NCBI RefSeq assembly: GCF_900090235.1 | Contig: NZ_LT607750.1 | Coordinates: forward strand, 5,385,001-5,449,000 | From: Micromonospora echinaurantiaca | GTDB lineage: Bacteria; Actinomycetota; Actinomycetes; Mycobacteriales; Micromonosporaceae | Direction: 5' to 3' | Length of the DNA stretch: 64,000 nt | Part shown: positions 1 to 64,000 of the stretch, piece after piece | Layout: every line of letters starts with the position of its first letter | Position numbering within the stretch: the first letter of the stretch is position 1 | Program-made: the position numbers and the translations under genes | The notes under the pieces: model-generated | Databases searched by the model: none | What the model was told of the DNA's origin: nothing | The model's input: only the letters and a program-made list of their open reading frames with translations

Positions 1-27
1 TCACCGAAGAAGCTCGGCTTCTTCTGA
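1..27 (+). CDS. C-terminal tail of an upstream gene, probable aldehyde dehydrogenase (partial)
   Basis: The first 24 bases read in frame as SPKKLGFF followed by TGA at 25-27. A C-terminus ending in a K-x-L-G-x-F type sequence is common in ExaC/AldB-like aldehyde dehydrogenases, and DUF779 genes are regularly found directly downstream of such genes. The stop overlaps the start of the next gene by one base (TGATG), so the two are translationally coupled. Only eight residues are visible, so the assignment rests on tail plus context. An aldehyde dehydrogenase here would suit the polyamine catabolic island that follows. Confidence 0.5.
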   Translation, partial: SPKKLGFF

Positions 28-371
28 TGGGTGACGTGGTGTCGGTGACGCCGGCCGCGGCCGAGCTGATCCGGTCGCTGCGGGGGCAGCACGGTCCGCT
101 GATGTTCCACCAGTCCGGCGGCTGCTGCGACGGCAGCGCCCCGATGTGCTACCCGGCCGGCGAGTTCCGCACCGGCTCGTCCGACGTCCTGCTGGCCGCG
201 CTCGAGATCGAAGGGGTCCCCGAGCCGGTCGAGTTCTGGATGTCCACGGCGCAGTGGGAGCTGTGGAAGCACACCACGTTGACCGTGGACGTGGTCCCCG
301 GCCGGGGCAGCGGCTTCTCCCTGGAAGCCCCCGAGGGCGTCCGCTTCCTCATCCGCTCCCGCCTCGCCTAA
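27..371 (+). CDS. DUF779 domain protein
   Basis: This 114-residue protein has the features I associate with DUF779: an N-terminal helix, then a conserved cysteine/histidine-containing segment (MFHQSGGCCDGSAPMCYP, about residues 31-48) and a compact beta-rich remainder. The family has no firmly established function but occurs as a partner gene of aldehyde or alcohol dehydrogenases, which fits the gene fragment immediately upstream. The paired cysteines could bind a metal, which is inference. The ATG overlaps the upstream stop by one base, which decides the start. It ends with TAA just before a palindromic repeat that may act as its terminator. Confidence 0.8.
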   Translation: MGDVVSVTPAAAELIRSLRGQHGPLMFHQSGGCCDGSAPMCYPAGEFRTGSSDVLLAALEIEGVPEPVEFWMSTAQWELWKHTTLTVDVVPGRGSGFSLEAPEGVRFLIRSRLA

Positions 372-381
372 CCCCCCGGTC

Positions 382-460
382 CCCCGCGATCTTGCACTTT
401 GTGCCCTAGGGATGCAACGAATGCCCGGAAAGTCGGGGCAGAAAGTGCAAGATCGCGGGG
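382..460. repeat. Palindromic repeat family A, copy 1
   Basis: A perfect 19-bp inverted repeat: CCCCGCGATCTTGCACTTT at 382-400 pairs with its exact complement at 442-460 across a 41-base centre. The centre contains a CCCTAG block and a GTCGGGGCAG block that recur in the second copy at 1435-1510. It lies between convergent genes, where it could serve as a bidirectional terminator. The matching arms and shared centre of two copies about 1 kb apart show a dispersed repeat rather than chance. Confidence 0.9.
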
Positions 461-462
461 AG

Positions 463-1308
463 CTAGGAGAGGGCGGCGCGGATGGTGGTGATGATGTGGT
501 GGGGGCGGCGGTAGAGGTCCTGGTCGGTGAAGTAGCGCATCCGCCAGCCATTGGCGTCGAGCCAGTTCACCCGCTCCCGGTCGCGCCGAAGGCGCTCCCG
601 GTCCAGGTGGGACATTCCGTCGTATTCGATGCCGATCCTGCGCTGCCGATAGCCCAGATCAAGCCGGTACCGGCGGATGCCGTACGAGTCGTACACCCAC
701 AGCTGCGGCTCGGGCGGCGGCAGTCGGCCGTCGAGCAGCACCAGTCGCAGCTGGCTCTCCTGGCGACACTCCGCCCGTCCGTCCGCCAACGGCACGAGAT
801 CGCGCGCCTGCCTCACGCCCCGCAGGGATTGGTGGGCCGGCAACTCCGCCGCCAACTCGTCGTGCGTCACCGCTCCGCACCGGAGAGCGGCGTCGAGCAC
901 CGGCAGGGCGTCGAGCCGTCGCACGGTGCGGGTGAGGTCGACCGCGCAGCGGGCGGCCGGAACGCACGGCAGTCCGCCGACGAGAACGGGTTGCACGGGT
1001 AGGACGGAATGGTGAACGACCAGCCCGGGTAGCCGAGGTCGGGGCACATGGGGTGGCAGCTGGATGTGGATCTGGTTCTCCCGCAGCACACCGAAGCCGT
1101 GACGGCGCGCGGCACTCTGCCGGGTCAACGCAGCGCCCTCCGGCAGGCACATCAGGAGTGCCCGCAGTTCATCCTCATCCCCGCAGGGCTCGGCCGCGTA
1201 GATCCCTCTCCGCACCCGGATCAGCTCCTCCTTGCTGACCCGGGTCCGGATGCGCTTCACGGTCAGGCTCCGCAACAAGTCCTCGACGCGCCACAGCTGA
1301 GTCGCCAC
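463..1308 (-). CDS. DUF559-like protein with AbiEi-like N-terminal domain
   Basis: About 281 residues if translation begins at the GTG at 1306-1308; the frame stays open further upstream through low-complexity sequence that I regard as noncoding. The N-terminal part (LWRVEDLLRSLTVKRIRTRV) resembles the winged-helix start of AbiEi/type IV antitoxin-like proteins. The C-terminal part (YRLDLGYRQRRIGIEYDG, then ANGWRMRYFTDQDL) matches the DUF559/Vsr-like endonuclease fold, with an E-Y-D-G active-site-like segment and a lone arginine-rich helix. Such proteins are multicopy in actinobacteria and of unknown role. Here it is bracketed by two copies of repeat A, so the whole unit may have moved as a cassette. 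Confidence 0.7.
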   Translation of the reverse strand: MATQLWRVEDLLRSLTVKRIRTRVSKEELIRVRRGIYAAEPCGDEDELRALLMCLPEGAALTRQSAARRHGFGVLRENQIHIQLPPHVPRPRLPGLVVHHSVLPVQPVLVGGLPCVPAARCAVDLTRTVRRLDALPVLDAALRCGAVTHDELAAELPAHQSLRGVRQARDLVPLADGRAECRQESQLRLVLLDGRLPPPEPQLWVYDSYGIRRYRLDLGYRQRRIGIEYDGMSHLDRERLRRDRERVNWLDANGWRMRYFTDQDLYRRPHHIITTIRAALS

Positions 1309-1361
1309 GCCGGGCAATATGCCGAAACCCCACCCCCGCCCGTCCCCGTCCCACCCACCCC

Positions 1362-1389
1362 TGTGGACAACCCACCCCCCTGTGGACAA
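1362..1389 (+). other. Two directly repeated DnaA-box-like 9-mers
   Basis: TGTGGACAA occurs at 1362-1370 and again at 1381-1389, 19 bases apart start to start, in a C-rich stretch. Its complement TTGTCCACA equals the DnaA box preferred in high-G+C actinobacteria. Only two boxes are present and there is no AT-rich unwinding region, so this is not an origin. It could titrate DnaA or be a chance or repeat-derived match. It sits in the presumed leader of the DUF559-like gene. Confidence 0.35.
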
Positions 1390-1434
1390 CCCCCACCACC
1401 CCCACCCCTCTGCTACACGCCACCCGCCCTTCCT

Positions 1435-1510
1435 CCGCGATCTTGCACTTCAGGCCCTAGATATGCCCGAGAAAGCCCGATAGGTCGGGGCAGGAAATGC
1501 AAGATCGCGG
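1435..1510. repeat. Palindromic repeat family A, copy 2
   Basis: Left arm CCGCGATCTTGCACTTC at 1435-1451 pairs with 1494-1510 (16 of 17 positions). Its 42-base centre shares CCCTAG and GTCGGGGCAG with copy 1 at 382-460. It lies directly 3' of the ureohydrolase gene and so may terminate the polyamine operon. The stretch 1309-1434 between it and the DUF559-like gene is C-rich with no gene. Confidence 0.88.
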
Positions 1511-1516
1511 GGGGGG

Positions 1517-2530
1517 TCAGCGGTTGTCGAGCAGGGGTTGGCGGGGATCCCACGGCGGGCCGCCGGCGGCGTCGTGGCGGCGGCGGGCGATGGCCGACAG
1601 CGCCTCCAGCACCACCCGGTTGCCCAGGTACGCGGTGATGTCCGCGTGGTCGTACGGCGGAGCGACCTCGACCACGTCGACGCCGACCACCGGCAGCTCG
1701 TAGCAGCACCGGCGGACCGCGTCGAGCAGCTGCCGGGAGGTCAGCCCGCCCGGCTCCGGAGTGCCGGTGCCCGGCGCCATGCCCGGGTCGACCACGTCCA
1801 CGTCGACGGAGAGGAAGACCCCCTCGCACTCGTCCACCGCGACCCCGAACGCCTCGGTCAGGCACTCGTCCAGGCCGCGCGACACCAGCTCGGTCATCTC
1901 GTACGAGCGCATCCGCTGGTCCGCCATCCAGCGCAGGGTCGGCGGGTCGGGCCAGTAGCCGCGCAGGCCGATCTGGAGGAACCGGTCGCCGCGTACCGCG
2001 CCGGACTCGATGAGCCGGCGCATCGGCTGGCCGTGCCCGTGCAGCGAGCCGAACTCGATGTCGCCGGTGTCGGCGTGCGCGTCGAAGTGCACCAGCGACA
2101 CCCGGCCGAGCCCGTGGTGCCGGGCCACCCCGGTGGCGTCGGGCAGCGCGATGGAGTGGTCGCCGCCGAGCACGATCGGGATCGCCCCGGCCGCGGCGAC
2201 CGTGAAGACCGCGGACTCCAGTGCAGCCAGCGACCGTTCGATGTCGCCGGAGAACATCTCCACGTCGCCGGCGTCGTACACCCGCAGGTCGCGCAGGCCG
2301 TCGACGCGCAGCGCGAGCGACGGGCGGGAGCCGTCGTGCGGCAGGTAGCAGGCCTGCCGGATGGCGGACGGGCCGAACCGGGTGCCGGGCCGGTGCGAGG
2401 TGCCGCCGTCGAAGGGCGCGCCGAGGATCACCACGTCCGCGTCGGCGAACGTCGCCGGCTCGTCCAGCGTGCAGCGGGGCACCCCGAGGAAGGTGACGTC
2501 GGGGCCGAACATCGGGCCGTAGCGGGTCAT
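1517..2530 (-). CDS. speB: Agmatinase/guanidinobutyrase-type ureohydrolase
   Basis: This 337-residue protein is a complete arginase-superfamily ureohydrolase. The manganese ligands are visible: GGDHS (122-126), DAHAD (150-154) and SVDVDVVDP (241-249), followed by GTGTPEPGG (254-262). Family members hydrolyse a guanidino compound to urea plus an amine. The GTGTPEPGG form fits agmatinase or guanidinobutyrase better than arginase, but the substrate cannot be fixed from sequence. The ATG overlaps the stop of the saccharopine-dehydrogenase-like gene (ATGA), making it the last gene of the potD operon. The operon context favours agmatine or a guanidino-polyamine as substrate; the symbol is provisional. 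Confidence 0.88.
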   Translation of the reverse strand: MTRYGPMFGPDVTFLGVPRCTLDEPATFADADVVILGAPFDGGTSHRPGTRFGPSAIRQACYLPHDGSRPSLALRVDGLRDLRVYDAGDVEMFSGDIERSLAALESAVFTVAAAGAIPIVLGGDHSIALPDATGVARHHGLGRVSLVHFDAHADTGDIEFGSLHGHGQPMRRLIESGAVRGDRFLQIGLRGYWPDPPTLRWMADQRMRSYEMTELVSRGLDECLTEAFGVAVDECEGVFLSVDVDVVDPGMAPGTGTPEPGGLTSRQLLDAVRRCCYELPVVGVDVVEVAPPYDHADITAYLGNRVVLEALSAIARRRHDAAGGPPWDPRQPLLDNR

Positions 2531-3729
2531 CGCTCCTCCATCCCCCACGGTGAACCGTAGCCGGTGAGCAGGTCCAGGAACGGCTTCGACGGCAGCGCCT
2601 CCGGGCCGAGCACCCCGGTCCCGCGCCACGCGCCGGCGGCCAGCAGTTCCAGCGCCACCACCGGATTCACCGCGGTCTGCCAGACCACCGCCTGGTGGCC
2701 GTACTCCCGCATGGACCACTCGTTGTCGACCACGTGGTAGAGGTAAACCTCGCGCGGGTTGCCGTCCGGGCCGGTCCCGCGCACCCAGGTGCCGGCGCAG
2801 GTCTTGCCGCGCATCCGGTCGCCGAGGGTGGCCGGGTCGGGCAGGCAGGCGGCCACCACGTCGCGCGGCGACACGGAAACCCCGCCGACCCGCACCGGCG
2901 CGGTCCCGTCCAGGCCGAGCTTGTGCAGCGTCCTGAGCACCTCGATGAACTCGTTGCCGAGGCCGTACTTGAAGGTGACCCGCCGCGCGTCGACCCAGCG
3001 AGGGATCAGCAGCACCTCCTCGTGCTCCACGTTGACGCACTCGACCGGCCCGATCCCCTCCGGGAACTCGAAGACCTCGGGCTCGGAGAAGGGCGGGGTG
3101 GTGTACCAGCCCCGGTCGGCCTCCCAGACCACCGGCGGGTTGAGGCACTCCTCGATGGTCGTCCAGATGGAGAACGACGGCGCGAAGTCGTAGCCGTCGA
3201 CGGTCAGGTTGGCCCCGTCCCGCACCCCGATCTCGTCGACCTCGGCGAACAGCTCGTCGGCGGCGTACCGGGCGAAGACGTCGGACAGGCCCGGCTCGAC
3301 GCCGATGCCGCAGAGCGCCAACCGCCCGGCCGCCGACCACTGGTCCGCGACGGCGAACTGCTCGTCGCCGAGCTTCACGCCGGTCTCGGCGTAGGGCCGA
3401 TCGGGGTGTGGCCGGGACAGCGACATGGCCATGTCGAGGTAGTCCGCGCCGGCCGCGAACGCCCCGTCGAAGATCGGCATGACGAAGCGCGGGTCGACCG
3501 CGTTGAGCACGTGCGTGATCTGGTGCTCCCGGCAGAGCGCGGCCACCGCGTCGGCCGAGGAGGCGTCGACCGTGGCGGCGACGAACCGGTCACCGTGCCC
3601 GGCCACCGCCCGGGCCGCCCGCGCCGGGTCGTGGTCGGCGACCACCATCGTGTCGAAGAAGGTACGGCGGGCGGCGATGGCGACCGCGGCGGAGCCGACC
3701 CCGCCGGCCCCCACGAGCAGGATGCGCAT
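2527..3729 (-). CDS. Saccharopine dehydrogenase-like NAD(P)-dependent oxidoreductase
   Basis: A 400-residue protein beginning with a Rossmann fold (GAGGVG, residues 7-12) and continuing through VLNAVDPRFVMPIFDGAF and LALCGIGVEPGLSDVFA, typical of the Lys9/saccharopine-reductase family. A segment containing FKYGLGNEFIEVLRTLHKLG follows the second domain. Relatives make or break secondary amines between an amino acid and an aldehyde: saccharopine dehydrogenase and carboxynorspermidine/carboxyspermidine dehydrogenase. Lying between an FAD amine oxidase and a ureohydrolase in a polyamine transport operon, it more likely acts on a polyamine-derived imine or secondary amine than on lysine. That role is inference. 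Start ATG overlaps the upstream stop by one base; its stop overlaps the ureohydrolase start. Confidence 0.82.
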   Translation of the reverse strand: MRILLVGAGGVGSAAVAIAARRTFFDTMVVADHDPARAARAVAGHGDRFVAATVDASSADAVAALCREHQITHVLNAVDPRFVMPIFDGAFAAGADYLDMAMSLSRPHPDRPYAETGVKLGDEQFAVADQWSAAGRLALCGIGVEPGLSDVFARYAADELFAEVDEIGVRDGANLTVDGYDFAPSFSIWTTIEECLNPPVVWEADRGWYTTPPFSEPEVFEFPEGIGPVECVNVEHEEVLLIPRWVDARRVTFKYGLGNEFIEVLRTLHKLGLDGTAPVRVGGVSVSPRDVVAACLPDPATLGDRMRGKTCAGTWVRGTGPDGNPREVYLYHVVDNEWSMREYGHQAVVWQTAVNPVVALELLAAGAWRGTGVLGPEALPSKPFLDLLTGYGSPWGMEER

Positions 3730-5150
3730 CAGGAATCGAACCCCAAACCGAAACGATCGAGCGTACGGAGCCAGAGGTTGCGCCGGCCCTGACGCACGTC
3801 GGCCTGGGCCAGCGACCAGCGGGTGAGATTGATGCCGACCGCCCGGGCCGGCTCGGGCGGGAACGGCAGTGGCATCCGGCGCACCAGGTCGAGCCGGGTC
3901 AACGGGGTCTCCTCCCCGTCGAGCAGGTCGAGCATCACCCGGGCGGCGAACCGGGTCGCCCCGACGCCGAGCCCGGTGAACCCGGCCGCGTACGCCAACC
4001 GCCCCTCGTACGCGGTGCCGAAGAACGGGCAGAACCGGGTACAGGTGTCGATCACCCCGCCCCAGCGGTGGCTGAATCGCAGCCCGTCGAGCTGCGGGAA
4101 GGTGGTGAAGAAGTGCTCGGCGAGGGTGCAGAAGGTGTCCCAGCGCTGCTCCAGCGACGGGGCCATCCGGCTGCCGAAGTGGTAGACGGCGTCGTACCCG
4201 CCGAACAGGATCCGGTTGTCGGGGGTGATCCGGTAGTAGTGGAACTGGTTGCCGGTGTCCGCGAGCCCCTGCCGGTTCGCCCAGCCGATCGCGCGCCGCT
4301 CGTCGTCCGCGAGCGGCTCGGTCATCAGCGCGTAGTCGTAGACCGGCACCACCCAGGCGCGCAGCCGGCGCAGCAACGGCGGGAACGCGTTGGTCGCCAG
4401 CACCACCCGCCCGGCGCGGACGCTGCCCGGAGCGGCGTCCCGGCCGGCGGCGGTGGCGGCCCGCAGCGCCGCGCCGTCGCGGCGCAGCCCGGTCACCCGG
4501 GTGTGCTCGGCGATCCGCACCCCGACGCTGAGACAGGCCCGGCGCAGCCCCCAGGCCAGCTTCGCCGGGTCGAGCAGGGCCGTGCGGTCCCGGTCCCACA
4601 TCCCGCCGAGGTACGTCGGCGAGTTCACCTCGGCGCGTACCTCGTCGGCGTCGAGCAGCCGCACGTCGTGGCCGTACCGGCGGCCCAGCTCCGCGTCGGC
4701 GGCGAGCCCGTCGAGCTGGTACGGCTCGACCGCGACGGCCAGTTCGCCGGTGCGCTCGAAGTCGCAGTCGATGCCGTACTCGGCCACGGTCGCGGCGATG
4801 GCGTCCAGGTTCTCCCGGCCGAGCCGCTCCAGCAGCTCGATCTCGTCCGGGAAGCGCTCGACGCCGTTGGTCAGCCCGTGGGTGAGCGAGGCGGCGCAGA
4901 ACCCGCCGTTGCGCCCGGACGCCGCCCAGCCGCAGGTGCCCGCCTCGACCAGCAGCACGTCCCGGCTCGGGTCGGCCCGCTTGGCCAGCAGCGCGGTCCA
5001 CAGCCCGGCGTACCCGCCGCCCACGACCAGCAGGTCGGCGGTGTCAGGGCCGGTCAGCGGCGGCAGCGGGTCGGGGCGTTCCGGGCGGTCCAGCCAGTAC
5101 GGCACGGGCACCGCGTCGGCCAGCGCCCGGCCGGGATGCGGCCCGGTCAT
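3729..5150 (-). CDS. FAD-dependent amine oxidase (DAO/PuuB-like), first copy
   Basis: This 473-residue DAO-superfamily flavoprotein has a dinucleotide-binding GGGYAG at 44-49 and the SGRNGG motif at 78-83 characteristic of PuuB/OrdL-type oxidases. The C-terminal half carries YYRITPDNRILFGGYD and a final FAD-contacting glycine segment (GFTGLGVGATRFAARVM). PuuB relatives oxidise gamma-glutamylputrescine or related primary amines to aldehydes plus ammonia and peroxide. No gamma-glutamylpolyamine synthetase gene is nearby, so the substrate may be a free amine. It is coupled by overlaps to potC upstream and the saccharopine-dehydrogenase-like gene downstream. A divergent paralogue lies at 14008-15384. 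Confidence 0.88.
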   Translation of the reverse strand: MTGPHPGRALADAVPVPYWLDRPERPDPLPPLTGPDTADLLVVGGGYAGLWTALLAKRADPSRDVLLVEAGTCGWAASGRNGGFCAASLTHGLTNGVERFPDEIELLERLGRENLDAIAATVAEYGIDCDFERTGELAVAVEPYQLDGLAADAELGRRYGHDVRLLDADEVRAEVNSPTYLGGMWDRDRTALLDPAKLAWGLRRACLSVGVRIAEHTRVTGLRRDGAALRAATAAGRDAAPGSVRAGRVVLATNAFPPLLRRLRAWVVPVYDYALMTEPLADDERRAIGWANRQGLADTGNQFHYYRITPDNRILFGGYDAVYHFGSRMAPSLEQRWDTFCTLAEHFFTTFPQLDGLRFSHRWGGVIDTCTRFCPFFGTAYEGRLAYAAGFTGLGVGATRFAARVMLDLLDGEETPLTRLDLVRRMPLPFPPEPARAVGINLTRWSLAQADVRQGRRNLWLRTLDRFGLGFDS

Positions 5151-5998
5151 GACGGGCGCCGCGCCGGCCCGCCGCCCGCCGCGACCCGCAGCGCGGCGCG
5201 GCGGCCCCGCCGGCCGCGCAGCATGCTGGCCAGCACCAGCAGCAGCGCGATCACGAACATCGCCGTGCCGATGACGTTGACCTGCGGCGGGATGCCCCGC
5301 TGGGCGGCGCCCCAGACGTACATCGGGAACGTGACGGTGGTGCCGGCGTTGAAGTTGGTGATGATGAAGTCGTCGAACGACAGCGAGAAGGCGAGCAGCG
5401 CGGCGGCCACGATGCCGGGCATCACCAGCGGCAGGGTGATCCGCCGGAAGGTCTGCCACTCGCTGGCGTAGAGGTCCATCGCGGCTTCCTCCAGCCGGGA
5501 GTCCATCCCGGCCAGCCGCGCCTTCACCGTGACCACCACGAACGACACGCAGAACATCACGTGCGCGATGACGATGGTCCAGAACCCCTGCGGCACCCCG
5601 GCGGAGACGAAGAGGGCGAGCAGCGAGGTGCCCATCACCAGCTCCGGCGTGGCCATCGGCAGGAAGATCAGCACGTTGATCCCGGACCGGCCGCGGAACC
5701 GGTGCCGCACCAGCGCGAACGCCATCAGGGTGCCGAGCACCGTGGCGACCACGGTGGCGATGAACCCGATCTGGACGCTGCGCACCACCGCGTCGCACAT
5801 GTCCGAGGTGGCGCACGGGTTACGCCAGTTGTCCAGGGTGAACTCGTGGAAGTCGTACGACAGCCGGCTGGACGGGCGGTTGAAGGACAGGCCGGCGACC
5901 ACGGCGATGGGCAGGAAGAGGTAGCCGAGCACCAGCAGCCCGACGCCCAGCACCCAGTGGTCGGCCAGCCAGCGACCGATGCGGTGGGCCACGGTCAC
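5147..5998 (-). CDS. potC: Polyamine ABC transporter permease, PotC-like
   Basis: A 283-residue inner-membrane permease with about six hydrophobic helices and the EAA-loop region (LEEAAMDLYASEWQTFRRI) that contacts the ATPase. With PotB it forms the transmembrane channel of a spermidine/putrescine-type importer. I chose the GTG at 5996-5998. The reading frame stays open upstream to a GTG at 6058, but that adds only 20 residues encoded by the tandem repeat at 6000-6117. A segment with two close cysteines (NPCATSDMC, near residue 62) is an unusual insertion in the first external loop. Its stop overlaps the FAD oxidase start (ATGA). Confidence 0.9.
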   Translation of the reverse strand: MTVAHRIGRWLADHWVLGVGLLVLGYLFLPIAVVAGLSFNRPSSRLSYDFHEFTLDNWRNPCATSDMCDAVVRSVQIGFIATVVATVLGTLMAFALVRHRFRGRSGINVLIFLPMATPELVMGTSLLALFVSAGVPQGFWTIVIAHVMFCVSFVVVTVKARLAGMDSRLEEAAMDLYASEWQTFRRITLPLVMPGIVAAALLAFSLSFDDFIITNFNAGTTVTFPMYVWGAAQRGIPPQVNVIGTAMFVIALLLVLASMLRGRRGRRAALRVAAGGGPARRPS

Positions 5999-5999
5999 T

Positions 6000-6117
6000 G
6001 CGCCCCCCCTTTCGTTCGCGGCTGCGGGGCTCCGCTGCGCTGCACTCCTCGCGCTCACGGCGCCCCCCTTTCGTTCGCGACTGCGGGGCTCCGCTGCGCT
6101 GCACTCCTCGCGCTCAC
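6000..6117 (-). repeat. Tandem repeat family C, two 59-bp units at the potB-potC junction
   Basis: Two head-to-tail units, 6000-6058 and 6059-6117, differ at only a few positions. On the minus strand each begins GTGAGCGCGAGGAGTG and ends CGCGAACGAAAGGG. The promoter-distal end carries GTG start candidates and the first TGA is the potB stop codon itself, so the array sits exactly in the coupling junction. The same core appears as a 56-bp, three-unit array between purK and purE at 43848-44007. The unit contains AGGAG, which could act as a ribosome-binding sequence. Confidence 0.93.
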
Positions 6118-7028
6118 AGGACCTCCTCGGTGCCGGCGCGGCGCAGGTAGCCGAAGACCACCGCGAGGATCGCCGCCATCAGCAGGAAGGACAGCGCCGC
6201 GCCCTGCGGGTAGTCCAGTCGGACCAGGAACGCCGAGTCGATGACGTTGCCGATCATGTACTCGTTCGGGGTGCCGAGCAGTTCGGCGTTGATGTAGTCG
6301 CCGCTGGCCGGGATGAAGAAGAGCAGCGTGCCGGCGACCAGGCCGGGCATCGAGAGCGGCAGGGTGACCTTGCGGAACGCCCGCACCGGGCTGGCGTACA
6401 GGTCGCTGGCCGCCTCCAGCAGCCGGGGGTCGAGCCGCTCCAGGCTCGCGTACAGCGGCAGCACCAGGAACGGCAGGAAGTTGTACGTCAGCCCGAGCAC
6501 CACCGCGACCGGGGTGGCCAGCAGCCTGCCGTCGGGGGCGAGCAGGTGCACGTCACGCAGCAGCCCGACCAGCCAACCGTTGTCGGAGAGGATGGTCTTC
6601 CAGGCCAGGGTGCGCACCAGGAAGCTGGTGAACATCGGCGCTATCACGCAGACCAGCAGCAGGTTCTTCCACCGGCCGGCCTTCTGCGCGATGGCGTACG
6701 CCAGCGGGTAGCCCATCAGCAGGGCCAGCACCAGCGCGATCCCGGCGTAGAGGAAGGACCGGGTGAACTGCGGCCAGTACGCCGCCAACGCGTCCGGGTA
6801 GTTGCCGAACGCCCAGGTCAGCGCGTACCCGGTGGAGAGCGAGCCGCTGGGGTCGTAGAGGCTCGCTGCGGCGAGCTGGAACAGCGGCACGGCGAAGAAG
6901 AGGAACAGCCAGGCCGCGCCGGGCAGCAGCAGCAGGTACGGCAGGAACCGGTACCGCCCGGACCGGGCGGCCCGCTCCGGCGCCGCCGGCTGCCCCGACC
7001 CGGTCGGTACGTGGGCCAGGACGCTCAC
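6114..7028 (-). CDS. potB: Polyamine ABC transporter permease, PotB-like
   Basis: This 304-residue permease begins with a short Pro/Ala-rich cytoplasmic leader, then about six membrane helices and an EAA loop (LLEAASDLYASPVRAFRKV, roughly residues 204-222). It pairs with the PotC-like protein. The start GTG at 7026-7028 overlaps the potA stop (GTGA). The stop codon TGA lies at 6114-6116, inside the first repeat C unit, so the repeat has replaced or follows directly the original gene end. A late hydrophobic pair of helices (AALSFLLMAAILAVVFGYL) is intact, so no loss of function is evident. Confidence 0.92.
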   Translation of the reverse strand: MSVLAHVPTGSGQPAAPERAARSGRYRFLPYLLLLPGAAWLFLFFAVPLFQLAAASLYDPSGSLSTGYALTWAFGNYPDALAAYWPQFTRSFLYAGIALVLALLMGYPLAYAIAQKAGRWKNLLLVCVIAPMFTSFLVRTLAWKTILSDNGWLVGLLRDVHLLAPDGRLLATPVAVVLGLTYNFLPFLVLPLYASLERLDPRLLEAASDLYASPVRAFRKVTLPLSMPGLVAGTLLFFIPASGDYINAELLGTPNEYMIGNVIDSAFLVRLDYPQGAALSFLLMAAILAVVFGYLRRAGTEEVL

Positions 7029-8200
7029 GAGGACGCCCCGACCGGTTCGTCCAGCACCGGCGTGGTCCGGTCGTCGGCGCCGGGCTCGCGGGGCAGCACG
7101 AAGGCGTGCCGCGGATCCCAGTGCGCCACCGCCTCGGTGCCGACCGGCAGCTGCGCGGTCGCGCCGCTGTTCGCCACGAAGACCGACAGCTCGCTGCCCC
7201 AGCCGGTGCGCAGCAGGTACTGGGTGCTGACCCCGACGTAGGAGGCGTCGCTGACCACCCCGGTGACGTGCTGGTGCCCGGCGGGGACCTGGTCGGCGGA
7301 GCCGACCAGGTGCAGCTTCTCCGGGCGTACGCCCAGGTAGACCGGGCCCCGGTCGACCCGGGCGCGCTCCGCGGGCACGGCGAAGCGGGAGCCGTGCGCG
7401 GAGACCGGCACCTCGCCCCCGGCGGCGCCGGCGGCCTCGCCGGCGAGCAGGTTGGACTGGCCGAGGAAGTTCGCCACGAACGCGGTGGCCGGGAACTCGT
7501 AGAGCTCGGCCGGGGCGCCCAGCTGCTCGATCTTCCCGGCGTTCATCACCGCGACCGTGTCGGCCATCGTCATGGCCTCCTCCTGGTCGTGGGTGACGTG
7601 CACGAAGGTGATCCCGACCTCGGTCTGGATCCGCTTCAGCTCGATCTGCATCTGCCGGCGCAGCTTGAGGTCGAGCGCGCCGAGCGGCTCGTCGAGCAGC
7701 AGCACCTGCGGGTGGTTGATCAGCGCCCGGGCCAGCGCGACCCGCTGCTGCTGGCCGCCGGAGAGCTGGGCCGGCCGGCGCCGGCCGTACCCGTCGAGCT
7801 GCACCAGGGCCAGCATCCGCTCGACCTGGTCGTCGACCTTGCGGATGCCGCGCCGGCGCAGCCCGAACGCCACGTTCTCGAAGATGTCCAGGTGCGGGAA
7901 GAGGGCGTAGCTCTGGAAGACGGTGTTCACCGGCCGCTTGTACGGCCGCAGCCGGGCGATGTCCCGGTCGCCGAGCAGCACCTGCCCGCTGGTCGGTTCC
8001 TCCAGCCCGGCGATCATCCGCAGCGTGGTGGTCTTGCCGCAGCCGGACGCCCCGAGCAGGGCGAAGAACGAGCCCTGCGGGATGGTCAGGCTGAGGTCGT
8101 CGACAGCTGTGAAGATGCCGAACAGCTTGGTGAGGTTGGCCAGCCGCAGGTCGCCGGCCGGTGTCTCGCGCCCCACAGATGCCACGCCCACTCCCGTCAC
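7025..8200 (-). CDS. potA: Polyamine ABC transporter ATP-binding protein, PotA-like
   Basis: A 391-residue ATPase of the MalK/PotA type. Walker A GASGCGKTT is at 50-58, the Q-loop glutamine near 96, LSGGQ at 146-150 and Walker B LLLDEP at 167-172, with the switch histidine in HVTHD. The C-terminal ~120 residues form the TOBE/OB regulatory domain typical of PotA. It powers import through PotB/PotC of substrate delivered by PotD. I chose GTG at 8198-8200, which overlaps the potD stop in a GTGA junction; the homologous region begins about residue 17. Confidence 0.93.
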   Translation of the reverse strand: MTGVGVASVGRETPAGDLRLANLTKLFGIFTAVDDLSLTIPQGSFFALLGASGCGKTTTLRMIAGLEEPTSGQVLLGDRDIARLRPYKRPVNTVFQSYALFPHLDIFENVAFGLRRRGIRKVDDQVERMLALVQLDGYGRRRPAQLSGGQQQRVALARALINHPQVLLLDEPLGALDLKLRRQMQIELKRIQTEVGITFVHVTHDQEEAMTMADTVAVMNAGKIEQLGAPAELYEFPATAFVANFLGQSNLLAGEAAGAAGGEVPVSAHGSRFAVPAERARVDRGPVYLGVRPEKLHLVGSADQVPAGHQHVTGVVSDASYVGVSTQYLLRTGWGSELSVFVANSGATAQLPVGTEAVAHWDPRHAFVLPREPGADDRTTPVLDEPVGASS

Positions 8201-9381
8201 GCCCCGATGACCTGCTGGAACTTGCCTTCGTACTCGCGTTCCTGCTTCTCGTCCAGAGCCATGAAGACCTTGGACTTCGCGAGCATCGCGTCGTCGGGGA
8301 AGATCAGCGGGTTGGCCGCCAGCTCCGGGTCGATCTTCTCCATCTCCGCCTGTGCCCCCTGGACCGGGCAGATGTAGTTCACGTACGCGGCGAGCTGGGC
8401 GGCCACCGCCGGGTCGTAGTAGTAGTTGATCAGCTGCTCGGCGTTGGCCTTGTGGGTGGCCTTGTTCGGCACCAGCATGTTGTCCGACCAGAGCATCACG
8501 CCGGACTCGGGCACCACGAACTTGACCTTCTCGTCCTCGAAGCCGAGCTGGATGACGTCGCCGGACCAGCCGATGCACGCGGCGATGTCGCCCTTGGCCA
8601 GGTCGGGGGCGTAGTCGTTGCCGGTGAACTTGCGGATCTGCCCGGAGTCGACGGCCTTCTTGAGCTTGTTCAGGGCGTCGTCGAACTGGGCGGGGGTGAA
8701 GTTCGACGGGTCGTGCCCGTTCGACTGGAGCAGCAGGCCCATGGTGTCGCGCATCTCGGACAGGGCGGTCACCTTGCCCTTGAGGTCGGGACGGGTGAGC
8801 AGCTCGTCGACGGTACGGATCTCCGTGGTCACCTTGCCGTTGTAGGCGAGGCCGGCCAGGCCGGACTGCCACGGGATGGCGAGCTGGTTGTCCTTGTCGA
8901 AGGAGCGGCCACGCAGCGAGGGCAGCAGGTTCGCCTCGACGTTGGGCAGCTTCGACCTGTCCAGTTTCTGGATCCAGCCGAGCCGGATCATCCGGGCGGC
9001 CATCCAGTCGGTGAGCACCATGATGTCCCGCTCGGTCGCCTGACAGGCGGCGAGCTGGTTCTGCACCTTGCCGAAGAACTCGTTGTTGTCGTTGACGTCC
9101 TCGGTGTAGGTGACCGCGATGCCGGACTTGGCGATGAACGCGTCGAGGGTGGGCCGCTTCGACTCGTCCTTCTCATCCACGTCCATGTACTGCGGCCAGT
9201 TGGAGAAGGCGAGCTTCTTCTCGGTGCCGGAGAGGTCCTCGCTGACGCAGCCCGCCTCGGTCTGCTGGGCGCCCTTGGTGCCGCAGCCGGTCAGGGCGCC
9301 GCCGGCGGCGAGCAGCGCCGCCGAACCGAGGGTGCCGGTGAGCAGTCCACGCCGGGTGAGGGGCCGAAGGGGAGTTCGCAT
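8197..9381 (-). CDS. potD: Polyamine-binding lipoprotein, PotD-like
   Basis: The 394-residue product starts with twin arginines at 10-11, a hydrophobic stretch and the lipobox LTGC with Cys33, so it is probably a Tat-exported lipoprotein. The mature part fits PotD/PotF: FSNWPQYMD near the N-terminus, PWQSGLAGLAYN, and a closing segment ending FQQVIGA. PotD-type proteins capture putrescine, spermidine or related cations outside the membrane. First gene of the seven-gene operon, with AGGAG seven bases before the ATG. The 205-base gap to the divergent Lrp gene should hold its promoter. Confidence 0.92.
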   Translation of the reverse strand: MRTPLRPLTRRGLLTGTLGSAALLAAGGALTGCGTKGAQQTEAGCVSEDLSGTEKKLAFSNWPQYMDVDEKDESKRPTLDAFIAKSGIAVTYTEDVNDNNEFFGKVQNQLAACQATERDIMVLTDWMAARMIRLGWIQKLDRSKLPNVEANLLPSLRGRSFDKDNQLAIPWQSGLAGLAYNGKVTTEIRTVDELLTRPDLKGKVTALSEMRDTMGLLLQSNGHDPSNFTPAQFDDALNKLKKAVDSGQIRKFTGNDYAPDLAKGDIAACIGWSGDVIQLGFEDEKVKFVVPESGVMLWSDNMLVPNKATHKANAEQLINYYYDPAVAAQLAAYVNYICPVQGAQAEMEKIDPELAANPLIFPDDAMLAKSKVFMALDEKQEREYEGKFQQVIGA

Positions 9382-9481
9382 GTGACGACTCCTAAATGGT
9401 CATCGTCGGCGGCGGGACGGGGGTGGCGCGCCGGCGGGAGGGTCAAGTGCGGTGGACGACTGATCCTGACATGAGGTGACC

Positions 9482-9495
9482 TCCCTTACAAGGGA
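9482..9495. promoter_or_regulatory. Candidate operator palindrome between potD and the Lrp/AsnC gene
   Basis: TCCCTTACAAGGGA is a perfect 6+6 inverted repeat with a 2-base centre. It is preceded at once by GAGGTGACCTC (9471-9482 region), itself nearly palindromic. The pair lies near the middle of the 205-base divergent interval, in one of its least G+C-rich parts. Lrp/AsnC regulators usually bind their own divergent promoter regions, so this is the best visible candidate site. Binding is inferred only. Confidence 0.45.
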
Positions 9496-9586
9496 TTCCG
9501 TTGCGGGATTAGCTCTCCACGACGAAATACGCCACACTGCGCGAGGGCATTAGGCTCAGCCCGGGAACGGACATGGGGAGCGGTCG

Positions 9587-10099
9587 ATGACGAACCGGCA
9601 GCAGGACAACGGCAACGGCGGGCGGCGGGTAGCCGTGCGTGAAGGCGCCAGTCACGCTCTGCTCGACGACGTGGCGAAACAGATCATCGAGCAGCTCCAG
9701 GAGGACGGCCGCCGCCCGTACGCGACCATCGGCAAGGCGGTCGGGCTCTCCGAGGCCGCGGTGCGGCAGCGGGTGCAGCGGCTGCTCGACGCCGGGGTGA
9801 TGCAGATCGTCGCCGTGACCGATCCGCTCCAGCTCGGCTTCCCCCGCCAGGCCATGATCGGGCTGCGTACCGACGGCGACCTGGAGGCGGTCGCCGACCG
9901 GCTCGCCGAACTGGAGGAGGTGGACTACGTGGTGATCACGGCCGGCTCGTTCGACCTGCTCACCGAGGTGGTCTGCCGCAACGACGACCACCTGCTGGCG
10001 ATCCTGCAACGGCTGCGCGCGGTCGAGGGCGTGCTCTCCACCGAGGCGTTCGTCTACCTGAAGCTGCGCAAGCAGACCTACACCTGGGGCACCGCCTGA
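9587..10099 (+). CDS. Lrp/AsnC family transcriptional regulator
   Basis: A 170-residue regulator. Residues about 26-80 form the AsnC-type helix-turn-helix (DVAKQIIEQLQEDGRRPYAT followed by IGKAVGLSEAAVRQRVQRLL). The rest is the RAM ligand-sensing domain ending in VEGVLSTEAFVYLKL. Such proteins sense amino acids or related amines and control adjacent transport or catabolic genes. Its divergent position next to potD makes it the likely controller of the polyamine operon and perhaps of the aminotransferase unit at 11967. A GGGGAG sequence precedes the ATG. The first ~20 residues are a polar extension outside the family core. Confidence 0.9.
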   Translation: MTNRQQDNGNGGRRVAVREGASHALLDDVAKQIIEQLQEDGRRPYATIGKAVGLSEAAVRQRVQRLLDAGVMQIVAVTDPLQLGFPRQAMIGLRTDGDLEAVADRLAELEEVDYVVITAGSFDLLTEVVCRNDDHLLAILQRLRAVEGVLSTEAFVYLKLRKQTYTWGTA

Positions 10100-10300
10100 T
10101 CAGTCGGCGCCCTCGGGCCCCCCGACCATCCCGATGAACGCCCGCCAGGCGCCCGGGGTGAAGCTGAGCGTGCCGCCGTCGCGGTCCTTGCTGTCGCGGA
10201 CCAGCACCCGGCCCGGCAGATTGTCAGCCACCTCGACGCAGTTGCCGCCGTTGTTGCTGCTGCGGGTGGCGGTACGCCAACGGGCGTCGGTCAGGTCCAT
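10100..10300 (-). CDS. DUF397 domain protein
   Basis: This 66-residue protein is a typical DUF397: W-R-T-A-T-R-S-S near the N-terminus, GGNCVEVA, VLVRDSKD, and LSFTPGAWRAFIG at the end. In Streptomyces, DUF397 proteins pair with adjacent XRE regulators and modulate development or antibiotic production. Here it overlaps the XRE gene by ten bases and its stop abuts the convergent Lrp gene with no spacing. It is probably a partner or antagonist of the XRE protein. Confidence 0.9.
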   Translation of the reverse strand: MDLTDARWRTATRSSNNGGNCVEVADNLPGRVLVRDSKDRDGGTLSFTPGAWRAFIGMVGGPEGAD

Positions 10301-11061
10301 GTCTGCGCCACTTCCCGGATCAGTGCGATCGACCGGCGGCGGGGTAGCGCCTCACCGGTGACGCTCTCCCACCTCCGGCTCAGGCTAGCAATGTCGCGGC
10401 TGTCGGTCACCATCTGACCACGGAGCTGATTGTCCAGATAGGCCACCTCAGCGCCGTCGGGCAGGCGAGCCAACACGAACGGCCCAGCCAGCCCCGTATG
10501 CCACGGCCCGTCGGCCGGAATCACCCGGATCTGCACCTGCTCCCGCTGCGCCATCGCGGCCAGATGGCTCAACTGCTCAGCCATCACCGCCCGGTCGCCG
10601 ACCAACCGGCGCAGTACCACCTCGTCGATCACGACGACGAGCTGCGGAGGTTCCTCGCGGCAGAGAATCTCCTGCCGCTCCAGCCGGCCTGCCACGATCT
10701 GGTCCACCTCGGGCGCCGGCAGCAGGCCACCGGTCCTGAGCACCGCACGGGCGTACCGCTCCGTCTGCAACAGTCCCGGCACCAGCAGCGGCTCGTATGA
10801 CCGGATTGACGTGGCGTCCTGCTCCAGCTCTGCCCACGGTCGGAACCAGGGCAGGTCGCGCCGGCGGTACGGTTCCGGCCACAGCTCGGCGGCGTCGCGG
10901 CCGAGCACCTCGGCGACCGCGATCCGGGTGCGCGGATGCGGGATGCGTCCTGACGTGAGCCACCGGCCGGCCGTCTTCGGGTCGACGCTGACCTTCGCCG
11001 CCAGCGACTCGACGGTCTCGCCCTTCTCCGCCATCGCCACCCGCAGCACCTCGTTCGCCAT
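10291..11061 (-). CDS. XRE-family regulator with DUF5753 C-terminal domain
   Basis: 256 residues. The N-terminal helix-turn-helix spans about residues 5-60 (ESLAAKVSVDPKTAGRWLTS), followed by the DUF5753 region with IRSYEPLLVPGLLQTERYAR and WHTGLAGPFVLARLPDG. It belongs to the large actinobacterial group found next to DUF397 genes. The ATG at 11059-11061 has GGAGG about nine bases upstream; a GTG five codons earlier is possible but sits on top of that sequence. Target genes are unknown. The pair separates the Lrp gene from the second amine catabolism unit. Confidence 0.88.
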   Translation of the reverse strand: MANEVLRVAMAEKGETVESLAAKVSVDPKTAGRWLTSGRIPHPRTRIAVAEVLGRDAAELWPEPYRRRDLPWFRPWAELEQDATSIRSYEPLLVPGLLQTERYARAVLRTGGLLPAPEVDQIVAGRLERQEILCREEPPQLVVVIDEVVLRRLVGDRAVMAEQLSHLAAMAQREQVQIRVIPADGPWHTGLAGPFVLARLPDGAEVAYLDNQLRGQMVTDSRDIASLSRRWESVTGEALPRRRSIALIREVAQTWT

Positions 11062-11230
11062 CGGATCCACCCTCCACCCGGGACTCACGCTCCGGCGCAC
11101 GATAGCGACGCTACGTGTCGATGTCCCGAGCGCGCCGGCGTGTTGGGGCGGGACCTGTTTCGCGCATCTGCGATGGCCCGGCCAGTGTCCGGAGAAGGCC
11201 CCGGAACTGTCCCGGCCATCCCGTCGACGC

Positions 11231-11686
11231 GCCCTTTGGAGCTGATGTCGCAACCGACTCACCCGAAGCGACCCCGCAGCGCGACGCCACAGCCCACCCG
11301 ACCCGGAACGCCCCACACCGGGACCCCGCAGCCCACCCGACCCGGAACGCCCCACACCGGGACCCCGCAGCCCACCCGACCCGGAACGCCCCACACCGGG
11401 ACCCCGCAGCCCACCCGGCCCCGAGCGACCCGCACCGCGACGCCACAGCCCACCCGGCCCTGAGCGACCCGCACCGCGACGCCGCAACCCACCCGGCCCC
11501 GAGCGACCCCGCAGCGCGACGCCGCAACCCACCCGGTCCGCAGCGCGATGCCGCAGCCCACCCGGTCCGCAGCGCGATGCCGCAGCCCACCCGGTCCGCA
11601 GCGCCCCCACAGCGCGACGTCGTAACCGACTCGCACCGGAGCGACCCTGCGGGCGTGATGTCGCAAACGGTTCAGCTCCAAAGGGC
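11231..11686. repeat. Degenerate ~39-bp-period tandem array bounded by a perfect 15-bp inverted repeat
   Basis: Between 11231-11245 (GCCCTTTGGAGCTGA) and its exact complement at 11672-11686 lies a run of about ten units. Several 39-base units share the core GCAGCCCACCCG; three near-identical units come first, then variants of 29, 39 and 40 bases. The flanks also share TGATGTCGCAA in direct orientation. Because 39 is a multiple of three, frames stay open through the array and give long spurious translations of a 13-residue motif. I see no credible gene. The array fills most of the 905-base gap between the XRE gene and the aminotransferase. Confidence 0.9.
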
Positions 11687-11966
11687 CCGCCGACCACCTG
11701 GGGGGGGTCGGCGTGGTCGCACAGATGGGGCTCGACAGCGCCCAAAGGTTGGGCCACCACGCCCGCGACCCGCCCCGGACCACCGATTCGGGGCCCCAAC
11801 CCGATCGATGCGGATTCCGTTGTTCACAGTCTTGCCACTCGCTGAATCCGTTGCCGGATCGGCGATAGACCACCGATCCCACTTGCTTTCCGGGCTCGCG
11901 CTGTGGGATAACCGTGGGCAGAGCGGCCGGTGTCCCCTGACCGGCCCGAGACCCGATGGGGCTGAC
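11687..11966 (+). other. Leader region of the aminotransferase gene
   Basis: No gene is visible in these 280 bases. The segment from about 11810 to 11920 is less G+C-rich than its surroundings and is the most plausible promoter region for the aminotransferase unit, but I could not pick a convincing -35/-10 pair. No strong ribosome-binding sequence stands out before the ATG at 11967. Confidence 0.4.
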
Positions 11967-13313
11967 ATGGCCAACGCCACCGACCACCTCTGGATGCACT
12001 TCACCCGGATGGCGAGCTACTCCGCCGGCGAGGTGCCGACCATCGTCCGCGGTGAGGGCGCGTACGTCTGGGACGCCCAGGGCCGCCGCTACCTCGACGG
12101 GCTCGCCGGGCTCTTCGTGGTCAACGCCGGCCACGGCCGCGCGGAGCTGGCCGAGGCCGCCGCCAAGCAGGCCGGCGAGCTGGCCTACTTCCCGCTCTGG
12201 TCGTACGCCCACCCGAAGGCCGTCGAGCTGGCCGAGAAGATCTCGGCCCTCACCCCCGGCGACCTGAACCGGGTCTTCTTCACCACCGGCGGCTCCGAGG
12301 CCGTCGAGGCGGCCTGGAAGCTGGCCCGGGCCTACTTCAAGCGCACCGGCCAGCCGAACAAGTACAAGGTGGTCAGCCGCTACATCGCCTACCACGGCAC
12401 CTCGATGGGCGCGCTGTCGATCACCGGTCTGCCCGGCATCAAGAGCGACTTCGAGCCGCTGGTGCCCGGCGGGATCAAGGTGCCGAACACCAACTTCTAC
12501 CGGGCGCCGGAGCACGGCGACGACCCGGAGGCGTTCGGCCGCTGGGCCGCCGACGAGATCGGCCGCGCCATCGAGCGGGAGGGGCCGGACACGGTGGCGG
12601 CGGTCTTCCTGGAGCCGGTGCAGAACTCCGGCGGCTGCTTCCCACCGCCGCCCGGCTACTTCGAGCGGGTCCGCGAGATCTGCGACGCGTACGACGTGCT
12701 GCTCGTCTCCGACGAGGTGATCTGCTCCTGGGGCCGGCTCGGCGAGTACTTCGGCGCCGTCCGCTACGGCTACCAGCCGGACATCATCACCACCGCCAAG
12801 GGCATCACCTCCGGCTACGCCCCGCTTGGCGCGATGATCGCCAGCGACCGGCTGATGGAGCCGTTCCTCACCGAGACCGGCATGTTCGCCCACGGGGTGA
12901 CCTTCGGCGGGCACCCGGTCTCCTGCGCGGTGGCGCTGGCCAACCTGGAGGTCTTCGCCCGCGAGGACCTCATCGGGCACGTCCGGGCCAACGAGGCGAC
13001 GTTCCGCGCCACCCTGGAGAAGCTGCACGACCTGCCGATCGTCGGCGACGTCCGGGGCGACGGCTACTTCTACGGCATCGAGCTGGTCAAGGACAAGACC
13101 ACCCGGGAGACCTTCGACGAGGCCGAGTCGGAGCGGCTGCTGCGCGGCTTCCTCTCCACCGCGCTCTTCTCCGCCGGGCTCTACTGCCGCGCCGACGACC
13201 GGGGCGACCCGGTGGTGCAGCTCGCCCCGCCGCTGATCGCCGAGCAGCAGCAGTTCGACGAGATCGAGCAGATCCTGCGCGCCGTGCTGACCGAGGCATG
13301 GGCACGCCTCTGA
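11967..13313 (+). CDS. Class III aminotransferase, putrescine/polyamine:pyruvate type
   Basis: A 448-residue PLP enzyme of the omega-aminotransferase class. The cofactor-pocket aspartate lies in SDEVICSWGRLG near 250 and the Schiff-base lysine is K278 in TTAKGITSGYAPLGA; TTGGSEAVEAAWKLAR and VTFGGHPVSCAVALAN are also typical. Closest by eye to SpuC/putrescine-pyruvate and related amine aminotransferases, which convert terminal amines to aldehydes. Together with the PPOX and FAD oxidase genes that overlap it, it forms a second catabolic unit on the other side of the regulators. Start is the ATG at 11967 because the family's N-terminus (DHLWMHFTRM) begins there; the longer open frame comes from the tandem array. 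Confidence 0.9.
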   Translation: MANATDHLWMHFTRMASYSAGEVPTIVRGEGAYVWDAQGRRYLDGLAGLFVVNAGHGRAELAEAAAKQAGELAYFPLWSYAHPKAVELAEKISALTPGDLNRVFFTTGGSEAVEAAWKLARAYFKRTGQPNKYKVVSRYIAYHGTSMGALSITGLPGIKSDFEPLVPGGIKVPNTNFYRAPEHGDDPEAFGRWAADEIGRAIEREGPDTVAAVFLEPVQNSGGCFPPPPGYFERVREICDAYDVLLVSDEVICSWGRLGEYFGAVRYGYQPDIITTAKGITSGYAPLGAMIASDRLMEPFLTETGMFAHGVTFGGHPVSCAVALANLEVFAREDLIGHVRANEATFRATLEKLHDLPIVGDVRGDGYFYGIELVKDKTTRETFDEAESERLLRGFLSTALFSAGLYCRADDRGDPVVQLAPPLIAEQQQFDEIEQILRAVLTEAWARL

Positions 13314-14008
13314 CCGGCGGGTCGGGGCCTTCGCCCGCCGCGGCCGGGTCCCGCTGCGCCGGGGCCCGGTCACCGGCCGACGCCGACGTCGGGCGGACGA
13401 CGCGCACCCGCGTACGCCGGCTGCCCGACCTCGCGGCGCACGACCGGGCGAGCCTGTACGCGGTGCTCGACACCGGCCGGGTCGGCCACCTGGCGATCGT
13501 CGACGGCGACCAGCCGTACGCCCTCCCGGTCGGCTACGCCCGCAACGGCGACCGGGTGCTGGTGCACGGCTCCACCGGCAGCCGGCTGTTCCGGCACCTC
13601 GCCGCCGGCGCGCCGGCCTGCCTGACGGTCACCCTGCTGGACGGGCTGGTGCTGGCCCGCAGCGCCTTCGAGTCCTCGATGAACTACCGCTGCGCGATGG
13701 TGCTCGGCACCCTGGCCAGCCTCGACGGCGACGAGAAGCTGGCCGCGCTGGAGCGGATCTCCGAGCACCTGCTGCCCGGCCGGTGGGCGGTGATCCGGCC
13801 GCCGTCGGCCAAGGAACTGGCGGCCACCCTGGTGCTCGCGCTGCCCTTGGCCGAGTGCTCGGTGAAGATCAGCGCCGGGCCGCCGGACGATCCGCCCGAG
13901 GACCTGTCTCGCGAGGTGTGGGCCGGCGTGATGCCGATCGTGGAGTCGCTCGGCCGCCCGGAACCCGACCCCGCGCTCCGCTTCGACCTGCCGCCCCCGG
14001 AGTGGTGA
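13298..14008 (+). CDS. Pyridoxamine 5'-phosphate oxidase-like flavoprotein
   Basis: 236 residues, with the split-barrel flavin-binding fold from about residue 40 (GRVGHLAIVDGDQPYALPVG, then VLVHGSTGSRLFRHLAAG and ESSMNYRCAMVLG). It is of the Pyridox_ox_2/NimA-like type that binds FMN or F420; its substrate is unknown. It overlaps the aminotransferase end by 16 bases and the next gene by one base, so it is part of the same transcript. The first ~35 residues are Ala/Gly/Pro-rich and outside the fold; a later start is possible but no clear alternative is visible. Confidence 0.82.
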   Translation: MGTPLTGGSGPSPAAAGSRCAGARSPADADVGRTTRTRVRRLPDLAAHDRASLYAVLDTGRVGHLAIVDGDQPYALPVGYARNGDRVLVHGSTGSRLFRHLAAGAPACLTVTLLDGLVLARSAFESSMNYRCAMVLGTLASLDGDEKLAALERISEHLLPGRWAVIRPPSAKELAATLVLALPLAECSVKISAGPPDDPPEDLSREVWAGVMPIVESLGRPEPDPALRFDLPPPEW

Positions 14009-15384
14009 TGTGTTACCCGAAGCTGTCCTACTGGCTCTCCAGCGTGGACGAACCGCTGGTCCCGCGCCCGCCGCTGCCCGGGGACGCCGACGCCGACGTG
14101 GTGATCGTCGGGGCCGGCTACACCGGGCTGTGGACGGCGTACTACCTGGCCGGGGCCGACCCGACGCTGCGGATCACGGTCCTGGAGGCGGAGATCGCCG
14201 GGTACGGCGCCTCCGGGCGCAACGGTGGTTGGTGCTCCGCGCTCTTCCCCACCTCGCTGCCCGCGCTGGCCCGCCGGCACGGCCGGGACGCCGCGCTCGC
14301 CATGCAGCGCACCGTGCAGGCCACAGTGCGCGAGGTCGGCCGGGTGGTCACGGCCGAGAGCATCGACTGCGACTGGGCGTACGGCGGGACGGTGGTGCTC
14401 GCCCGGACGGGCCCGCAGCTCGCCCGCGCCCGGGCGGCCGTCGAGGAGGCCCGGGAGTTCGGACTCGGCCCGGCGGACCTGGCGCTGCTGGACGCCGGCG
14501 AGGCGTCGGCCCGGTGCGCGGCCGACGGCGTGCTCGGCGGCACGTACACGCCGCACTGTGCGGCGGTGCACCCGGCGCGGCTGGTCCGCGGCCTGGCCCG
14601 GGCGGTGGAGCGGCGCGGGGTGACCATCCACGAGCGCACCCCGGTGACGGCGATCTCCCCGGGCGCGGCGGTGACCCCGGCCGGCTCGGTACGGGCGCCG
14701 GTGGTGGTCCGGGCCACCGAGGGTTACACGCCGATGCTGCCCGGGCAGCGGCGCACGGTCGCGCCGGTCTACTCGCTGATGGTGGCCACCGAGCCGCTGC
14801 CGGCCCGGATCTGGGAACGGATCGGGCTGGCCGAACGGGAGACCTTCTCCGACCACCGGCACGTCATCATCTACGGCCAGCGCACCGCCGACGGGCGGCT
14901 CGCCTTCGGCGGGCGGGGCGCCCCGTACCACTTCGGGTCCCGGGTCAGGCCGGGGTACGACCGGGAGCCACGGGTCTTCGCGGCGCTGCGCCGTACGCTC
15001 GGCGAGCTGTTTCCGGTGCTCGGCCCGGACGTGCCGGTGGCGCACACCTGGGGTGGGCCGCTCGGGGTGGCCCGGGACTGGGCGGCCTCGGTCGGTTACG
15101 ACCCGGCCAGCGGGCTCGCCTGGGCCGGCGGGTACGTGGGCGACGGCGTCGGCACCAGCAATCTCGCCGGCCGTACGCTGGCCGACCTGATCCGGGGCGA
15201 GTGCACCGACCTGACCGCCCTCCCCTGGGTCAACCACCGCTCCCCCCGCTGGGAGCCGGAGCCCCTGCGCTGGCTGGCCGTCAACGCCGGCCTCCGCCTG
15301 ATGTCCTCCGCCGACGCCGCCGAACTCCGCAAGGACCGCCCTTCCCGCCGCGCCGCCACCTTCTCCCACCTCCTCGGCCACTAA
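14008..15384 (+). CDS. FAD-dependent amine oxidase (DAO/PuuB-like), second copy
   Basis: 458 residues with a dinucleotide-binding GAGYTG at 35-40 and SGRNGGWC at 69-76, then TPHCAAVHPARLVRGLARA and a C-terminal GGYVGDGVGTSNLAGRTLADL. It is paralogous to the 3729-5150 product but clearly divergent, notably SGRNGGW-C in place of SGRNGGF-C. Likely oxidises an amine or N-methylated amino compound. The ATG at 14008 overlaps the upstream stop (TGATG); a GTG one codon earlier is also possible. Last gene of the aminotransferase unit; repeat B at 15418 follows and may terminate it. Confidence 0.87.
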   Translation: MCYPKLSYWLSSVDEPLVPRPPLPGDADADVVIVGAGYTGLWTAYYLAGADPTLRITVLEAEIAGYGASGRNGGWCSALFPTSLPALARRHGRDAALAMQRTVQATVREVGRVVTAESIDCDWAYGGTVVLARTGPQLARARAAVEEAREFGLGPADLALLDAGEASARCAADGVLGGTYTPHCAAVHPARLVRGLARAVERRGVTIHERTPVTAISPGAAVTPAGSVRAPVVVRATEGYTPMLPGQRRTVAPVYSLMVATEPLPARIWERIGLAERETFSDHRHVIIYGQRTADGRLAFGGRGAPYHFGSRVRPGYDREPRVFAALRRTLGELFPVLGPDVPVAHTWGGPLGVARDWAASVGYDPASGLAWAGGYVGDGVGTSNLAGRTLADLIRGECTDLTALPWVNHRSPRWEPEPLRWLAVNAGLRLMSSADAAELRKDRPSRRAATFSHLLGH

Positions 15385-15417
15385 CCCACTCCCACCAGCC
15401 TCAACCCGACTCCACCC

Positions 15418-15480
15418 CGTTGATCATGGGGTTAGCGGCAGCACGGGAGATCGAAAACGCCGCCAACCTCATGATCAACG
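15418..15480. repeat. Palindromic repeat family B, copy 1
   Basis: Left arm CGTTGATCATGGGGTTAGCG (15418-15437) pairs with 15461-15480 at 18 of 20 positions over a 23-base centre. A second member lies at 25252-25313. Both sit between the 3' ends of convergent genes, which suggests a terminator role or a preference for safe insertion points. Confidence 0.88.
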
Positions 15481-15517
15481 GCGGAAACCGGCGGGCGCGG
15501 GGACGGACCGGGTGGGG

Positions 15518-15883
15518 TCAGTGGTTGGGGGGGATTACGCGGAGGTGGCCGCGGCGGGCGGTGTGGCCGGGGGTGGGGAGGTCGTGGTCGTCCTCGGGGG
15601 GACGGGGGGTGGGGCGGGCGGCCTCGCGGACCGCCTCGGCCAGCGCGACCAGGTCGTCCGTGGTCGGCGGCGGCGGTTCGAACTCGCCCTCGTGCCGGAC
15701 CACGTCCCAGCCCCGCGGCGCGGTCAGGCTGCGGGCGTGCGGCTCACAGAGGTCGTACGTGTGCGGCTCGGCGAAGGCCGCCAGCGGGCCCACCACGGCG
15801 GTCGACTCGTTGTAGACATAGGTCAATGTGGCGACCGCTTGCCGGGGGCAGCCGTTACGGGAGCAGCGCCGTGGTGACCTCAC
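15518..15883 (-). CDS. DUF3499 family protein
   Basis: 121 residues. The N-terminal half has cysteines at 7 and 12 (CSRNGC) and a later C-x2-H (DLCEPHARSL), together a plausible zinc site, followed by the WDVVRHEGEFEPPPPT segment characteristic of DUF3499. The family is actinobacterial and conserved next to the metallopeptidase-like gene and whiB2, as in mycobacterial Rv3258c-Rv3260c (from memory). Function unknown. The start is GTG at 15883; the C-terminus is proline-rich and low-complexity. Confidence 0.88.
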   Translation of the reverse strand: MRSPRRCSRNGCPRQAVATLTYVYNESTAVVGPLAAFAEPHTYDLCEPHARSLTAPRGWDVVRHEGEFEPPPPTTDDLVALAEAVREAARPTPRPPEDDHDLPTPGHTARRGHLRVIPPNH

Positions 15884-16036
15884 GGCGGCAGGGTATCTCC
15901 ATTACCGGCTCCGGCGCACCGCTTCGCGTTGCGACACGCCCGTCATGGTGATCACAATTCGACCGGCCCGGCCGCGCCGCGCCACGGTGGCGGCACTGCC
16001 GCAGGCTAGGCTGGCCCGGGGGCTACCCTTTGCCTC

Positions 16037-16486
16037 ATGACGAGCCCGGAACACCGCCGCCCCGGCGCCGGCCGGCGCGCCCACCGTGACCGGCACGGGC
16101 GCGGGCTGCGCGGACGGCTGGTGCCGGCGACCGTGCCGCTGGCCCGGACCAAGGCGGAGGTCTTCGACGACCTGGTCCTGGACACCGTCGAGACGCTGGA
16201 ACGGCGGTTCGCCAAGGAGTTGGCCGGGGTCGAGTTCGCGGTCGAGGACGTGCCACCGGAGTTGAACGTCTACGACTCCGACGTGCTGGAGGACGGTGAG
16301 GTGCCGCTCGCCCGGCTGCTGCCCGGCCGCCCCGGCCGGCAGGAGGTGCCGCCCCGGATCGTGCTCTACCGCCGCCCGCTGGAGTTCCGCGCGATGGACC
16401 GCGAGGACCTCGCCGACCTGGTACATGACGTGATCATCGAGCAGGTGGCGAACCTGCTCGGCGTCGATCCCGACGAGCTGGCCTGA
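16037..16486 (+). CDS. Metallopeptidase-family (zincin-like fold) protein lacking HExxH
   Basis: 149 residues. After a basic N-terminus, residues from about 45 (DLVLDTVETLERRF then FAVEDVPPELN) match the small zincin-like family typified by Rv3259. The position where peptidase members have HExxH reads VHDVIIEQVANLLG, so the zinc-binding pair is not intact: one histidine remains and the glutamate and second histidine positions are altered. That suggests a non-catalytic or differently metallated protein. It is divergent from DUF3499 and convergent with whiB, a conserved actinobacterial arrangement. Confidence 0.8.
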   Translation: MTSPEHRRPGAGRRAHRDRHGRGLRGRLVPATVPLARTKAEVFDDLVLDTVETLERRFAKELAGVEFAVEDVPPELNVYDSDVLEDGEVPLARLLPGRPGRQEVPPRIVLYRRPLEFRAMDREDLADLVHDVIIEQVANLLGVDPDELA

Positions 16487-16603
16487 CCGCACCCGGCCGG
16501 GCCGGCGCCCGCGTGCCGGGCGGCCACGTCACCGCCCATCGGACGGGCGCCGTGGCGCCCGGGTCCGAGCCGGGCGGCCCCCACCGCCCCGGCCCGGCAC
16601 CGC

Positions 16604-16861
16604 TCAGGCGGCCCGCCGCTTCAGCTTGCGCCGCTCCCGCTCGGAGAGCCCACCCCAGATCCCGAACCGCTCGTCGTGGCCGAGAGCGTATTCGAGGCAT
16701 TCCGTCTTGACCTCGCAGCGCGAGCAGATCCGCTTCGCTTCGCGGGTCGAACCGCCCTTCTCGGGAAAGAACGCCTCCGGATCGGTCTGCGAGCACAGCG
16801 CCCGCTCCTGCCACTCCGGCGCGTTTCCGAGCAGGTCGGCCACCTCAAGCTGGCCGTCCAT
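16604..16861 (-). CDS. whiB2: WhiB-family iron-sulfur regulator (WhiB2/WhmD type)
   Basis: 85 residues with the four cluster cysteines C23, C46, C49 and C55, the turn GIWGG at 67-71, and a basic C-terminal tail (SERERRKLKRRAA). WhiB proteins bind a 4Fe-4S cluster and sigma factor. WhiB2/WhmD orthologues act in septation and cell division, and the position beside DUF3499, the zincin-like gene and fbiA supports that orthology. AAGGAGG lies six bases before the ATG. A long upstream region with a perfect palindrome suggests strong regulation. Confidence 0.92.
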   Translation of the reverse strand: MDGQLEVADLLGNAPEWQERALCSQTDPEAFFPEKGGSTREAKRICSRCEVKTECLEYALGHDERFGIWGGLSERERRKLKRRAA

Positions 16862-16975
16862 CTGATGCCTCCTTGTCGCGCACCGGCGTCATCGCCGCTG
16901 CAACCCCCCACGCGAAAGGCGTGCGTGTCCGTCCGGTCCCGTTTTGTTGCGTTCCGTGCGAACAACCCCATTCAA

Positions 16976-16991
16976 ATTACACGCGTGTAAT
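16976..16991. promoter_or_regulatory. Perfect 16-bp palindrome upstream of whiB2
   Basis: ATTACACGCGTGTAAT is its own reverse complement and stands out in an AT-richer patch 115 bases upstream of the whiB2 start. It looks like a dimeric repressor operator. It resembles the spacing of TetR-family sites and partly the BldD box, though the BldD consensus is an odd-length palindrome and does not match at the centre. The surrounding interval 16862-17332 (471 bases) contains no gene. Confidence 0.6.
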
Positions 16992-17198
16992 GCGTGCGCC
17001 GTCAAGCCAAACTTGATAATGGAGTCGCCCTCCCGACACGCATCCGGACAGTCACCGCGACCACCCGGCCTCGCAACCTGCCCTATCGATTCAGACCCCG
17101 GCCGAGTAACGCCCTCTCCGGCGAGTTGCCCGAGTTTTCTCCCGTGGCGTCGCCGCGCCGGCCCGGGACGGGCGCGCCGGCGAGGACTCCCGGGAGAT

Positions 17199-17228
17199 CA
17201 CCCATCAAGATGGTGATCTTGATGGGTG
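17199..17228. repeat. Perfect 13-bp-stem inverted repeat
   Basis: CACCCATCAAGAT at 17199-17211 pairs exactly with 17216-17228 around a GGTG loop. An alternative shorter pairing (GATCACC with GGTGATC) is embedded, so two structures are possible. It lies in the whiB2 - DUF4331 operon interval. It may be a further palindromic repeat family or a regulatory hairpin; no second copy occurs in the window. Confidence 0.7.
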
Positions 17229-17279
17229 CCAGGTTAACCCGAGGACGCCAGGACCGCCCGTCGAGCCGGAAACGCCGAC

Positions 17280-17310
17280 CGCGCTCCGCCCACAATGTGG
17301 ACGGAGCGCG
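17280..17310 (-). terminator. Hairpin after the DUF4331 operon
   Basis: CGCGCTCCG at 17280-17288 pairs with CGGAGCGCG at 17302-17310, and the inner CCACA/TGTGG extends the stem to about 15 bp with one mismatch. It begins 23 bases past the stop of the last gene of the minus-strand operon. No T-run follows, as is common for actinobacterial terminators. Confidence 0.6.
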
Positions 17311-17332
17311 GTGCTCGGTGAGCTGGACGGGG

Positions 17333-17683
17333 TCAGCCGCCACCCGGCGGGACCCTGGTCGGCCAGACGAACTCGGCGACCGAGCCGCCGCTGACGGTGA
17401 CCGCGCCGGCCGGCGTCCGGTCGTCCCACCAGACGGTATAGAGACCGCCGGGCAGGTCCGGGTAGACGGCACTGTGGAAGGTGCCGTCGCGGACCCGCCG
17501 CTCCCGCACCGCCGAGTGGGTGCGTGGCGCGTCGTCGGCACCCGCCGCCGAGTCGGCGGTCCGGCTGATCTCGATCTCCCGCCCGCGCAGGTCCCGTCCG
17601 GTGTAGATGATCAGGGCGCCGGTGTCGCCGCCCAGGTCCAGGACGACGCTGCCGGTCTCCGACGGCCCGTACGCGTGCTCCAT
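17333..17683 (-). CDS. Hypothetical protein, third gene of the DUF4331 operon
   Basis: 116 residues from the ATG at 17681-17683, which has GGGAG five bases upstream; a GTG at 17698 overlapping the DUF4331 stop is the alternative. No family recognised. The sequence is beta-rich and hydrophilic (ALIIYTGRDLRGREIEISR, GTFHSAVYPDLPGGLYTVWW) with no signal peptide or membrane span, suggesting a cytoplasmic beta-sandwich. The pattern of a short domain ending in YTVWWDD resembles small phosphate- or ligand-binding add-on domains, but I make no assignment. It is co-transcribed with two exported proteins. Confidence 0.7.
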   Translation of the reverse strand: MEHAYGPSETGSVVLDLGGDTGALIIYTGRDLRGREIEISRTADSAAGADDAPRTHSAVRERRVRDGTFHSAVYPDLPGGLYTVWWDDRTPAGAVTVSGGSVAEFVWPTRVPPGGG

Positions 17684-17694
17684 CCGCTCTCCCG

Positions 17695-19089
17695 TCACCT
17701 CGCCGCCGGTGGGTTGTTGAACCCGTCGTAGGGCGTGCCCAGGTAGGGGAAGGCCGGCAGGAACCCGGCGGTCACGTCGGCGGCGCTCAGCCCCGGGGTG
17801 ACCGCGGCCGCCGCCGCGTCCGGCCGGAACGTCCGGTCGACCAGCGGCACGGTCAGCCCGGCGATGGCCCGCAGCGCGATGGTGACCACGTCGTCGACGG
17901 GTCGGCGGCCGTTCGGGAACCCGGCCAGGTCGCCGCCGAGCACGCCGAACCGGTCCGGCCGACGGCTGGGCGGGATGGCCGTGTTCAGCCGCAGCATGTC
18001 GGCCTGCACGTCGCCGGTGGCGTTGGTGAACCCGTCGATCAGTCCCGCCGGTACGCCGGTGAGCAGGATCGCCACCAGGTCGGCCCGGGCCTTCTTCGCC
18101 TTGTTCAGCCGGTCCAGGTTGCCGAAGACGCCCGGGTAGAGCGCCGGCAGCAGGGCGGCCAGCTCCGGCTGCTCGACGAACTGGGCGAACCGCTTGTCCT
18201 CCGTCGGCGGCAGCGAGTTCCACAGGTCCTTCTGCGACATCGGCACGATGACCTCGTTGAACAGCGGATTGCCCAACCGGGACACCTGGACGAACGGCCC
18301 CGCCGCCACGCCCCGCCCCGATTCGCCGCCGATCACCCGGGCCTGCCGCCGTGCGGCCGAGGTCCAGACGCCGATCACCGACGCCTGGTCGGCCACCCCG
18401 TAGCGGTTGGCGCGCCGGCGCACCTTGCCCAGCGGCACCTGCAACGCGATGCTGTGCACGTTCATCCGGTCGGTCGCGTTCACCGGTTCGCCCTCGGCCC
18501 GGAAGACCTTCCTGCCGGCCACGTGCAGCTGCTGGAACGGGCGCAGCGTACCGAGGTCGAAGACCGCGCCCAGGTCGACGAAGAAGCCGTCGGCCCGCTG
18601 CCCGGCGAAGACGCGCTCGCCGGTGGAGAGGCTGTAGGTGGCCTGCTGGACCAGGTCGGTGTAGTTGGGCGTGGAGAGCGGGCCCACGTTGCACGGCGGG
18701 CAGGGCAGTTTGTGCGCCAGCCGGTGCTCGCGGCCGTCGGCGATCCGGGTCAGGCTGTAGAACTGCCGCCGGTTCCAGTTCTCGCTGTCCAGTGAGTCGA
18801 TCGGGCCGGTGTTGTAGAGAAAGCTGTTCGGATTGGTGATCTCGGTGGTGAATTCGAAACGGTAGACGATGTCGGGACGACCGTCGCTGTCGTTGTCGAT
18901 ATTGATGTCGTACTGCACGTCGTCGCCGAACTCGAAGAAGTTCGGCCCGCCGGACGGCAACTGCAACGGCACGTAGTTCGCGATCAGGGTCACCGTGTCG
19001 GGCCGGTCGGGGCTGACGAACGCGTACAGGTCGGACGAGTCGGCGACCGGGTCCTTGGCTATCTCCGGTGCCTCGCGGTGGGAAGACAT
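17695..19089 (-). CDS. DUF4331 domain protein
   Basis: 464 residues beginning MSSHREAPEI, the signature start of DUF4331 proteins, followed by SSDLYAFVSPDRPDTVTLIANYVPLQ and DDVQYDINIDNDSDGRPDIVY. The Asp/Asn-rich DNDSDGRPD segment looks like a calcium-binding turn. The family is often exported or surface-associated and of unknown function. This copy has no signal peptide of its own, but the gene immediately upstream encodes a Tat-signal protein, so export may be indirect. GGAGG precedes the ATG; the stop overlaps a GTG of the next frame. Confidence 0.85.
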   Translation of the reverse strand: MSSHREAPEIAKDPVADSSDLYAFVSPDRPDTVTLIANYVPLQLPSGGPNFFEFGDDVQYDINIDNDSDGRPDIVYRFEFTTEITNPNSFLYNTGPIDSLDSENWNRRQFYSLTRIADGREHRLAHKLPCPPCNVGPLSTPNYTDLVQQATYSLSTGERVFAGQRADGFFVDLGAVFDLGTLRPFQQLHVAGRKVFRAEGEPVNATDRMNVHSIALQVPLGKVRRRANRYGVADQASVIGVWTSAARRQARVIGGESGRGVAAGPFVQVSRLGNPLFNEVIVPMSQKDLWNSLPPTEDKRFAQFVEQPELAALLPALYPGVFGNLDRLNKAKKARADLVAILLTGVPAGLIDGFTNATGDVQADMLRLNTAIPPSRRPDRFGVLGGDLAGFPNGRRPVDDVVTIALRAIAGLTVPLVDRTFRPDAAAAAVTPGLSAADVTAGFLPAFPYLGTPYDGFNNPPAAR

Positions 19090-19106
19090 GGCGGACCACC
19101 CTCCGT

Positions 19107-19382
19107 TCAGGCCCGGCCGGCGGCGCGGCGCAGCCGGTCGGTCAGGCCGCGGTCGCGTACCTCGACCCGGGTGGTGCCGACGAAGACGTCCAGCTTTCCG
19201 GCGGCGGCGTCCCGCAGGTGCACGACGATCGGCTCGTCGGCCGCCGCGTCGGGGGCGTTCTGCGCGGCCGACAGGCCCGGCACGGTGAGGGCGGCCGCGC
19301 CGAGCGTGGCGCTGGCCGCCGCTGTCAACGTCTGCCGTCGGGTCAGGCGCGGCCAGGGCCGCTTCCGCTGATCACTGGTCAT
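19107..19382 (-). CDS. Small Tat-exported protein upstream of DUF4331
   Basis: 91 residues: a basic leader with RR at 15-16 (LTRRQTLTAAA), a hydrophobic core and a likely cleavage after GLSAA near 40, then a ~50-residue mature region IVVHLRDAAAGKLDVFVGTT and VRDRGLTDRLRRAA. Family not recognised; the mature part is mixed alpha/beta with a basic C-terminal helix. First gene of a three-gene operon with DUF4331. The 167 bases upstream, to fbiC, contain no gene. Confidence 0.78.
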   Translation of the reverse strand: MTSDQRKRPWPRLTRRQTLTAAASATLGAAALTVPGLSAAQNAPDAAADEPIVVHLRDAAAGKLDVFVGTTRVEVRDRGLTDRLRRAAGRA

Positions 19383-19549
19383 GGGCAACCTTTCCGGCTG
19401 CGGCGCGGGTGCGCCCGGGTGGCGGACCAGGGCCGGCGCCGCGCCGCGGAACGACGCCGCCGGGCCCCTGCGGGGATGCCGGCGGCGGTCCTCGCCGCGA
19501 CCGCCGCCGGCGTCCAGTGGTACGGCCGGCGGCGGGGAAAGGTTCGACG

Positions 19550-22063
19550 CTACGGACGCGGGTGACCGTACGCGGTCGTACGTCTGCGGGCCGGTCGTCC
19601 GGCCTTCGCCGCGATGGCCCGCAACTGCTCCTCGGTCCGGGCCGACCCGTTGGCGGAGCCGGCCATCCGGGAAATCGTCTCCTCCATCAGGGTGCCGCCG
19701 AGGTCGTTGCAGCCACCGCGGAGCATCTCCGCCGTGCCGTCGTCGCCGAGCTTCACCCAGGAGCACTGGATGTTGTCGATCCGCCCGTGCAGCAGCAGCC
19801 GGGCCATCGCGTGCACCACCCGGTTCTCCCGCCAGGTCGGCCCGGGCCGGGCGATGCCGGCCAGGTAGATCGGGGCGTTGGTGTGCACGAACGGCAGCGC
19901 CACGAACTCGGTGAACCCGCCGGTGCGGTCCTGCACCCCGGCCAGCACCCGGAAGTGCGCGAGCCACTGGCCGGGATGGTCGACGTGGCCGTACATCATC
20001 GTGGAGCTGGACCGGATGCCCAGCTCGTGGGCCGTGCTGACCACCTCGACCCAGGCGGCGGCCGGCAGCTTGCCCTTGGTGAGCACCCAGCGCACCTCGT
20101 CGTCGAGGATCTCCGCGGCGGTGCCCGGGATGGTGTCCAGCCCGGCGTCGCGCAGCAGGCCCAGCCACTCCCGCACCGGCACGCCGGCCTTGGCGGCGGC
20201 GGTCACGATCTCCATCGGCGAGAACGCATGCACGTGCATCCCGGGCACCCGCGCCTTGATCGCGCGGACCAGGTCGGCGTAGCCGGTGACCGGCAGCTTC
20301 GGGTCGATGCCGCCCTGCAGGCAGACCTCGGTGGCGCCGGCCGCCCACGCCTCCTCGGCCCGGTCCGCGACCTGGTCCACCGAGAGCCGGTACGCGTCGG
20401 CGTCCCGCTCCCGCTGGGCGAAGGCGCAGAACCGGCACCCGACATAGCAGACGTTGCTGAAGTTGATGTTGCGGTTGACCACGTAGGTCACGTCGTCGCC
20501 GACGGTGTCCCGGCGGACGTCGTCGGCCAGCCGGCAGAGTTCGTCCAGCGCCGGGCCGTCGGCGGCGAAGAGCGCCAACGCGGCGTCGGTGTGCCGCGGG
20601 TCGAGCAGCGCGGCCGGATCGTCGGCCGCCAGCCGCAGCCCGGCCCGCAGGTCGGCGTCGCCGCCACCCGGCCCGGCCGGCGCGGCGCCGACCTTGGTGG
20701 CCACCTCGGCCCAGTCGCCGTAGACGCTGTCGAAGTCGCCCCGCCGGTCGCCGGTACGCCCGGTGGTGTCGATGCTGGCGTACAGGTCGGTCCGCCCGCC
20801 GAACACCTCCTCCGGCTCCTGCCAGGGGCGGCCGGTCGGCCGGGCCTGCTCGACGGCGAGGCCGGTGGCCGGGTCGGCCAGCGCGGTCACGTGCGGCAGC
20901 AGCCGCGGGTCGAGCCACGGGTCGCCGGCCCGGACGTACTCCGGGTAGATGGTCAGCCGCTCGCGCAGGGTGAAGCCGGACTTCTCGGTGTGCCCGGCCA
21001 GCTCGTCGAGCTGCGGCCAGGGCCGCTCCGGGTTGACGTGGTCCGGGGTCAGCGGCGACACCCCGCCCCAGTCGTCGATGCCGGCCCGCAGCAGCAGGTC
21101 GTACTCGCCGGCGATGAGGTTGGGCGGGGCCTGGATCCGGGCCCGCGGGCCGAGCAGCACCCGGGCCACCGCCACCGTGGCGGCGAGGTCGTGCAGCTCC
21201 GCGTCGGGCATGCCGCGCATCGCGGTGTCCGGCTTGGCGCGGAAGTTCTGCACGATCACCTCCTGGAGGTGGCCGTACTCGCGGTGCGCCCGGCGGATCG
21301 CGAAGATCGCGTCGACCCGCTCGGCGGGCGTCTCGCCGATGCCGATCAGGATGCCGGTGGTGAACGGCACGCCGACCCGGCCGGCGTCGTCGAGCACCCG
21401 CAGCCGCACCGCCGGCTCCTTGTCCGGCGAGCCGTAGTGCGGGCCGCCCGGCTCCGACCAGAGCCGGGTCGCGGTGGTCTCCAGCATCATGCCCATGCTC
21501 GGCGCGACCGGCTTGAGCCGTTGCAACTCGGCCCAGGAGAGCACGCCGGGGTTCAGGTGCGGCAGCAGGCCGGTCTCCTCCAGCACCGCCACCGCACAGG
21601 CGCGCAGGTAGTCCAGGGTGGAGTCGTAGCCGCGCTCGTCCAGCCAGCGGCGGGCGGCCGGCCAGCGCTCCTCGGGCCGGTCGCCGAGGGTGAACAGGGC
21701 CTCCTTGCAGCCCTGGGCCGCGCCCGCCCGGGCGATCGCCAGCACCTCGTCGCGGTCCAGGAAGGCCGCCAGCAGCCGGTGCGGCACGGTGGCGAAGGTG
21801 CAGTAGTGGCAGCGGTCCCGGCAGAGCCGGGTGAGCGGGATGAAGACCTTCTTGGAGAAGGTGATGACGCCGGGCCGCCCGGCCTCGCGCAGGCCCGCGT
21901 CGCGTACGGCGCCGGCGATCCGGAGCAGTTCGTCCAGCGCGGCGCCCCGGGCGCTCAGCAGTGCGGTCGCCTCGTCGACGTCCAGCGCCCGCCCGGTCTC
22001 GGCCCGGCGCAGCGCCCGGCGCACGCTCGCGTCACTCGGGCCCGGGTCGGTGCGATCAACCAT
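19550..22063 (-). CDS. fbiC: FO synthase, fused CofG-CofH (FbiC)
   Basis: 837 residues, the usual length of bifunctional FbiC. The CofG half has the radical-SAM motif C81-x3-C85-x2-C88 (CRDRCHYC); the CofH half has [12 protein letters not shown] near residue 538. The enzyme condenses 5-amino-6-ribitylamino-uracil with tyrosine to make Fo, the deazaflavin core of F420. Other landmarks include [13 protein letters not shown] and CSWVKLG. fbiA and fbiB lie downstream on the opposite strand, separated by one membrane-protein gene, so the core F420 genes are clustered here, unlike in mycobacteria where fbiC is distant. Confidence 0.97.
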
Positions 22064-22178
22064 CCGCTCAGCCTATGCGCTGATCCACCCCGCCCCGCCC
22101 GCCCCGGCCACCCGGTGGGAAACCCCACCCCGCCCCGCCGCCCGCGCTCGGAGGCGAGCGCGGGCGCGGGGTGCCGGG

Positions 22179-23108
22179 TCAGCGAGGCTGCTCGGGGTTG
22201 TCGCCCGGGTTGATCCGCTGGGTGCGGTCGCTGTCGCCGTCGCGCGGGATGGCCTGGGTCGGCTCGGCGGACTGGCGCGGGATCGCCTGGGTCGGGTCGG
22301 CCGAGGGCGGCTGGCCGAACGGCGGCGCGGGCTGCGGCTGCCCGAAGCCCGGGACGGGGTTGTCCGACTGACCGAAGCCGGGGACCGGGTTGGCCGGCGG
22401 CGCGGACTGCGGGGCCGGCGGCGCCGACTGCGGGGCGTACGGCCCGGCCGGCTGGCCACCGTACTGACCGGGGGCGGCGGTCCAGCCGGTCGGCTGGCCG
22501 GGGGCCGGATAGGCGCCGGGCTGGCCGGGCACCGGGTAGCCACCCTGGCCCGGCGCCGGGTAGCCACCCTGCTGCGGCCAGCCGGGCTGGGGCTGGCCGT
22601 AGACGCCGGGCTGCGGCTTGGGCTTCGGTACGTAGTAGAGCTTCCGCCACACCGTGTAGACGACGTAGCCGGCGGCCGCGAAGACGGCCAGCCAGGCCAC
22701 CCGGGCGAGCAGGCCGAGCAGCGAGTCGAGCACCTCGCCCTGGGACAGCCGGCCGACCGTCCAGATGAGCAGGGTCAGCACACCGAACAGGGCGCTGACC
22801 GCGTACTCGACGAGCGCCACCTGGGTGATCAGTTTCGCCTTGGCCACCACCGGCTGCACGTGCGTGGCCAGCAGCACGGCCAGCACGGGCAGCACCACCG
22901 CCTCCCAACCGGCGAACGCGTAGAAGGCGGTCCCGGCCCGGCCGGTGAAGGTGCCGTACTCGGTCGGGGTCAGCAACCGGATCAGCCCGACGAACAGCAG
23001 CACGGCGTTCGCGCCGAGAAGCACGAGCGCGGCGGGTTCGCGGAACGGCTTGGTCAGCTGGCTGGCCCGGGTCGCGTCGGTGGACGCGGGCTCGGCGGGG
23101 CTGGTCAC
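22179..23108 (-). CDS. Four-helix membrane protein with Pro/Gln/Gly-rich tail
   Basis: 309 residues. The first ~150 hold about four hydrophobic helices (AALVLLGANAVLLFVGLI, then AVVLPVLAVLLATHV, AVSALFGVLTLLIWTV and VAWLAVFAAAGYVVYTV). The remaining half is disordered and repetitive, with GGYPAPGQ, APQSAPPAP, NPVPGFGQ and PTQAIPR each occurring twice or more. Threonines in the PTQAIP repeats could be phosphorylated, as in actinobacterial FHA-binding tails; that is inference. The GTG at 23106-23108 has AGGGGG six bases upstream. No family assigned. Confidence 0.8.
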   Translation of the reverse strand: MTSPAEPASTDATRASQLTKPFREPAALVLLGANAVLLFVGLIRLLTPTEYGTFTGRAGTAFYAFAGWEAVVLPVLAVLLATHVQPVVAKAKLITQVALVEYAVSALFGVLTLLIWTVGRLSQGEVLDSLLGLLARVAWLAVFAAAGYVVYTVWRKLYYVPKPKPQPGVYGQPQPGWPQQGGYPAPGQGGYPVPGQPGAYPAPGQPTGWTAAPGQYGGQPAGPYAPQSAPPAPQSAPPANPVPGFGQSDNPVPGFGQPQPAPPFGQPPSADPTQAIPRQSAEPTQAIPRDGDSDRTQRINPGDNPEQPR

Positions 23109-23208
23109 GAAGATCCCCCTGGGGGCGAAAGCGGACAGTTGCCGACGTGAGCCTAGTCTCCCCGGCCTCCGGCGGACCGACGGCGTCACGTGCGCGAGGA
23201 TGGTCGGC

Positions 23209-24156
23209 ATGCGCATCGTGGTTCTGACGGGCGGCATCGGGGGCGCCCGCTTCCTGCTCGGCGTCCGGGCGTACGCGCGGGAGGTCGGCGCCGAGGTGAC
23301 CGCCGTGGTCAACGTCGGCGACGACCTGCTGCTGCACGGCTTGAAGGTCTGCCCGGACCTGGACAGCGTCATGTACACCCTGGGCGGTGGCGCCGACCCC
23401 GAGCGGGGCTGGGGGCGCGTCGGGGAGAGCTGGACGGTCAAGGAGGAGCTGGCCGCGTACGGCGCCGAGCCGACCTGGTTCGGCCTGGGTGACAAGGACG
23501 TCGCCACCCACCTGGTGCGCAGCACGATGCTCAACGCCGGCTACCCGCTGCACGCGGTGACCGAGGCGCTGGCCACCCGCTGGCAGCCCGGCGTACGGCT
23601 GCTGCCGGCGACCGACGACCGGCTGGAGACGCACGTGGTGGTCGACCTCGACGGCGGCCAGCGGGCGATCCACTTCCAGGAGTGGTGGGTGCGCCACCGG
23701 GCCCAGTTGCCCACCCACCGGTTCGTCTTCGTCGGCGCCGAGACGGCCAAGCCGGCGCCCGGCGTGGCGGAGGCGATCGCCGGCGCGGACGTGGTGCTGA
23801 TCGCGCCGAGCAACCCGGTGGTGAGCGTGGCGCCGATCCTGGCGGTGCCCGGGCTGCGCGAGGCGGTCGCCGACGGTCCGGCCCCGGTGGTCGGCGTGTC
23901 GCCGATCATCGGCGGCGCGCCGGTCCGCGGGATGGCCGACCGCTGCCTGGAGGTGCTCGGCGTCGAGTGCAGCGCGGCCGGGGTGGGCCGGCTCTACGGC
24001 GGCCGGGCGGCGGGCGGACTGCTCGACGGCTGGCTGGTCGCCGAGGAGGACGAGGGCACCGTGGTGCCGGAGGTGACGGTCCGCGCGGTGCCGCTGCGGA
24101 TGACCGACGAGGCGGCGACGGCGGCGATGGTCCGTGCCGCGGTGGAGTTGACGTGA
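23209..24156 (+). CDS. fbiA: 2-phospho-L-lactate (or phosphoenolpyruvate) transferase, CofD/FbiA
   Basis: 315 residues with the CofD N-terminus VVLTGGIGGARFLLGVR, VNVGDDLLLHGLKVCPDLDS, and LIAPSNPVVSVAPIL. It transfers the phospholactyl or phosphoenolpyruvyl group from the guanylated donor to Fo, giving F420-0 or dehydro-F420-0. ATG at 23209 is chosen because GAGGA lies eight bases upstream; an ATG three codons earlier is possible. Its stop overlaps the fbiB GTG start, so the two are one operon. Confidence 0.96.
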   Translation: MRIVVLTGGIGGARFLLGVRAYAREVGAEVTAVVNVGDDLLLHGLKVCPDLDSVMYTLGGGADPERGWGRVGESWTVKEELAAYGAEPTWFGLGDKDVATHLVRSTMLNAGYPLHAVTEALATRWQPGVRLLPATDDRLETHVVVDLDGGQRAIHFQEWWVRHRAQLPTHRFVFVGAETAKPAPGVAEAIAGADVVLIAPSNPVVSVAPILAVPGLREAVADGPAPVVGVSPIIGGAPVRGMADRCLEVLGVECSAAGVGRLYGGRAAGGLLDGWLVAEEDEGTVVPEVTVRAVPLRMTDEAATAAMVRAAVELT

Positions 24157-25241
24157 GGCTGGAGATCCTGCCGGTGCCGGGCATCGGCGACGTGACCGAG
24201 GGCGACGACCTGGCGGCGCTGATCGCCACCGCGGCGCCCTGGCTGCGCGACGGCGACGTGCTGGTGGTGACCAGCAAGATCGTCTCCAAGGCGGAGGGGC
24301 GGCTGGTGGACGTCCCGGCGGACGGGCCGGACCGGCTCGCCGCGCGGGACGAGGTGCTGGCCGCGGAGACCGCGCGGGTGGTGGCGACCCGGGGCACCAC
24401 CCGGATCGTGCAGACCCACCACGGCTTCGTGATGGCCTCGGCCGGGATCGACGCGTCCAACGTCGACAAGACCCGGTTGGTGCTGCTGCCCAAGGATCCG
24501 GACGCCTCCGCCCGGGCGCTGCGGGCCGCGCTGCGCGAGCGCTACCACGTCGACGTCGCGGTGATCATCAGCGACACGATGGGCCGGCCGTGGCGCAACG
24601 GGCTCACCGACGTGGCGCTCGGCGTGGCCGGGATGGACGCGATCCGCGACCACCGGGGCGAGACCGACCCGTACGGCAACGAGCTCCAGCTGACCCAGAT
24701 GGCGGTGGTCGACGAGCTGGCCGGCGCCGGTGAGCTGGTCAAGGGCAAGTGCGACCAGGTTCCGGTCGCGGTGGTGCGCGGCTACCTGGGCGCGGCCGGT
24801 CCGGACGACGGCGTCGGCGCGGCGGCGCTGGTCCGGGACGCCTCGATGGACCTCTTCTCACTCGGCACCGCGGAGGCGCGGGCCGCCGGGCTGGCCGCCG
24901 CCGCCACCCTGCCGGACGGCCCCGGCGCCACCCCGCCCGACCCGGCCGCGGTGCGCCGGGCGATCGCCGCGGTCGCCGAGGTGGTCGCGCCCGGCACCAC
25001 CTTCACCCTGGTCGCCGACGAGGAGGTACGCGCCGGACTGGTCGCCGCGGTGCCCGGCTGGCCGGCCGAGGCCAGCACCCTGGTGCTCGGCTCCCCGGCC
25101 ACCCCGGTCGCCCCGGCCGACCTGGTCCGCTTCGGCGCCGACCTGCAACGCCTCCGCACCGCCCTGGCCGCCGAAAACATCCCCTCCGCTCTCCTCCCAC
25201 CCCCCGCCCACACCACCGCCACCGCCGCCCTGGCCCTCTGA
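24153..25241 (+). CDS. fbiB: Coenzyme F420:L-glutamate ligase (FbiB/CofE) without a complete nitroreductase domain
   Basis: 362 residues. The first ~255 are the CofE ligase domain: VVTSKIVSKAEGRLVDV, GFVMASAGIDASNVD, ISDTMGRPWRNGLTDVALG and GKCDQVPVAVVRGYLG. It adds glutamates to F420-0. The mycobacterial enzyme is about 448 residues, with a C-terminal nitroreductase domain that reduces dehydro-F420. Here only about 100 residues follow (VRRAIAAVAEVVAPGTTFTL onwards), lacking a recognisable FMN-binding core. This looks like a decayed or replaced domain, which is my reading by eye. The GTG overlaps the fbiA stop (GTGA). Confidence 0.92.
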   Translation: MRLEILPVPGIGDVTEGDDLAALIATAAPWLRDGDVLVVTSKIVSKAEGRLVDVPADGPDRLAARDEVLAAETARVVATRGTTRIVQTHHGFVMASAGIDASNVDKTRLVLLPKDPDASARALRAALRERYHVDVAVIISDTMGRPWRNGLTDVALGVAGMDAIRDHRGETDPYGNELQLTQMAVVDELAGAGELVKGKCDQVPVAVVRGYLGAAGPDDGVGAAALVRDASMDLFSLGTAEARAAGLAAAATLPDGPGATPPDPAAVRRAIAAVAEVVAPGTTFTLVADEEVRAGLVAAVPGWPAEASTLVLGSPATPVAPADLVRFGADLQRLRTALAAENIPSALLPPPAHTTATAALAL

Positions 25242-25251
25242 GGCACCGCGC

Positions 25252-25313
25252 CGTTGATCATGAAGTTGTTGGCACGACACGCCGAGACGACCGACAACAA
25301 CCTCATGATCGAC
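25252..25313. repeat. Palindromic repeat family B, copy 2
   Basis: Left arm GTTGATCATGAAGTTGTTG starting 25253 pairs with the complementary run ending near 25313 with two mismatches. The core GTTGATCATG-A-GTT is shared with the copy at 15418-15480. It lies between convergent fbiB and the ArsR-type regulator gene. Confidence 0.85.
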
Positions 25314-25338
25314 CGGGTTCGACTCAGGCGGGGTGGGG

Positions 25339-26325
25339 TCAGGCGTCGAGCATGGCGCGGCCGAGGGGGGTCAGGGTGTGCAGGACGGTGTTGCGGTCGC
25401 GCTGGCTGACCAGCAGGCCGGCGTTGCGCAGCACGGTGGCGTGCTGGCTCGCGGCGGCCGGGGAGATCCGCAACCGGCGGGCCATCTCCCCGGTGGTGCA
25501 GCCGTCGTCGCTGGCCTCCAGCACCGCGGCCCGGGTGCGGCCGAGCAGCGCGGCCAGCGCCTCCCGGCCGGCGGTGGACCCGGCCCCGCCCGGCTCCAGG
25601 CCACCCAACCGGTCCACCGGGTAGACCAGCACCGGCGGTAGCGCCGGGTCGAGCAGCGCGACCGGGGTGCGCGCGCAGAAGAAGGACGGGACCAGCAGCA
25701 ACCCGCGCCCGTCCAGGTGCAGTTCCCGGCTGTCCGGATAGTCGCGCACCTCGAGCATGCCGGACTCCCAGCGCATCGCCGGCCGCAAGCTGGCCAGCAG
25801 CCCCTCCACCCCGTCGTCGAGCAGGGCCCGGGCCCGGCGGGTCCGGTCGGCCTCCACGGCCGCCTGGATCCGCGCCCAGTACGGGTTGATGGCCAGCGAC
25901 CGGTACTGCTCCATGGCACCGGTGAGCTGCCGCAGCGACTCCGGCTCGCCCCGGGCCAGCGCGGAGGCCCCCCCGGGCAGGCTGGTGCCGCCGGCCAGCA
26001 GGGCGAGGTCGCGCTGGAGCAGCGGGACCGGGGTGCTGCGGACCGCGTCCAGGCCGGCCTCGAACCCGGTGACGCTCTGGTAGGGGGTCAGGAAGTCGGG
26101 GAAGTAACCGCGCGGCGGGTTCAGCGCGAACAGCAGGCGGAGCCGTTCGGAGGCGCTCTCCTGGCGTAGCCCCTGGGCCACCGAGCGCCGCCAGTTGGCC
26201 ATCAACGGGTCACGGCTGCGCCCCTGCAGCAGGTGCAGGCTGAGGACCAGCTCCCAGACCGGGTCCGCACCCGGGGCGACCCGGGTCCGGAGGATGTCCT
26301 CCTCGGAAAAGTAGATCTTCAGCAT
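25339..26325 (-). CDS. ArsR/helix-turn-helix regulator with long N-terminal domain
   Basis: 328 residues. The last ~80 contain an ArsR-type winged helix (TTGEMARRLRISPAAASQHA, VLRNAGLLVSQRDRNTVLHT). The first ~240 carry a conserved region often annotated DUF5937-like, beginning with FSEEDILRTRVAPGADPVWE and including RGYFPDFLTP and LLLVPSFFCARTPVALLDP. Probably a repressor responding to an unknown ligand. The ATG at 26325 is preceded by the 287-base gap to the next gene, in which AT-rich sequence near 26395-26435 probably holds its promoter. Confidence 0.82.
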   Translation of the reverse strand: MLKIYFSEEDILRTRVAPGADPVWELVLSLHLLQGRSRDPLMANWRRSVAQGLRQESASERLRLLFALNPPRGYFPDFLTPYQSVTGFEAGLDAVRSTPVPLLQRDLALLAGGTSLPGGASALARGEPESLRQLTGAMEQYRSLAINPYWARIQAAVEADRTRRARALLDDGVEGLLASLRPAMRWESGMLEVRDYPDSRELHLDGRGLLLVPSFFCARTPVALLDPALPPVLVYPVDRLGGLEPGGAGSTAGREALAALLGRTRAAVLEASDDGCTTGEMARRLRISPAAASQHATVLRNAGLLVSQRDRNTVLHTLTPLGRAMLDA

Positions 26326-26612
26326 GGTGCGCTCCCGCGCCGCCGGGTCAGGGGGATGGCGGGCGACCCTTCGCACTGTACCTGGCCGGCACTTATCTCC
26401 ATCTTTAAGCGTGGGCTGAAAAACCTCGACGCCCCCGGGGACGGTTAGGCATGCTTCCAGATGCCCGATGAGGCCGGCGCGTCGACGACGCGCCACGTGC
26501 CCGGGGCGCCGGGACCGGGGAGGAACCGGTGGCCGGGCGGCACCACGAGGGTCTGCGGCCCACGCTCCGCAGAGGTGCCGTCCGGTCGTCTCGTCCCGGG
26601 TGGTCCGCCGGC

Positions 26613-27647
26613 TCAGCCGACCCAGAGCGCCACCCGGTGGTCCTCGTCCGTCACGTAGAAGCACCGTCCGTCCAGCTCGGCCAGTCCTTCGACGTGGTGG
26701 AACGGCGCCAGGTCGGCCACCAGCTCACCGGCGGCCAGGTGCCCCTGCGACGGCAGCCGGAACCGGACGTGCCGCGAGGTGACGTCGCCGCCGGCCGGAT
26801 GGTCGTCGAGCAGCACCGAGCCCTTGCCCAGCGCGTCGATCGAACCGATCACCGCCGCGTACCCGCCGTCGGGGGCCGGCGCGAAGGCCCGGAAACCGGT
26901 GAGCGCGCCGCGCGGGGTCACCCCGGTCAGCGCGTACGCGGCCACCGCGGTCGGCCAGGCCGGGACGTCGGCGAACATCTCCGGCACACCGGCCAGCTCC
27001 ACCAGGATCGGCTCACCGTCGACGGTCACCGGGAACCGCAGCCCGAGCAGCACCGTGCCGGCCGGGGTGAACGCGGCCGCCTCGACGTTCAGCGGCAGGT
27101 CGTCCGGGTTCAGCCGGTTCACCCAGCCCTTCGCCCGGGCGGTGCCGCGCACCAGGGTCGCCTCGACGAACCGGGACCGCACCCGGTCACCGGGCGGCAG
27201 CGGGGTGAACGCCGCCTTGGTGAGCGCGTCGTTGACCGCCCGGTGCACCCGGAACCGGTTCCGCACCACCCGCACCGGCAGCACCCCGGTCGCCGCGTCG
27301 TCCTCCCGGAACCGGGCGACGAAGGCGCGCCGCGGGCGCAGCGGCCCGCCCTTGGAACCGAAGTGCGAGCCGAACACGTAGACCCAGCCGTCGTGGTGGG
27401 CGAGCGCCTCGCCGTCCTCGGTCCGGCCGTTCTCCGTACCCGCGTCGGCGCTGACGTGGTGGGCCGTCCACCGGCCGTCGTCGAGTTCCAGCAGCAGGGC
27501 CAGGCAGTGTTCCACCGGGCCCTCGTCGAGCACCGTCCAGAAGCCGCGCCGGGCGCCGTGGGCGCGCAGCAGCGCCGCGGAGCGGACCGGCAGCAGGTCG
27601 CTGGCCTCGTTGCCGCCGACCACGAACTCGAGCAGTCGCAGGGTCAC
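26613..27647 (-). CDS. DUF3616-like beta-propeller protein
   Basis: 344 residues from the GTG at 27645-27647 (weak ribosome-binding region; start uncertain). The repetitive, strand-rich pattern with NVEAAAFTPAGTVLLGLRFP, and the closing FHHVEGLAELDGRCFYVTDEDHRV, split here between two repeats, recall DUF3616 propellers. No signal peptide, so probably cytoplasmic. Function unknown. It is divergent from the Nudix gene 40 bases away and may share a promoter with it. Confidence 0.68.
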   Translation of the reverse strand: MTLRLLEFVVGGNEASDLLPVRSAALLRAHGARRGFWTVLDEGPVEHCLALLLELDDGRWTAHHVSADAGTENGRTEDGEALAHHDGWVYVFGSHFGSKGGPLRPRRAFVARFREDDAATGVLPVRVVRNRFRVHRAVNDALTKAAFTPLPPGDRVRSRFVEATLVRGTARAKGWVNRLNPDDLPLNVEAAAFTPAGTVLLGLRFPVTVDGEPILVELAGVPEMFADVPAWPTAVAAYALTGVTPRGALTGFRAFAPAPDGGYAAVIGSIDALGKGSVLLDDHPAGGDVTSRHVRFRLPSQGHLAAGELVADLAPFHHVEGLAELDGRCFYVTDEDHRVALWVG

Positions 27648-27686
27648 CCGGCCAGGGTACGAACCGGCGGCTCGTACAGTGTCGGG

Positions 27687-28295
27687 ATGCCGGACGCCAC
27701 GACCGCCACCCGCACCACCGACCCGGCCGGGCACCCGGCGCTGCACGCCGACGCGCTCGCGGTGCTCGGCGCCTGGGCGCCGACCAGCCCGGCCGCCGCC
27801 GCGGCCCGAGACCGCACCCTCGACCTGCTGGCCGCGGGGCCGGTGGCGACGAGCCGGGCGCACCGCGCCGGGCACGTCACCGCGAGCGCGCTGGTGCTCG
27901 ACCCGACCGGCGAGCGGGTGCTGCTCTGCCTGCACGGCAGGTTCAAGCGCTGGGTGCAGCTCGGCGGGCACTGCGAGCCGGCCGACCGGACGCTCGCCGG
28001 GGCCGCGCTGCGCGAGGCGACCGAGGAGTCCGGGATCGCCGGCCTGCGGGTCGACCCGGTGCCGATCGACGTGGACGTCCACCCGGTCGCCTGCCAGGGC
28101 GGCTCGCTGCACTACGACGTCCGGTTCGCCGTCCTCGCCCCGCCCGGCGCGGTGGAACGGGTCAGCGACGAGTCGGAGGCGCTGGGCTGGTTCCCGCCGG
28201 ACCGGCTGCCGCAGCCGCTGGCCGGCGGGACCGCGCAGCTCGTCGCGCCGGCCCTGGCCGCGCTCAGACGAGCCCCTCTTCGCCCCGCTCCTTGA
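27687..28295 (+). CDS. Nudix hydrolase
   Basis: 202 residues. The Nudix box is complete: G-x5-E-x7-REATEESG (starting GGHCEPADRTLAG, then REATEESGI) around residues 95-120, giving the metal-binding glutamates. Nudix enzymes cleave nucleoside diphosphate-linked compounds; the substrate cannot be read here. The N-terminal ~65 residues form a helical extension common in actinobacterial members. It overlaps the convergent mannose-1-phosphate guanylyltransferase gene by 32 bases at the 3' end, so the two transcripts are complementary there. Confidence 0.88.
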   Translation: MPDATTATRTTDPAGHPALHADALAVLGAWAPTSPAAAAARDRTLDLLAAGPVATSRAHRAGHVTASALVLDPTGERVLLCLHGRFKRWVQLGGHCEPADRTLAGAALREATEESGIAGLRVDPVPIDVDVHPVACQGGSLHYDVRFAVLAPPGAVERVSDESEALGWFPPDRLPQPLAGGTAQLVAPALAALRRAPLRPAP

Positions 28296-29358
28296 GCTCG
28301 TCGACGATCTTCTTGACGTCCTGCGCCCGGTCCCGGGGGCAGACCAGCACCGCGTCCGGGGTGTCGACCACGATCAGGTCGTGCACCCCGACGGTGGCCA
28401 CCAGCCGGCCGGAGTGCGGCACCACCACCAGGTTGCTGCTGTCCCGCAGCAGCACCCCCGGCTTCGCCGCGCCCAGCACCACGTTGCCGACGGCGTCGGC
28501 CGGCAGCACGTCGCCGAGGGTGTGGAAGTCGCCCACGTCGTTCCAGCCGAACTCGCCGGGCACGGTGGCCACCCGCCCGGCCGCCGCCGCGCCCTCCATC
28601 ACCGCGTAGTCGACGGAGATCCGGGGCAGCGTGGGCCAGACGGTGCCGAGCACGTCGTCCTGCTCCTCGGTCCCCCACGCCGAGGCGATCGCGGTGATCC
28701 CGGCGTGCAGGGCCGGCTGCTGCCGGGCAAGTTCGGCGAGGAAGACGTCCACCCGCCAGACGAACATGCTGGCGTTCCAGAGGTGGCGCCCGGAGCGCAG
28801 GTACGCCTCGGCCACCTCGGCGCTCGGCTTCTCCTTGAACTCGGTGACCGGCCGCATCGGCCCGTCGCCGACCGGGTCGCCGGTCTGCAGGTAGCCGTAG
28901 CCGGTCTCCGGGCGGGTCGGGTTGATCCCCACCGTCATCAGCAGCCCCTGCTCGGCGCCGCGGACCGCCTCGCGGACCGTCGCCACCCAGCTCTCCGAGT
29001 CGGCGATCAGGTGGTCGGCGGCGAACGAACCCATCACCGCCTCCGGGTCGCGCAGCGCGATCACCGCCGCGGCCAGCGCGATCGCCGCACACGAGTCCCG
29101 CGGCGAGGGCTCGACCAGGATGTTCTCCTCGGGCAGGCCGGCCAGTTGGCGGGCCACCGCGGCCACGTGCGCGGCCCCGGTGACCACCAGGGTGCGCTCG
29201 GGGGTGGTCAGCGGCGCCAGCCGCTCCACCGTGGCCTGCAGCAGCGAGGCGGTGGTGCCGGTCAGCGGGTGGAGGAACTTGGGGTGGCCCGCGCGGGACA
29301 GCGGCCACAACCTCGTGCCGCTGCCGCCCGCCGGGATGACGGCGTAAATCACCCGCAC
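28264..29358 (-). CDS. manC: Mannose-1-phosphate guanylyltransferase
   Basis: 364 residues with the nucleotidyltransferase motif PAGGSGTRLWPLSR near residue 9, the FVEKP-like segment TEFKEKPS, and NASMFVWRVDVFLAEL and EFGWNDVGDF. It makes GDP-mannose from mannose-1-phosphate and GTP for cell-envelope glycans. The start ATG is at 29358. The same-strand glycosyltransferase gene lies 58 bases upstream. The symbol reflects activity; the equivalent in mycobacteria is often named manB. Confidence 0.92.
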   Translation of the reverse strand: MRVIYAVIPAGGSGTRLWPLSRAGHPKFLHPLTGTTASLLQATVERLAPLTTPERTLVVTGAAHVAAVARQLAGLPEENILVEPSPRDSCAAIALAAAVIALRDPEAVMGSFAADHLIADSESWVATVREAVRGAEQGLLMTVGINPTRPETGYGYLQTGDPVGDGPMRPVTEFKEKPSAEVAEAYLRSGRHLWNASMFVWRVDVFLAELARQQPALHAGITAIASAWGTEEQDDVLGTVWPTLPRISVDYAVMEGAAAAGRVATVPGEFGWNDVGDFHTLGDVLPADAVGNVVLGAAKPGVLLRDSSNLVVVPHSGRLVATVGVHDLIVVDTPDAVLVCPRDRAQDVKKIVDELKERGEEGLV

Positions 29359-29416
29359 ATCATGCCCGATTCGCCCGGCCTGGTACGCCGCGGTCGTCGA
29401 CCCCCCGCACCAGCCC

Positions 29417-30562
29417 TCAGGCCCGGGCCCGGGACCAGGCCGCGATGTGCACCTCGGCGCTGGACTCCCAGGTGAATTCCTTGGCCCGGTCGAAACCGGC
29501 CTTGGCCAGGGTCAGCCGGCGCTGCTCGTCGTCGAGCAGGGCGGCCAGGTCGGTGGCGATCTGGTCGGCGTCCTCGCTGGTGTAGGCGACGGCGTCGCCG
29601 CCGACCTCGGGCAGCGACAGCCGGGGGGTGGTGAGCACCGGCGCGGCACACGCCATCGCCTCCAGGATCGGCAGGCCGAAGCCCTCGCCGTAGGAGGGGT
29701 ACGCGGCGACCAGCGCCCCGCCGAGGAAGCCGGGCAGGTCGGCGTAGCGCAGGTAGCCGGGGCGCAGCAGGCGCAGGTGCGAGGGGACCTCGGCCACCGC
29801 GCGGTCGATGTCGTCGTCGTGCCCCTGCCCGCCGGCGATCACCAGGGCCGGCGGGTCGGTGCGGTCGGCCACCGCCCGGGCCCAGCCCCGGATCAGGTTG
29901 GGGACGTTCTTGCGCGGCTCCTTGGCGCCGAGGAACGCCACGTAGCTGCTGCTGCCCAGCCCGAGCCGGGCCCGCACCCGGGCCTTCTCCTCCTCGCTGG
30001 GCGCGTGGAAGGCGGCGTGGTCGACCCCGTGGTAGGCCACGTCGATCCGGGTCGGGTCGGCGTCGAGCAGCCGGATCAACTCGTCCCGGGTGGCCTTGCT
30101 GGGCACGATCACCCGGTCGGCGCGGCGCAGCGAGGTCTTGATCGCGCTGCGGAAGAACGTGCGGCGGGACTTGTCGTAGTGCTCCGGCTCGGTGAAGAAG
30201 GTGGCGTCGTGCACGGTCACCGTCACCGGGCAGCCGGCCCGCAGTGGGCAGGTGTAGAAGGGCGAGTGCAGCACCTGGGCGCCGACCTGCTGGGCGAGCA
30301 GCGGCAGGCCGGTCTGCTCCCAGGCCAGCCGGGCCGGGCGGTGCGCGACGGCGGCCGGCGCGGGAATGATCTCCGCGCCGGGCAGCATCCGCGTGTAGCG
30401 CTCGAGGTCGGTGCGGAGGCTCACCACGGCCAGGTCCACCCCCGACCCGCACACCTTGCCGAGCGCGCCGAGCAGGCCGTCGACGTATCTACCGACGCCG
30501 CCGCGGTCGGCGGGGACACTCGTGGCGTCGATGAGCACGCGGGGCGGGCGACCGGCGGTCAC
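29417..30562 (-). CDS. GT4-family glycosyltransferase
   Basis: 381 residues, GT-B fold. The donor-binding E-x7-E is in YGEGFGLPILEAMACAAPVL, the acceptor domain begins VLIDATSVPADRGGVGRYVD, and FLGAKEPRKNVPNLIRGWA is the usual interdomain segment. It probably uses a GDP- or UDP-sugar, and the manC neighbour suggests a mannosyltransferase for an envelope polysaccharide or lipid. GTG at 30560-30562 has AAGGAG seven bases upstream. Confidence 0.9.
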   Translation of the reverse strand: MTAGRPPRVLIDATSVPADRGGVGRYVDGLLGALGKVCGSGVDLAVVSLRTDLERYTRMLPGAEIIPAPAAVAHRPARLAWEQTGLPLLAQQVGAQVLHSPFYTCPLRAGCPVTVTVHDATFFTEPEHYDKSRRTFFRSAIKTSLRRADRVIVPSKATRDELIRLLDADPTRIDVAYHGVDHAAFHAPSEEEKARVRARLGLGSSSYVAFLGAKEPRKNVPNLIRGWARAVADRTDPPALVIAGGQGHDDDIDRAVAEVPSHLRLLRPGYLRYADLPGFLGGALVAAYPSYGEGFGLPILEAMACAAPVLTTPRLSLPEVGGDAVAYTSEDADQIATDLAALLDDEQRRLTLAKAGFDRAKEFTWESSAEVHIAAWSRARA

Positions 30563-30712
30563 GGGGCGACTCCTTGAACTGGCGGGTCTGTGGGGAACAA
30601 CACTCCGGCAAGCCTACGCCGGAGCCCGGCTCGGGCGCTGACTGCGACCCGACGGTACGCCGACTTGACGTCGTCATCGAGTACGGCCCGCGGGGGCGTA
30701 TCGTTCGCGTCG

Positions 30713-31402
30713 ATGGCCGACAACATTGCCCGGGTGTTCGCCGGCGCGATCGCGCCCGATCCCACCCGCCCGCTGCTGACCTGGTACGACGACGCCACCG
30801 GCGAGCGGACCGAGCTGTCCGGCGCGACGCTGGCGAACTGGGTGGCCAAGACGGCCAACCTGCTGGTCGACGGCGCGGCGCTGGGCCCGGGCGACACCGC
30901 CGCGGTGCTGCTCCCGCCGCACTGGCAGACCGCGGGGGTGCTGCTCGGCTGCTGGTCGGCCGGGCTGGCGGTGGCCCGGGAACCGGGGCCGGTGGGCGCG
31001 CTCTTCGCCACCGCCGACCGGGCCGGCGAGGCGGACGCCTGGCCGGCCGACGAGCGCTACGCGCTCGGCCTGCACCCGTTCGCCCTACCGCTGCCCCAGG
31101 TGCCGCCCGGCTTCGCCGACTACGTGGTGGAGGTACGCACGCACGGCGACCAGTTCACCCCGTACGCCCCGGCCGGGCCGGGCGAGCCGGAGCTGATCGC
31201 CCGCGCGGTCGAGCGGGCGGCGGAGCTGGGCATCGCCCCCGGCGACCGGGTCCTGATCGACACGGCGGCGTACCCCGACCCGCTCGACTGGCTGCTGGCC
31301 CCGCTCACCGCCACCGCCAGCACCGTCCTCTGCGCCAACCTCGACCCCGCCCGCCTCCCGGCCCGGGCGGAGACGGAGAAGGTCACCCGCACGCTGCCCT
31401 GA
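30713..31402 (+). CDS. TIGR03089 family protein (truncated adenylate-forming-like domain)
   Basis: 229 residues resembling only the N-terminal part of acyl/aryl-CoA adenylating enzymes (LSGATLANWVAKTANLLVDG, GDTAAVLLPPHWQTAGVLLG). It lacks the P-loop and the later catalytic segments. This is the normal form of TIGR03089, an actinobacterial family of unknown role found beside envelope-sugar genes, as in mycobacterial Rv3268 (from memory). No clear ribosome-binding site precedes the ATG, so it may be leaderless. It is convergent with the acetoacetyl-CoA synthetase gene at 12 bases. Confidence 0.87.
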   Translation: MADNIARVFAGAIAPDPTRPLLTWYDDATGERTELSGATLANWVAKTANLLVDGAALGPGDTAAVLLPPHWQTAGVLLGCWSAGLAVAREPGPVGALFATADRAGEADAWPADERYALGLHPFALPLPQVPPGFADYVVEVRTHGDQFTPYAPAGPGEPELIARAVERAAELGIAPGDRVLIDTAAYPDPLDWLLAPLTATASTVLCANLDPARLPARAETEKVTRTLP

Positions 31403-31414
31403 GCCCTCGCCGGG

Positions 31415-33403
31415 TCAGGCCGGGGTGGGGTGGTCCTCGGTGGAACGGCGCTGGGCGAAGCTGGCGAACGCCGCCAGCGACTCGGGATTGGCCAGGGCGC
31501 CCTTGGCCGCCGCCGAGTCCACCGGCGTACCGGTGAGGATCTTCTTGACCGGCACCTCGAGCTTCTTCGCGGACAGGGTGCGGGGCACCGCCCGGACCTG
31601 GTGGATCTCGTCGGGCACGTGCCGGGGCGACAGCGCGGTCCGCAGCTCGCGGCAGATCCGGGCGCGCAGCGCGTCGTCGAGTTCCAGGCCCTCGGCGAGC
31701 ACCACGAAGAGCAGCAGCTCACCGGCGCCGCCCTCGTCGTCCTCCAGGTGCACCACCACCGAGTCGACGACCTCGTCCAGCCCCTCGACCACCGAGTAGA
31801 ACTCGGCGGTGCCGAGCCGGACGCCGCCGCGGTTGAGGGTGGCGTCGGAGCGGCCGGTGATCACGCAGCCGCCCCGCTCGTCGATCGTGATCCAGTCGCC
31901 GTGCCGCCAGACCCCCGGGTAGTGGTCGAAGTAGGCCTCCCGGTAGCGGGTGCCGTCCGGGTCGTTCCAGAACCCGACCGGCATGCTCGGCATCGGCTCG
32001 GTGATCACCAGCTCGCCCAGCTCGCCGATGACGGGGGTGCCGTCGCCGGAGCGGGCCTCCACCTTGGCGCCGAGCGCCCGGCAGGTGATCCGCCCGGCGT
32101 GCACCGGCAGCAGCGGCACGCCGCCGACGAAGCCGGTGCACACGTCGGTGCCGCCGGAGAGCGACTGGAGCTGGAGGGTGTCGCCGACGGTGGCGTACAC
32201 CCAGGTGAAGCCCTCGGCCGGCAGCGGCGCGCCGGTGGAGCCGAGACCGCGCAGCGCGGAGAGGTCGGCGATCTCCTTGGGCACCAGACCGGCCTTGCGG
32301 CAGGCCAGCAGGAACGGCGCCGAGGTGCCGAAGTAGGTGGTGCCGGTCCGCTCCGCCAGCCGCCAGAGCGCGCCCAGGTCGGGGTGGCCCGGGTTGCCGT
32401 CGAAGAGCACGATCGCCGCGCCGACGGCCGGCCCGGAGACCAGGAAGTTCCACATCATCCAGCCGGTGGTGGTGAACCAGAAGAACCGGTCCGCCGGGCC
32501 CAAATCGTGGTGCAGGGCGAGCATCTTCAGGTGTTCCAGCAGGATGCCGCCGTGCCCGTGCACGATCGGCTTCGGCAGGCCGGTGGTGCCGGAGGAGTAG
32601 AGCACGTAGAGCGGGTGGTCGAAGGGGACCGGGGTGAAGGTGAGCGGCTCGTCGGTGTCGGCCGCCAGCTCGTCCCAGGAGATCGCGCCCGCCGGCTGCT
32701 CGCCGGCCGGGTCGAGGTAGGCGATGCCGACGGTGTGCTCCAGCGACGGCAGGGCGGCCCGGATGGCGGCCACCTCGCCCCGGCGGTCCACCGGCTTGTC
32801 GCCGTAGCGATAGCCGTCCACCGCGACCAGCACCTTCGGCTCGATCTGCTGCCACCGGTCGGTGACGCTGCGGGTGCCGAACTCGGGCGCGCAGGAGGAG
32901 AAGATCGCCCCGACGCTGCTGGTGGCGAGCAGCAGCACGTACGTCTCCGGGATGTTCGGCGCGTACGCCGCCACCCGGTCGCCGGCGGTGACGCCGAGCC
33001 GGCGCAGCCCGGCCGCCACCCGGCGGACCTGCTCGCGCAGGTCGGCGGCGGTGAGGGTGACCGGCTCCTGGGTCTGGCCGTGCGCGATGACCACCGGGTC
33101 GTCGTCGGCGCGGCCGGGCATCCGCAGCACGTTCTCGGCGTAGTTGAGGGTGGCGCCGGGGAACCAGCGGGCGCCGGGCATCCCCCGGTCGGCCAGCGTC
33201 GCGGTCGGCGGGGTGTGCGCGATGACCTCGAAGTGGTCCCAGATCGACCGCCAGAACGCGTCCAGGTCGGTGACCGACCACCGCCACAGCTCGTCGTAGC
33301 CGGCGAAGCCCAGCCCCCGGTGCTCCCGCAGCCAGCTCAGGTAGGTCCCGATCCGGGACCGCTCGCGTACGTCCGCCGGCGGCGTCCACAGCACGTCAGT
33401 CAC
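31415..33403 (-). CDS. acsA: Acetoacetyl-CoA synthetase
   Basis: 662 residues, the expected length. The N-terminal DAFWRSIWDHFEV is typical of the AACS/ACS group; A3 is YSSGTTGLPKPIVHGHGG; FFWFTTTGWMMWNFLVSG and GRSDATLNRGGVRLGTAE follow; the catalytic lysine is in SAKKLEVPVKK. It activates acetoacetate to acetoacetyl-CoA with ATP. GTG at 33401-33403 is chosen because GGGGAGGG lies upstream, while an earlier start would add an atypical 18 residues. The symbol is tentative; aacS is also used. Confidence 0.9.
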   Translation of the reverse strand: MTDVLWTPPADVRERSRIGTYLSWLREHRGLGFAGYDELWRWSVTDLDAFWRSIWDHFEVIAHTPPTATLADRGMPGARWFPGATLNYAENVLRMPGRADDDPVVIAHGQTQEPVTLTAADLREQVRRVAAGLRRLGVTAGDRVAAYAPNIPETYVLLLATSSVGAIFSSCAPEFGTRSVTDRWQQIEPKVLVAVDGYRYGDKPVDRRGEVAAIRAALPSLEHTVGIAYLDPAGEQPAGAISWDELAADTDEPLTFTPVPFDHPLYVLYSSGTTGLPKPIVHGHGGILLEHLKMLALHHDLGPADRFFWFTTTGWMMWNFLVSGPAVGAAIVLFDGNPGHPDLGALWRLAERTGTTYFGTSAPFLLACRKAGLVPKEIADLSALRGLGSTGAPLPAEGFTWVYATVGDTLQLQSLSGGTDVCTGFVGGVPLLPVHAGRITCRALGAKVEARSGDGTPVIGELGELVITEPMPSMPVGFWNDPDGTRYREAYFDHYPGVWRHGDWITIDERGGCVITGRSDATLNRGGVRLGTAEFYSVVEGLDEVVDSVVVHLEDDEGGAGELLLFVVLAEGLELDDALRARICRELRTALSPRHVPDEIHQVRAVPRTLSAKKLEVPVKKILTGTPVDSAAAKGALANPESLAAFASFAQRRSTEDHPTPA

Positions 33404-33555
33404 TGCTCCACCCTCCCCTGGCCCCGCACGACGCTGTGAAATGGGCCGTGGCGCCATCTTGCCCTACCTCAGATCGTCATTCTGCGCACCGGGTGCCGTC
33501 CAGGGCGCGTGGCCGGGCCACATGCCGCACCGCGCGGTTGTGTGGATCCGGCGGC

Positions 33556-34074
33556 TCAGCCGGCCCGGTGGGCCTGGATGGCGCGGCGGCGGGCCAGCCG
33601 GTGCGCGCGGCGGATCTCCGCCTCGCGGAACCGGCGCTCGTCCTCCGGGGTCTCCGGCAGCACCGGGCGCACCGGGCGCGGCGTCCCGCCCACGTCCACC
33701 CCGACGAAGACCAGGTAGGCGGTGGCCACCCCGACCGGTTCGTCCTCGGCCGAGTCCCAGCGCTCGGCCACCACCCGCACGCCCACCTCCATCGAGGTCT
33801 GCCCGGTCCAGTTGACCTGGGCGTGGGCGTGCACCAGGTCACCCACCCGGACCGCCTCGGAGAAGACGATCTCGTCGATCGCGGCGGTGACCGCCGTGCC
33901 GCCGCTGTGCCGGGCCGCCGCGGCGCCGGCCACGTCGTCGACGAACTTCATCAGCACGCCGCCGTGCACGGTCCCGTAGAGGTTCACGTCGACGGCGGTC
34001 ATGATCCGGCTCAGCGTGACCCGGGAGTACGACGTCGGCTTGCCCGACGGTGCGGCGGAGGGGTGCTCTGTCAT
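33556..34074 (-). CDS. Acyl-CoA thioesterase, hotdog fold
   Basis: 172 residues. Starts MTEHPSAAP, with the hotdog core NLYGTVHGGVLMKFVDDVAG containing the family's N/H-G-G...D active-site pattern, then FSEAVRVGDLVHAHAQVNW and a basic tail. Hydrolyses acyl-CoAs, length preference unknown. It is divergent from the next gene by 23 bases. The C-terminal 35 residues are Arg-rich and may be cytoplasmic interaction surface. Confidence 0.9.
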   Translation of the reverse strand: MTEHPSAAPSGKPTSYSRVTLSRIMTAVDVNLYGTVHGGVLMKFVDDVAGAAAARHSGGTAVTAAIDEIVFSEAVRVGDLVHAHAQVNWTGQTSMEVGVRVVAERWDSAEDEPVGVATAYLVFVGVDVGGTPRPVRPVLPETPEDERRFREAEIRRAHRLARRRAIQAHRAG

Positions 34075-34097
34075 GTCGGAAACGGTACGGTGCGCGG

Positions 34098-34751
34098 ATG
34101 CGACATCTCTGGAGCTTCCTCGCCGGGTTGGTGGTGGCACCCGTCACGTGGGTGCTGGTCGCCCTCGGGCAGGACGGGTCGGCCGGCACCGTCGACCGCT
34201 GGGTGGAGATCGGCACCTTCAACACGGCCAACCTCATCGAGCCGGCCGTCTACCTCGCGGTCGGCGGGATCCTGCTGGGTCTGCTCGGCACGCTGCGCAT
34301 CTCACCGCTCGGCCCGCTGGTGGCCGGGCTGCTGCTGGCCATCCCGTACGTGGGGCTGTTCGTCGCGCCGTTCCAGGTGCGCAACCGCATCCCGGACGAC
34401 TGGAAGGCCTTCGGTGATCCGCTCCCCCTGCGCCTGCCGGTGGAGAACGGCACCCTGTTCCTGATCGGCCTGCTGCTGATCGTGGCGGTGTTCAGCGGGC
34501 ACCGCTGGCGGCAGTGGCCGGAGTCGGCGACCGAGCCGGCCCCGGCCGCCGGGCCGGCCGGGCAGGACTTCACGCTGACCGACTGGTCGTCGTCGGGCAC
34601 GTCGGACCGGGACACTCCCCCGCTCACCCTGGGCTACCCCGATCCCACGCCGCCCGAACCGCTGCCCCGCCGCACCGGTGGCGAGTCGCCCTGGTCGGCA
34701 CCGCCCCGCTCGACCAGCCGCGCGGAGGACACCACCACCGAGATCAAGTGA
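34098..34751 (+). CDS. Membrane protein with acidic/Pro-rich tail
   Basis: 217 residues. About four hydrophobic segments fill the first 135 residues (LWSFLAGLVVAPVTWVLVAL, AVYLAVGGILLGLLGTL, LVAGLLLAIPYVGLFVAPF, LFLIGLLLIVAVFSG), followed by a disordered tail rich in Pro, Ser, Thr and Asp. No family recognised. It is convergent with the acyl-CoA dehydrogenase gene across a strong hairpin. ATG at 34098 is taken as start because the first membrane helix begins at residue 4. Confidence 0.75.
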   Translation: MRHLWSFLAGLVVAPVTWVLVALGQDGSAGTVDRWVEIGTFNTANLIEPAVYLAVGGILLGLLGTLRISPLGPLVAGLLLAIPYVGLFVAPFQVRNRIPDDWKAFGDPLPLRLPVENGTLFLIGLLLIVAVFSGHRWRQWPESATEPAPAAGPAGQDFTLTDWSSSGTSDRDTPPLTLGYPDPTPPEPLPRRTGGESPWSAPPRSTSRAEDTTTEIK

Positions 34752-34756
34752 CGGAC

Positions 34757-34782
34757 GGGCGGGCCGGGTGACCGGCCCGCCC
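34757..34782. terminator. Bidirectional terminator hairpin
   Basis: GGGCGGGCCGG (34757-34767) pairs exactly with 34772-34782 around GTGA, between the convergent membrane-protein and acyl-CoA dehydrogenase genes. There is no T-run, but the stem is 11 bp of G/C and it starts six bases past the first stop. Confidence 0.75.
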
Positions 34783-34833
34783 ATGATCCGCCGTACCCGC
34801 CTGCGGACCGGGTCGGTCCGCCGCGGCGACCCG

Positions 34834-36003
34834 TCAGGCCAGGCCCTTGAGCAGCTGGCGGGCCATCACGATGCGCTGCACCTGGTTGGTGCCCTCGTAG
34901 ATCTGGGTGATCTTGGCGTCCCGCATCATCCGCTCCACCGGGTAGTCCCGGGTGTAGCCGTAACCGCCGAGCAGCTGCACCGCGTCGGTGGTGATCTCCA
35001 TGGCCGCGTCGGAGGCGAAGCACTTGGCCGCCGCGCCGAAGTAGGTCAGGTCGGCGTCGCCGCGCTCGGACCGGCCGGCCGCGGCGTACGTGAGCTGCCG
35101 CGCCGCCTCCAGCTTCATGCCCATGTCGGCGAGCATGAACTGCACGCCCTGGAAGTCGGCGACCGGCTTGCCGAACTGCTTGCGCTCCTGCACGTACCCC
35201 TTGGCGTAGTCCAGCGCGCCCTGCGCGATGCCGACCGCCTGGGCGGCGATGGTGACCCGGGTGTGGTCCAGGGTCTTCATCGCGGTGGCGAAGCCGGTGC
35301 CCTCCGCGCCGATCATCCGGTCCGCCGGGATCCGCACGTTGTCCAGGTAGACCTCGCGGGTCGGCGAGCCCTTGATACCCAGCTTCTTCTCCGGCGCGCC
35401 GAAGCTGACCCCGGAGTCGGACTTCTCGACCACGAAGGCGGAGATGCCCCGGGAGCGGGCGGCGGGGTCGGTCACCGCGAAGACGGTGTAGTACTCGGAC
35501 ACCCCGGCGTTGGTGATCCAGCGCTTCACGCCGTTGAGCACCCAGTGGTCGCCGTCGCGGACCGCGCGGGTGGTCATCGAAGCCGCGTCGCTGCCCGCCT
35601 CCGGCTCCGAGAGGCAGTACGAGAACATCGCGTCACCGGAGGCGACCTTCGTCAGGTAGCGGCGCTTGAGCTCGTCGGAACCGGCCAGCAGCAGCGGCAT
35701 GGTGCCGAGCTTGTTCACCGCGGGGATCAGCGAGGAGGAGGCGCAGGCGCGGGCCACCTCCTCGATCACGATCGCGGTGGCCAGGGCGTCCGCGCCGGCG
35801 CCGCCGTACTCGACGGGGATGTGCGGGGCGTGGAAGTCCGCGGCCCGCAGCGCGTCGTACGACGCCTTCGGGAACTCACCGGTCTCGTCCGCCTCGGCGG
35901 CGTGCGGCGCCACCTTGGCCGCACAGACCTCACGGACCGCCTCCCGGATCGCCTGGTGCTCCTCCGGCAACCGGTAGACGTCGAACGACTCCTCTGCGGC
36001 CAT
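34834..36003 (-). CDS. fadE25: Acyl-CoA dehydrogenase (FadE25-like)
   Basis: 389 residues with ACAD landmarks: YCLSEPEAGSDAASM (FAD/substrate), the RKQFG segment, QLLGGYGYTRDYPVERMMRD, and the catalytic base E370 in QIYEGTNQVQ. It carries out the FAD-dependent first step of short/branched-chain acyl-CoA oxidation, passing electrons to ETF. The conserved location near purE/purK and TIGR03089 matches mycobacterial fadE25 (from memory). The ATG is at 36003; a 251-base divergent region separates it from ugd. Confidence 0.93.
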   Translation of the reverse strand: MAAEESFDVYRLPEEHQAIREAVREVCAAKVAPHAAEADETGEFPKASYDALRAADFHAPHIPVEYGGAGADALATAIVIEEVARACASSSLIPAVNKLGTMPLLLAGSDELKRRYLTKVASGDAMFSYCLSEPEAGSDAASMTTRAVRDGDHWVLNGVKRWITNAGVSEYYTVFAVTDPAARSRGISAFVVEKSDSGVSFGAPEKKLGIKGSPTREVYLDNVRIPADRMIGAEGTGFATAMKTLDHTRVTIAAQAVGIAQGALDYAKGYVQERKQFGKPVADFQGVQFMLADMGMKLEAARQLTYAAAGRSERGDADLTYFGAAAKCFASDAAMEITTDAVQLLGGYGYTRDYPVERMMRDAKITQIYEGTNQVQRIVMARQLLKGLA

Positions 36004-36039
36004 GTCGGCCCCTCCCCTTCACGGCTATCATGCGCAGTC

Positions 36040-36105
36040 GGTAACGTCACCTGATCGCCCGACGGCGCAGACTGAAGGATAGCGACCGGTTCAGCTGATG
36101 TTACC
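36040..36105. promoter_or_regulatory. Nested inverted repeats between fadE25-like gene and ugd
   Basis: GGTAACGTCA (36040-36049) pairs at nine of ten positions with TGATGTTACC (36096-36105). Inside it CTGAA (36072-36076) pairs with TTCAG (36090-36094). The arrangement, centred in the 251-base divergent interval and about 40-100 bases from the fadE start, suggests two half-sites for a regulator or a looping operator. The interval holds no gene. Confidence 0.45.
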
Positions 36106-36254
36106 GCCGCGTAGGCTTGGACCTGACGGAGCGCCCACGCCGCCGGCGATGATGGAACAGACAGGCATAGAGTCCCTCTGGTGCCCGGCCCAGGCGCCGC
36201 AGCGGCAGAACGCGACGCGACGACGCGCCGCCAGTGCGAGCGGAGAAGACAGGC

Positions 36255-37682
36255 GTGACGATCCCGTACCCGAACATCCAGCCGGTACCCGCCATCGCCG
36301 CGGTGACGCCCCCCTCGGGCGCACCCCGGCCGCGGGTCACCTTCCTGGGCACCGGCTACCTCGGCGCGACGTACGCCATCTGTTACGCCGAACTCGGTTA
36401 CGAGGTGCTCGGCTTCGACGTCGACGCGGACAAGATCGCCAAGCTGAACGCGGGCGAGGTGCCGATCCACGAGCCCGGCCTGGACGAACTGCTCAAGCGC
36501 AACCTGGCCGCCGGTCGGCTGCGGTTCAGCACCGACATCGCCGAGACCGCCGACTTCGGTGACGTGCACTTCATCTGCGTCGGCACCCCGCAGCGGGCCG
36601 ACGGCATGGGCGCCGACCTGTCGTACGTCGAGGCGTCGGTGACCAGCCTCGCCCAGCACCTGACCCGCAAGGCGCTGATCGTCGGCAAGTCCACCGTCCC
36701 GGTCGGCACCGCCGAGTGGGTCGAGCAGCTGGTCGGCAAGCACACCCCGGCCGACCTCGGCGTCGAGGTGGCGTGGAGCCCCGAGTTCCTCCAGGAGGGC
36801 TTCGCCGTCGACGACGTGCTGCGCCCCAACCGGATCGTGGTCGGGGTCAAGAGCGAGTGGGCCAACGGCATGCTCTACGCCGCCCACAAGGGCGTCTTCG
36901 ACCTGGCCGCCAACGAGGACCGCGAGGTGCCCCTGGTGGTCACCGACTTCGCCACCGCCGAGCTGGTCAAGGTCGCCGCGAACGCCTTCCTGGCCACCAA
37001 GATCTCGTTCATCAACGCGATGGCCGAGGTCTGCGAGGCCTCCGGCGGCGACGTCACCCAGCTCGCCCGGGCCATCGGCTACGACCCGCGGATCGGCAAC
37101 CGGTTCCTCCAGGCCGGCCTCGGCTTCGGCGGCGCCTGCCTGCCCAAGGACATCCGGGCGTTCCAGGCCCGCGCCCAGGAGCTGGGCGCCGGCGAGGCGC
37201 TGCGCTTCCTGCACGAGGTCGACCTGATCAACCTGCGCCGCCGGACCCGGGTCCTCCAGCTCGCCGCGGAGCTGCTCGGTCGCCGCTCCGGGCCGGCCGG
37301 TCCCGACCTGTCCGGCACCCGGATCGCCGTGCTGGGCGCGACCTTCAAGCCCAACACCGACGACGTGCGCGACGCGCCCGCGCTGGCCGTCGCCGCGCTG
37401 CTCCGCAAGGCCGGCGCCGACGTGCACGTCTACGACCCGCAGGGCACCGAGAACGCCCGCCGGGTGGCGCCCGAGCTGACCTACGAGGCCAGCATGAACG
37501 ACGCCGTCACCGGGGCCGATCTGATCTGCGTGCTCACCGAGTGGGCCGACTTCCGCAACGCCGACCCGGTCGCCCTCGGCGAACTGGCCGCCGGCCGGAA
37601 GGTCGTCGACGGCCGCAACTGCCTCGACTCCACCCTGTGGACACAGGCCGGCTGGGAGTACCGCGGCATGGGCCGCCCCTGA
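36255..37682 (+). CDS. ugd: UDP-glucose 6-dehydrogenase
   Basis: 475 residues with the NAD-binding GTGYLG at 32-37, KSTVPVGTAEWVEQLVG, ATAELVKVAANAFLATKISF, and the catalytic nucleophile C295 in GFGGACLPKDI. It oxidises UDP-glucose twice to UDP-glucuronate for envelope polysaccharides. I chose GTG at 36255 because GGAGAAG lies seven bases upstream; a GTG seven codons earlier overlaps that signal. The first ~25 residues are a Pro-rich extension. A strong hairpin follows the stop. Confidence 0.94.
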   Translation: MTIPYPNIQPVPAIAAVTPPSGAPRPRVTFLGTGYLGATYAICYAELGYEVLGFDVDADKIAKLNAGEVPIHEPGLDELLKRNLAAGRLRFSTDIAETADFGDVHFICVGTPQRADGMGADLSYVEASVTSLAQHLTRKALIVGKSTVPVGTAEWVEQLVGKHTPADLGVEVAWSPEFLQEGFAVDDVLRPNRIVVGVKSEWANGMLYAAHKGVFDLAANEDREVPLVVTDFATAELVKVAANAFLATKISFINAMAEVCEASGGDVTQLARAIGYDPRIGNRFLQAGLGFGGACLPKDIRAFQARAQELGAGEALRFLHEVDLINLRRRTRVLQLAAELLGRRSGPAGPDLSGTRIAVLGATFKPNTDDVRDAPALAVAALLRKAGADVHVYDPQGTENARRVAPELTYEASMNDAVTGADLICVLTEWADFRNADPVALGELAAGRKVVDGRNCLDSTLWTQAGWEYRGMGRP

Positions 37683-37708
37683 CGGGTTCTCCCTTCCCCT
37701 GACACCGA

Positions 37709-37742
37709 CGGCCGGCCGCGGAGCGTGCTCCGCGGCCGGCCG
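37709..37742 (+). terminator. Terminator hairpin after ugd
   Basis: CGGCCGGCCGCGGAG (37709-37723) pairs perfectly with 37728-37742 around CGTG, 26 bases after the ugd stop. No T-run, as in many high-G+C terminators. Confidence 0.8.
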
Positions 37743-37842
37743 CGTCATTGGTTTGCCGGGACCCGCCGTCAACGGTCGAATTCCGCGCCGGCATTGGGCA
37801 TGCTGCGACAGTGGAAGTCCACAGTGCGGGTGGAGGGGTGTC

Positions 37843-40800
37843 GTGGCGACGTTTCAGTGCTCCTCGTGCGGCCGGGAGATCAAGCCGGCTGTCCGCTGCC
37901 CGCACTGCGGGGCCGAGCAGCCACAGTGGATCGAGCACCTGGCCGAGATCGAGCGTTCCATCGCGGAGATGAAGGCCCGCGAGGCCGCCATCGCCAGCGA
38001 GCAGCGGCAGATCGCCGCCAAGATGCAGGCCGCGCTCTTTCAGCGGGACATCCTCGCGCACGCCGGTGAGGAACGGCTCAAGCAGGCCACCCGGCCCCGC
38101 CGGGTGCTGCGCCGCCGGCCCGGTCGCCGGCCACCCACCGCCACCACCGGCGCCCCGCCCCGGGTGCCCCGGCAGGGCACCCCGCCGCCCGGCCCGGACG
38201 ACCCGGAGCCGCCTCTGTCGACCGCCACCTGGCTCGACGCCGACGACCCGGAGCACCCGCCGGAGGCGTCCTCCCGGGAGGTGCAGAACATCCCGCTCGG
38301 CTTGGGCGCGCTGCTGCTCGGGGTGGCCGCGGTGGTCTTCGCCGCGGTGGCGACCAGTTCGATGGACGCGCTGGGCCGGCTGGGCATCCTGCTGCTCGCC
38401 ACGGTGCTGATGCTGCTCGCCCCGCCCGCGCTGGCCCGCCGGGGGCTCACCTCCACCGCCGAGACCATCGCCGCGGTGGGACTGCTGCTGGTGCCGCTGG
38501 CCGGGTACGCGCTCTGGGCGGTCGACCGGATCGGCGGCAGCGGCGCCTCGGGGGCGGTCTTCGCCGGGCTGGTCTTCGCGGTCACCGCCGGCGTCGCCTT
38601 CGGCTACGCCAACTGGACCGGCCTGCGCGCCCCGCGGTTCGCCACCGTGCTCGCCGCCCAGCCGGTGCTGCCGCTGTTCGCGTACGACCGGATCACCGGA
38701 CCGGCCGGCTGGGCGCTGGCGCTGACCGCGGTGGCCGTCCTCGACCTCTGGCTGGCCCGCACCGCCGTCACCGTGGAGCGGCCGGTACGCCGCGACCTCC
38801 CGCCGCCCGCCCCGACCGAACCGACCGAGCCGAGCGAACCGGCCGAGGCTGGGCCGGCCGGCGCCCCGACGGCGCCCCGGCAGCGGCAGCCCGAGGGCCG
38901 GCCGGAGGGCGCCCCGGAGGAGTCCGGTGAGGTGCTCACCGGCACCACCCCGACCGGCCCGGACGCCGCACCGACCCGTCCGGTGCCGTGGCTGCGCGAG
39001 CTGACCTGGCTGTTGCACGGCGTCGCGGTCGTGGTCGCCCTCGCGTACGCGGTCACCGCCCTGCTGCGCGCGCAGGCCGTGCCCACCGCGGTCGGTGCGG
39101 GCGCGGTGCTGCTGCTGGCCGCCACAGTGGCGCTGGCCGGGACGATCGCGCTGCGCCGGCCGCCGCTGCCGGACGTCGGCGCCGGCATCCTCACCCTCGC
39201 CGTGATCGGGGCGCTGGGCCGGGTCGCCTCGGTGGCGTTGCCCGGCCGGTCGCTGCTGCTGATCGCGGCGGTGATCACGGTGACCGGGTTGGCCGTCCGC
39301 GCGGTGCCGGAGGCGGCGCGGCGGGGCCCGCAGTTCGCCTCCGCGGTGGCGCTGACGGTCAGCGGCGTGGTGGTGGCCGGCGGCGCCCTGCGGGCCGGCG
39401 TGGCCCCGGTCCGCGCCGCGCTGCCGGCCTGGGCCGCCGACCTCGACCGCCACCCGGCCGAACTGGCCGCGGCGGTCGGCCCGGCCGCGTGGCAGCTCGC
39501 CGCGAGCGCCTTCCTGCTCACCGTCGCCGCGGTGCTGGCCCTGCCGCCGGAGATCCGCCGGGAGTTCGCGGTGGTCGGCGCGGCGCTGACCGCGCTCGCC
39601 GTCCCGGCCTCCTTCGGGCTCGACTGGACGGTGGCGCCCTGGCCGATGGTGCTGGCCGCGGTCGGCATCGGCGTGGCCGGCGTCTCCGCCCGCACGGAAC
39701 GGGCCGCGCTGGCCCACGCGCTCACCGCCGCCGGGGTGGGCCTGTTCGGCGCGGGCGCCGCGCTGGCCCGGCCGGCGCTGACCACCGCGGTGCTGCTCAC
39801 CCTCTTCGCGGCCGGCGTCCTGGTGGCGGTGGCGCCCCGGGTCCGGCTCGCCCCGGCGGCGACCGAGACCCTCTCCGCCTGGGCCGCCGGCGGTGCGGTG
39901 TTCGCGCTGCCCGGGGCGGTGGCGGCCTTCGTCGCCGCGACCGTGCCCAGCGGCCCGACCCCCACCCCGGCCAGTCTGCGCGAGGTGACCGTCCCGGTGC
40001 TCGCGGCCGCCTTCCTCGCGGTCTGCGTCACCCTCGGGTACGCCGCCATCGTGCAGGTCTCGCAGCGGCAGATCCCGGTCCCGCTGGCGGTCGGCACCGG
40101 GCTCGGTGCGCTGGTCGTCACCGCGGCCGCGTTCGGCGCGCCCGGCGCGACCGTCGCCGACGCCTGGGTGGGCGCGCTGCTGCTGGTCGCCGCGGTGCTG
40201 CTCTTCCTGGCCCCGTCGATCGACGCGGGTCGGCGCTCCGACCTCACCCTCGACGGGTCCGACCTCGCGGCGGCCGCGGTGACCGCCGCCCTGATCGCCA
40301 CCCTGGTCCGGGTGGCCGCCGTGCTCGCCCCGGGCGGCCAGCTCGCGGTGGCCGCCGCGCTGGTGCTGGTGGTGGCGGTCGCCGCCCGGGCGATGCCGAC
40401 GGAGTGGCGGCGCGGGCCGGTGCTCGGGATCGCCCTCGGCGGGACGCTGATCGGGGTGCTCGCCGGCTGGATGGCGCTGCGCGGCGGAGTGGGCGTCCTG
40501 GCCACCCCCGGTCCGATCTGGGCCGGTGACCTGAGCGGCTGGCCGGCCGCGCCGACCGGCGGCGCGACCTGGCAGGCCCCGGTCGCGCTGGCGCTGCTCG
40601 GCGTCGCCGCCGCGATCCTCCTGCCGTCGCCCTGGCGGTACGACGTGTCCGGGGTGACGGCCGTGCTCGCCACCATCGGCGCCCCGGCCGCGTTCGACCT
40701 GCCGTGGTGGTCACCGGTGCTGGTCGGGGGCATGGTCGCCACGGTCTTCGGGATGGCGGCGGTGGCCTCGGTCGACCCGCGCGCCGCGCTGTCCCGGGCC

Positions 40801-42795
40801 ACCGTGGCCGGGGTGGTGGCCCTGCACGCGGCCGGCGCCGGGCTGGTCCGGCCGTGGACCACCGCGCTGGCGCTGGGCAGCATCGCGCTGATCGGTGTCG
40901 TGGTGGCGGCGCTGGCCAGGTCGCTCGCCGAGCCGCTGGTGCCGGACATCGACGCCGACGGGATGCCGCCGTACCTGGCCCAGATCGGGGGCGCGGCGGC
41001 CGGCGCGGCGGTGCTCGCGCTGCCCGGTGCGGTCGCCGCGTTGGCCGCCGAGTTCGGCCGCTCGCCGCAGGTGGTGCTGACCGCCGCGCTGGCCGCGTCC
41101 AGCCTCGGCCTCGCCGGGGTGGCCGCGGTGCGCCGGCAGGTTCCGCAGTATCTGCCGTGGACCAGCGCGGCGGCGGTCGGCGGCGCCACCGTCAGCGCCC
41201 TGGCCGCCGTCCCCAGTGGCCTGCCGGTGGGCGTGTACGCCGCCGCCGCGGCCCTGCTCGGGGTGCTGGCCGAACTGGTCCGCGGGGCCACCGAGCCACC
41301 GGTCGGCTCGGCCCAGCCGGTACGGCGCTGGTCGGTGCTGCTCGACGGCGCGCTACGGCGGTTGCCGGAGGACGACGGCCGGCGCCGCTGGCGGGTCAGC
41401 CCGGCGGCCGGCGCCCTCGCCGCGGCCGCCCTGCCGACCGCGCTCGCGCTGGTGTCGATCATGCCGGCGCTGGTCGTGGCGCTGGTCGAGCCGCAGGCCA
41501 CCGTAACCCGGGTGTGGCAGGGACCCCCGCCGGGGCTGCTCGACCCGCCGCCCGGCGCGGTCGACCCGGCGCACGTGCTCACCGCGCTGCTGCTGACCGC
41601 GACCGCGGCGCTGGCCGCCACCGGCTTCAGCGGTGGCCGCCGGTCCCGGGCGGTGCCGGTGGTGCTGCCCGGCGCGGCGGTCACCCTGCTGATCACCCCG
41701 ACCGCGCTCGGCATGGGCTGGCCGACGAGCACGCTCGCCGCGCTCTCCGTCTTCACCATCTCGATGCTCGGGCTGGCGCTGACCCCGCCCCCGCCGCTGG
41801 TCGAGCCGGCCCGCTCACTACGCCTGGCGCGGGTGCTGGTCTTCGTCATCGGGCTGGCGGCCGGTGGCGCCGGGCTGGCCGGCAGTCTGGCCACCCGGGA
41901 ACTGACCCTGTTCACGCTCGGCGGCGCGGTCGGGGTCGGCACGGTCGCCGCGCTCTTCGGCAGCAACCAGCGGGCCCGCATCCTCGGCTGGCTGTTCGCC
42001 TCGCTGATGGCGCAGCTCTTCGTGCTCACCGCCGGCCTGGTCGCCGGGCTGGCCGCGGTCTGGTCCGCGTTCGGCGTACTGGCGGTCGGGGCGGCGTTGC
42101 AGGTCTTCGCGGCCACGCTGCCCCGGCTGCGCCGCCCCGAGGCGCAGCGCGAGGCGGCCACCGTGGAGTGGAGCGGCCACGCCGCCGCGCTGATCGCCCT
42201 GGCGCTGGCCTTCGACTCGCCACGGCACATCGCCGCCCTGCTGGCAGCCTGGGGTGCGGTCCTCGGGGTGGCGGCGACCCGGCCGGGCCGCCGGCCGATG
42301 GAGCGGCGGATCCTGTTCTGGGCGGTGGTGGTCTGCGAGATCAGCGCCTGGTGGATCCTGATGCGGGTCGCCGACGTGGCGCTGCCCGAGGCGTACACGC
42401 TGCCGTTCGCGGCGCTGGCTCTGCTGGTCGGCGTCCTGGAGCTGCGGCAGCGCGCCGACCTGAGCAGCTGGGTGGCGTACGGGCCGGCGCTGGTCGCCGC
42501 GTTCCTGCCGACCCTGGCGATCGTGCTGGCCACCGATTCCAGCACGCTGCGACAGGTGTTGCTGCTGCTCGGCGCGGTGGCCGTGCTGATCTTCGGCTCG
42601 ATGAGCCAGCAGCAGGCCCCGGTGATCGTCGGCGCCACGGTCACCGCGATCACCGCGATCCACGCGCTGTTCGCGTTCGGCCCGTGGCTGGCGCTGATCC
42701 CGGTCGGCATCCTGCTGCTGGTGCTCGGCGCCAGCAACGAGCGGCGCCGCCGCGCCCAGGAGCGGTTGCAGACCGCCCTGCGCGGCATGCGGTGA
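37843..42795 (+). CDS. Giant multi-pass membrane protein with N-terminal zinc ribbon (SCO7613-like)
   Basis: 1650 residues. Residues 6-22 hold a C-x2-C...C-x2-C zinc ribbon (C6, C9, C19, C22), then a charged coiled coil to about 75 ([20 protein letters not shown]), a Pro/Arg-rich linker, and from about 150 to the end several dozen hydrophobic segments in a low-complexity Ala/Val/Leu/Gly pattern. It resembles actinobacterial proteins annotated as SCO7613 C-terminal domain membrane proteins; no function is established. GTG at 37843 follows GGAGGGG and starts directly before the ribbon. A very long minus-strand open frame over the same region is a shadow of its GC-biased codons. Confidence 0.83.
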
Positions 42796-42916
42796 AACCG
42801 GAGGGTCCCCGCGGGCCTCGGCCCGGGCCGGCGCGCACGGCGTGTGGGCCGGGCACGGTGGGCCGGGCGCGGACGCGTGCACCACGGGCCGGGTCCGGGT
42901 TGGCTAGGCTCCGGCC

Positions 42917-43261
42917 GTGCGGATCATCGAAGGTGCCGGGGTGTGGACGCCGCCCGCCGGGGCGGCCAACGACTGGGTGGAGCACCTGCGCGTGCCGGAC
43001 CTGTCGGTGGGGACGTACTGCATCCCGGCCGGCGGGGTCGACGACCAGAGCCCGCACACCGAGGACGAGATCTACGTGGTCACCGCCGGGCGGGCCCGGA
43101 TCGTGACCCCGGGCGGCGCGGCCGAGGTCGGCCCCGGTTCGGTCATCTTCGTGCCCGCCGGCGAGGAGCACCGGTTCGTGGAGGTCACCGAGGACCTGGC
43201 GCTGCTGGTGGTGTTCGGCCCGGCGTACGGCTCGCGCGCGTCGGGCCCACCGACCGGCTAG
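42917..43261 (+). CDS. Cupin domain protein
   Basis: 114 residues with a single cupin barrel. The metal-binding motif reads G-x5-H-x3-E ([11 protein letters not shown], about residues 48-58) and EEHRFVEV later; the first motif histidine-glutamate set is nearly standard. Probably a small metal-dependent enzyme or sensor, not assignable. GTG start at 42917 with no strong ribosome-binding site nearby. It ends 85 bases before the convergent purE gene. Confidence 0.85.
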
Positions 43262-43346
43262 CTCGGTCGACCGGCACCGGTCCGGCAGGCGACCCGATCC
43301 CACGGCACCCGATCCGGGCGGGCAGCGCCGCGGGCGCTCCGGCGGG

Positions 43347-43838
43347 TCAGGCCAGGGAGGCGCGGAGGGCGGCGTCCTTCTCGGCCACCAACTGCTCCAG
43401 GTCGGCCTGGTAGGCCGACATCCGGTCGAGCAGGGCACGATCGGCCGCGGCCAGGATCCGGACGGCGAGCAGCCCGGCGTTGCGGGCGTTGCCGATCGAG
43501 ACGGTGGCCACCGGCACGCCGGCCGGCATCTGCACGATGGAGAGCAGCGAGTCCATCCCGTCCAGGTGCTTCAGCGGCACCGGGACGCCGATCACCGGCA
43601 GCGGGGTGACCGAGGCGACCATGCCGGGCAGGGCCGCGGCGCCACCCGCGCCGGCGATGATCACCTTCAGGCCGCGGTCGGCGGCGGCCCGGCCGTAGTC
43701 GATCATCTTGACCGGGGTGCGGTGCGCCGAGACGACCTCGACCTCGTAGGGCACCTCGAACTCGGCCAGCACCTCGGCGGCCGCCTTCATGGTGGGCCAG
43801 TCCGAGTCGCTACCCATGATCAAGCCGACGGTGCTCAC
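43347..43838 (-). CDS. purE: N5-carboxyaminoimidazole ribonucleotide mutase
   Basis: 163 residues, the usual length. [16 protein letters not shown] and [16 protein letters not shown] carry the mutase active-site serine and histidine; [14 protein letters not shown] follows. It moves the carboxyl group of N5-CAIR to C4 in purine synthesis, after PurK. GTG at 43836-43838 is the sensible start because [12 protein letters not shown] begins the domain. The frame extends upstream through a repeat C unit (adding [12 protein letters not shown]), which I treat as noncoding or possibly a translated extension. Confidence 0.95.
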
Positions 43839-43847
43839 TCGTGCCTG

Positions 43848-44007
43848 CCTTTCGTTCGCGACTGCGGGGCTCGCAAGCTCACTCCTCGCGCTCACCGAGC
43901 CGGCCTTTCGTTCGCGACTGCGGGGCTCGCAAGCTCACTCCTCGCGCTCACCGAGCCGGCCTTTCGTTCGCGACTGCGGGGCTCGCAAGCTCACTCCTCG
44001 CGCTCAC
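43848..44007 (-). repeat. Tandem repeat family C, three 56-bp units at the purK-purE junction
   Basis: Units begin at 43848, 43904 and 43960 (plus-strand CCTTTCGTTCGCGACTG), the first two identical and the third slightly shortened. On the minus strand each reads GTGAGCGCGAGGAGTGAGC. The purK reading frame ends inside the last unit, using its TGA at 43991-43993, and in-frame GTG starts for purE occur at the unit edges (43895). The core matches the 59-bp array between potB and potC. The arm CGAACGAAAGG is shared by both. Confidence 0.95.
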
Positions 44008-45178
44008 CGCGACCCTCCCGCAGCCAGCGGGCGGCCCGCGCGGCCCGCGCCCGTACCTCGTCCAGATCGTCGCCGAGCAGCGTGACGTGCCCGATCTTGC
44101 GGCCGGGGCGTACCTGCTTGCCGTAGAGGTGCACCTTCGCGCCCGGCTCGGCGGCGAAGAGGTGGTGCAGCCGCTCGTCGATCGACATCCCGCCCGGCTC
44201 GCCGCCGAGCACGTTCGCCATCACCACCACCGGCGCGGTCAGCGCGGTGTCGCCCATCGGGTAGTCGAGCACCGCCCGCAGGTGCTGCTCGAACTGTGAG
44301 GTGCGGGCGCCCTCGATGGTCCAGTGGCCGGAGTTGTGCGGCCGCATGGCCAGCTCGTTCACCATGATCGCCGGCCGGCCGGCGGGGTCGGCGACCTCGA
44401 ACAGCTCGACCGCGAGCAGCCCGACCACGCCGAGCGCGGTGGCCAGGTCGATGGCGAGCTGCTGGGCGGCGACGGCCAACTCCTCGGGCAGGTCCGGCGC
44501 GGGGGCCAGCACCTCGACGCAGATCCCGTCCCGCTGCACCGTCTCGACCACCGGGTACGCGGCGACCTGCCCGAACGGCGAGCGGGCCACCTGCACGGCC
44601 AGCTCGCGGCGCAGCGGCACCCGCTCCTCGACGATCAGCCGGGTCCCGCCGGCCAGCAGGGTGCCGGCCAGCTCGGCGGCCTGCGCCGGGCCGTCGACCA
44701 GCCAGACGCCCCGGCCGTCGTACCCGCCGCTGGCCGCCTTGAGCACCACCGGCCAGCCCACCTCGTCGCCGAAGCCGACCAGGTCGGCGGGCTCGCCGAC
44801 CGGCCGCCAGGCCGGGTTGGGCGCGCCCAGCTCGGTCAGCCGCTCGCGCATCGCTCGCTTGTCCTGGGCGTACCGCAGCGCCTCGGCCGGCGGAAAGAGC
44901 TTCACGCCCTCGGCCGCCAGGGTGCGGATGTGCTCGTTCGGCACGTGCTCGTGGTCGAAGGTGACCACGTCACAGCCCTTGGCGAAGGTGCGCAGCGCGG
45001 CGAGGTCGGTGTGGTCGCCGTACTGGACGTCGGCGGCGACCAGCGCGGCGCCGTCGTCGGGGGCGAGCGCCAGCACGCGCAGCGACTGGCCGAGGGCGAT
45101 CGCGGACTGGTGGGTCATCCGGGCCAGCTGGCCGCCGCCCACCATGCCGACAACAGGCAGACCGGTACGGGAATCCAT
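43991..45178 (-). CDS. purK: 5-(carboxyamino)imidazole ribonucleotide synthase
   Basis: 395 residues, ATP-grasp fold: GMVGGGQLARMT at the start, VVLKAASGGYDGRGVWLV for nucleotide binding, and HNSGHWTIEGARTSQFEQHL near 290. Carboxylates AIR with ATP and bicarbonate before PurE. The C-terminal residues REE and the stop are encoded by repeat C, so the native 3' end was overwritten or abuts the repeat. ATG at 45178. Confidence 0.95.
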   Translation of the reverse strand: MDSRTGLPVVGMVGGGQLARMTHQSAIALGQSLRVLALAPDDGAALVAADVQYGDHTDLAALRTFAKGCDVVTFDHEHVPNEHIRTLAAEGVKLFPPAEALRYAQDKRAMRERLTELGAPNPAWRPVGEPADLVGFGDEVGWPVVLKAASGGYDGRGVWLVDGPAQAAELAGTLLAGGTRLIVEERVPLRRELAVQVARSPFGQVAAYPVVETVQRDGICVEVLAPAPDLPEELAVAAQQLAIDLATALGVVGLLAVELFEVADPAGRPAIMVNELAMRPHNSGHWTIEGARTSQFEQHLRAVLDYPMGDTALTAPVVVMANVLGGEPGGMSIDERLHHLFAAEPGAKVHLYGKQVRPGRKIGHVTLLGDDLDEVRARAARAARWLREGRGEREE

Positions 45179-45215
45179 AGCGGCGCCAGCCTATCCGGCC
45201 CGGCCGCCGCCGCCC

Positions 45216-47258
<2,043 letters not shown>

Positions 47259-47298
47259 CCGACGACCATAACCAGCCGCCGCCCGACCTGCCGGTCGG

Positions 47299-49830
47299 TC
47301 AGGAGGCGTCGTCGGCGCGCAGCGGGAAGACGTTGGGCCGGGCCTCGTCGAGCAGCGTGCCGAGCACGGCGCCGATCTTGTCGGCGGGCATCGGCTTGAA
47401 GAAGTGGTAGCCCTGGGCGGCGGTGCAGCCCAGCTCGGCCAGGGCGATCCGCTGCTCGGCGGTCTCCACCCCCTCGGCGACCACCCGCAGCCCCAGCTCG
47501 TGGGCGAGCCCGACGGTGGTCCGGACGATCGCCGCCGCCTCCGGGGAGTCCGCCATCCGGATCACGAAGGACCGGTCCACCTTGAGCTCGTCCACGGCGA
47601 TCCGGGTGAGGAAGGTGAGCGAGGAGAAGCCGGTGCCGAAGTCGTCCACCGCGAGCTGCACGCCCATCGACCGGAGGGTGGCGAGCACCTCGTCGATCAC
47701 CTCGAGCTCGCTCATCACCACGGTCTCGGTGATCTCCAGGACCAGCCGATGCGGCGGGACCTGGTGCCGGCGCAGCGCGTCGGCGATCTCGGCGGGCAGC
47801 CGCGGGTCGAGCAGGCTGCGCGCCGAGAGGTTCACCGAGATCGGGATCTCCAGCCCCTCGCGGGCCCAGCCGGCGGCCACCGAGAGCGCCTTGTCCAGCA
47901 CGTAGCGGGTGAACGTGCCCAGCTGCTCGCTGTTCTCCACCGGCCGGATGAAGTCGTGCGGGCCGAGCCAGCCGCGGCGCGGGTGCCGCCAGCGGATCAG
48001 CGCCTCCACCCCGGTCGGCGCTCCGCTGGCCAGGTCCACCGCCGGCTGCAGCGCCAGCACCAGCTGGTCGTCGGCGGCCAGCGCCTCGCGCAGCTCGGCC
48101 AGCAGGGCCAGCTGGTCGGTGCTGGCCGCGTCCCGCGCCGAGTCGTACGCGGCGACGTTGCCGCCGCCCTCCTTGGCCTGGTACATGGCGATGTCGGCGC
48201 GGCGCAGCAGCTCGGTCAGGTCGGCGGTGCCGGCGTCGGCGACCACCACCCCGACGGAGACCTCCACGGACATCCGCACCCCGGCCACCTCGGTCGGCGC
48301 GGCCAGCCGCTCGGCGATCTCGCGGGCCTGGCGCAGCGCGTACGCCATCGGGGCCGTCCGGCCGCCGAGCACCGGGACTGAGGTGAGCAGCAGCGCGAAC
48401 TCGTCGCCGCCGAGCCGCCCGAGCAGGTCGCCGGAGCGGGCCAGGGTGCCCAGCCGGCTGGCGGTCAGCCGCAGCAGCTGGTCGCCGGCCGCGTGCCCGA
48501 GGGTGTCATTGACCTCCTTGAACTGGTTGATGTCCAGCAGCAGCAGGGCCACCGGGTGGTCGTGCGCGAGCTGCCGCAGCGCCTGGTCGCCCTTGCTGAG
48601 CATGGCCGCCCGGTTGACCAGGCCGGTGAGCTGGTCGTGCACCGCCTCGTACGACGAGCGGGCGGTGACCAGCCGCAGCTCCCGGTGGGTCGCGGCGTCG
48701 TGCAGCGCGGCGGCGAGAGCGTCACCGAAGGCGGCCACCGCGTCGTGTTCCCGGGCGCTCGGCGGTGCCGACCGGGGGAACCGGACCCGCAGTTCGCCGA
48801 CCCGGGCGGTGCCCACGGTCAGGGTGCGGACCAGCTCGTGCTCGTCGGGCTCGGCCCGCCCGGGCGGGCCGACCTCGCGGTCGACCACCTGGCCGGCGGC
48901 GTCGGCCCGGTAGCGGCGCCACCGTCCGTCGCCCCGGGCCACGTCGACGTCGACCAGCTCGGCGTTGAACAGGGTCACGGCGCCGGTCACCGCCGCGGTG
49001 GCCACCCCCCGCTCGTCGAGCTGGTTGAGCGCGGCGGTGGCGTCGGCGAACGCCCGCCAGGTACGCCGCTCCTGGTCGGCCCGGAGGCGGTGCCGGTAGG
49101 TCTGCTGAAGCAGCCAGAGCGGCGGCGGGAGCAGCAGCAGCCAGTGCGCGTCGAGTTCCAGCAGGGTCACCACGGTCAGGCCGACGGCGACGTTGCCGAC
49201 GAACATCAGCAGCTTGCCGCGGAGCGCGGCGAGCAGCGGCGGCCCGATCGGCACCCCGTGCCGCAGCGCCAGGGTGACCCCGCCCAGCCATGCGCTGGCG
49301 AACAGGTAGGTGACCGAGCCGGCGACCACGGCGAGGGCGAGCGCCGGGGTCGGCGCGGCCAGCAGCGGCTGGCCCAGCGCGGTGGTGACCGACACGGCGA
49401 GCGCGGTGGCGGCGGTGAGCGACACCGCGATGCGGACCACCTCGAGGGCGCTGCGACGTTCGCCGAACAGCGAGATCACCGACCAGGCCAGCCCGGCGCC
49501 GAGCAGGGTGGCCGCGGGCAGCCAGCCGCCCGGCACCAGGTAGAGGCAGATGATCAGCGCGGCCTCGCCCCAGGTGATGCTGACCATGCCGGTGGCGGCG
49601 CGGAACCGCAGGCGGGCCAGCTGGGCGAGGGCGAGGACGGCGACCGCGACGCCGAACCGGGCCGGGCCGCCGAGCGGGTCATCGGCCGGCAGCCGGGCCG
49701 GCAGGGTCAGCCCCACCGTGGCGGCGACCAGCGCGGTGACCGCGACCGCGGCGGTGAGCAGGAGCACCCGTGGCGGCGTGTCGCGCAACCCGAGCCGGTC
49801 GAACTCCGTACCGGCCCGATCGGAGGTCAC
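47299..49830 (-). CDS. Membrane-bound GGDEF-EAL c-di-GMP protein
   Basis: 843 residues. About eight hydrophobic segments fill roughly the first 250 residues, then a GAF-like linker. GGDEF is intact near residue 474 ([12 protein letters not shown]) and an EAL domain follows with [13 protein letters not shown] near 606 and [11 protein letters not shown] near 728, so both cyclase and phosphodiesterase residues look present. It would make and/or degrade c-di-GMP. The GTG at 49828-49830 has GGGAGGGGG upstream and is preferred over the GTG six codons earlier. Confidence 0.92.
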
Positions 49831-50006
49831 CGACCCCCTCCCGTCCACCGGCGGAGGGTACGGCGGGCGGCCGCGACTGTGACGGTCATCGGCGCCCCCT
49901 CCCGCGCACGGCTCGGGGACGCGTGGTCCCCCCGGCGGAAGGCTAAGCCAAACCCGGTGGCCGCAACAGGGGGCGACGACCCGGTTCGGCGTGAATCATG
50001 CCGGGA

Positions 50007-50300
50007 CTAGCCGTTGCGCTCCTGCTGACGCCCGTTGGGAGCGTTCGCGGATGAATCCTGCGCGGCGGTCCCGTCTGTCGGATCGGCGACTGCGGCGTCC
50101 GCCCGACCCGGCTCGCCCGACTGCGCCTGCCCGGGGAACCGGTCCGGCAGCCGGCGCAGCCGGGAGTTCATGTTGCGGATCAGCAGAACGGTGGCGGTGC
50201 CCAGCAGCAGGATGAGGAGGAGGCCCATCGGGCCGGCCAGGCCACCCGTGCGGGTGTCCCCGAAGTTGTTCTGGGCGAGCACCTGGGCAGCGGTCAGCAT
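50007..50300 (-). CDS. Small single-pass membrane protein next to mca
   Basis: 97 residues. One hydrophobic helix (GPMGLLLILLLGTATVLLI, about residues 24-42) is followed by a basic stop-transfer NMNSRLRRLP and a disordered, acidic, Gln/Asp-rich tail. Topology suggests N-terminus outside or in the membrane and the tail in the cytoplasm. GGAGG sits six bases before the ATG at 50298-50300. The location 48 bases after mca, same strand, suggests joint transcription; no function is known. Confidence 0.75.
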   Translation of the reverse strand: MLTAAQVLAQNNFGDTRTGGLAGPMGLLLILLLGTATVLLIRNMNSRLRRLPDRFPGQAQSGEPGRADAAVADPTDGTAAQDSSANAPNGRQQERNG

Positions 50301-50348
50301 GGCGTTCCTCCGATGTGCGACTGGCACCCAGCGTAACGCCGGGCCGGA

Positions 50349-51230
50349 TCAGCGGGCATGCGCCGTCTCGCGCACGCCGGCGAAGAGGTCCGACTCGGGC
50401 AGCGGGCTGTCGACCATCGACCGGGCGAGCTGGAAGTCCTCGGTGGGCCAGGCACGGCGCTGGAGCTCCATCGGCACCTGGAACCAGAAGCCGTCCGGGT
50501 CGACCTGGGTGGCGTGGGCGCGCAGGGCGTCGTCGCGGACCGGGAAGTATTCGGCGCACTCGACCCGGGTGGTGATCCGGCTGCCCTTGTCGGGCCGGTC
50601 CTCCCAGCGCTCCAGCCACTCCTGGTAGGGCGACTCCAGGCCGGCGGCGAGCATCGCCTCGTGCAGGGCCATGATCTTGCCCTTGGAGAAGCCGACGTCG
50701 TAGTAGAGCTTGAGCGGCTGCCACGGCGCGCCGAGTTCCGGGTAGCGCTCCGGGTCGCCGGCCGCCTCGAAGGCCGCCACGCTGACCTTGTGGCACATGA
50801 TGTGGTCGGGGTGCGGGTAGCCGCCCTCCTCGTCGTACGTGGTGACGACGTGCGGACGGAACTCGCGCATCAGGCGCACCAGCGGCCCGGCGGCCACCTC
50901 GACGTCCTGCAGGGCGAAGCAGCCCTCGGGCAGCGGCGGCAGCGGGTCGCCCTCGGGCAGCCCCGAGTCGACGAAGCCCAGCCAGGCCTGCTCGATGCCG
51001 AGGATCGCCCGGGCGGCGTCCATCTCGGCGCGGCGGATCTCGCCGATGTTGGCCCAGACGTCCGGCCGGTCGAGCTTCGGGTTGAGCACGCTGCCGCGCT
51101 CACCGCCGGTGCACGTCACGACCAGGACGTCCACCCCCTCGGCGACGTACTTCGCCATGGTCGCGGCGCCCTTGCTCGACTCGTCGTCCGGGTGGGCGTG
51201 GACGGCCATGAGTCGCAGTTGCTCTGCCAA
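50349..51230 (-). CDS. mca: Mycothiol S-conjugate amidase
   Basis: 293 residues. Zinc-binding AHPDDE is at 12-17 and HPDH at the third-ligand segment ([11 protein letters not shown]). Mca cleaves mycothiol conjugates of toxins and antibiotics, releasing the mercapturic acid; MshB is its paralogue. A TTG start at 51228-51230 is chosen because AGGAG lies six bases upstream and the N-terminus ([18 protein letters not shown]) then aligns with other Mca proteins. The neighbours DUF4307 and greA match the mycobacterial mca-DUF4307-greA order (from memory). Confidence 0.93.
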
Positions 51231-51426
51231 CGTGCGCTCCTCGTTCGTGCCCAGCGGCGGGCCCCGACCCCGGGACCACCTGCTGGCCTGCTGACCTGCC
51301 GAAATCCTCCCCGCCTCGAGGACCGCCGGCACCGAGGTGTCATCCTTGAGTGGCGAAGCCGGGCCGGGAGGATGGACTCTCATTCTTGCCGATACCGCCG
51401 ACAACAACGCCAGGAGATACCCGCCG

Positions 51427-51861
51427 GTGACCGAGACGCACGCCACAATCCCCCCGGGCACGCCCGTCTTCCCGCCCGGGCGGTACGGCCGCCGCCGCCA
51501 GCCCGGCCGCCGCCGCCCGCTGCTGGCGGCGCTGCTGGCGGTGGTCCTGGTGGCGCTGCTCGGGCTGGTCGCGCTCCGGCTCTACCGGCAGTACGGCGAT
51601 CCGAACTACCAGGCCCAGGTGATCACGTACACCGACATCACGGACACCCAGGTGCTGGTCAACTTCCGGGTGACCGTGCCGGACGGCGGATCCGCGGTCT
51701 GCGTGCTGCGGGCCCGGGACCGCGCCGGCGCCGAGGTGGCCCGCGAGGAGGTGACCGTGACCGCCCCGCCCGGCGAGCGGCAGATCAGCACGGTGCACCA
51801 CCTGGCGACCAGCGGCCGGCCCTTCATCGGCGAGGTGCTGCGCTGCCGACCGGCCAGCTGA
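51427..51861 (+). CDS. DUF4307 membrane protein
   Basis: 144 residues with a Pro/Arg-rich cytoplasmic start, one membrane helix ([19 protein letters not shown], about 37-55), and an extracytoplasmic beta domain with [20 protein letters not shown] and [19 protein letters not shown], the latter containing two cysteines that may form a disulfide. Typical of DUF4307; function unknown. GTG at 51427 is used; AGGAG lies ten bases upstream. It is divergent from mca. Confidence 0.85.
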
Positions 51862-51999
51862 GCGCCAGCTGAGCGGCCACGGTGCGCACCGGCGCCCGCA
51901 TCGGGCACCGGTGGTGATCGGCGACACCTCGTGTCGTACCGCACTGGTAACTTGGAAGTTCACCTGTCAGCCAGCCACGCACATCTGAGGAGATCGCCT

Positions 52000-52497
52000 G
52001 TGTCCAACGGCAACGAGGCGCCCGCCACCTGGCTGTCCCAGGACGCTTACGACCGCCTGAAGGCCGAGCTCGACGAGCACATCGCGAACCGGCCGGTCAT
52101 CGCCGCCGAGATCAACGCGCGGCGCGAGGAGGGCGACCTGCGGGAGAACGGCGGCTACCACGCGGCCCGCGAGGAGCAGGGCAAGGCCGAGGGCCGCATC
52201 CGCTACCTCCAGGAGCTGCTGCGGACCGCCAAGGTCGGCGAGGCGCCGTCCGTCGACGCGGTGGCGCCCGGCATGGTCGTCACGATCTACTTCGACGACG
52301 ACAAGGACGACACCGAGACCTTCCTGCTCGGCTCCCGGGAGATCGCGTCCACCACCGACCTGACGGTCTACAGCCCCGAGTCGGCGCTCGGCAAGGCGAT
52401 CCTGGACTGCAAGGCCGGTCAGACCTGCACCTACACGGCGCCCAGCGGCGCCGACATCAAGGTGACCGTGGTCAGCTTCGAGCCGTTCTCCGGCTAG
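52000..52497 (+). CDS. greA: Transcript cleavage factor GreA
   Basis: 165 residues with the N-terminal coiled coil ([20 protein letters not shown]), the tip acidic pair D/E in EEGDLRE, and the C-terminal FKBP-like domain ending [10 protein letters not shown]. It rescues backtracked RNA polymerase by stimulating transcript cleavage. GTG at 52000 has GAGGAG about eight bases upstream. Its 3' end meets the ilvA gene across a hairpin. Confidence 0.95.
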
Positions 52498-52538
52498 GCC
52501 AGCGCCGGGCGCGCGGCGTCCGGCGGCATCGCGTACGA

Positions 52539-52572
52539 CCGAGGCGTGGCACCGGCGGGTGTCACGCCTCGG
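52539..52572. terminator. Bidirectional hairpin overlapping the ilvA stop
   Basis: CCGAGGCGTG at 52539-52548 pairs with 52563-52572, and inner bases GCACC/GGTGT extend the stem to about 15 bp with one G-U. The right arm contains the ilvA stop codon (52562-52564), so the coding end and terminator are combined. It serves greA on the plus strand and ilvA on the minus strand. Confidence 0.75.
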
Positions 52573-53782
52573 CCGCGAAGACCACCTGATAGCCGCTGGC
52601 CCGCAGCGCGCTGATCAGCGTGTCGGAGTGCTCCACCCCGCGGGTCTCCACCGACAACGCCACCTCCACCTCGCCCAGTCGCAGGTGCGGGTTGACCCGC
52701 TGGTGCTCCACGTCCACCACGTTCGCCCGGTGCTCGGCGATCTCGCCGAGCAGCGAGGCGAGCTGGCCAGGACGGTCCGAGCAGCGCACGGTGAACCGCA
52801 GATAGCGGCCGGCGGCGGCTAGGCCGTGCTCGATCACCCGCAGCATCAGCAGCGGGTCGATGTTGCCACCGGAGAGCACCGCGACCACCGGCGCCTCGAC
52901 CTCCACCACGCCGGCCAGCAGGGCGGCCACCCCGACCGCGCCGGCCGGCTCCACCACCTGCTTGCCCCGTTCCAGCAGCATCAGCAGCGCCCGGGAGATG
53001 TCCTCCTCGGAGACGGTCACCACCTCGTCGACCAGCTTGCGGACGTGGGTGAAGGTGATCTCGCCCGGCCGGCCGACGGCGATGCCGTCGGCGATGGTGG
53101 CGAACGCGGGCAGGCGTACCGGCTCACCGGCGGCGAGCGAGGGCGGGAAGGCCGCCGCACCGGCCGCCTGCACCCCGATCACCCGGACGTCCGGGCGCAG
53201 CGCCTTGGCGGCGACCGCCATTCCGGAGATCAACCCGCCGCCACCGACCCCGGTGACGATCGTCCTGACGTCCGGGCACTGCTCCAGGATCTCCAGCGCC
53301 ACGGTGCCCTGGCCGGCGATCACGTCCCGGTGGTCGAACGGGTGGATCAGCACCGCGCCGGTGCGCTCGGCGAAGGTCTGCGCCGCGACCAGCGACTCGT
53401 CGACGTTGGTGCCGACCAACTCGACCTGCGCGCCGTACCCCTTGGTGGCGGCCACCTTCGGCAGCGGCGCGTTCACCGGCATGAAGACCGTGGCGTGCGT
53501 GCCGACCAGGCCGGCGGCGAGCGCGACCCCCTGGGCGTGGTTGCCGGCGCTCGCCGCGACCACGCCGCGGGACCGTTCCTCCTCCGACAGCCGGCAGATC
53601 CGCACGTACGCGCCGCGCACCTTGTACGAGCCGGCCCGCTGGAGGTTCTCGCACTTGAGCCACGCCGGCCCGCCGAGCGCCGCGCTCAGCGGGCGGGAGG
53701 GCTCCAGCGGGGTGGTGCGGGTGACGCCGGCGAGCAACTCCCGCGCGGCCCGTACGTCGGCGAGGCCGACCAGTTCCGTCAT
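52562..53782 (-). CDS. ilvA: Threonine ammonia-lyase with C-terminal ACT domain
   Basis: 406 residues. The PLP lysine is in RAGSYKVRGAY, the phosphate-binding loop in GVGGGGLISGM, and the pocket segment in ASAGNHAQGVALAA. The last ~75 residues form an ACT domain (RFTVRCSDRPGQLASLLG, EHQRVNPHLRLGEVEVAL). Converts threonine to 2-oxobutanoate; the single ACT domain is typical of the catabolic/serine-threonine dehydratase subtype, so it may not be feedback-controlled by isoleucine. ATG at 53780-53782. Confidence 0.92.
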   Translation of the reverse strand: MTELVGLADVRAARELLAGVTRTTPLEPSRPLSAALGGPAWLKCENLQRAGSYKVRGAYVRICRLSEEERSRGVVAASAGNHAQGVALAAGLVGTHATVFMPVNAPLPKVAATKGYGAQVELVGTNVDESLVAAQTFAERTGAVLIHPFDHRDVIAGQGTVALEILEQCPDVRTIVTGVGGGGLISGMAVAAKALRPDVRVIGVQAAGAAAFPPSLAAGEPVRLPAFATIADGIAVGRPGEITFTHVRKLVDEVVTVSEEDISRALLMLLERGKQVVEPAGAVGVAALLAGVVEVEAPVVAVLSGGNIDPLLMLRVIEHGLAAAGRYLRFTVRCSDRPGQLASLLGEIAEHRANVVDVEHQRVNPHLRLGEVEVALSVETRGVEHSDTLISALRASGYQVVFAAEA

Positions 53783-53921
53783 GCCCCGATCGTGCCACCC
53801 GCCGATGACGGACCGGCGGCGACGCCCCCGCCTCGCCACGTCTGAACGGTCGGTCCCGGGTCGCCCACGGAACGCACCGACCGCCCCGGTCAGGCAGGGC
53901 GGGAAGCGCCGGCGCGGCGGG

Positions 53922-55313
53922 TCAGACGGGGGCGGGGATCCGCGGGTAGCCCGGGGCGTGCCGGGACCAGGGGGCCTGCATCTCGAACTGGCCGGCCACG
54001 CCGAGCAGCAGCAGCTCCGAACCGGGCGGGCCGACCAGTTGCACCGCCACCGGCAGCCCGTCCGGGCGACGGCCGACCGGCACCACCAGCGCGGGCAGGC
54101 CGGCGACGTTCCACGGCGCGGCGTACGGGGCGTAGCGGATGTTCGCCACCATGTTGGCCCGCCAGGACCGGCCGGACCAGTGCGCGGCCTCCGGCGGCGG
54201 GCCGGCCAGCGCCGGGGTGAGCAGCAGGTCGACCGAGTGGTCGGAGAAGAAGCCGATGGACCGCTCCCGCCAGGCGGCCCGGTCGGCCTCCCGCACGTAC
54301 CCGCGCCGCTGCGCCCAGTCACCGAGGGCGACGTGCCGGCGGCTGCGCGGTTGCAGGCTGCGCCGGTCCAGCCCGGCGGCGCGGGCGTCGGCGGCGGCCG
54401 CGGCGAACCAGGTGGCGATCCCCTGCAGGCCGAGCCGGGTCGGGTAGACCGGGTCGGCGGGGACGGTGTCGTGCCCGGCGGCGGCGAGCAGCCGGCCGGC
54501 GGCCGCGACCGCGTCCCGGTTCGGCTGGTCGGGGCGGACGCCGCGGACCGGTGAGCGGAGCGAGACGCCGACCCGCAGCCGCTGCGGCGGGACCAGCTTC
54601 TCCGGCCGGCGACCGGCCAGCACCGAGAAACCGACCGCCGCGTCGGCGACCGTGGTGGTCAGCATGCCGTGCTCGGTGAGGCCGAACCAGTCCTCCGCGC
54701 CGAGCTGGCAGGGCACCACGCCCCGGCCGGGCTTGAGCCCAACCAGGCCGCAGCAGGCGGCCGGGATGCGGATCGAGCCGAGGCCGTCGTTGCCGTGCGC
54801 GATCGGCACCAGGCCGGCGGCGACCGCGGCGGCCGCTCCGCCGGAGGACCCGCCGGGGGTGCGGCCGGTGTCCCAGGGATTGCGGGTCACCGCCGTCTCG
54901 TCGTCGGTCAGGCCCCAGAGGCCGAGTTCCGGCATCCGGGTCACCCCGAGGATCACCGCGCCGGCCCCGCGCAGCCGGCGGACCACCTCGTGGTCGGCCT
55001 CCGCCACGCCGGTACGCACCGCGGCCGACCCGTTCCAGGTGGGCAGCCCGGCGACCGGGGTGTTCTCCTTGACCGCCACCGGCACCCCGGCCAGCGGCAG
55101 GTTGGCCAGGTCCTCCTGCTCGTCGACCTTCTCCGCCTCGGTGATCGCCTCCCCGCCGCGCACGGTACGGAACGCGGCGAGGTCGGCGTCGGCGCGGGCG
55201 ATGTGGTCGAGGTGGTCGGCGACGACCTGGGTGGCGGAGACGTCGCCCCGGCGTACGCCGCGGGCGATCTGCTTGGCGGTCGCCCCCACCCAGGTCGGCA
55301 TGATGTCCTGCAC
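53922..55313 (-). CDS. Amidase signature family protein
   Basis: 463 residues. The Ser-cisSer-Lys triad is visible: Lys in PVAVKENTPVAG, Ser in GGSSGGAAAAVAAG, and the nucleophile Ser in GNDGLGSIRIPA. The usual GTDTGGSIR is altered to GNDGLGSIR, an unusual variant of the oxyanion-hole region that still keeps the serine. It hydrolyses an amide, substrate unknown. GTG at 55313 has GGGAGG six bases upstream. It lies 22 bases after the metB gene on the same strand. Confidence 0.88.
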   Translation of the reverse strand: MQDIMPTWVGATAKQIARGVRRGDVSATQVVADHLDHIARADADLAAFRTVRGGEAITEAEKVDEQEDLANLPLAGVPVAVKENTPVAGLPTWNGSAAVRTGVAEADHEVVRRLRGAGAVILGVTRMPELGLWGLTDDETAVTRNPWDTGRTPGGSSGGAAAAVAAGLVPIAHGNDGLGSIRIPAACCGLVGLKPGRGVVPCQLGAEDWFGLTEHGMLTTTVADAAVGFSVLAGRRPEKLVPPQRLRVGVSLRSPVRGVRPDQPNRDAVAAAGRLLAAAGHDTVPADPVYPTRLGLQGIATWFAAAAADARAAGLDRRSLQPRSRRHVALGDWAQRRGYVREADRAAWRERSIGFFSDHSVDLLLTPALAGPPPEAAHWSGRSWRANMVANIRYAPYAAPWNVAGLPALVVPVGRRPDGLPVAVQLVGPPGSELLLLGVAGQFEMQAPWSRHAPGYPRIPAPV

Positions 55314-55335
55314 GGCCACCCTCCCCAGCCAGCGG

Positions 55336-56478
55336 TCAGCCCAGCGCCTGCTCCAGATCGGCGAGCAGGTCGTCGACCGTCTCGATGCCGACAGACAGTC
55401 GCACGAGATCGCCGGGAACTTCAAGCGGCGAGCCGGCAGCACTTGCGTGTGTCATCCGGCCCGGGTGCTCGATCAGGGATTCCACCCCGCCGAGCGACTC
55501 GGCGAGCACGAAGAGCTTCGCCCGGTTGCAGATCTCCACCGCGTGGTCCTCGCCGCCGGCCGCGCGGAACGAGATCATGCCGCCGAACCGGCGCATCTGC
55601 TTGGCGGCCACCTCGTGCCCGGGGTGCGCGGGCAGGCCCGGGTAGATGACCTCGGCCACCTTGGCGTGCCCGTCCAGGTACGCGGCGATCCGCTCGGCGT
55701 TGTCGCAGTGCCGGTCCATCCGTACGCCCAGGGTCTTGATCCCGCGCAGGGTGAGCCAGGCGTCGAACGGGCCGTTGATCGCGCCCATCGCGTTCTGGTG
55801 GTAGCGCAGTTCCTCGCCCAGCCCGGCGTCGGCCGCGATCAGCGCCCCACCGACCACGTCGGAGTGACCGCCGATGTACTTGGTGGTGGAGTGCACCACC
55901 ACGTCGGCGCCGTGCGCGATCGGCTGCTGCAGGTACGGCGAGGCGAAGGTGTTGTCGACCACCAGCAGGGCACCCGCGTCGTGCGCGACGGCGGCCAGCG
56001 CGGCCAGGTCGGCGATGCCGAGCAGCGGGTTGGTCGGCGTCTCCACCCAGACGATCTTCGTGCTGCCGGGGCGGATGGCGGCCCGGATCGCGTCCGGGTC
56101 GGAGACCTTGGCCGGGGTGAAGTCCAGGCCCCACCGCTCGGCGACCCGGGCGAAGAGGCGGTACGTGCCGCCGTACGCGTCGTCCGGGATCACCACGTGG
56201 TCACCCGGCTTGCAGACGGTGCGCAGCAGGGTGTCCTCGGCGGCCAGGCCGCTGGCGAAGGCGAGCCCGACCGGGCCGCCCTCCAGCGCCGCGAGGCACT
56301 CCTGGAGCGCGTCGCGGGTCGGGTTGCCGGAGCGGCTGTACTCGTAGCCCTGGCGGGGCGCGCCGACGGCGTCCTGGGCGTAGGTGCTGGTCTGGTAGAT
56401 CGGTGGGATCACCGCGCCGGTGCGGGCCTCGGGGTCCTGACCGGCGTGGATGGCGAGCGTCTCGAAGCCGTGACTCAT
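55336..56478 (-). CDS. metB: Cystathionine gamma-synthase
   Basis: 380 residues, Cys/Met-metabolism PLP family. IHAGQDPEARTGAVIPPIY opens the family, YSRSGNPTRDALQ and FASGLAAEDTLL follow, and the PLP lysine is in HSTTKYIGGHSDVVGG. It condenses O-succinyl- or O-acetylhomoserine with cysteine; gamma-lyase activity cannot be excluded. ATG at 56478. Part of the same cluster as mca, greA and ilvA in actinobacteria; the divergent HIT gene starts 123 bases away. Confidence 0.93.
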   Translation of the reverse strand: MSHGFETLAIHAGQDPEARTGAVIPPIYQTSTYAQDAVGAPRQGYEYSRSGNPTRDALQECLAALEGGPVGLAFASGLAAEDTLLRTVCKPGDHVVIPDDAYGGTYRLFARVAERWGLDFTPAKVSDPDAIRAAIRPGSTKIVWVETPTNPLLGIADLAALAAVAHDAGALLVVDNTFASPYLQQPIAHGADVVVHSTTKYIGGHSDVVGGALIAADAGLGEELRYHQNAMGAINGPFDAWLTLRGIKTLGVRMDRHCDNAERIAAYLDGHAKVAEVIYPGLPAHPGHEVAAKQMRRFGGMISFRAAGGEDHAVEICNRAKLFVLAESLGGVESLIEHPGRMTHASAAGSPLEVPGDLVRLSVGIETVDDLLADLEQALG

Positions 56479-56601
56479 TCCCGGAACGTTAGTCGTCCAG
56501 CCCGTCCCAGCCCATGGAACCCACCCCGCGTCATGCTGCGGCCTGAGCCCCTCTGCCTGCGGCGTTGGGCGGGGCTGGGCCCGCGGCCCTAGCCTGTGGC
56601 G

Positions 56602-57021
56602 ATGGCGGGGTGCGTGTTCTGCGGAATCGTGGCAGGCGAGGTGCCGGCGTTCCGGGTCACCGACGAGCCGGACGGCGTGGCGTTCCTGGACACCCGGCCG
56701 GTGTTCAAGGGGCACGTGCTCGTCGTGCCCCGCACGCACCTGGTGACGCTGGGGGACCTGCCGCCGGAGTCGCTGTCCGGATACTTCGGGCTGGTCCGGC
56801 GGCTCGCCATCGCGGTCGAGGCCGGCTTGGCTGCCGGCGGCACCTTCGTGGCGATGAACAACAAGGTCTCCCAGTCCGTGCCGCACCTGCACACCCACGT
56901 GGTGCCCCGGACCAAGGGCGACGGCCTGCGCGGCTTCTTCTGGCCCCGCACCCGTTACGCCGACGACGCCGAGGCGACCGGCTACGCGGAGCGGATCGAA
57001 GCCGCGCTTCCGGCTGGCTGA
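56602..57021 (+). CDS. HIT family hydrolase
   Basis: 139 residues from ATG 56602 (a GTG two codons earlier is possible). The HIT triad is H95-L-H97-T-H99 in PHLHTHVVPR, with C4 and C7 near the start as a possible zinc site. Probably hydrolyses adenylated or dinucleoside polyphosphate substrates. The 218-base gap to the next gene contains no gene but is relatively AT-rich near 57100-57170. Confidence 0.92.
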   Translation: MAGCVFCGIVAGEVPAFRVTDEPDGVAFLDTRPVFKGHVLVVPRTHLVTLGDLPPESLSGYFGLVRRLAIAVEAGLAAGGTFVAMNNKVSQSVPHLHTHVVPRTKGDGLRGFFWPRTRYADDAEATGYAERIEAALPAG

Positions 57022-57239
57022 GAGACACCGGCATTCCGCTCGCCCAGAACAGAAATCGCGCAGCGAGGATCGGCGCGCTACGCAATTGGCAGACATTCGC
57101 GGTAAGAATTCACAATGAAGCGGATGTTAAATTGTCGGGCTGGCGACTCTTACAATGACCGATACCGATCTGATGGAAAGGTGCGTTCTGCCTGGGCGGG
57201 GCATCGGGCCCTGCCCACACCCGTTGTGAGGGAGTGCAG

Positions 57240-58844
57240 ATGGCACGACGAACGACAGTGGGCGCCGTCGCGTTGGCGACCGTGGCCGCGCTGCTGCCGC
57301 TGACACCGGCCACCGGTGCGAGCGCAGCACCGGTGGTCGAGAGTGCACCCGCCGAGGCGGCTGCCCGGACGGCGACCGCCACCGTCCGGCCGGAGGGGCC
57401 GCTGCGGCGCTCGACGGCCACCGCCAAGCAGATGGCGGACCTGGACCAGCGGCACCGCGAACTGCGGGAACGGATCGCCTCGACCCAGCCCGGGACGGCC
57501 GCGGGTCAGCGCACCCTCGACCGGCCCCGGCAGGTCCCGCAGACCGAGGCGGGCGGGGAGGTGACCGCCCAGTCACTGCTGATCCGGCGCAACAACGCCA
57601 ACACGCGTGCGTCGGCGGTGAGCAACACGCTGGGCGAGACCGCAGCGGCCAACGAAGGCTCCTCGGTCTTCTACACCGGAAACACGTACGCGTCGTATTC
57701 CACCAACGACGGCGTCACCTGGACCGGGGTCGGCCTGCCGGCCGGGCCGGCCGACGCCCCCAACGCCTGCTGCGACCAGGACGTCGTCCGCGCGCACAAC
57801 ACCGACCGCATCTTCAGCATCCTGCTCTACACGAATGCGGCGCTGAACAATGGCGGTGTCCGGATCTTCGTCCGTGACAATCCCGCCAGCGCACCTTTGT
57901 GCACCTACTACATCGATCCGGGCGGCGCCGCCAACGATGTACTGCCGGACTATCCGCACATCGGCCTCAGCGCCAATGCCCTCTATCTGACCGTGCAGAA
58001 CCAGCGCGCCGGTTCCTGGATCGGTTCACAGATCATCCGGTTCAATCTGGCGCAGATGTCGGCTTGCACCACCGCCACCACCCACACCCTGACCCATGTC
58101 GGGTCGGTCGGCCAGCGGGTCTTCACCCCCGTCGAAGGTGCGCAGGGCTCGACCACCATGTACTTCGGGGCGATGGAGAACTCCAACTCGTTCCGCATCT
58201 TCAGCTGGGCAGAGTCGAGCACATCGGTTCCGCAGACCGTACGCACCATCAGCTCGTCCAACTTCAGCAACCCCGACTGCCGGGGCGGTACCGGCAACTT
58301 CGACTTCATCGAGCGGGCCACGTCCTGGACGGCGGCCGGATTCCGGATGCGCGGGGCACTCCACGGCAGCCGGGTCACCTGGTACTGGCACTCCGCGCCG
58401 ACCGGCGGCATCACGCAGGGGCACGTCCGGGCGGCGTCGTTCCGCACCTCCGACCTGACGCTGGTGGAGGAGCCGCACATCTGGAACGCCGGGCACTGCT
58501 TCGGCTACCCGGTGGTGAGCGGCAACGTCTTCGGTGACCTAGGGATCTCCATCGCCGCAGGTGGTGCCGCCGGTGGTGGGGGCGCGGCGGCGCAGGGCTA
58601 CGTGGGGGTGGACGACACCCCGGGTAACCCGATCGCCTTCGGCACCGTGATCCTGACCGCCTCCGGCACGCACAACCGCACCGACGGTCGGTACGGCGAC
58701 TACTTCACGGTCCGCACCAACGCGAAGTGCCAGCAGACCTGGGTCGGCACCAACTACGCGCTGTCCGGCGGCAACACGACGTCCGCCCACGTCAACGCGC
58801 GGTACGTCGAGTTCGGTAGCACCCTCGACTCGGGCTGCTTCTGA
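57240..58844 (+). CDS. Secreted protein with sialidase-like repeat pattern
   Basis: 534 residues with an N-terminal signal (RRTTVGAVALATVAALLPLT, cleavage near residue 31). The mature part is beta-rich with Asn/Gly/Ser-rich turns ([40 protein letters not shown]) reminiscent of six-bladed propellers; the ASYSTNDGVTWTG segment resembles an Asp-box (S-x-D-x-G-x-T-W) as in sialidases and related hydrolases. No catalytic assignment. ATG at 57240 follows GGGAG. Upstream 57100-57170 is unusually A+T-rich for this genome. Confidence 0.8.
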   Translation: MARRTTVGAVALATVAALLPLTPATGASAAPVVESAPAEAAARTATATVRPEGPLRRSTATAKQMADLDQRHRELRERIASTQPGTAAGQRTLDRPRQVPQTEAGGEVTAQSLLIRRNNANTRASAVSNTLGETAAANEGSSVFYTGNTYASYSTNDGVTWTGVGLPAGPADAPNACCDQDVVRAHNTDRIFSILLYTNAALNNGGVRIFVRDNPASAPLCTYYIDPGGAANDVLPDYPHIGLSANALYLTVQNQRAGSWIGSQIIRFNLAQMSACTTATTHTLTHVGSVGQRVFTPVEGAQGSTTMYFGAMENSNSFRIFSWAESSTSVPQTVRTISSSNFSNPDCRGGTGNFDFIERATSWTAAGFRMRGALHGSRVTWYWHSAPTGGITQGHVRAASFRTSDLTLVEEPHIWNAGHCFGYPVVSGNVFGDLGISIAAGGAAGGGGAAAQGYVGVDDTPGNPIAFGTVILTASGTHNRTDGRYGDYFTVRTNAKCQQTWVGTNYALSGGNTTSAHVNARYVEFGSTLDSGCF

Positions 58845-58856
58845 CCCTCGGGACCG

Positions 58857-58886
58857 GGTGGGTGGTCGGGCGACCGGTCACCCACC
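58857..58886. terminator. Hairpin between convergent genes
   Basis: GGTGGGTG (58857-58864) pairs with CACCCACC (58879-58886). The loop holds GGTCG/CGACC, which could extend the structure. It sits 13 bases past the secreted-protein stop, opposite the convergent lipoprotein gene. Confidence 0.5.
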
Positions 58887-58963
58887 GCCGTGCGTAGGCG
58901 CGTCCCTCGGCGCGGACCGCGTTCCGCTGCCCGACGCGCGGGTATGGCCTCGTCCCGGCGGTT

Positions 58964-59473
58964 TCAGCCGATCCGGAAGTCCGCCGAATGGACCCGCTCG
59001 GCCACGGTCCCCTCCGGCGTGGACGACCGGCGGAAGCCGAAGGTGATCCGGTAGGACCCGGCCGGCAGCGGCGTCGCCGAGAAGCTGCTGCCGGCCGTGT
59101 CGAGCCGGAGTTCGCGCCGTTCACCCGGTGCCCATACGACGACGCTGCTCGCCCGTTCGACGCCGCAGTTGTCGTAGCCGGTCCAGGTCCCGTCCTCGCG
59201 GCGTTCCAGCAGCACCGGGGAGCAGTCGGTCCTGAGGTCGTCGGCGAAGAGGGTCCGTCCGCTGTCGTTGGCCACCGTGAGCACGATGACCTCGCCCGCC
59301 CGATAGCGCTCGGCCGCGACGGTCACCGTGACCCCACCTGTGGTTGCGGTGGGGCCGGCCGTGGCCGGGGCGGCGTCGGGGGCCGACCGGGCGCAGCCGG
59401 CGAGCACGACGACGCCGAGGATCGCGACGGCGGGGAGGTACCCGCTCCATCTGCTCATAGCGGTCAGACGCAT
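58964..59473 (-). CDS. Lipoprotein of unknown function
   Basis: 169 residues from ATG 59471-59473 (GAGG five bases upstream); a longer frame adds about 32 unlikely residues. A hydrophobic signal ends in LAGC, so lipidation is expected. The mature domain is a beta-sandwich-like region with VTVAAERYRAGEVIVLTVAN, two cysteines (DLRTDCSPV and YDNCGVE), and GSYRITFGFRRS, reminiscent of immunoglobulin-like BsuPI/intracellular inhibitor domains. No firm family. Confidence 0.75.
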   Translation of the reverse strand: MRLTAMSRWSGYLPAVAILGVVVLAGCARSAPDAAPATAGPTATTGGVTVTVAAERYRAGEVIVLTVANDSGRTLFADDLRTDCSPVLLERREDGTWTGYDNCGVERASSVVVWAPGERRELRLDTAGSSFSATPLPAGSYRITFGFRRSSTPEGTVAERVHSADFRIG

Positions 59474-59810
59474 CGCCACCTCGAGCCGTTCCGGTCGGTC
59501 GGATGGCCGGCATCCGCCCGGATCTCGGGCGAGCGAGTTCAGCGCGCGTAGCGGGTGATCGCCGCCCACCTACCACCCCGTGCAGAAAGTAGTGACGCGA
59601 TCACCGACAAGGAGGCGACGCCACCCGCGCAACCTGCGACGTCGGGGCAGGTTCGATGCGTGGGACGCCCGGTCTGGTGCTGACTTGTCCGGTGAAGCTC
59701 CCGGGCCGCCCTGGATGTGACGTAACCGCGCCTGACAGCGGGTCGGACGGGTAAGGAATACGGGTTTGCCGGCGTTGCAGGCTGCGAAGGGTACGAGAGG
59801 AGTCCCCACC
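59474..59810. other. Intergenic region between lipoprotein and msrA
   Basis: 337 bases without a gene. It should hold promoters for the divergent lipoprotein and msrA genes. I see AGGAG before msrA at about 59800, but no confident promoter or other structured element. A moderate AT-rich patch near 59745-59770 is the most likely msrA promoter area. Confidence 0.4.
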
Positions 59811-60473
<663 letters not shown>

Positions 60474-60484
60474 ACGCATTGACG

Positions 60485-60519
60485 AAGAGGGCCCGCAGCC
60501 AGGTGCTGCGGGCCCTCTT
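60485..60519 (+). terminator. Rho-independent terminator after msrA
   Basis: AAGAGGGCCCGCAGC (60485-60499) pairs perfectly with 60505-60519 around CAGGT, and the right arm runs into TTTCCCC. It starts 12 bases after the msrA stop and is the clearest intrinsic terminator in the window. Confidence 0.9.
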
Positions 60520-60744
60520 TCCCCGTCCGGTCGCTCTGTGCCGGCAGGTCGGAGAGGTTGCCCCGGACTGGGCCGAGACCTTCCCGAAAGCGGCTTTCCT
60601 CGTATATAACGTGAAAGCGCTACACATATAACCACTACCCCCAATCGCGTCATAAACCTGGAAAACGTTCCGATTTGGCATGAACACTCCTAACGTTCCT
60701 CGTGGCTCGTCCTCCTGAGCCGACCACTGAAGGGAGTGAGGATC

Positions 60745-61422
60745 ATGTCGATGAGGTTTCTGACCAAGCTCGCCGGCGGGGTGGCGCTGGGGAGCGCTGC
60801 CCTGCTGCTCGGTGCGCCCGCGACCGCGTTCGCCGCGACCGACGACGGAGCGACCAAGGAGCCCAGGAGTTCCCACGAGGAGAAGTCGAAGAAGAAGTCG
60901 GACGGCGGGCACGATACGTACAACCTGCGCGACAAGGAGGGCAAGGAGCTCGTCTGCGCGGCCAACAAGCAGACGAACGAGCTGAACGTCTCCAACATCA
61001 TCAAGGGCAACACCATCACGGACAGCGTGATCGTCATCACGCAGAATGTCGCGAGCTCGCAGACGAACGAGAGTGGACCACGCACCATCGTCTGCATCCG
61101 CGACCTCGAGTTGGACGCGAAGGTGGAGGCGGATCTGCTCGGCGACCTCTTCAAGATGGTCGAGCGGTCCGGTATCGGCCGGGTCGCCTCGCCGGCGGGC
61201 CAGCGTGCCGGCAAGGCCACCGAGCCAACCGTCGCGTACGCGGGTCCGGAAGGTGCCTGGGTGTTCCCGGCGACGGGCAGCGTCGCGGCCGGTGACGGTG
61301 GCGCGTTCACCGACGCCAACACCGGTGCTCTGGTGACCACCGGTGCCGGCATGATGGGCGTCGCCGCGCTCGTTGGCATCGCTCTGCTGCGTCGGCGGTC
61401 CGCCAATGGCACCGTCGCCTAG
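60745..61422 (+). CDS. Secreted/wall-linked protein, paralogue of the 62410-62721 product
   Basis: 225 residues. Signal sequence (FLTKLAGGVALGSAALLLG) to about 30, then a Lys/Ser-rich spacer, a domain bounded by C71 and C117 containing KQTNELNVSN, NTITDSVIVITQNV and VCIRDLELD, then a Gly/Ala/Val-rich tail with FPATG at 174-178, DANTG at 190-194, one hydrophobic helix (195-215) and RRR. The tail looks like a C-terminal sorting signal for the sortase encoded next. AAGGGAG precedes the ATG at 60745. Family not recognised; described in the findings. The 271 bases upstream contain the msrA terminator and an AT-rich promoter-like stretch near 60600-60680. Confidence 0.8.
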   Translation: MSMRFLTKLAGGVALGSAALLLGAPATAFAATDDGATKEPRSSHEEKSKKKSDGGHDTYNLRDKEGKELVCAANKQTNELNVSNIIKGNTITDSVIVITQNVASSQTNESGPRTIVCIRDLELDAKVEADLLGDLFKMVERSGIGRVASPAGQRAGKATEPTVAYAGPEGAWVFPATGSVAAGDGGAFTDANTGALVTTGAGMMGVAALVGIALLRRRSANGTVA

Positions 61423-62209
61423 GTCGACCCCGAGCGTCAGCGGCCGCCACGGTTTCCCGTGGCGTGCCGCTGGCCTCGTTCTGGTGGTTCTTTTCACGCT
61501 CACCGGGGCAGGACTGATCGGGCTCGGGGTCACGGCTGCTGATCCGGTCCGGCCGCCACAGCCCGATCCCGCCGCCGCACCGGCGTTCCTCCTCCCACCG
61601 GTGGCGGAGGACGCCGCCGCACCGGCCCCGACCCCGAGCGCATCGCCGGCCGCCGGTCAGGCGCGCGGTGCTCGCGGCCGCGACGCCGGTCGTCAGTCCG
61701 GCGCGGCCCAGCCGTCGCCCTCACCGACGGCGGCCGGGATGCCGCGGTCGCAACCCACCCGCATCAAGATCCCGCGAATCGGCGTCGACGCACCGACGGC
61801 TCCGCTCGGGCTGGACCGGAACCAGCAGATCGCGGTCCCGCCGCCCCAGCAATCCAATACGGCCGGGTGGTACAAGCTGGGACCGAGCCCCGGTGAGGCC
61901 GGGACCGCGGTGGTGGTGGGCCACGTCGACTCCCGCGCGACCGGGAGGGCTGTCTTCTTCCGGCTGGGTGCGCTCAAGCGGGGAGACAGCATCGAGGTGC
62001 TCCGCAAGGACGGCAGGACAGCCCGATTCACCGTCGACGGAGTAGCCCGCTACCCGAAGAACAAGTTCCCGTCCGCGCTGGTCTACGGCCACACCGGCAA
62101 GGCGCAGCTCCGGTTGATCACCTGTGGTGGTGGCTACGACAAGGCGGCGAGGTCGTACAAGGACAACGTCGTGGTGTTCGCGAGCCTGGCTGCGGGGCGT
62201 GTCGCGTGA
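61406..62209 (+). CDS. Class F sortase
   Basis: 267 residues. An N-terminal membrane anchor (AAGLVLVVLFTLTGAGLIGL, about 18-37) is followed by a Pro/Ala-rich linker and the sortase domain: catalytic H173 in VVVGHVDSRATG and nucleophile C240 in LITCGGGYD. The Arg normally near 13 residues after the Cys is not obvious (ARSYKDNVVVFA). Sortases cleave a sorting motif and attach the protein to the wall or to another protein. It overlaps the preceding secreted-protein gene by 17 bases, so they are co-expressed. Confidence 0.9.
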   Translation: MAPSPRSTPSVSGRHGFPWRAAGLVLVVLFTLTGAGLIGLGVTAADPVRPPQPDPAAAPAFLLPPVAEDAAAPAPTPSASPAAGQARGARGRDAGRQSGAAQPSPSPTAAGMPRSQPTRIKIPRIGVDAPTAPLGLDRNQQIAVPPPQQSNTAGWYKLGPSPGEAGTAVVVGHVDSRATGRAVFFRLGALKRGDSIEVLRKDGRTARFTVDGVARYPKNKFPSALVYGHTGKAQLRLITCGGGYDKAARSYKDNVVVFASLAAGRVA

Positions 62210-62314
62210 GGCGGTGAATGGCGGGCGGCTTCACGTGCGGGCGGCGACGGCCAGCTCCGAAGCCGGGAAACCGAGGTGCGTGGTCCCGGCACCGCTGCAC
62301 CCGAGAAGGACGAG

Positions 62315-62353
62315 GCCAGCGGCCGCCACGGGGAGACCGTGACGGCCGCTGGC
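62315..62353. terminator. Bidirectional hairpin between sortase and convergent secreted-protein gene
   Basis: GCCAGCGGCCG (62315-62325) pairs with 62343-62353, with CACGG/CCGTG extending the stem inside. It lies 106 bases after the sortase stop and 57 bases past the stop of the convergent gene, and is the only strong structure in this 200-base gap. Confidence 0.7.
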
Positions 62354-62409
62354 ACTCCTGGTCGCCTCAGGCGGCCCAGCCCACCGGCCAGCCGACGCTG
62401 TCGAGCAGA

Positions 62410-62721
62410 TCAGTCCAGCTCCAGGTCCAGTTCCACGTCGTTGATGCAGACATTGACGATGTTGTTGTTTGGACCAAATTCCGTGCTGTTCTCCTGGTTG
62501 ACGGACTGCTCAACGACGATGGCAATCTCGCTGTCCTCGATGAAGTTCCTCTCGAAGACGCTGACGGCGGCCGCTTCGTTGGACTGCTCGATGGTGCCGC
62601 AGGTGTTGCTGTCCGACGCCTCGCCGTCGTAGGCCATCGCGGCTGTGGGCGTGCCGAGCAGCAGGGCGGCACCGCCCAGGGCGACCGCGCCGGCGAGCTT
62701 GGCCAGGTACCTCTTCGACAT
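62410..62721 (-). CDS. Small secreted protein, paralogue of the 60745-61422 product
   Basis: 103 residues. Signal peptide (YLAKLAGAVALGGAALLLG) to about 30, then a ~70-residue mature domain bounded by C41 and C92 containing QSNEAAAVSVF, NFIEDSEIAIVVEQSVNQEN and VCINDVELD. It shares signal sequence, QxNE, Ixx-DSxIxIxxxQ-V-x2-Q-x-N, and the closing C-I-x-D-x-ELD with the product at 60745-61422, but has no C-terminal anchor. AGAGGAAAC precedes the ATG at 62719-62721. No known family recognised; described in the findings. Confidence 0.78.
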   Translation of the reverse strand: MSKRYLAKLAGAVALGGAALLLGTPTAAMAYDGEASDSNTCGTIEQSNEAAAVSVFERNFIEDSEIAIVVEQSVNQENSTEFGPNNNIVNVCINDVELDLELD

Positions 62722-63138
62722 GTTTCCTCTCCCTTCCGGTCGGCTCGGTAGATGAGCCACGACAAACGTAAGGAGGATTCATGTCCGGTCGCGCCGGTTT
62801 CCGGGTTTCTGCGGCAAACCGACCTACAGATGATAAGTGTAGTTTTTTCGGCTTTGGGGCGTCAGGCCCATCTGGTCAACTCGCGCGCCCTCTGAGCATC
62901 TTGAGCTCGGGCGAGGCAGTCTGGCTGGCACCGCCGAAGCGTCGCCCCGACTGGGGGGTTTATCACAGCAGCGGGCGGCTGAGATCCGCCCAGGGTGACG
63001 GCCTACGACACGAACGGCCACCGTCGCCCCGCCCACGACCACGGTACGTGAGCGGGGGTGCGGATTGTAGCAACTCTTCACACGATCGTCATCGTCTCAA
63101 CAGGCGAATCGCAACATCCTCTGGCAGCATGGCCTCGC
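62722..63138. other. Intergenic region with AT-rich tract, upstream of the amidotransferase gene
   Basis: 417 bases without a gene. An AT-rich tract at 62825-62850, with a run of six T at 62843-62848, lies about 105 bases upstream of the minus-strand secreted-protein gene and is the likely promoter region on that side. The amidotransferase promoter should lie between about 62940 and 63110; I saw no clear motif and no ribosome-binding site directly before its ATG. Confidence 0.4.
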
Positions 63139-64000
63139 ATGTGCGGACTTGCGGGTGAGTTCCGCCGTGACGGTCTACGCGCCGATGTGGCGGCGGTGGA
63201 GCGCATGGCGGCCACGATGAGTGACCGAGGGCCCGACGACAGCGGCGTGTGGTCCCAGGGGGCGACGGCCCTGGGACACCGACGGCTGAAGATCATCGAC
63301 CTTTCCGCGGCGAGCGGTCAGCCACTGGTCGACCCGGACGCCGGGTTGACCGGCGTCTTCAACGGCTGCGTCTACAACTACCGGGAACTGCGGGCGGAGC
63401 TGACCGCCCGGGGCCACCGCTTCTTCTCCACCGGCGACAGCGAGGTCGTGGTCAAGGCGTACGCCGAGTGGGGCCTCGACTTCGTCGACCACCTGGTCGG
63501 CATGTTCGCCGTGGCGATCACCGAGCGGGACACCGGCCGGCTGGTGCTGGCCCGGGACCGGCTCGGCATCAAGCCGCTCTACCTGGCCGAGACGCCGGGC
63601 GTGGTGCGGTTCGCCAGCACCCTGCCGGCGCTGCTGGCCGGCGGCGGGGTCGACACCAGCCTCGACCCGGTCGCCCTCGCCCACTACCTGAGCTTCCACA
63701 GCATCGTGCCACCGCCGCGCACCATCCTGCGCGGGGTGACCAAGCTGCCCCCGGCCACCGTGCGGGTCTACGAGCCGGACGGCCGCACCCACGAGCGGGT
63801 CTACTGGGATCCCTCGTTCACCCGGGACACCGGCCGGGCCGGCTGGTCCGCGCAGGACTGGCAGGACGCCCTGCTGGAGTCGCTGACCACCGCCGTACGC
63901 CGACGGATGGTCGCCGACGTGCCGGTGGGCGTGCTGCTCTCCGGCGGCCTGGACTCCAGCCTGGTGGTGGCCCTCCTCGCCGAGCAGGGGCAGCGCGGGC
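63139..64000 (+). CDS. N-acetylglutaminylglutamine amidotransferase, partial at window end
   Basis: 287 codons are visible before the window ends. The N-terminal nucleophile is C2 in MCGLAGEF, the glutaminase domain follows (SDRGPDDSGVWSQG, GHRRLKIIDLS, VFNGCVYNYRELRAELTARG, LARDRLGIKPLYL), and the synthetase PP-loop SGGLDSS occurs at the end. The pattern matches the asparagine-synthase-like enzyme that amidates the osmoprotectant dipeptide N-acetylglutaminylglutamine, rather than standard AsnB. It should be followed by the NAGGN synthetase gene outside the window. Confidence 0.88.
   Translation, partial: MCGLAGEFRRDGLRADVAAVERMAATMSDRGPDDSGVWSQGATALGHRRLKIIDLSAASGQPLVDPDAGLTGVFNGCVYNYRELRAELTARGHRFFSTGDSEVVVKAYAEWGLDFVDHLVGMFAVAITERDTGRLVLARDRLGIKPLYLAETPGVVRFASTLPALLAGGGVDTSLDPVALAHYLSFHSIVPPPRTILRGVTKLPPATVRVYEPDGRTHERVYWDPSFTRDTGRAGWSAQDWQDALLESLTTAVRRRMVADVPVGVLLSGGLDSSLVVALLAEQGQRG

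What the first reader, a model, noticed from the sequence alone, without database searches (positions are those of the whole stretch)
60745..62721. Small sortase-linked secreted system with two paralogous Cys-bounded proteins
Seen: the two products share 30-residue signals, an N/Q-rich domain between two cysteines (46 and 51 residues apart), and C-I-x-D-x-ELD. One has an anchor tail with FPATG, DANTG, a membrane helix and RRR; the other is free. A class F sortase gene lies between them and overlaps the anchored one by 17 bases. Inference: the free protein may polymerise on, or be attached to, the anchored one. The Q/N-patterned beta-like domain recalls chaplin/rodlin or curli-type surface proteins, but I recognise no family.
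Basis: partly seen in the sequence, partly recalled or inferred. Interest (0 to 1): 0.8.

Follow-up and report, generated by a model that had tools for sequence, protein, structure and literature searches.

The report
Anchored-plus-free surface protein pair, Micromonospora
A soil bacterium carries a surface protein with its own wall-anchoring enzyme, plus a free sister protein that appears to have begun as a copy of that same gene pair and lost its anchor, which points to an uncharacterised surface system seen so far only in Micromonospora.

Summary
Window 60745-61422 (A, anchored), 61406-62209 (class F sortase) and 62410-62721 minus (F, free) are real genes. A and F share a two-cysteine domain without a match above any curated family cut-off. 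It occurs in 17 of 160 Micromonospora genomes and in no other of 44 genera in a family sample. In 16 of 16 intact A loci a sortase start codon lies 17 bases inside A. A resembles the substrate of a widespread core class F locus in signal, tail and leader DNA, but displays a different domain. F looks like a decayed duplicate of the whole A-sortase unit: a relic of the sortase start lies behind it here, and the tail relic in one relative, while leader, signal and domain are intact. A second free form seems to have arisen inside the A clade. F is found only with A and is more acidic. A's domain shows dN/dS near 1 against 0.25-0.32 for the sortase's catalytic part. FPATG itself is not conserved among relatives. 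Chaplin membership is not supported. Most likely A and F act together at the surface; physical assembly is inferred, not shown.

The parts
60640..60744 (+). conserved leader / probable promoter region of A, shared with F and, more weakly, with the core SrtF substrate
   Evidence: alignment of 25 leaders; sequence model R2
60745..61422 (+). A: wall-anchored protein, 225 aa (signal 1-30, stalk 31-58, Cys domain 59-130, linker, anchor tail)
60919..61134 (+). orphan two-cysteine domain of A
   Evidence: alignment A1; no family above a curated cut-off, no PDB relative
61264..61293 (+). sorting-signal region FPATGSVAAG: LPxTA or LPANG at FPATG in most relatives; invariant P and VAAG
61312..61398 (+). 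DANTG, hydrophobic stretch and RRR of the anchor
61406..62209 (+). class F sortase, 267 aa from ATG 61406; His in GHVD, Cys in TCGG, Asn in KDN
62307..62373 (-). relic of a second sortase start behind F (matches 61416-61482, 82% over 68 aligned positions, 62.6 bits)
   Evidence: 1000 shuffles reach at most 34.6 bits
62410..62721 (-). F: free secreted paralogue, 103 aa, strongly acidic, ends just after the Cys domain
62722..62826 (-). conserved leader of F
59811..60473 (+). flank: msrA (TIGR00401)
63187..64000 (+). flank: N-acetylglutaminylglutamine amidotransferase (TIGR03104), runs out of the window

Best explanation
[quoted passage not shown] The unit probably came from a duplicate of a widespread core substrate-sortase pair whose displayed part was replaced by a new two-cysteine domain on a charged stalk. 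F came from a second duplication, of the whole A-sortase unit; its anchor and sortase decayed while leader, signal and domain were kept. F is therefore made together with A and released outside, where the acidic free domain associates with the anchored domain and builds or modulates a surface layer. Shown by sequence: gene structure, A/F homology, sortase pairing, shared leader, duplication relics, co-occurrence. Inferred: secretion, wall anchoring, disulfide, co-expression, descent from the core pair. Least certain: physical A-F association.
For: Start codon 17 bases inside A in 16 of 16 loci; VGH[VL]D, TCGG and the following Asn in 16 of 16 sortases; the 15 module sortases put in the tree form one group, 87/92. 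Leader alignable in all 25 A/F/M genes, including two F genes unlinked to A; in six genomes a leader model finds at E up to 0.03 the A and F genes, five sites upstream of core proteins and one site not checked. Relics behind F: tail in G125 (71 bits; 450 shuffles up to 31.6), sortase start in the window (62.6 bits at DNA level). F in 7 genomes, all among the 16 with intact A of 160 (hypergeometric 2.5e-8, kinship not corrected). About 6.9 nonsense changes expected in F without constraint (rough estimate), none seen. Second free form (M) nested in an A subclade, 100/99. Domain charge -10 to -15 in 7 F, -2 to -6 in 16 A.
Against: 7 of the 16 genomes with intact A have neither F nor M, so A can work alone. 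No structure: the one AlphaFold model is poor (pLDDT 55.6, pTM 0.34). dN/dS near 1 in the domain also fits weak constraint. At protein level only G125, G070 and G088 show a sortase relic above the shuffles; the window (40.4 bits) and G126 (41.6) lie within the shuffle range (up to 42.4), G089 and G069 show none, and a tail relic is seen in G125 alone of 7. In the sortase tree the join of module and core sortases is weakly supported (52/40). The sorting motif is ambiguous.
Confidence: 0.45

Rival explanations
1. A and F do not assemble: A shows a fast-changing recognition domain on the wall and F is a released decoy or competitor against a phage, a toxin or a neighbour.
For: Domain dN/dS 0.85-1.26 against 0.25-0.32 for the sortase catalytic part and 0.25-0.29 for a neighbouring pullulanase-type gene; present in 17 of 160 genomes; 16 A loci in 11 contexts.
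Against: Linker (0.65-1.19), stalk (0.78-0.93) and sortase N-terminus (0.67-0.77) are also fast, so weak constraint suffices; viral contigs gave no relative.
Confidence: 0.2
2. F is a dying duplicate without function; only A with its sortase matters.
For: Relics of tail and sortase behind F; absent from 9 of the 16 genomes with intact A (2 of these 9 carry M); dN/dS of the F domain 0.19-1.10 in 6 pairs.
Against: Open frame, signal, leader, both Cys and the invariant Q and N kept in 7 of 7; about 6.9 nonsense changes expected, none seen; uniform acidic shift; an apparently independent free form M.
Confidence: 0.2
3. A chaplin- or curli-type amyloid coat in a genus without detected chaplins: A nucleates, F polymerises.
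For: Same long-anchored/short-free layout; moderate N/Q enrichment; PF03777 in 0 of 25 Micromonospora genomes searched.
Against: Mean GRAVY of the domain -0.18 (16 A) and -0.44 (7 F), though +0.08 in 2 M; mean charge -4 and -13; no chaplin or curlin match in Pfam; class F, not class E, sortase.
Confidence: 0.1

Closest known systems
Core class F sortase locus of Micromonospora (own genome 474571-476320; L110, L117-L125)
   Same: similar signal peptide, anchor tail and leader, and a class F sortase in the same order (53-58% identical to the module's catalytic part); likely parent of the A-sortase unit
   Different: displays a different part with a long charged repeat; hhalign of the two mature parts finds nothing
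Streptomyces chaplins (long ChpA-C, short ChpD-H)
   Same: sortase-anchored and free small secreted forms sharing a two-cysteine domain (PMC13251363, PMC13293333, passages)
   Different: no PF03777 match, domain hydrophilic on average and acidic, class F instead of class E sortase
Actinoplanes missouriensis SrtE substrates CwpA, CwpB, SspA (PMC13251363, PMC13293333)
   Same: sortase-anchored surface proteins of the same bacterial family
   Different: class E sortase; hydrophobic or disordered proteins; deletion of all four class F sortases left sporangia normal, so class F roles are open
GVDTG_CTERM sorting domain (NF058571)
   Same: A's tail gives a weak match (17.2 bits, E 0.054); by coordinates, gaps not seen, A's VAAG falls at the GVDTG place
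   Different: below the curated cut-off of 29 bits, and two proteins not examined score higher than A; the DUF4397 protein beside another class F sortase of this genome passes (45.8 bits)

Membership tests
class F sortase | NF033748 above curated cut-off | tested here: met
   213.8 bits, cut-off 166
class F sortase | catalytic His and Cys, with Asn in place of Arg in actinobacteria (PMC6998099, passages) | tested here: met
   VGH[VL]D, TCGG and a following Asn in 16 of 16 module sortases; that this Asn is the catalytic position is inferred
class F sortase | transpeptidase activity on the adjacent substrate | not testable with these tools
   needs mutant or enzyme assay
chaplin | PF03777 domain | tested here: not met
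   no match for A or F at E up to 10
chaplin | hydrophobic domain with three GN motifs | tested here: not met
   mean GRAVY negative in A and F; one GN in the window's A domain and none in F by eye
chaplin | anchored and free forms of one domain | tested here: met
   16 A, 7 F, 2 M; a layout, not kinship
curlin / rodlin | sequence match to a family model | tested here: inconclusive
   no such Pfam match; whether Pfam holds a rodlin model was not checked
GVDTG sorting domain | NF058571 above cut-off of 29 bits | tested here: not met
   A 17.2 bits; 2 of 16 A proteins match at E up to 10, best 0.022; at that loose threshold the model also rings in 10 of 14 control genomes
sortase substrate | motif, hydrophobic stretch and basic tail at the C-terminus | tested here: met
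   by sequence in 16 of 16, motif variable; no topology predictor was run

The most novel reading that the evidence does not exclude
A new kind of sortase-built surface system: an orphan, fast-diversifying two-cysteine domain deployed as a wall-anchored form on a charged stalk and as an acidic free form, which pair or co-polymerise outside the cell and give each strain its own surface identity in a genus in which no chaplins were found in the genomes searched; free forms have been derived from the anchored one twice.
Probability: 0.2. Interest if true: 0.75.

Novelty: new variant of a known kind. Interest (0 to 1): 0.52.

Why it matters
The role of class F sortases is described as unknown in print (PMC13251363, PMC6998099, passages). 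This locus offers a clean one-enzyme, one-substrate case. In this genome all six class F sortases have a tailed secreted protein as the next called gene upstream on the same strand, and three of the six tails lack an xPxTG pentapeptide by eye, so motif searches of the usual kind could miss such substrates. The locus also suggests how an anchored surface protein can give rise to a free partner by duplication and loss of the anchor.

Tried and rejected
FPATG as a conserved pentapeptide: rejected within the A family. Against dropping it altogether: two other class F substrates of this genome carry GPATG, so an xPATG site may be real here. A leader RNA hairpin: RNAalifold gives -2.2 kcal/mol with one compensatory pair, so no claim. 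Chaplin membership: rejected. Kinship of the domain with the mature core protein: none by hhalign. PDB sequence match: weak hits only, best E 0.35. Weak family hits judged not meaningful: F to TraV (NF010293, E 0.0014, 19 bits, cut-off 150), A to MTHFR_C (E 0.041), single members of the domain alignment (best E 0.01), single full-length A proteins, the best being one of 16 to SclB (NF038329, E 1.5e-7, cut-off not shown). Viral origin: 26 pattern matches, none confirmed. The class-wide hit in G585 (17.7 bits, one stop inside) is treated as chance. Structure: one poor model; no fold search was made because a model of that quality would give meaningless matches. Positive selection: not tested formally; Nei-Gojobori counts only, codon bias not corrected.

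Limits on counts: the sortase tree used 15 of 16 module sortases, G113 left out. One search lists 147 of 151 genomes, but most of these match only the tail; the domain count rests. The core locus was opened in 10 genomes (own plus nine taken from the best tail matches), and in one of these (L122) only a fragment of the substrate was called. G149 holds a broken A with no sortase called beside it and is left out of the 16. The leader search scored 150 of 1840-2497 candidates per genome. The empty-site count covers 29 fetched loci of the 79 other genomes that matched. Contexts were judged by shared genes over 60% identical within about 5 kb. The N+Q background wrongly contained A and F; one search leaves them out. 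Gene calls come from a simple caller of my own. Literature searches (listings) showed nothing on this pair.

Full report
What is there. A (60745-61422, +) is a 225-residue protein with a signal-like start, a charged stalk, a domain bounded by two cysteines and a C-terminal anchor; the class F sortase (61406-62209, +) overlaps it by 17 bases; F (62410-62721, -) is a 103-residue protein with a signal-like start that ends just after the same domain. The genome is a single 7.2-Mb contig; the four relatives named are all Micromonospora.

Distribution. The domain profile matches 17 of 160 Micromonospora genomes, only this genus among 44 in a 300-genome sample of the family, and in 394 genomes of the class only the own genome plus one weak match taken as chance. 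I aligned 16 intact A, 7 F and 2 M proteins. No family fits the domain above a curated cut-off and no PDB relative was found; the weak hits are listed under Tried and rejected. N+Q enrichment is modest.

Sortase pairing. In 16 of 16 intact A loci a sortase start codon lies 17 bases inside A (ATG in 14, GTG in 2); 12 of the 16 have a further GTG or TTG upstream in the frame. The 15 module sortases put in the tree form one group (87/92); their join to the core sortases is weakly supported (52/40). The own genome has seven sortases: six pass the class F cut-off and one the class E cut-off. Each of the six class F genes has, as the next called gene upstream on its strand, a secreted protein with a hydrophobic tail followed by arginines (tails judged by eye; called gaps up to about 400 bp where the sortase start may be called too late).

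Origin of A. A's signal and tail resemble those of a core protein (own genome 475250-476320) with a class F sortase directly behind it. Leader DNA is shared too: a sequence-only model of 25 leaders, searched in six genomes, finds at E up to 0.03 four A leaders, three F leaders and six other sites, of which five lie upstream of core-protein matches in the same genome and one (G126 C2) was not checked (compared). The mature parts show no relation by hhalign. So A looks like a copy of the core pair with a new displayed part; this descent is inferred. The unit sits at different places: 16 loci in 11 contexts. Here it lies between msrA and an N-acetylglutaminylglutamine amidotransferase gene; of 29 other msrA loci examined, 17 have those neighbours within 373 bp, 4 within 0.8-1.2 kb, 8 show no such neighbour in the stretch held, and none shows A, F or the sortase.

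Origin of F. Behind the window's F lies a 68-position match to the start of the sortase (82%, 62.6 bits; 1000 shuffles at most 34.6). In G125 the anchor tail (71 bits; 450 shuffles at most 31.6) and part of a sortase with stops follow F (58.9 bits); G070 and G088 keep a sortase start above the shuffles (49.7 and 46.6 bits; shuffles at most 42.4); G126 (41.6) and, at protein level, the window (40.4) do not pass them; G089 and G069 show none. F is therefore best read as a duplicate of the whole unit that lost anchor and enzyme. F proteins are one group (98/95), while the M proteins, which stop at the sorting motif, lie inside an A subclade (100/99), so free forms seem to have arisen twice; the window's F is a long branch. 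F has kept its frame: about 6.9 nonsense changes would be expected from a rough branch-length sum, none is seen.

Divergence. Domain charge is -10 to -15 in 7 F, -8 in 2 M and -2 to -6 in 16 A; the stalk is 3-11 residues in F and 29-90 in A. Pooled dN/dS of A's domain is 0.85 (9 close pairs), 0.91 (7 independent pairs) and 1.26 (120 pairs), against 0.25, 0.26 and 0.32 for the sortase catalytic part and 0.25-0.29 for a pullulanase-type neighbour in three pairs. Linker (0.65, 1.06, 1.19), stalk (0.82, 0.78, 0.93), sortase N-terminus (0.67, 0.69, 0.77) and anchor (0.43, 0.75, 0.72) are also faster than the catalytic part, so weak constraint may explain this as well as diversification.

Sorting motif. 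At the FPATG place relatives have LPxTA in 10 of 16, LPANG in 3, LPSAA in 1, APANG in 1 and FPATG only here; P175 and VAAG 180-183 are invariant. Two other class F substrates of this genome carry GPATG by eye, which speaks for the FPATG place. The NCBIfam model GVDTG_CTERM matches A weakly (17.2 bits, E 0.054, cut-off 29), the core protein better (25.4; 20.6) and passes on the DUF4397 protein beside another class F sortase of this genome (45.8); at the loose threshold used it also rings in 10 of 14 control genomes. Two overlapping motifs are possible and only an experiment can choose.

Literature. PMC13251363 (abstract, outline, 12 passages, section 6 seen) and PMC6998099 (passages) call class F function unknown; deletion of all four class F sortases in Actinoplanes missouriensis left sporangia normal. 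PMC13293333 and PMC4255298 were seen as passages, PMC5765111 as one reference-list passage. Searches (listings) showed no paper on this pair.

Verdict. Joint action of A and F is likely; physical assembly remains a hypothesis.

Noticed in passing
own genome G000:C1 474571-476410 (L110): Core class F sortase pair: a substrate with long charged repeats, followed by its sortase; the substrate's tail matches A's tail, and tail matches occur in most of the 151 Micromonospora genomes searched.
   Followed up: partly
L111, L112, L113, L114: Four further class F sortases of the same genome, each behind one tailed secreted protein (one with two DUF4397 stretches and a passing GVDTG tail; two with GPATG).
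   Followed up: partly
L083:5001-5537, L084:4998-5537: M forms: A-like proteins that stop at the sorting motif, in two genomes at a shared place unlinked to A.
   Followed up: yes
L082 around 5001-5657: A copy of A broken by two stops, with no sortase called beside it (G149); counted apart, not read through.
   Followed up: no
window 60640-60744 and 62722-62826: Leader contains an invariant GCTC block and a conserved TAACGTT-like block nearer its middle; regulator unknown.
   Followed up: partly
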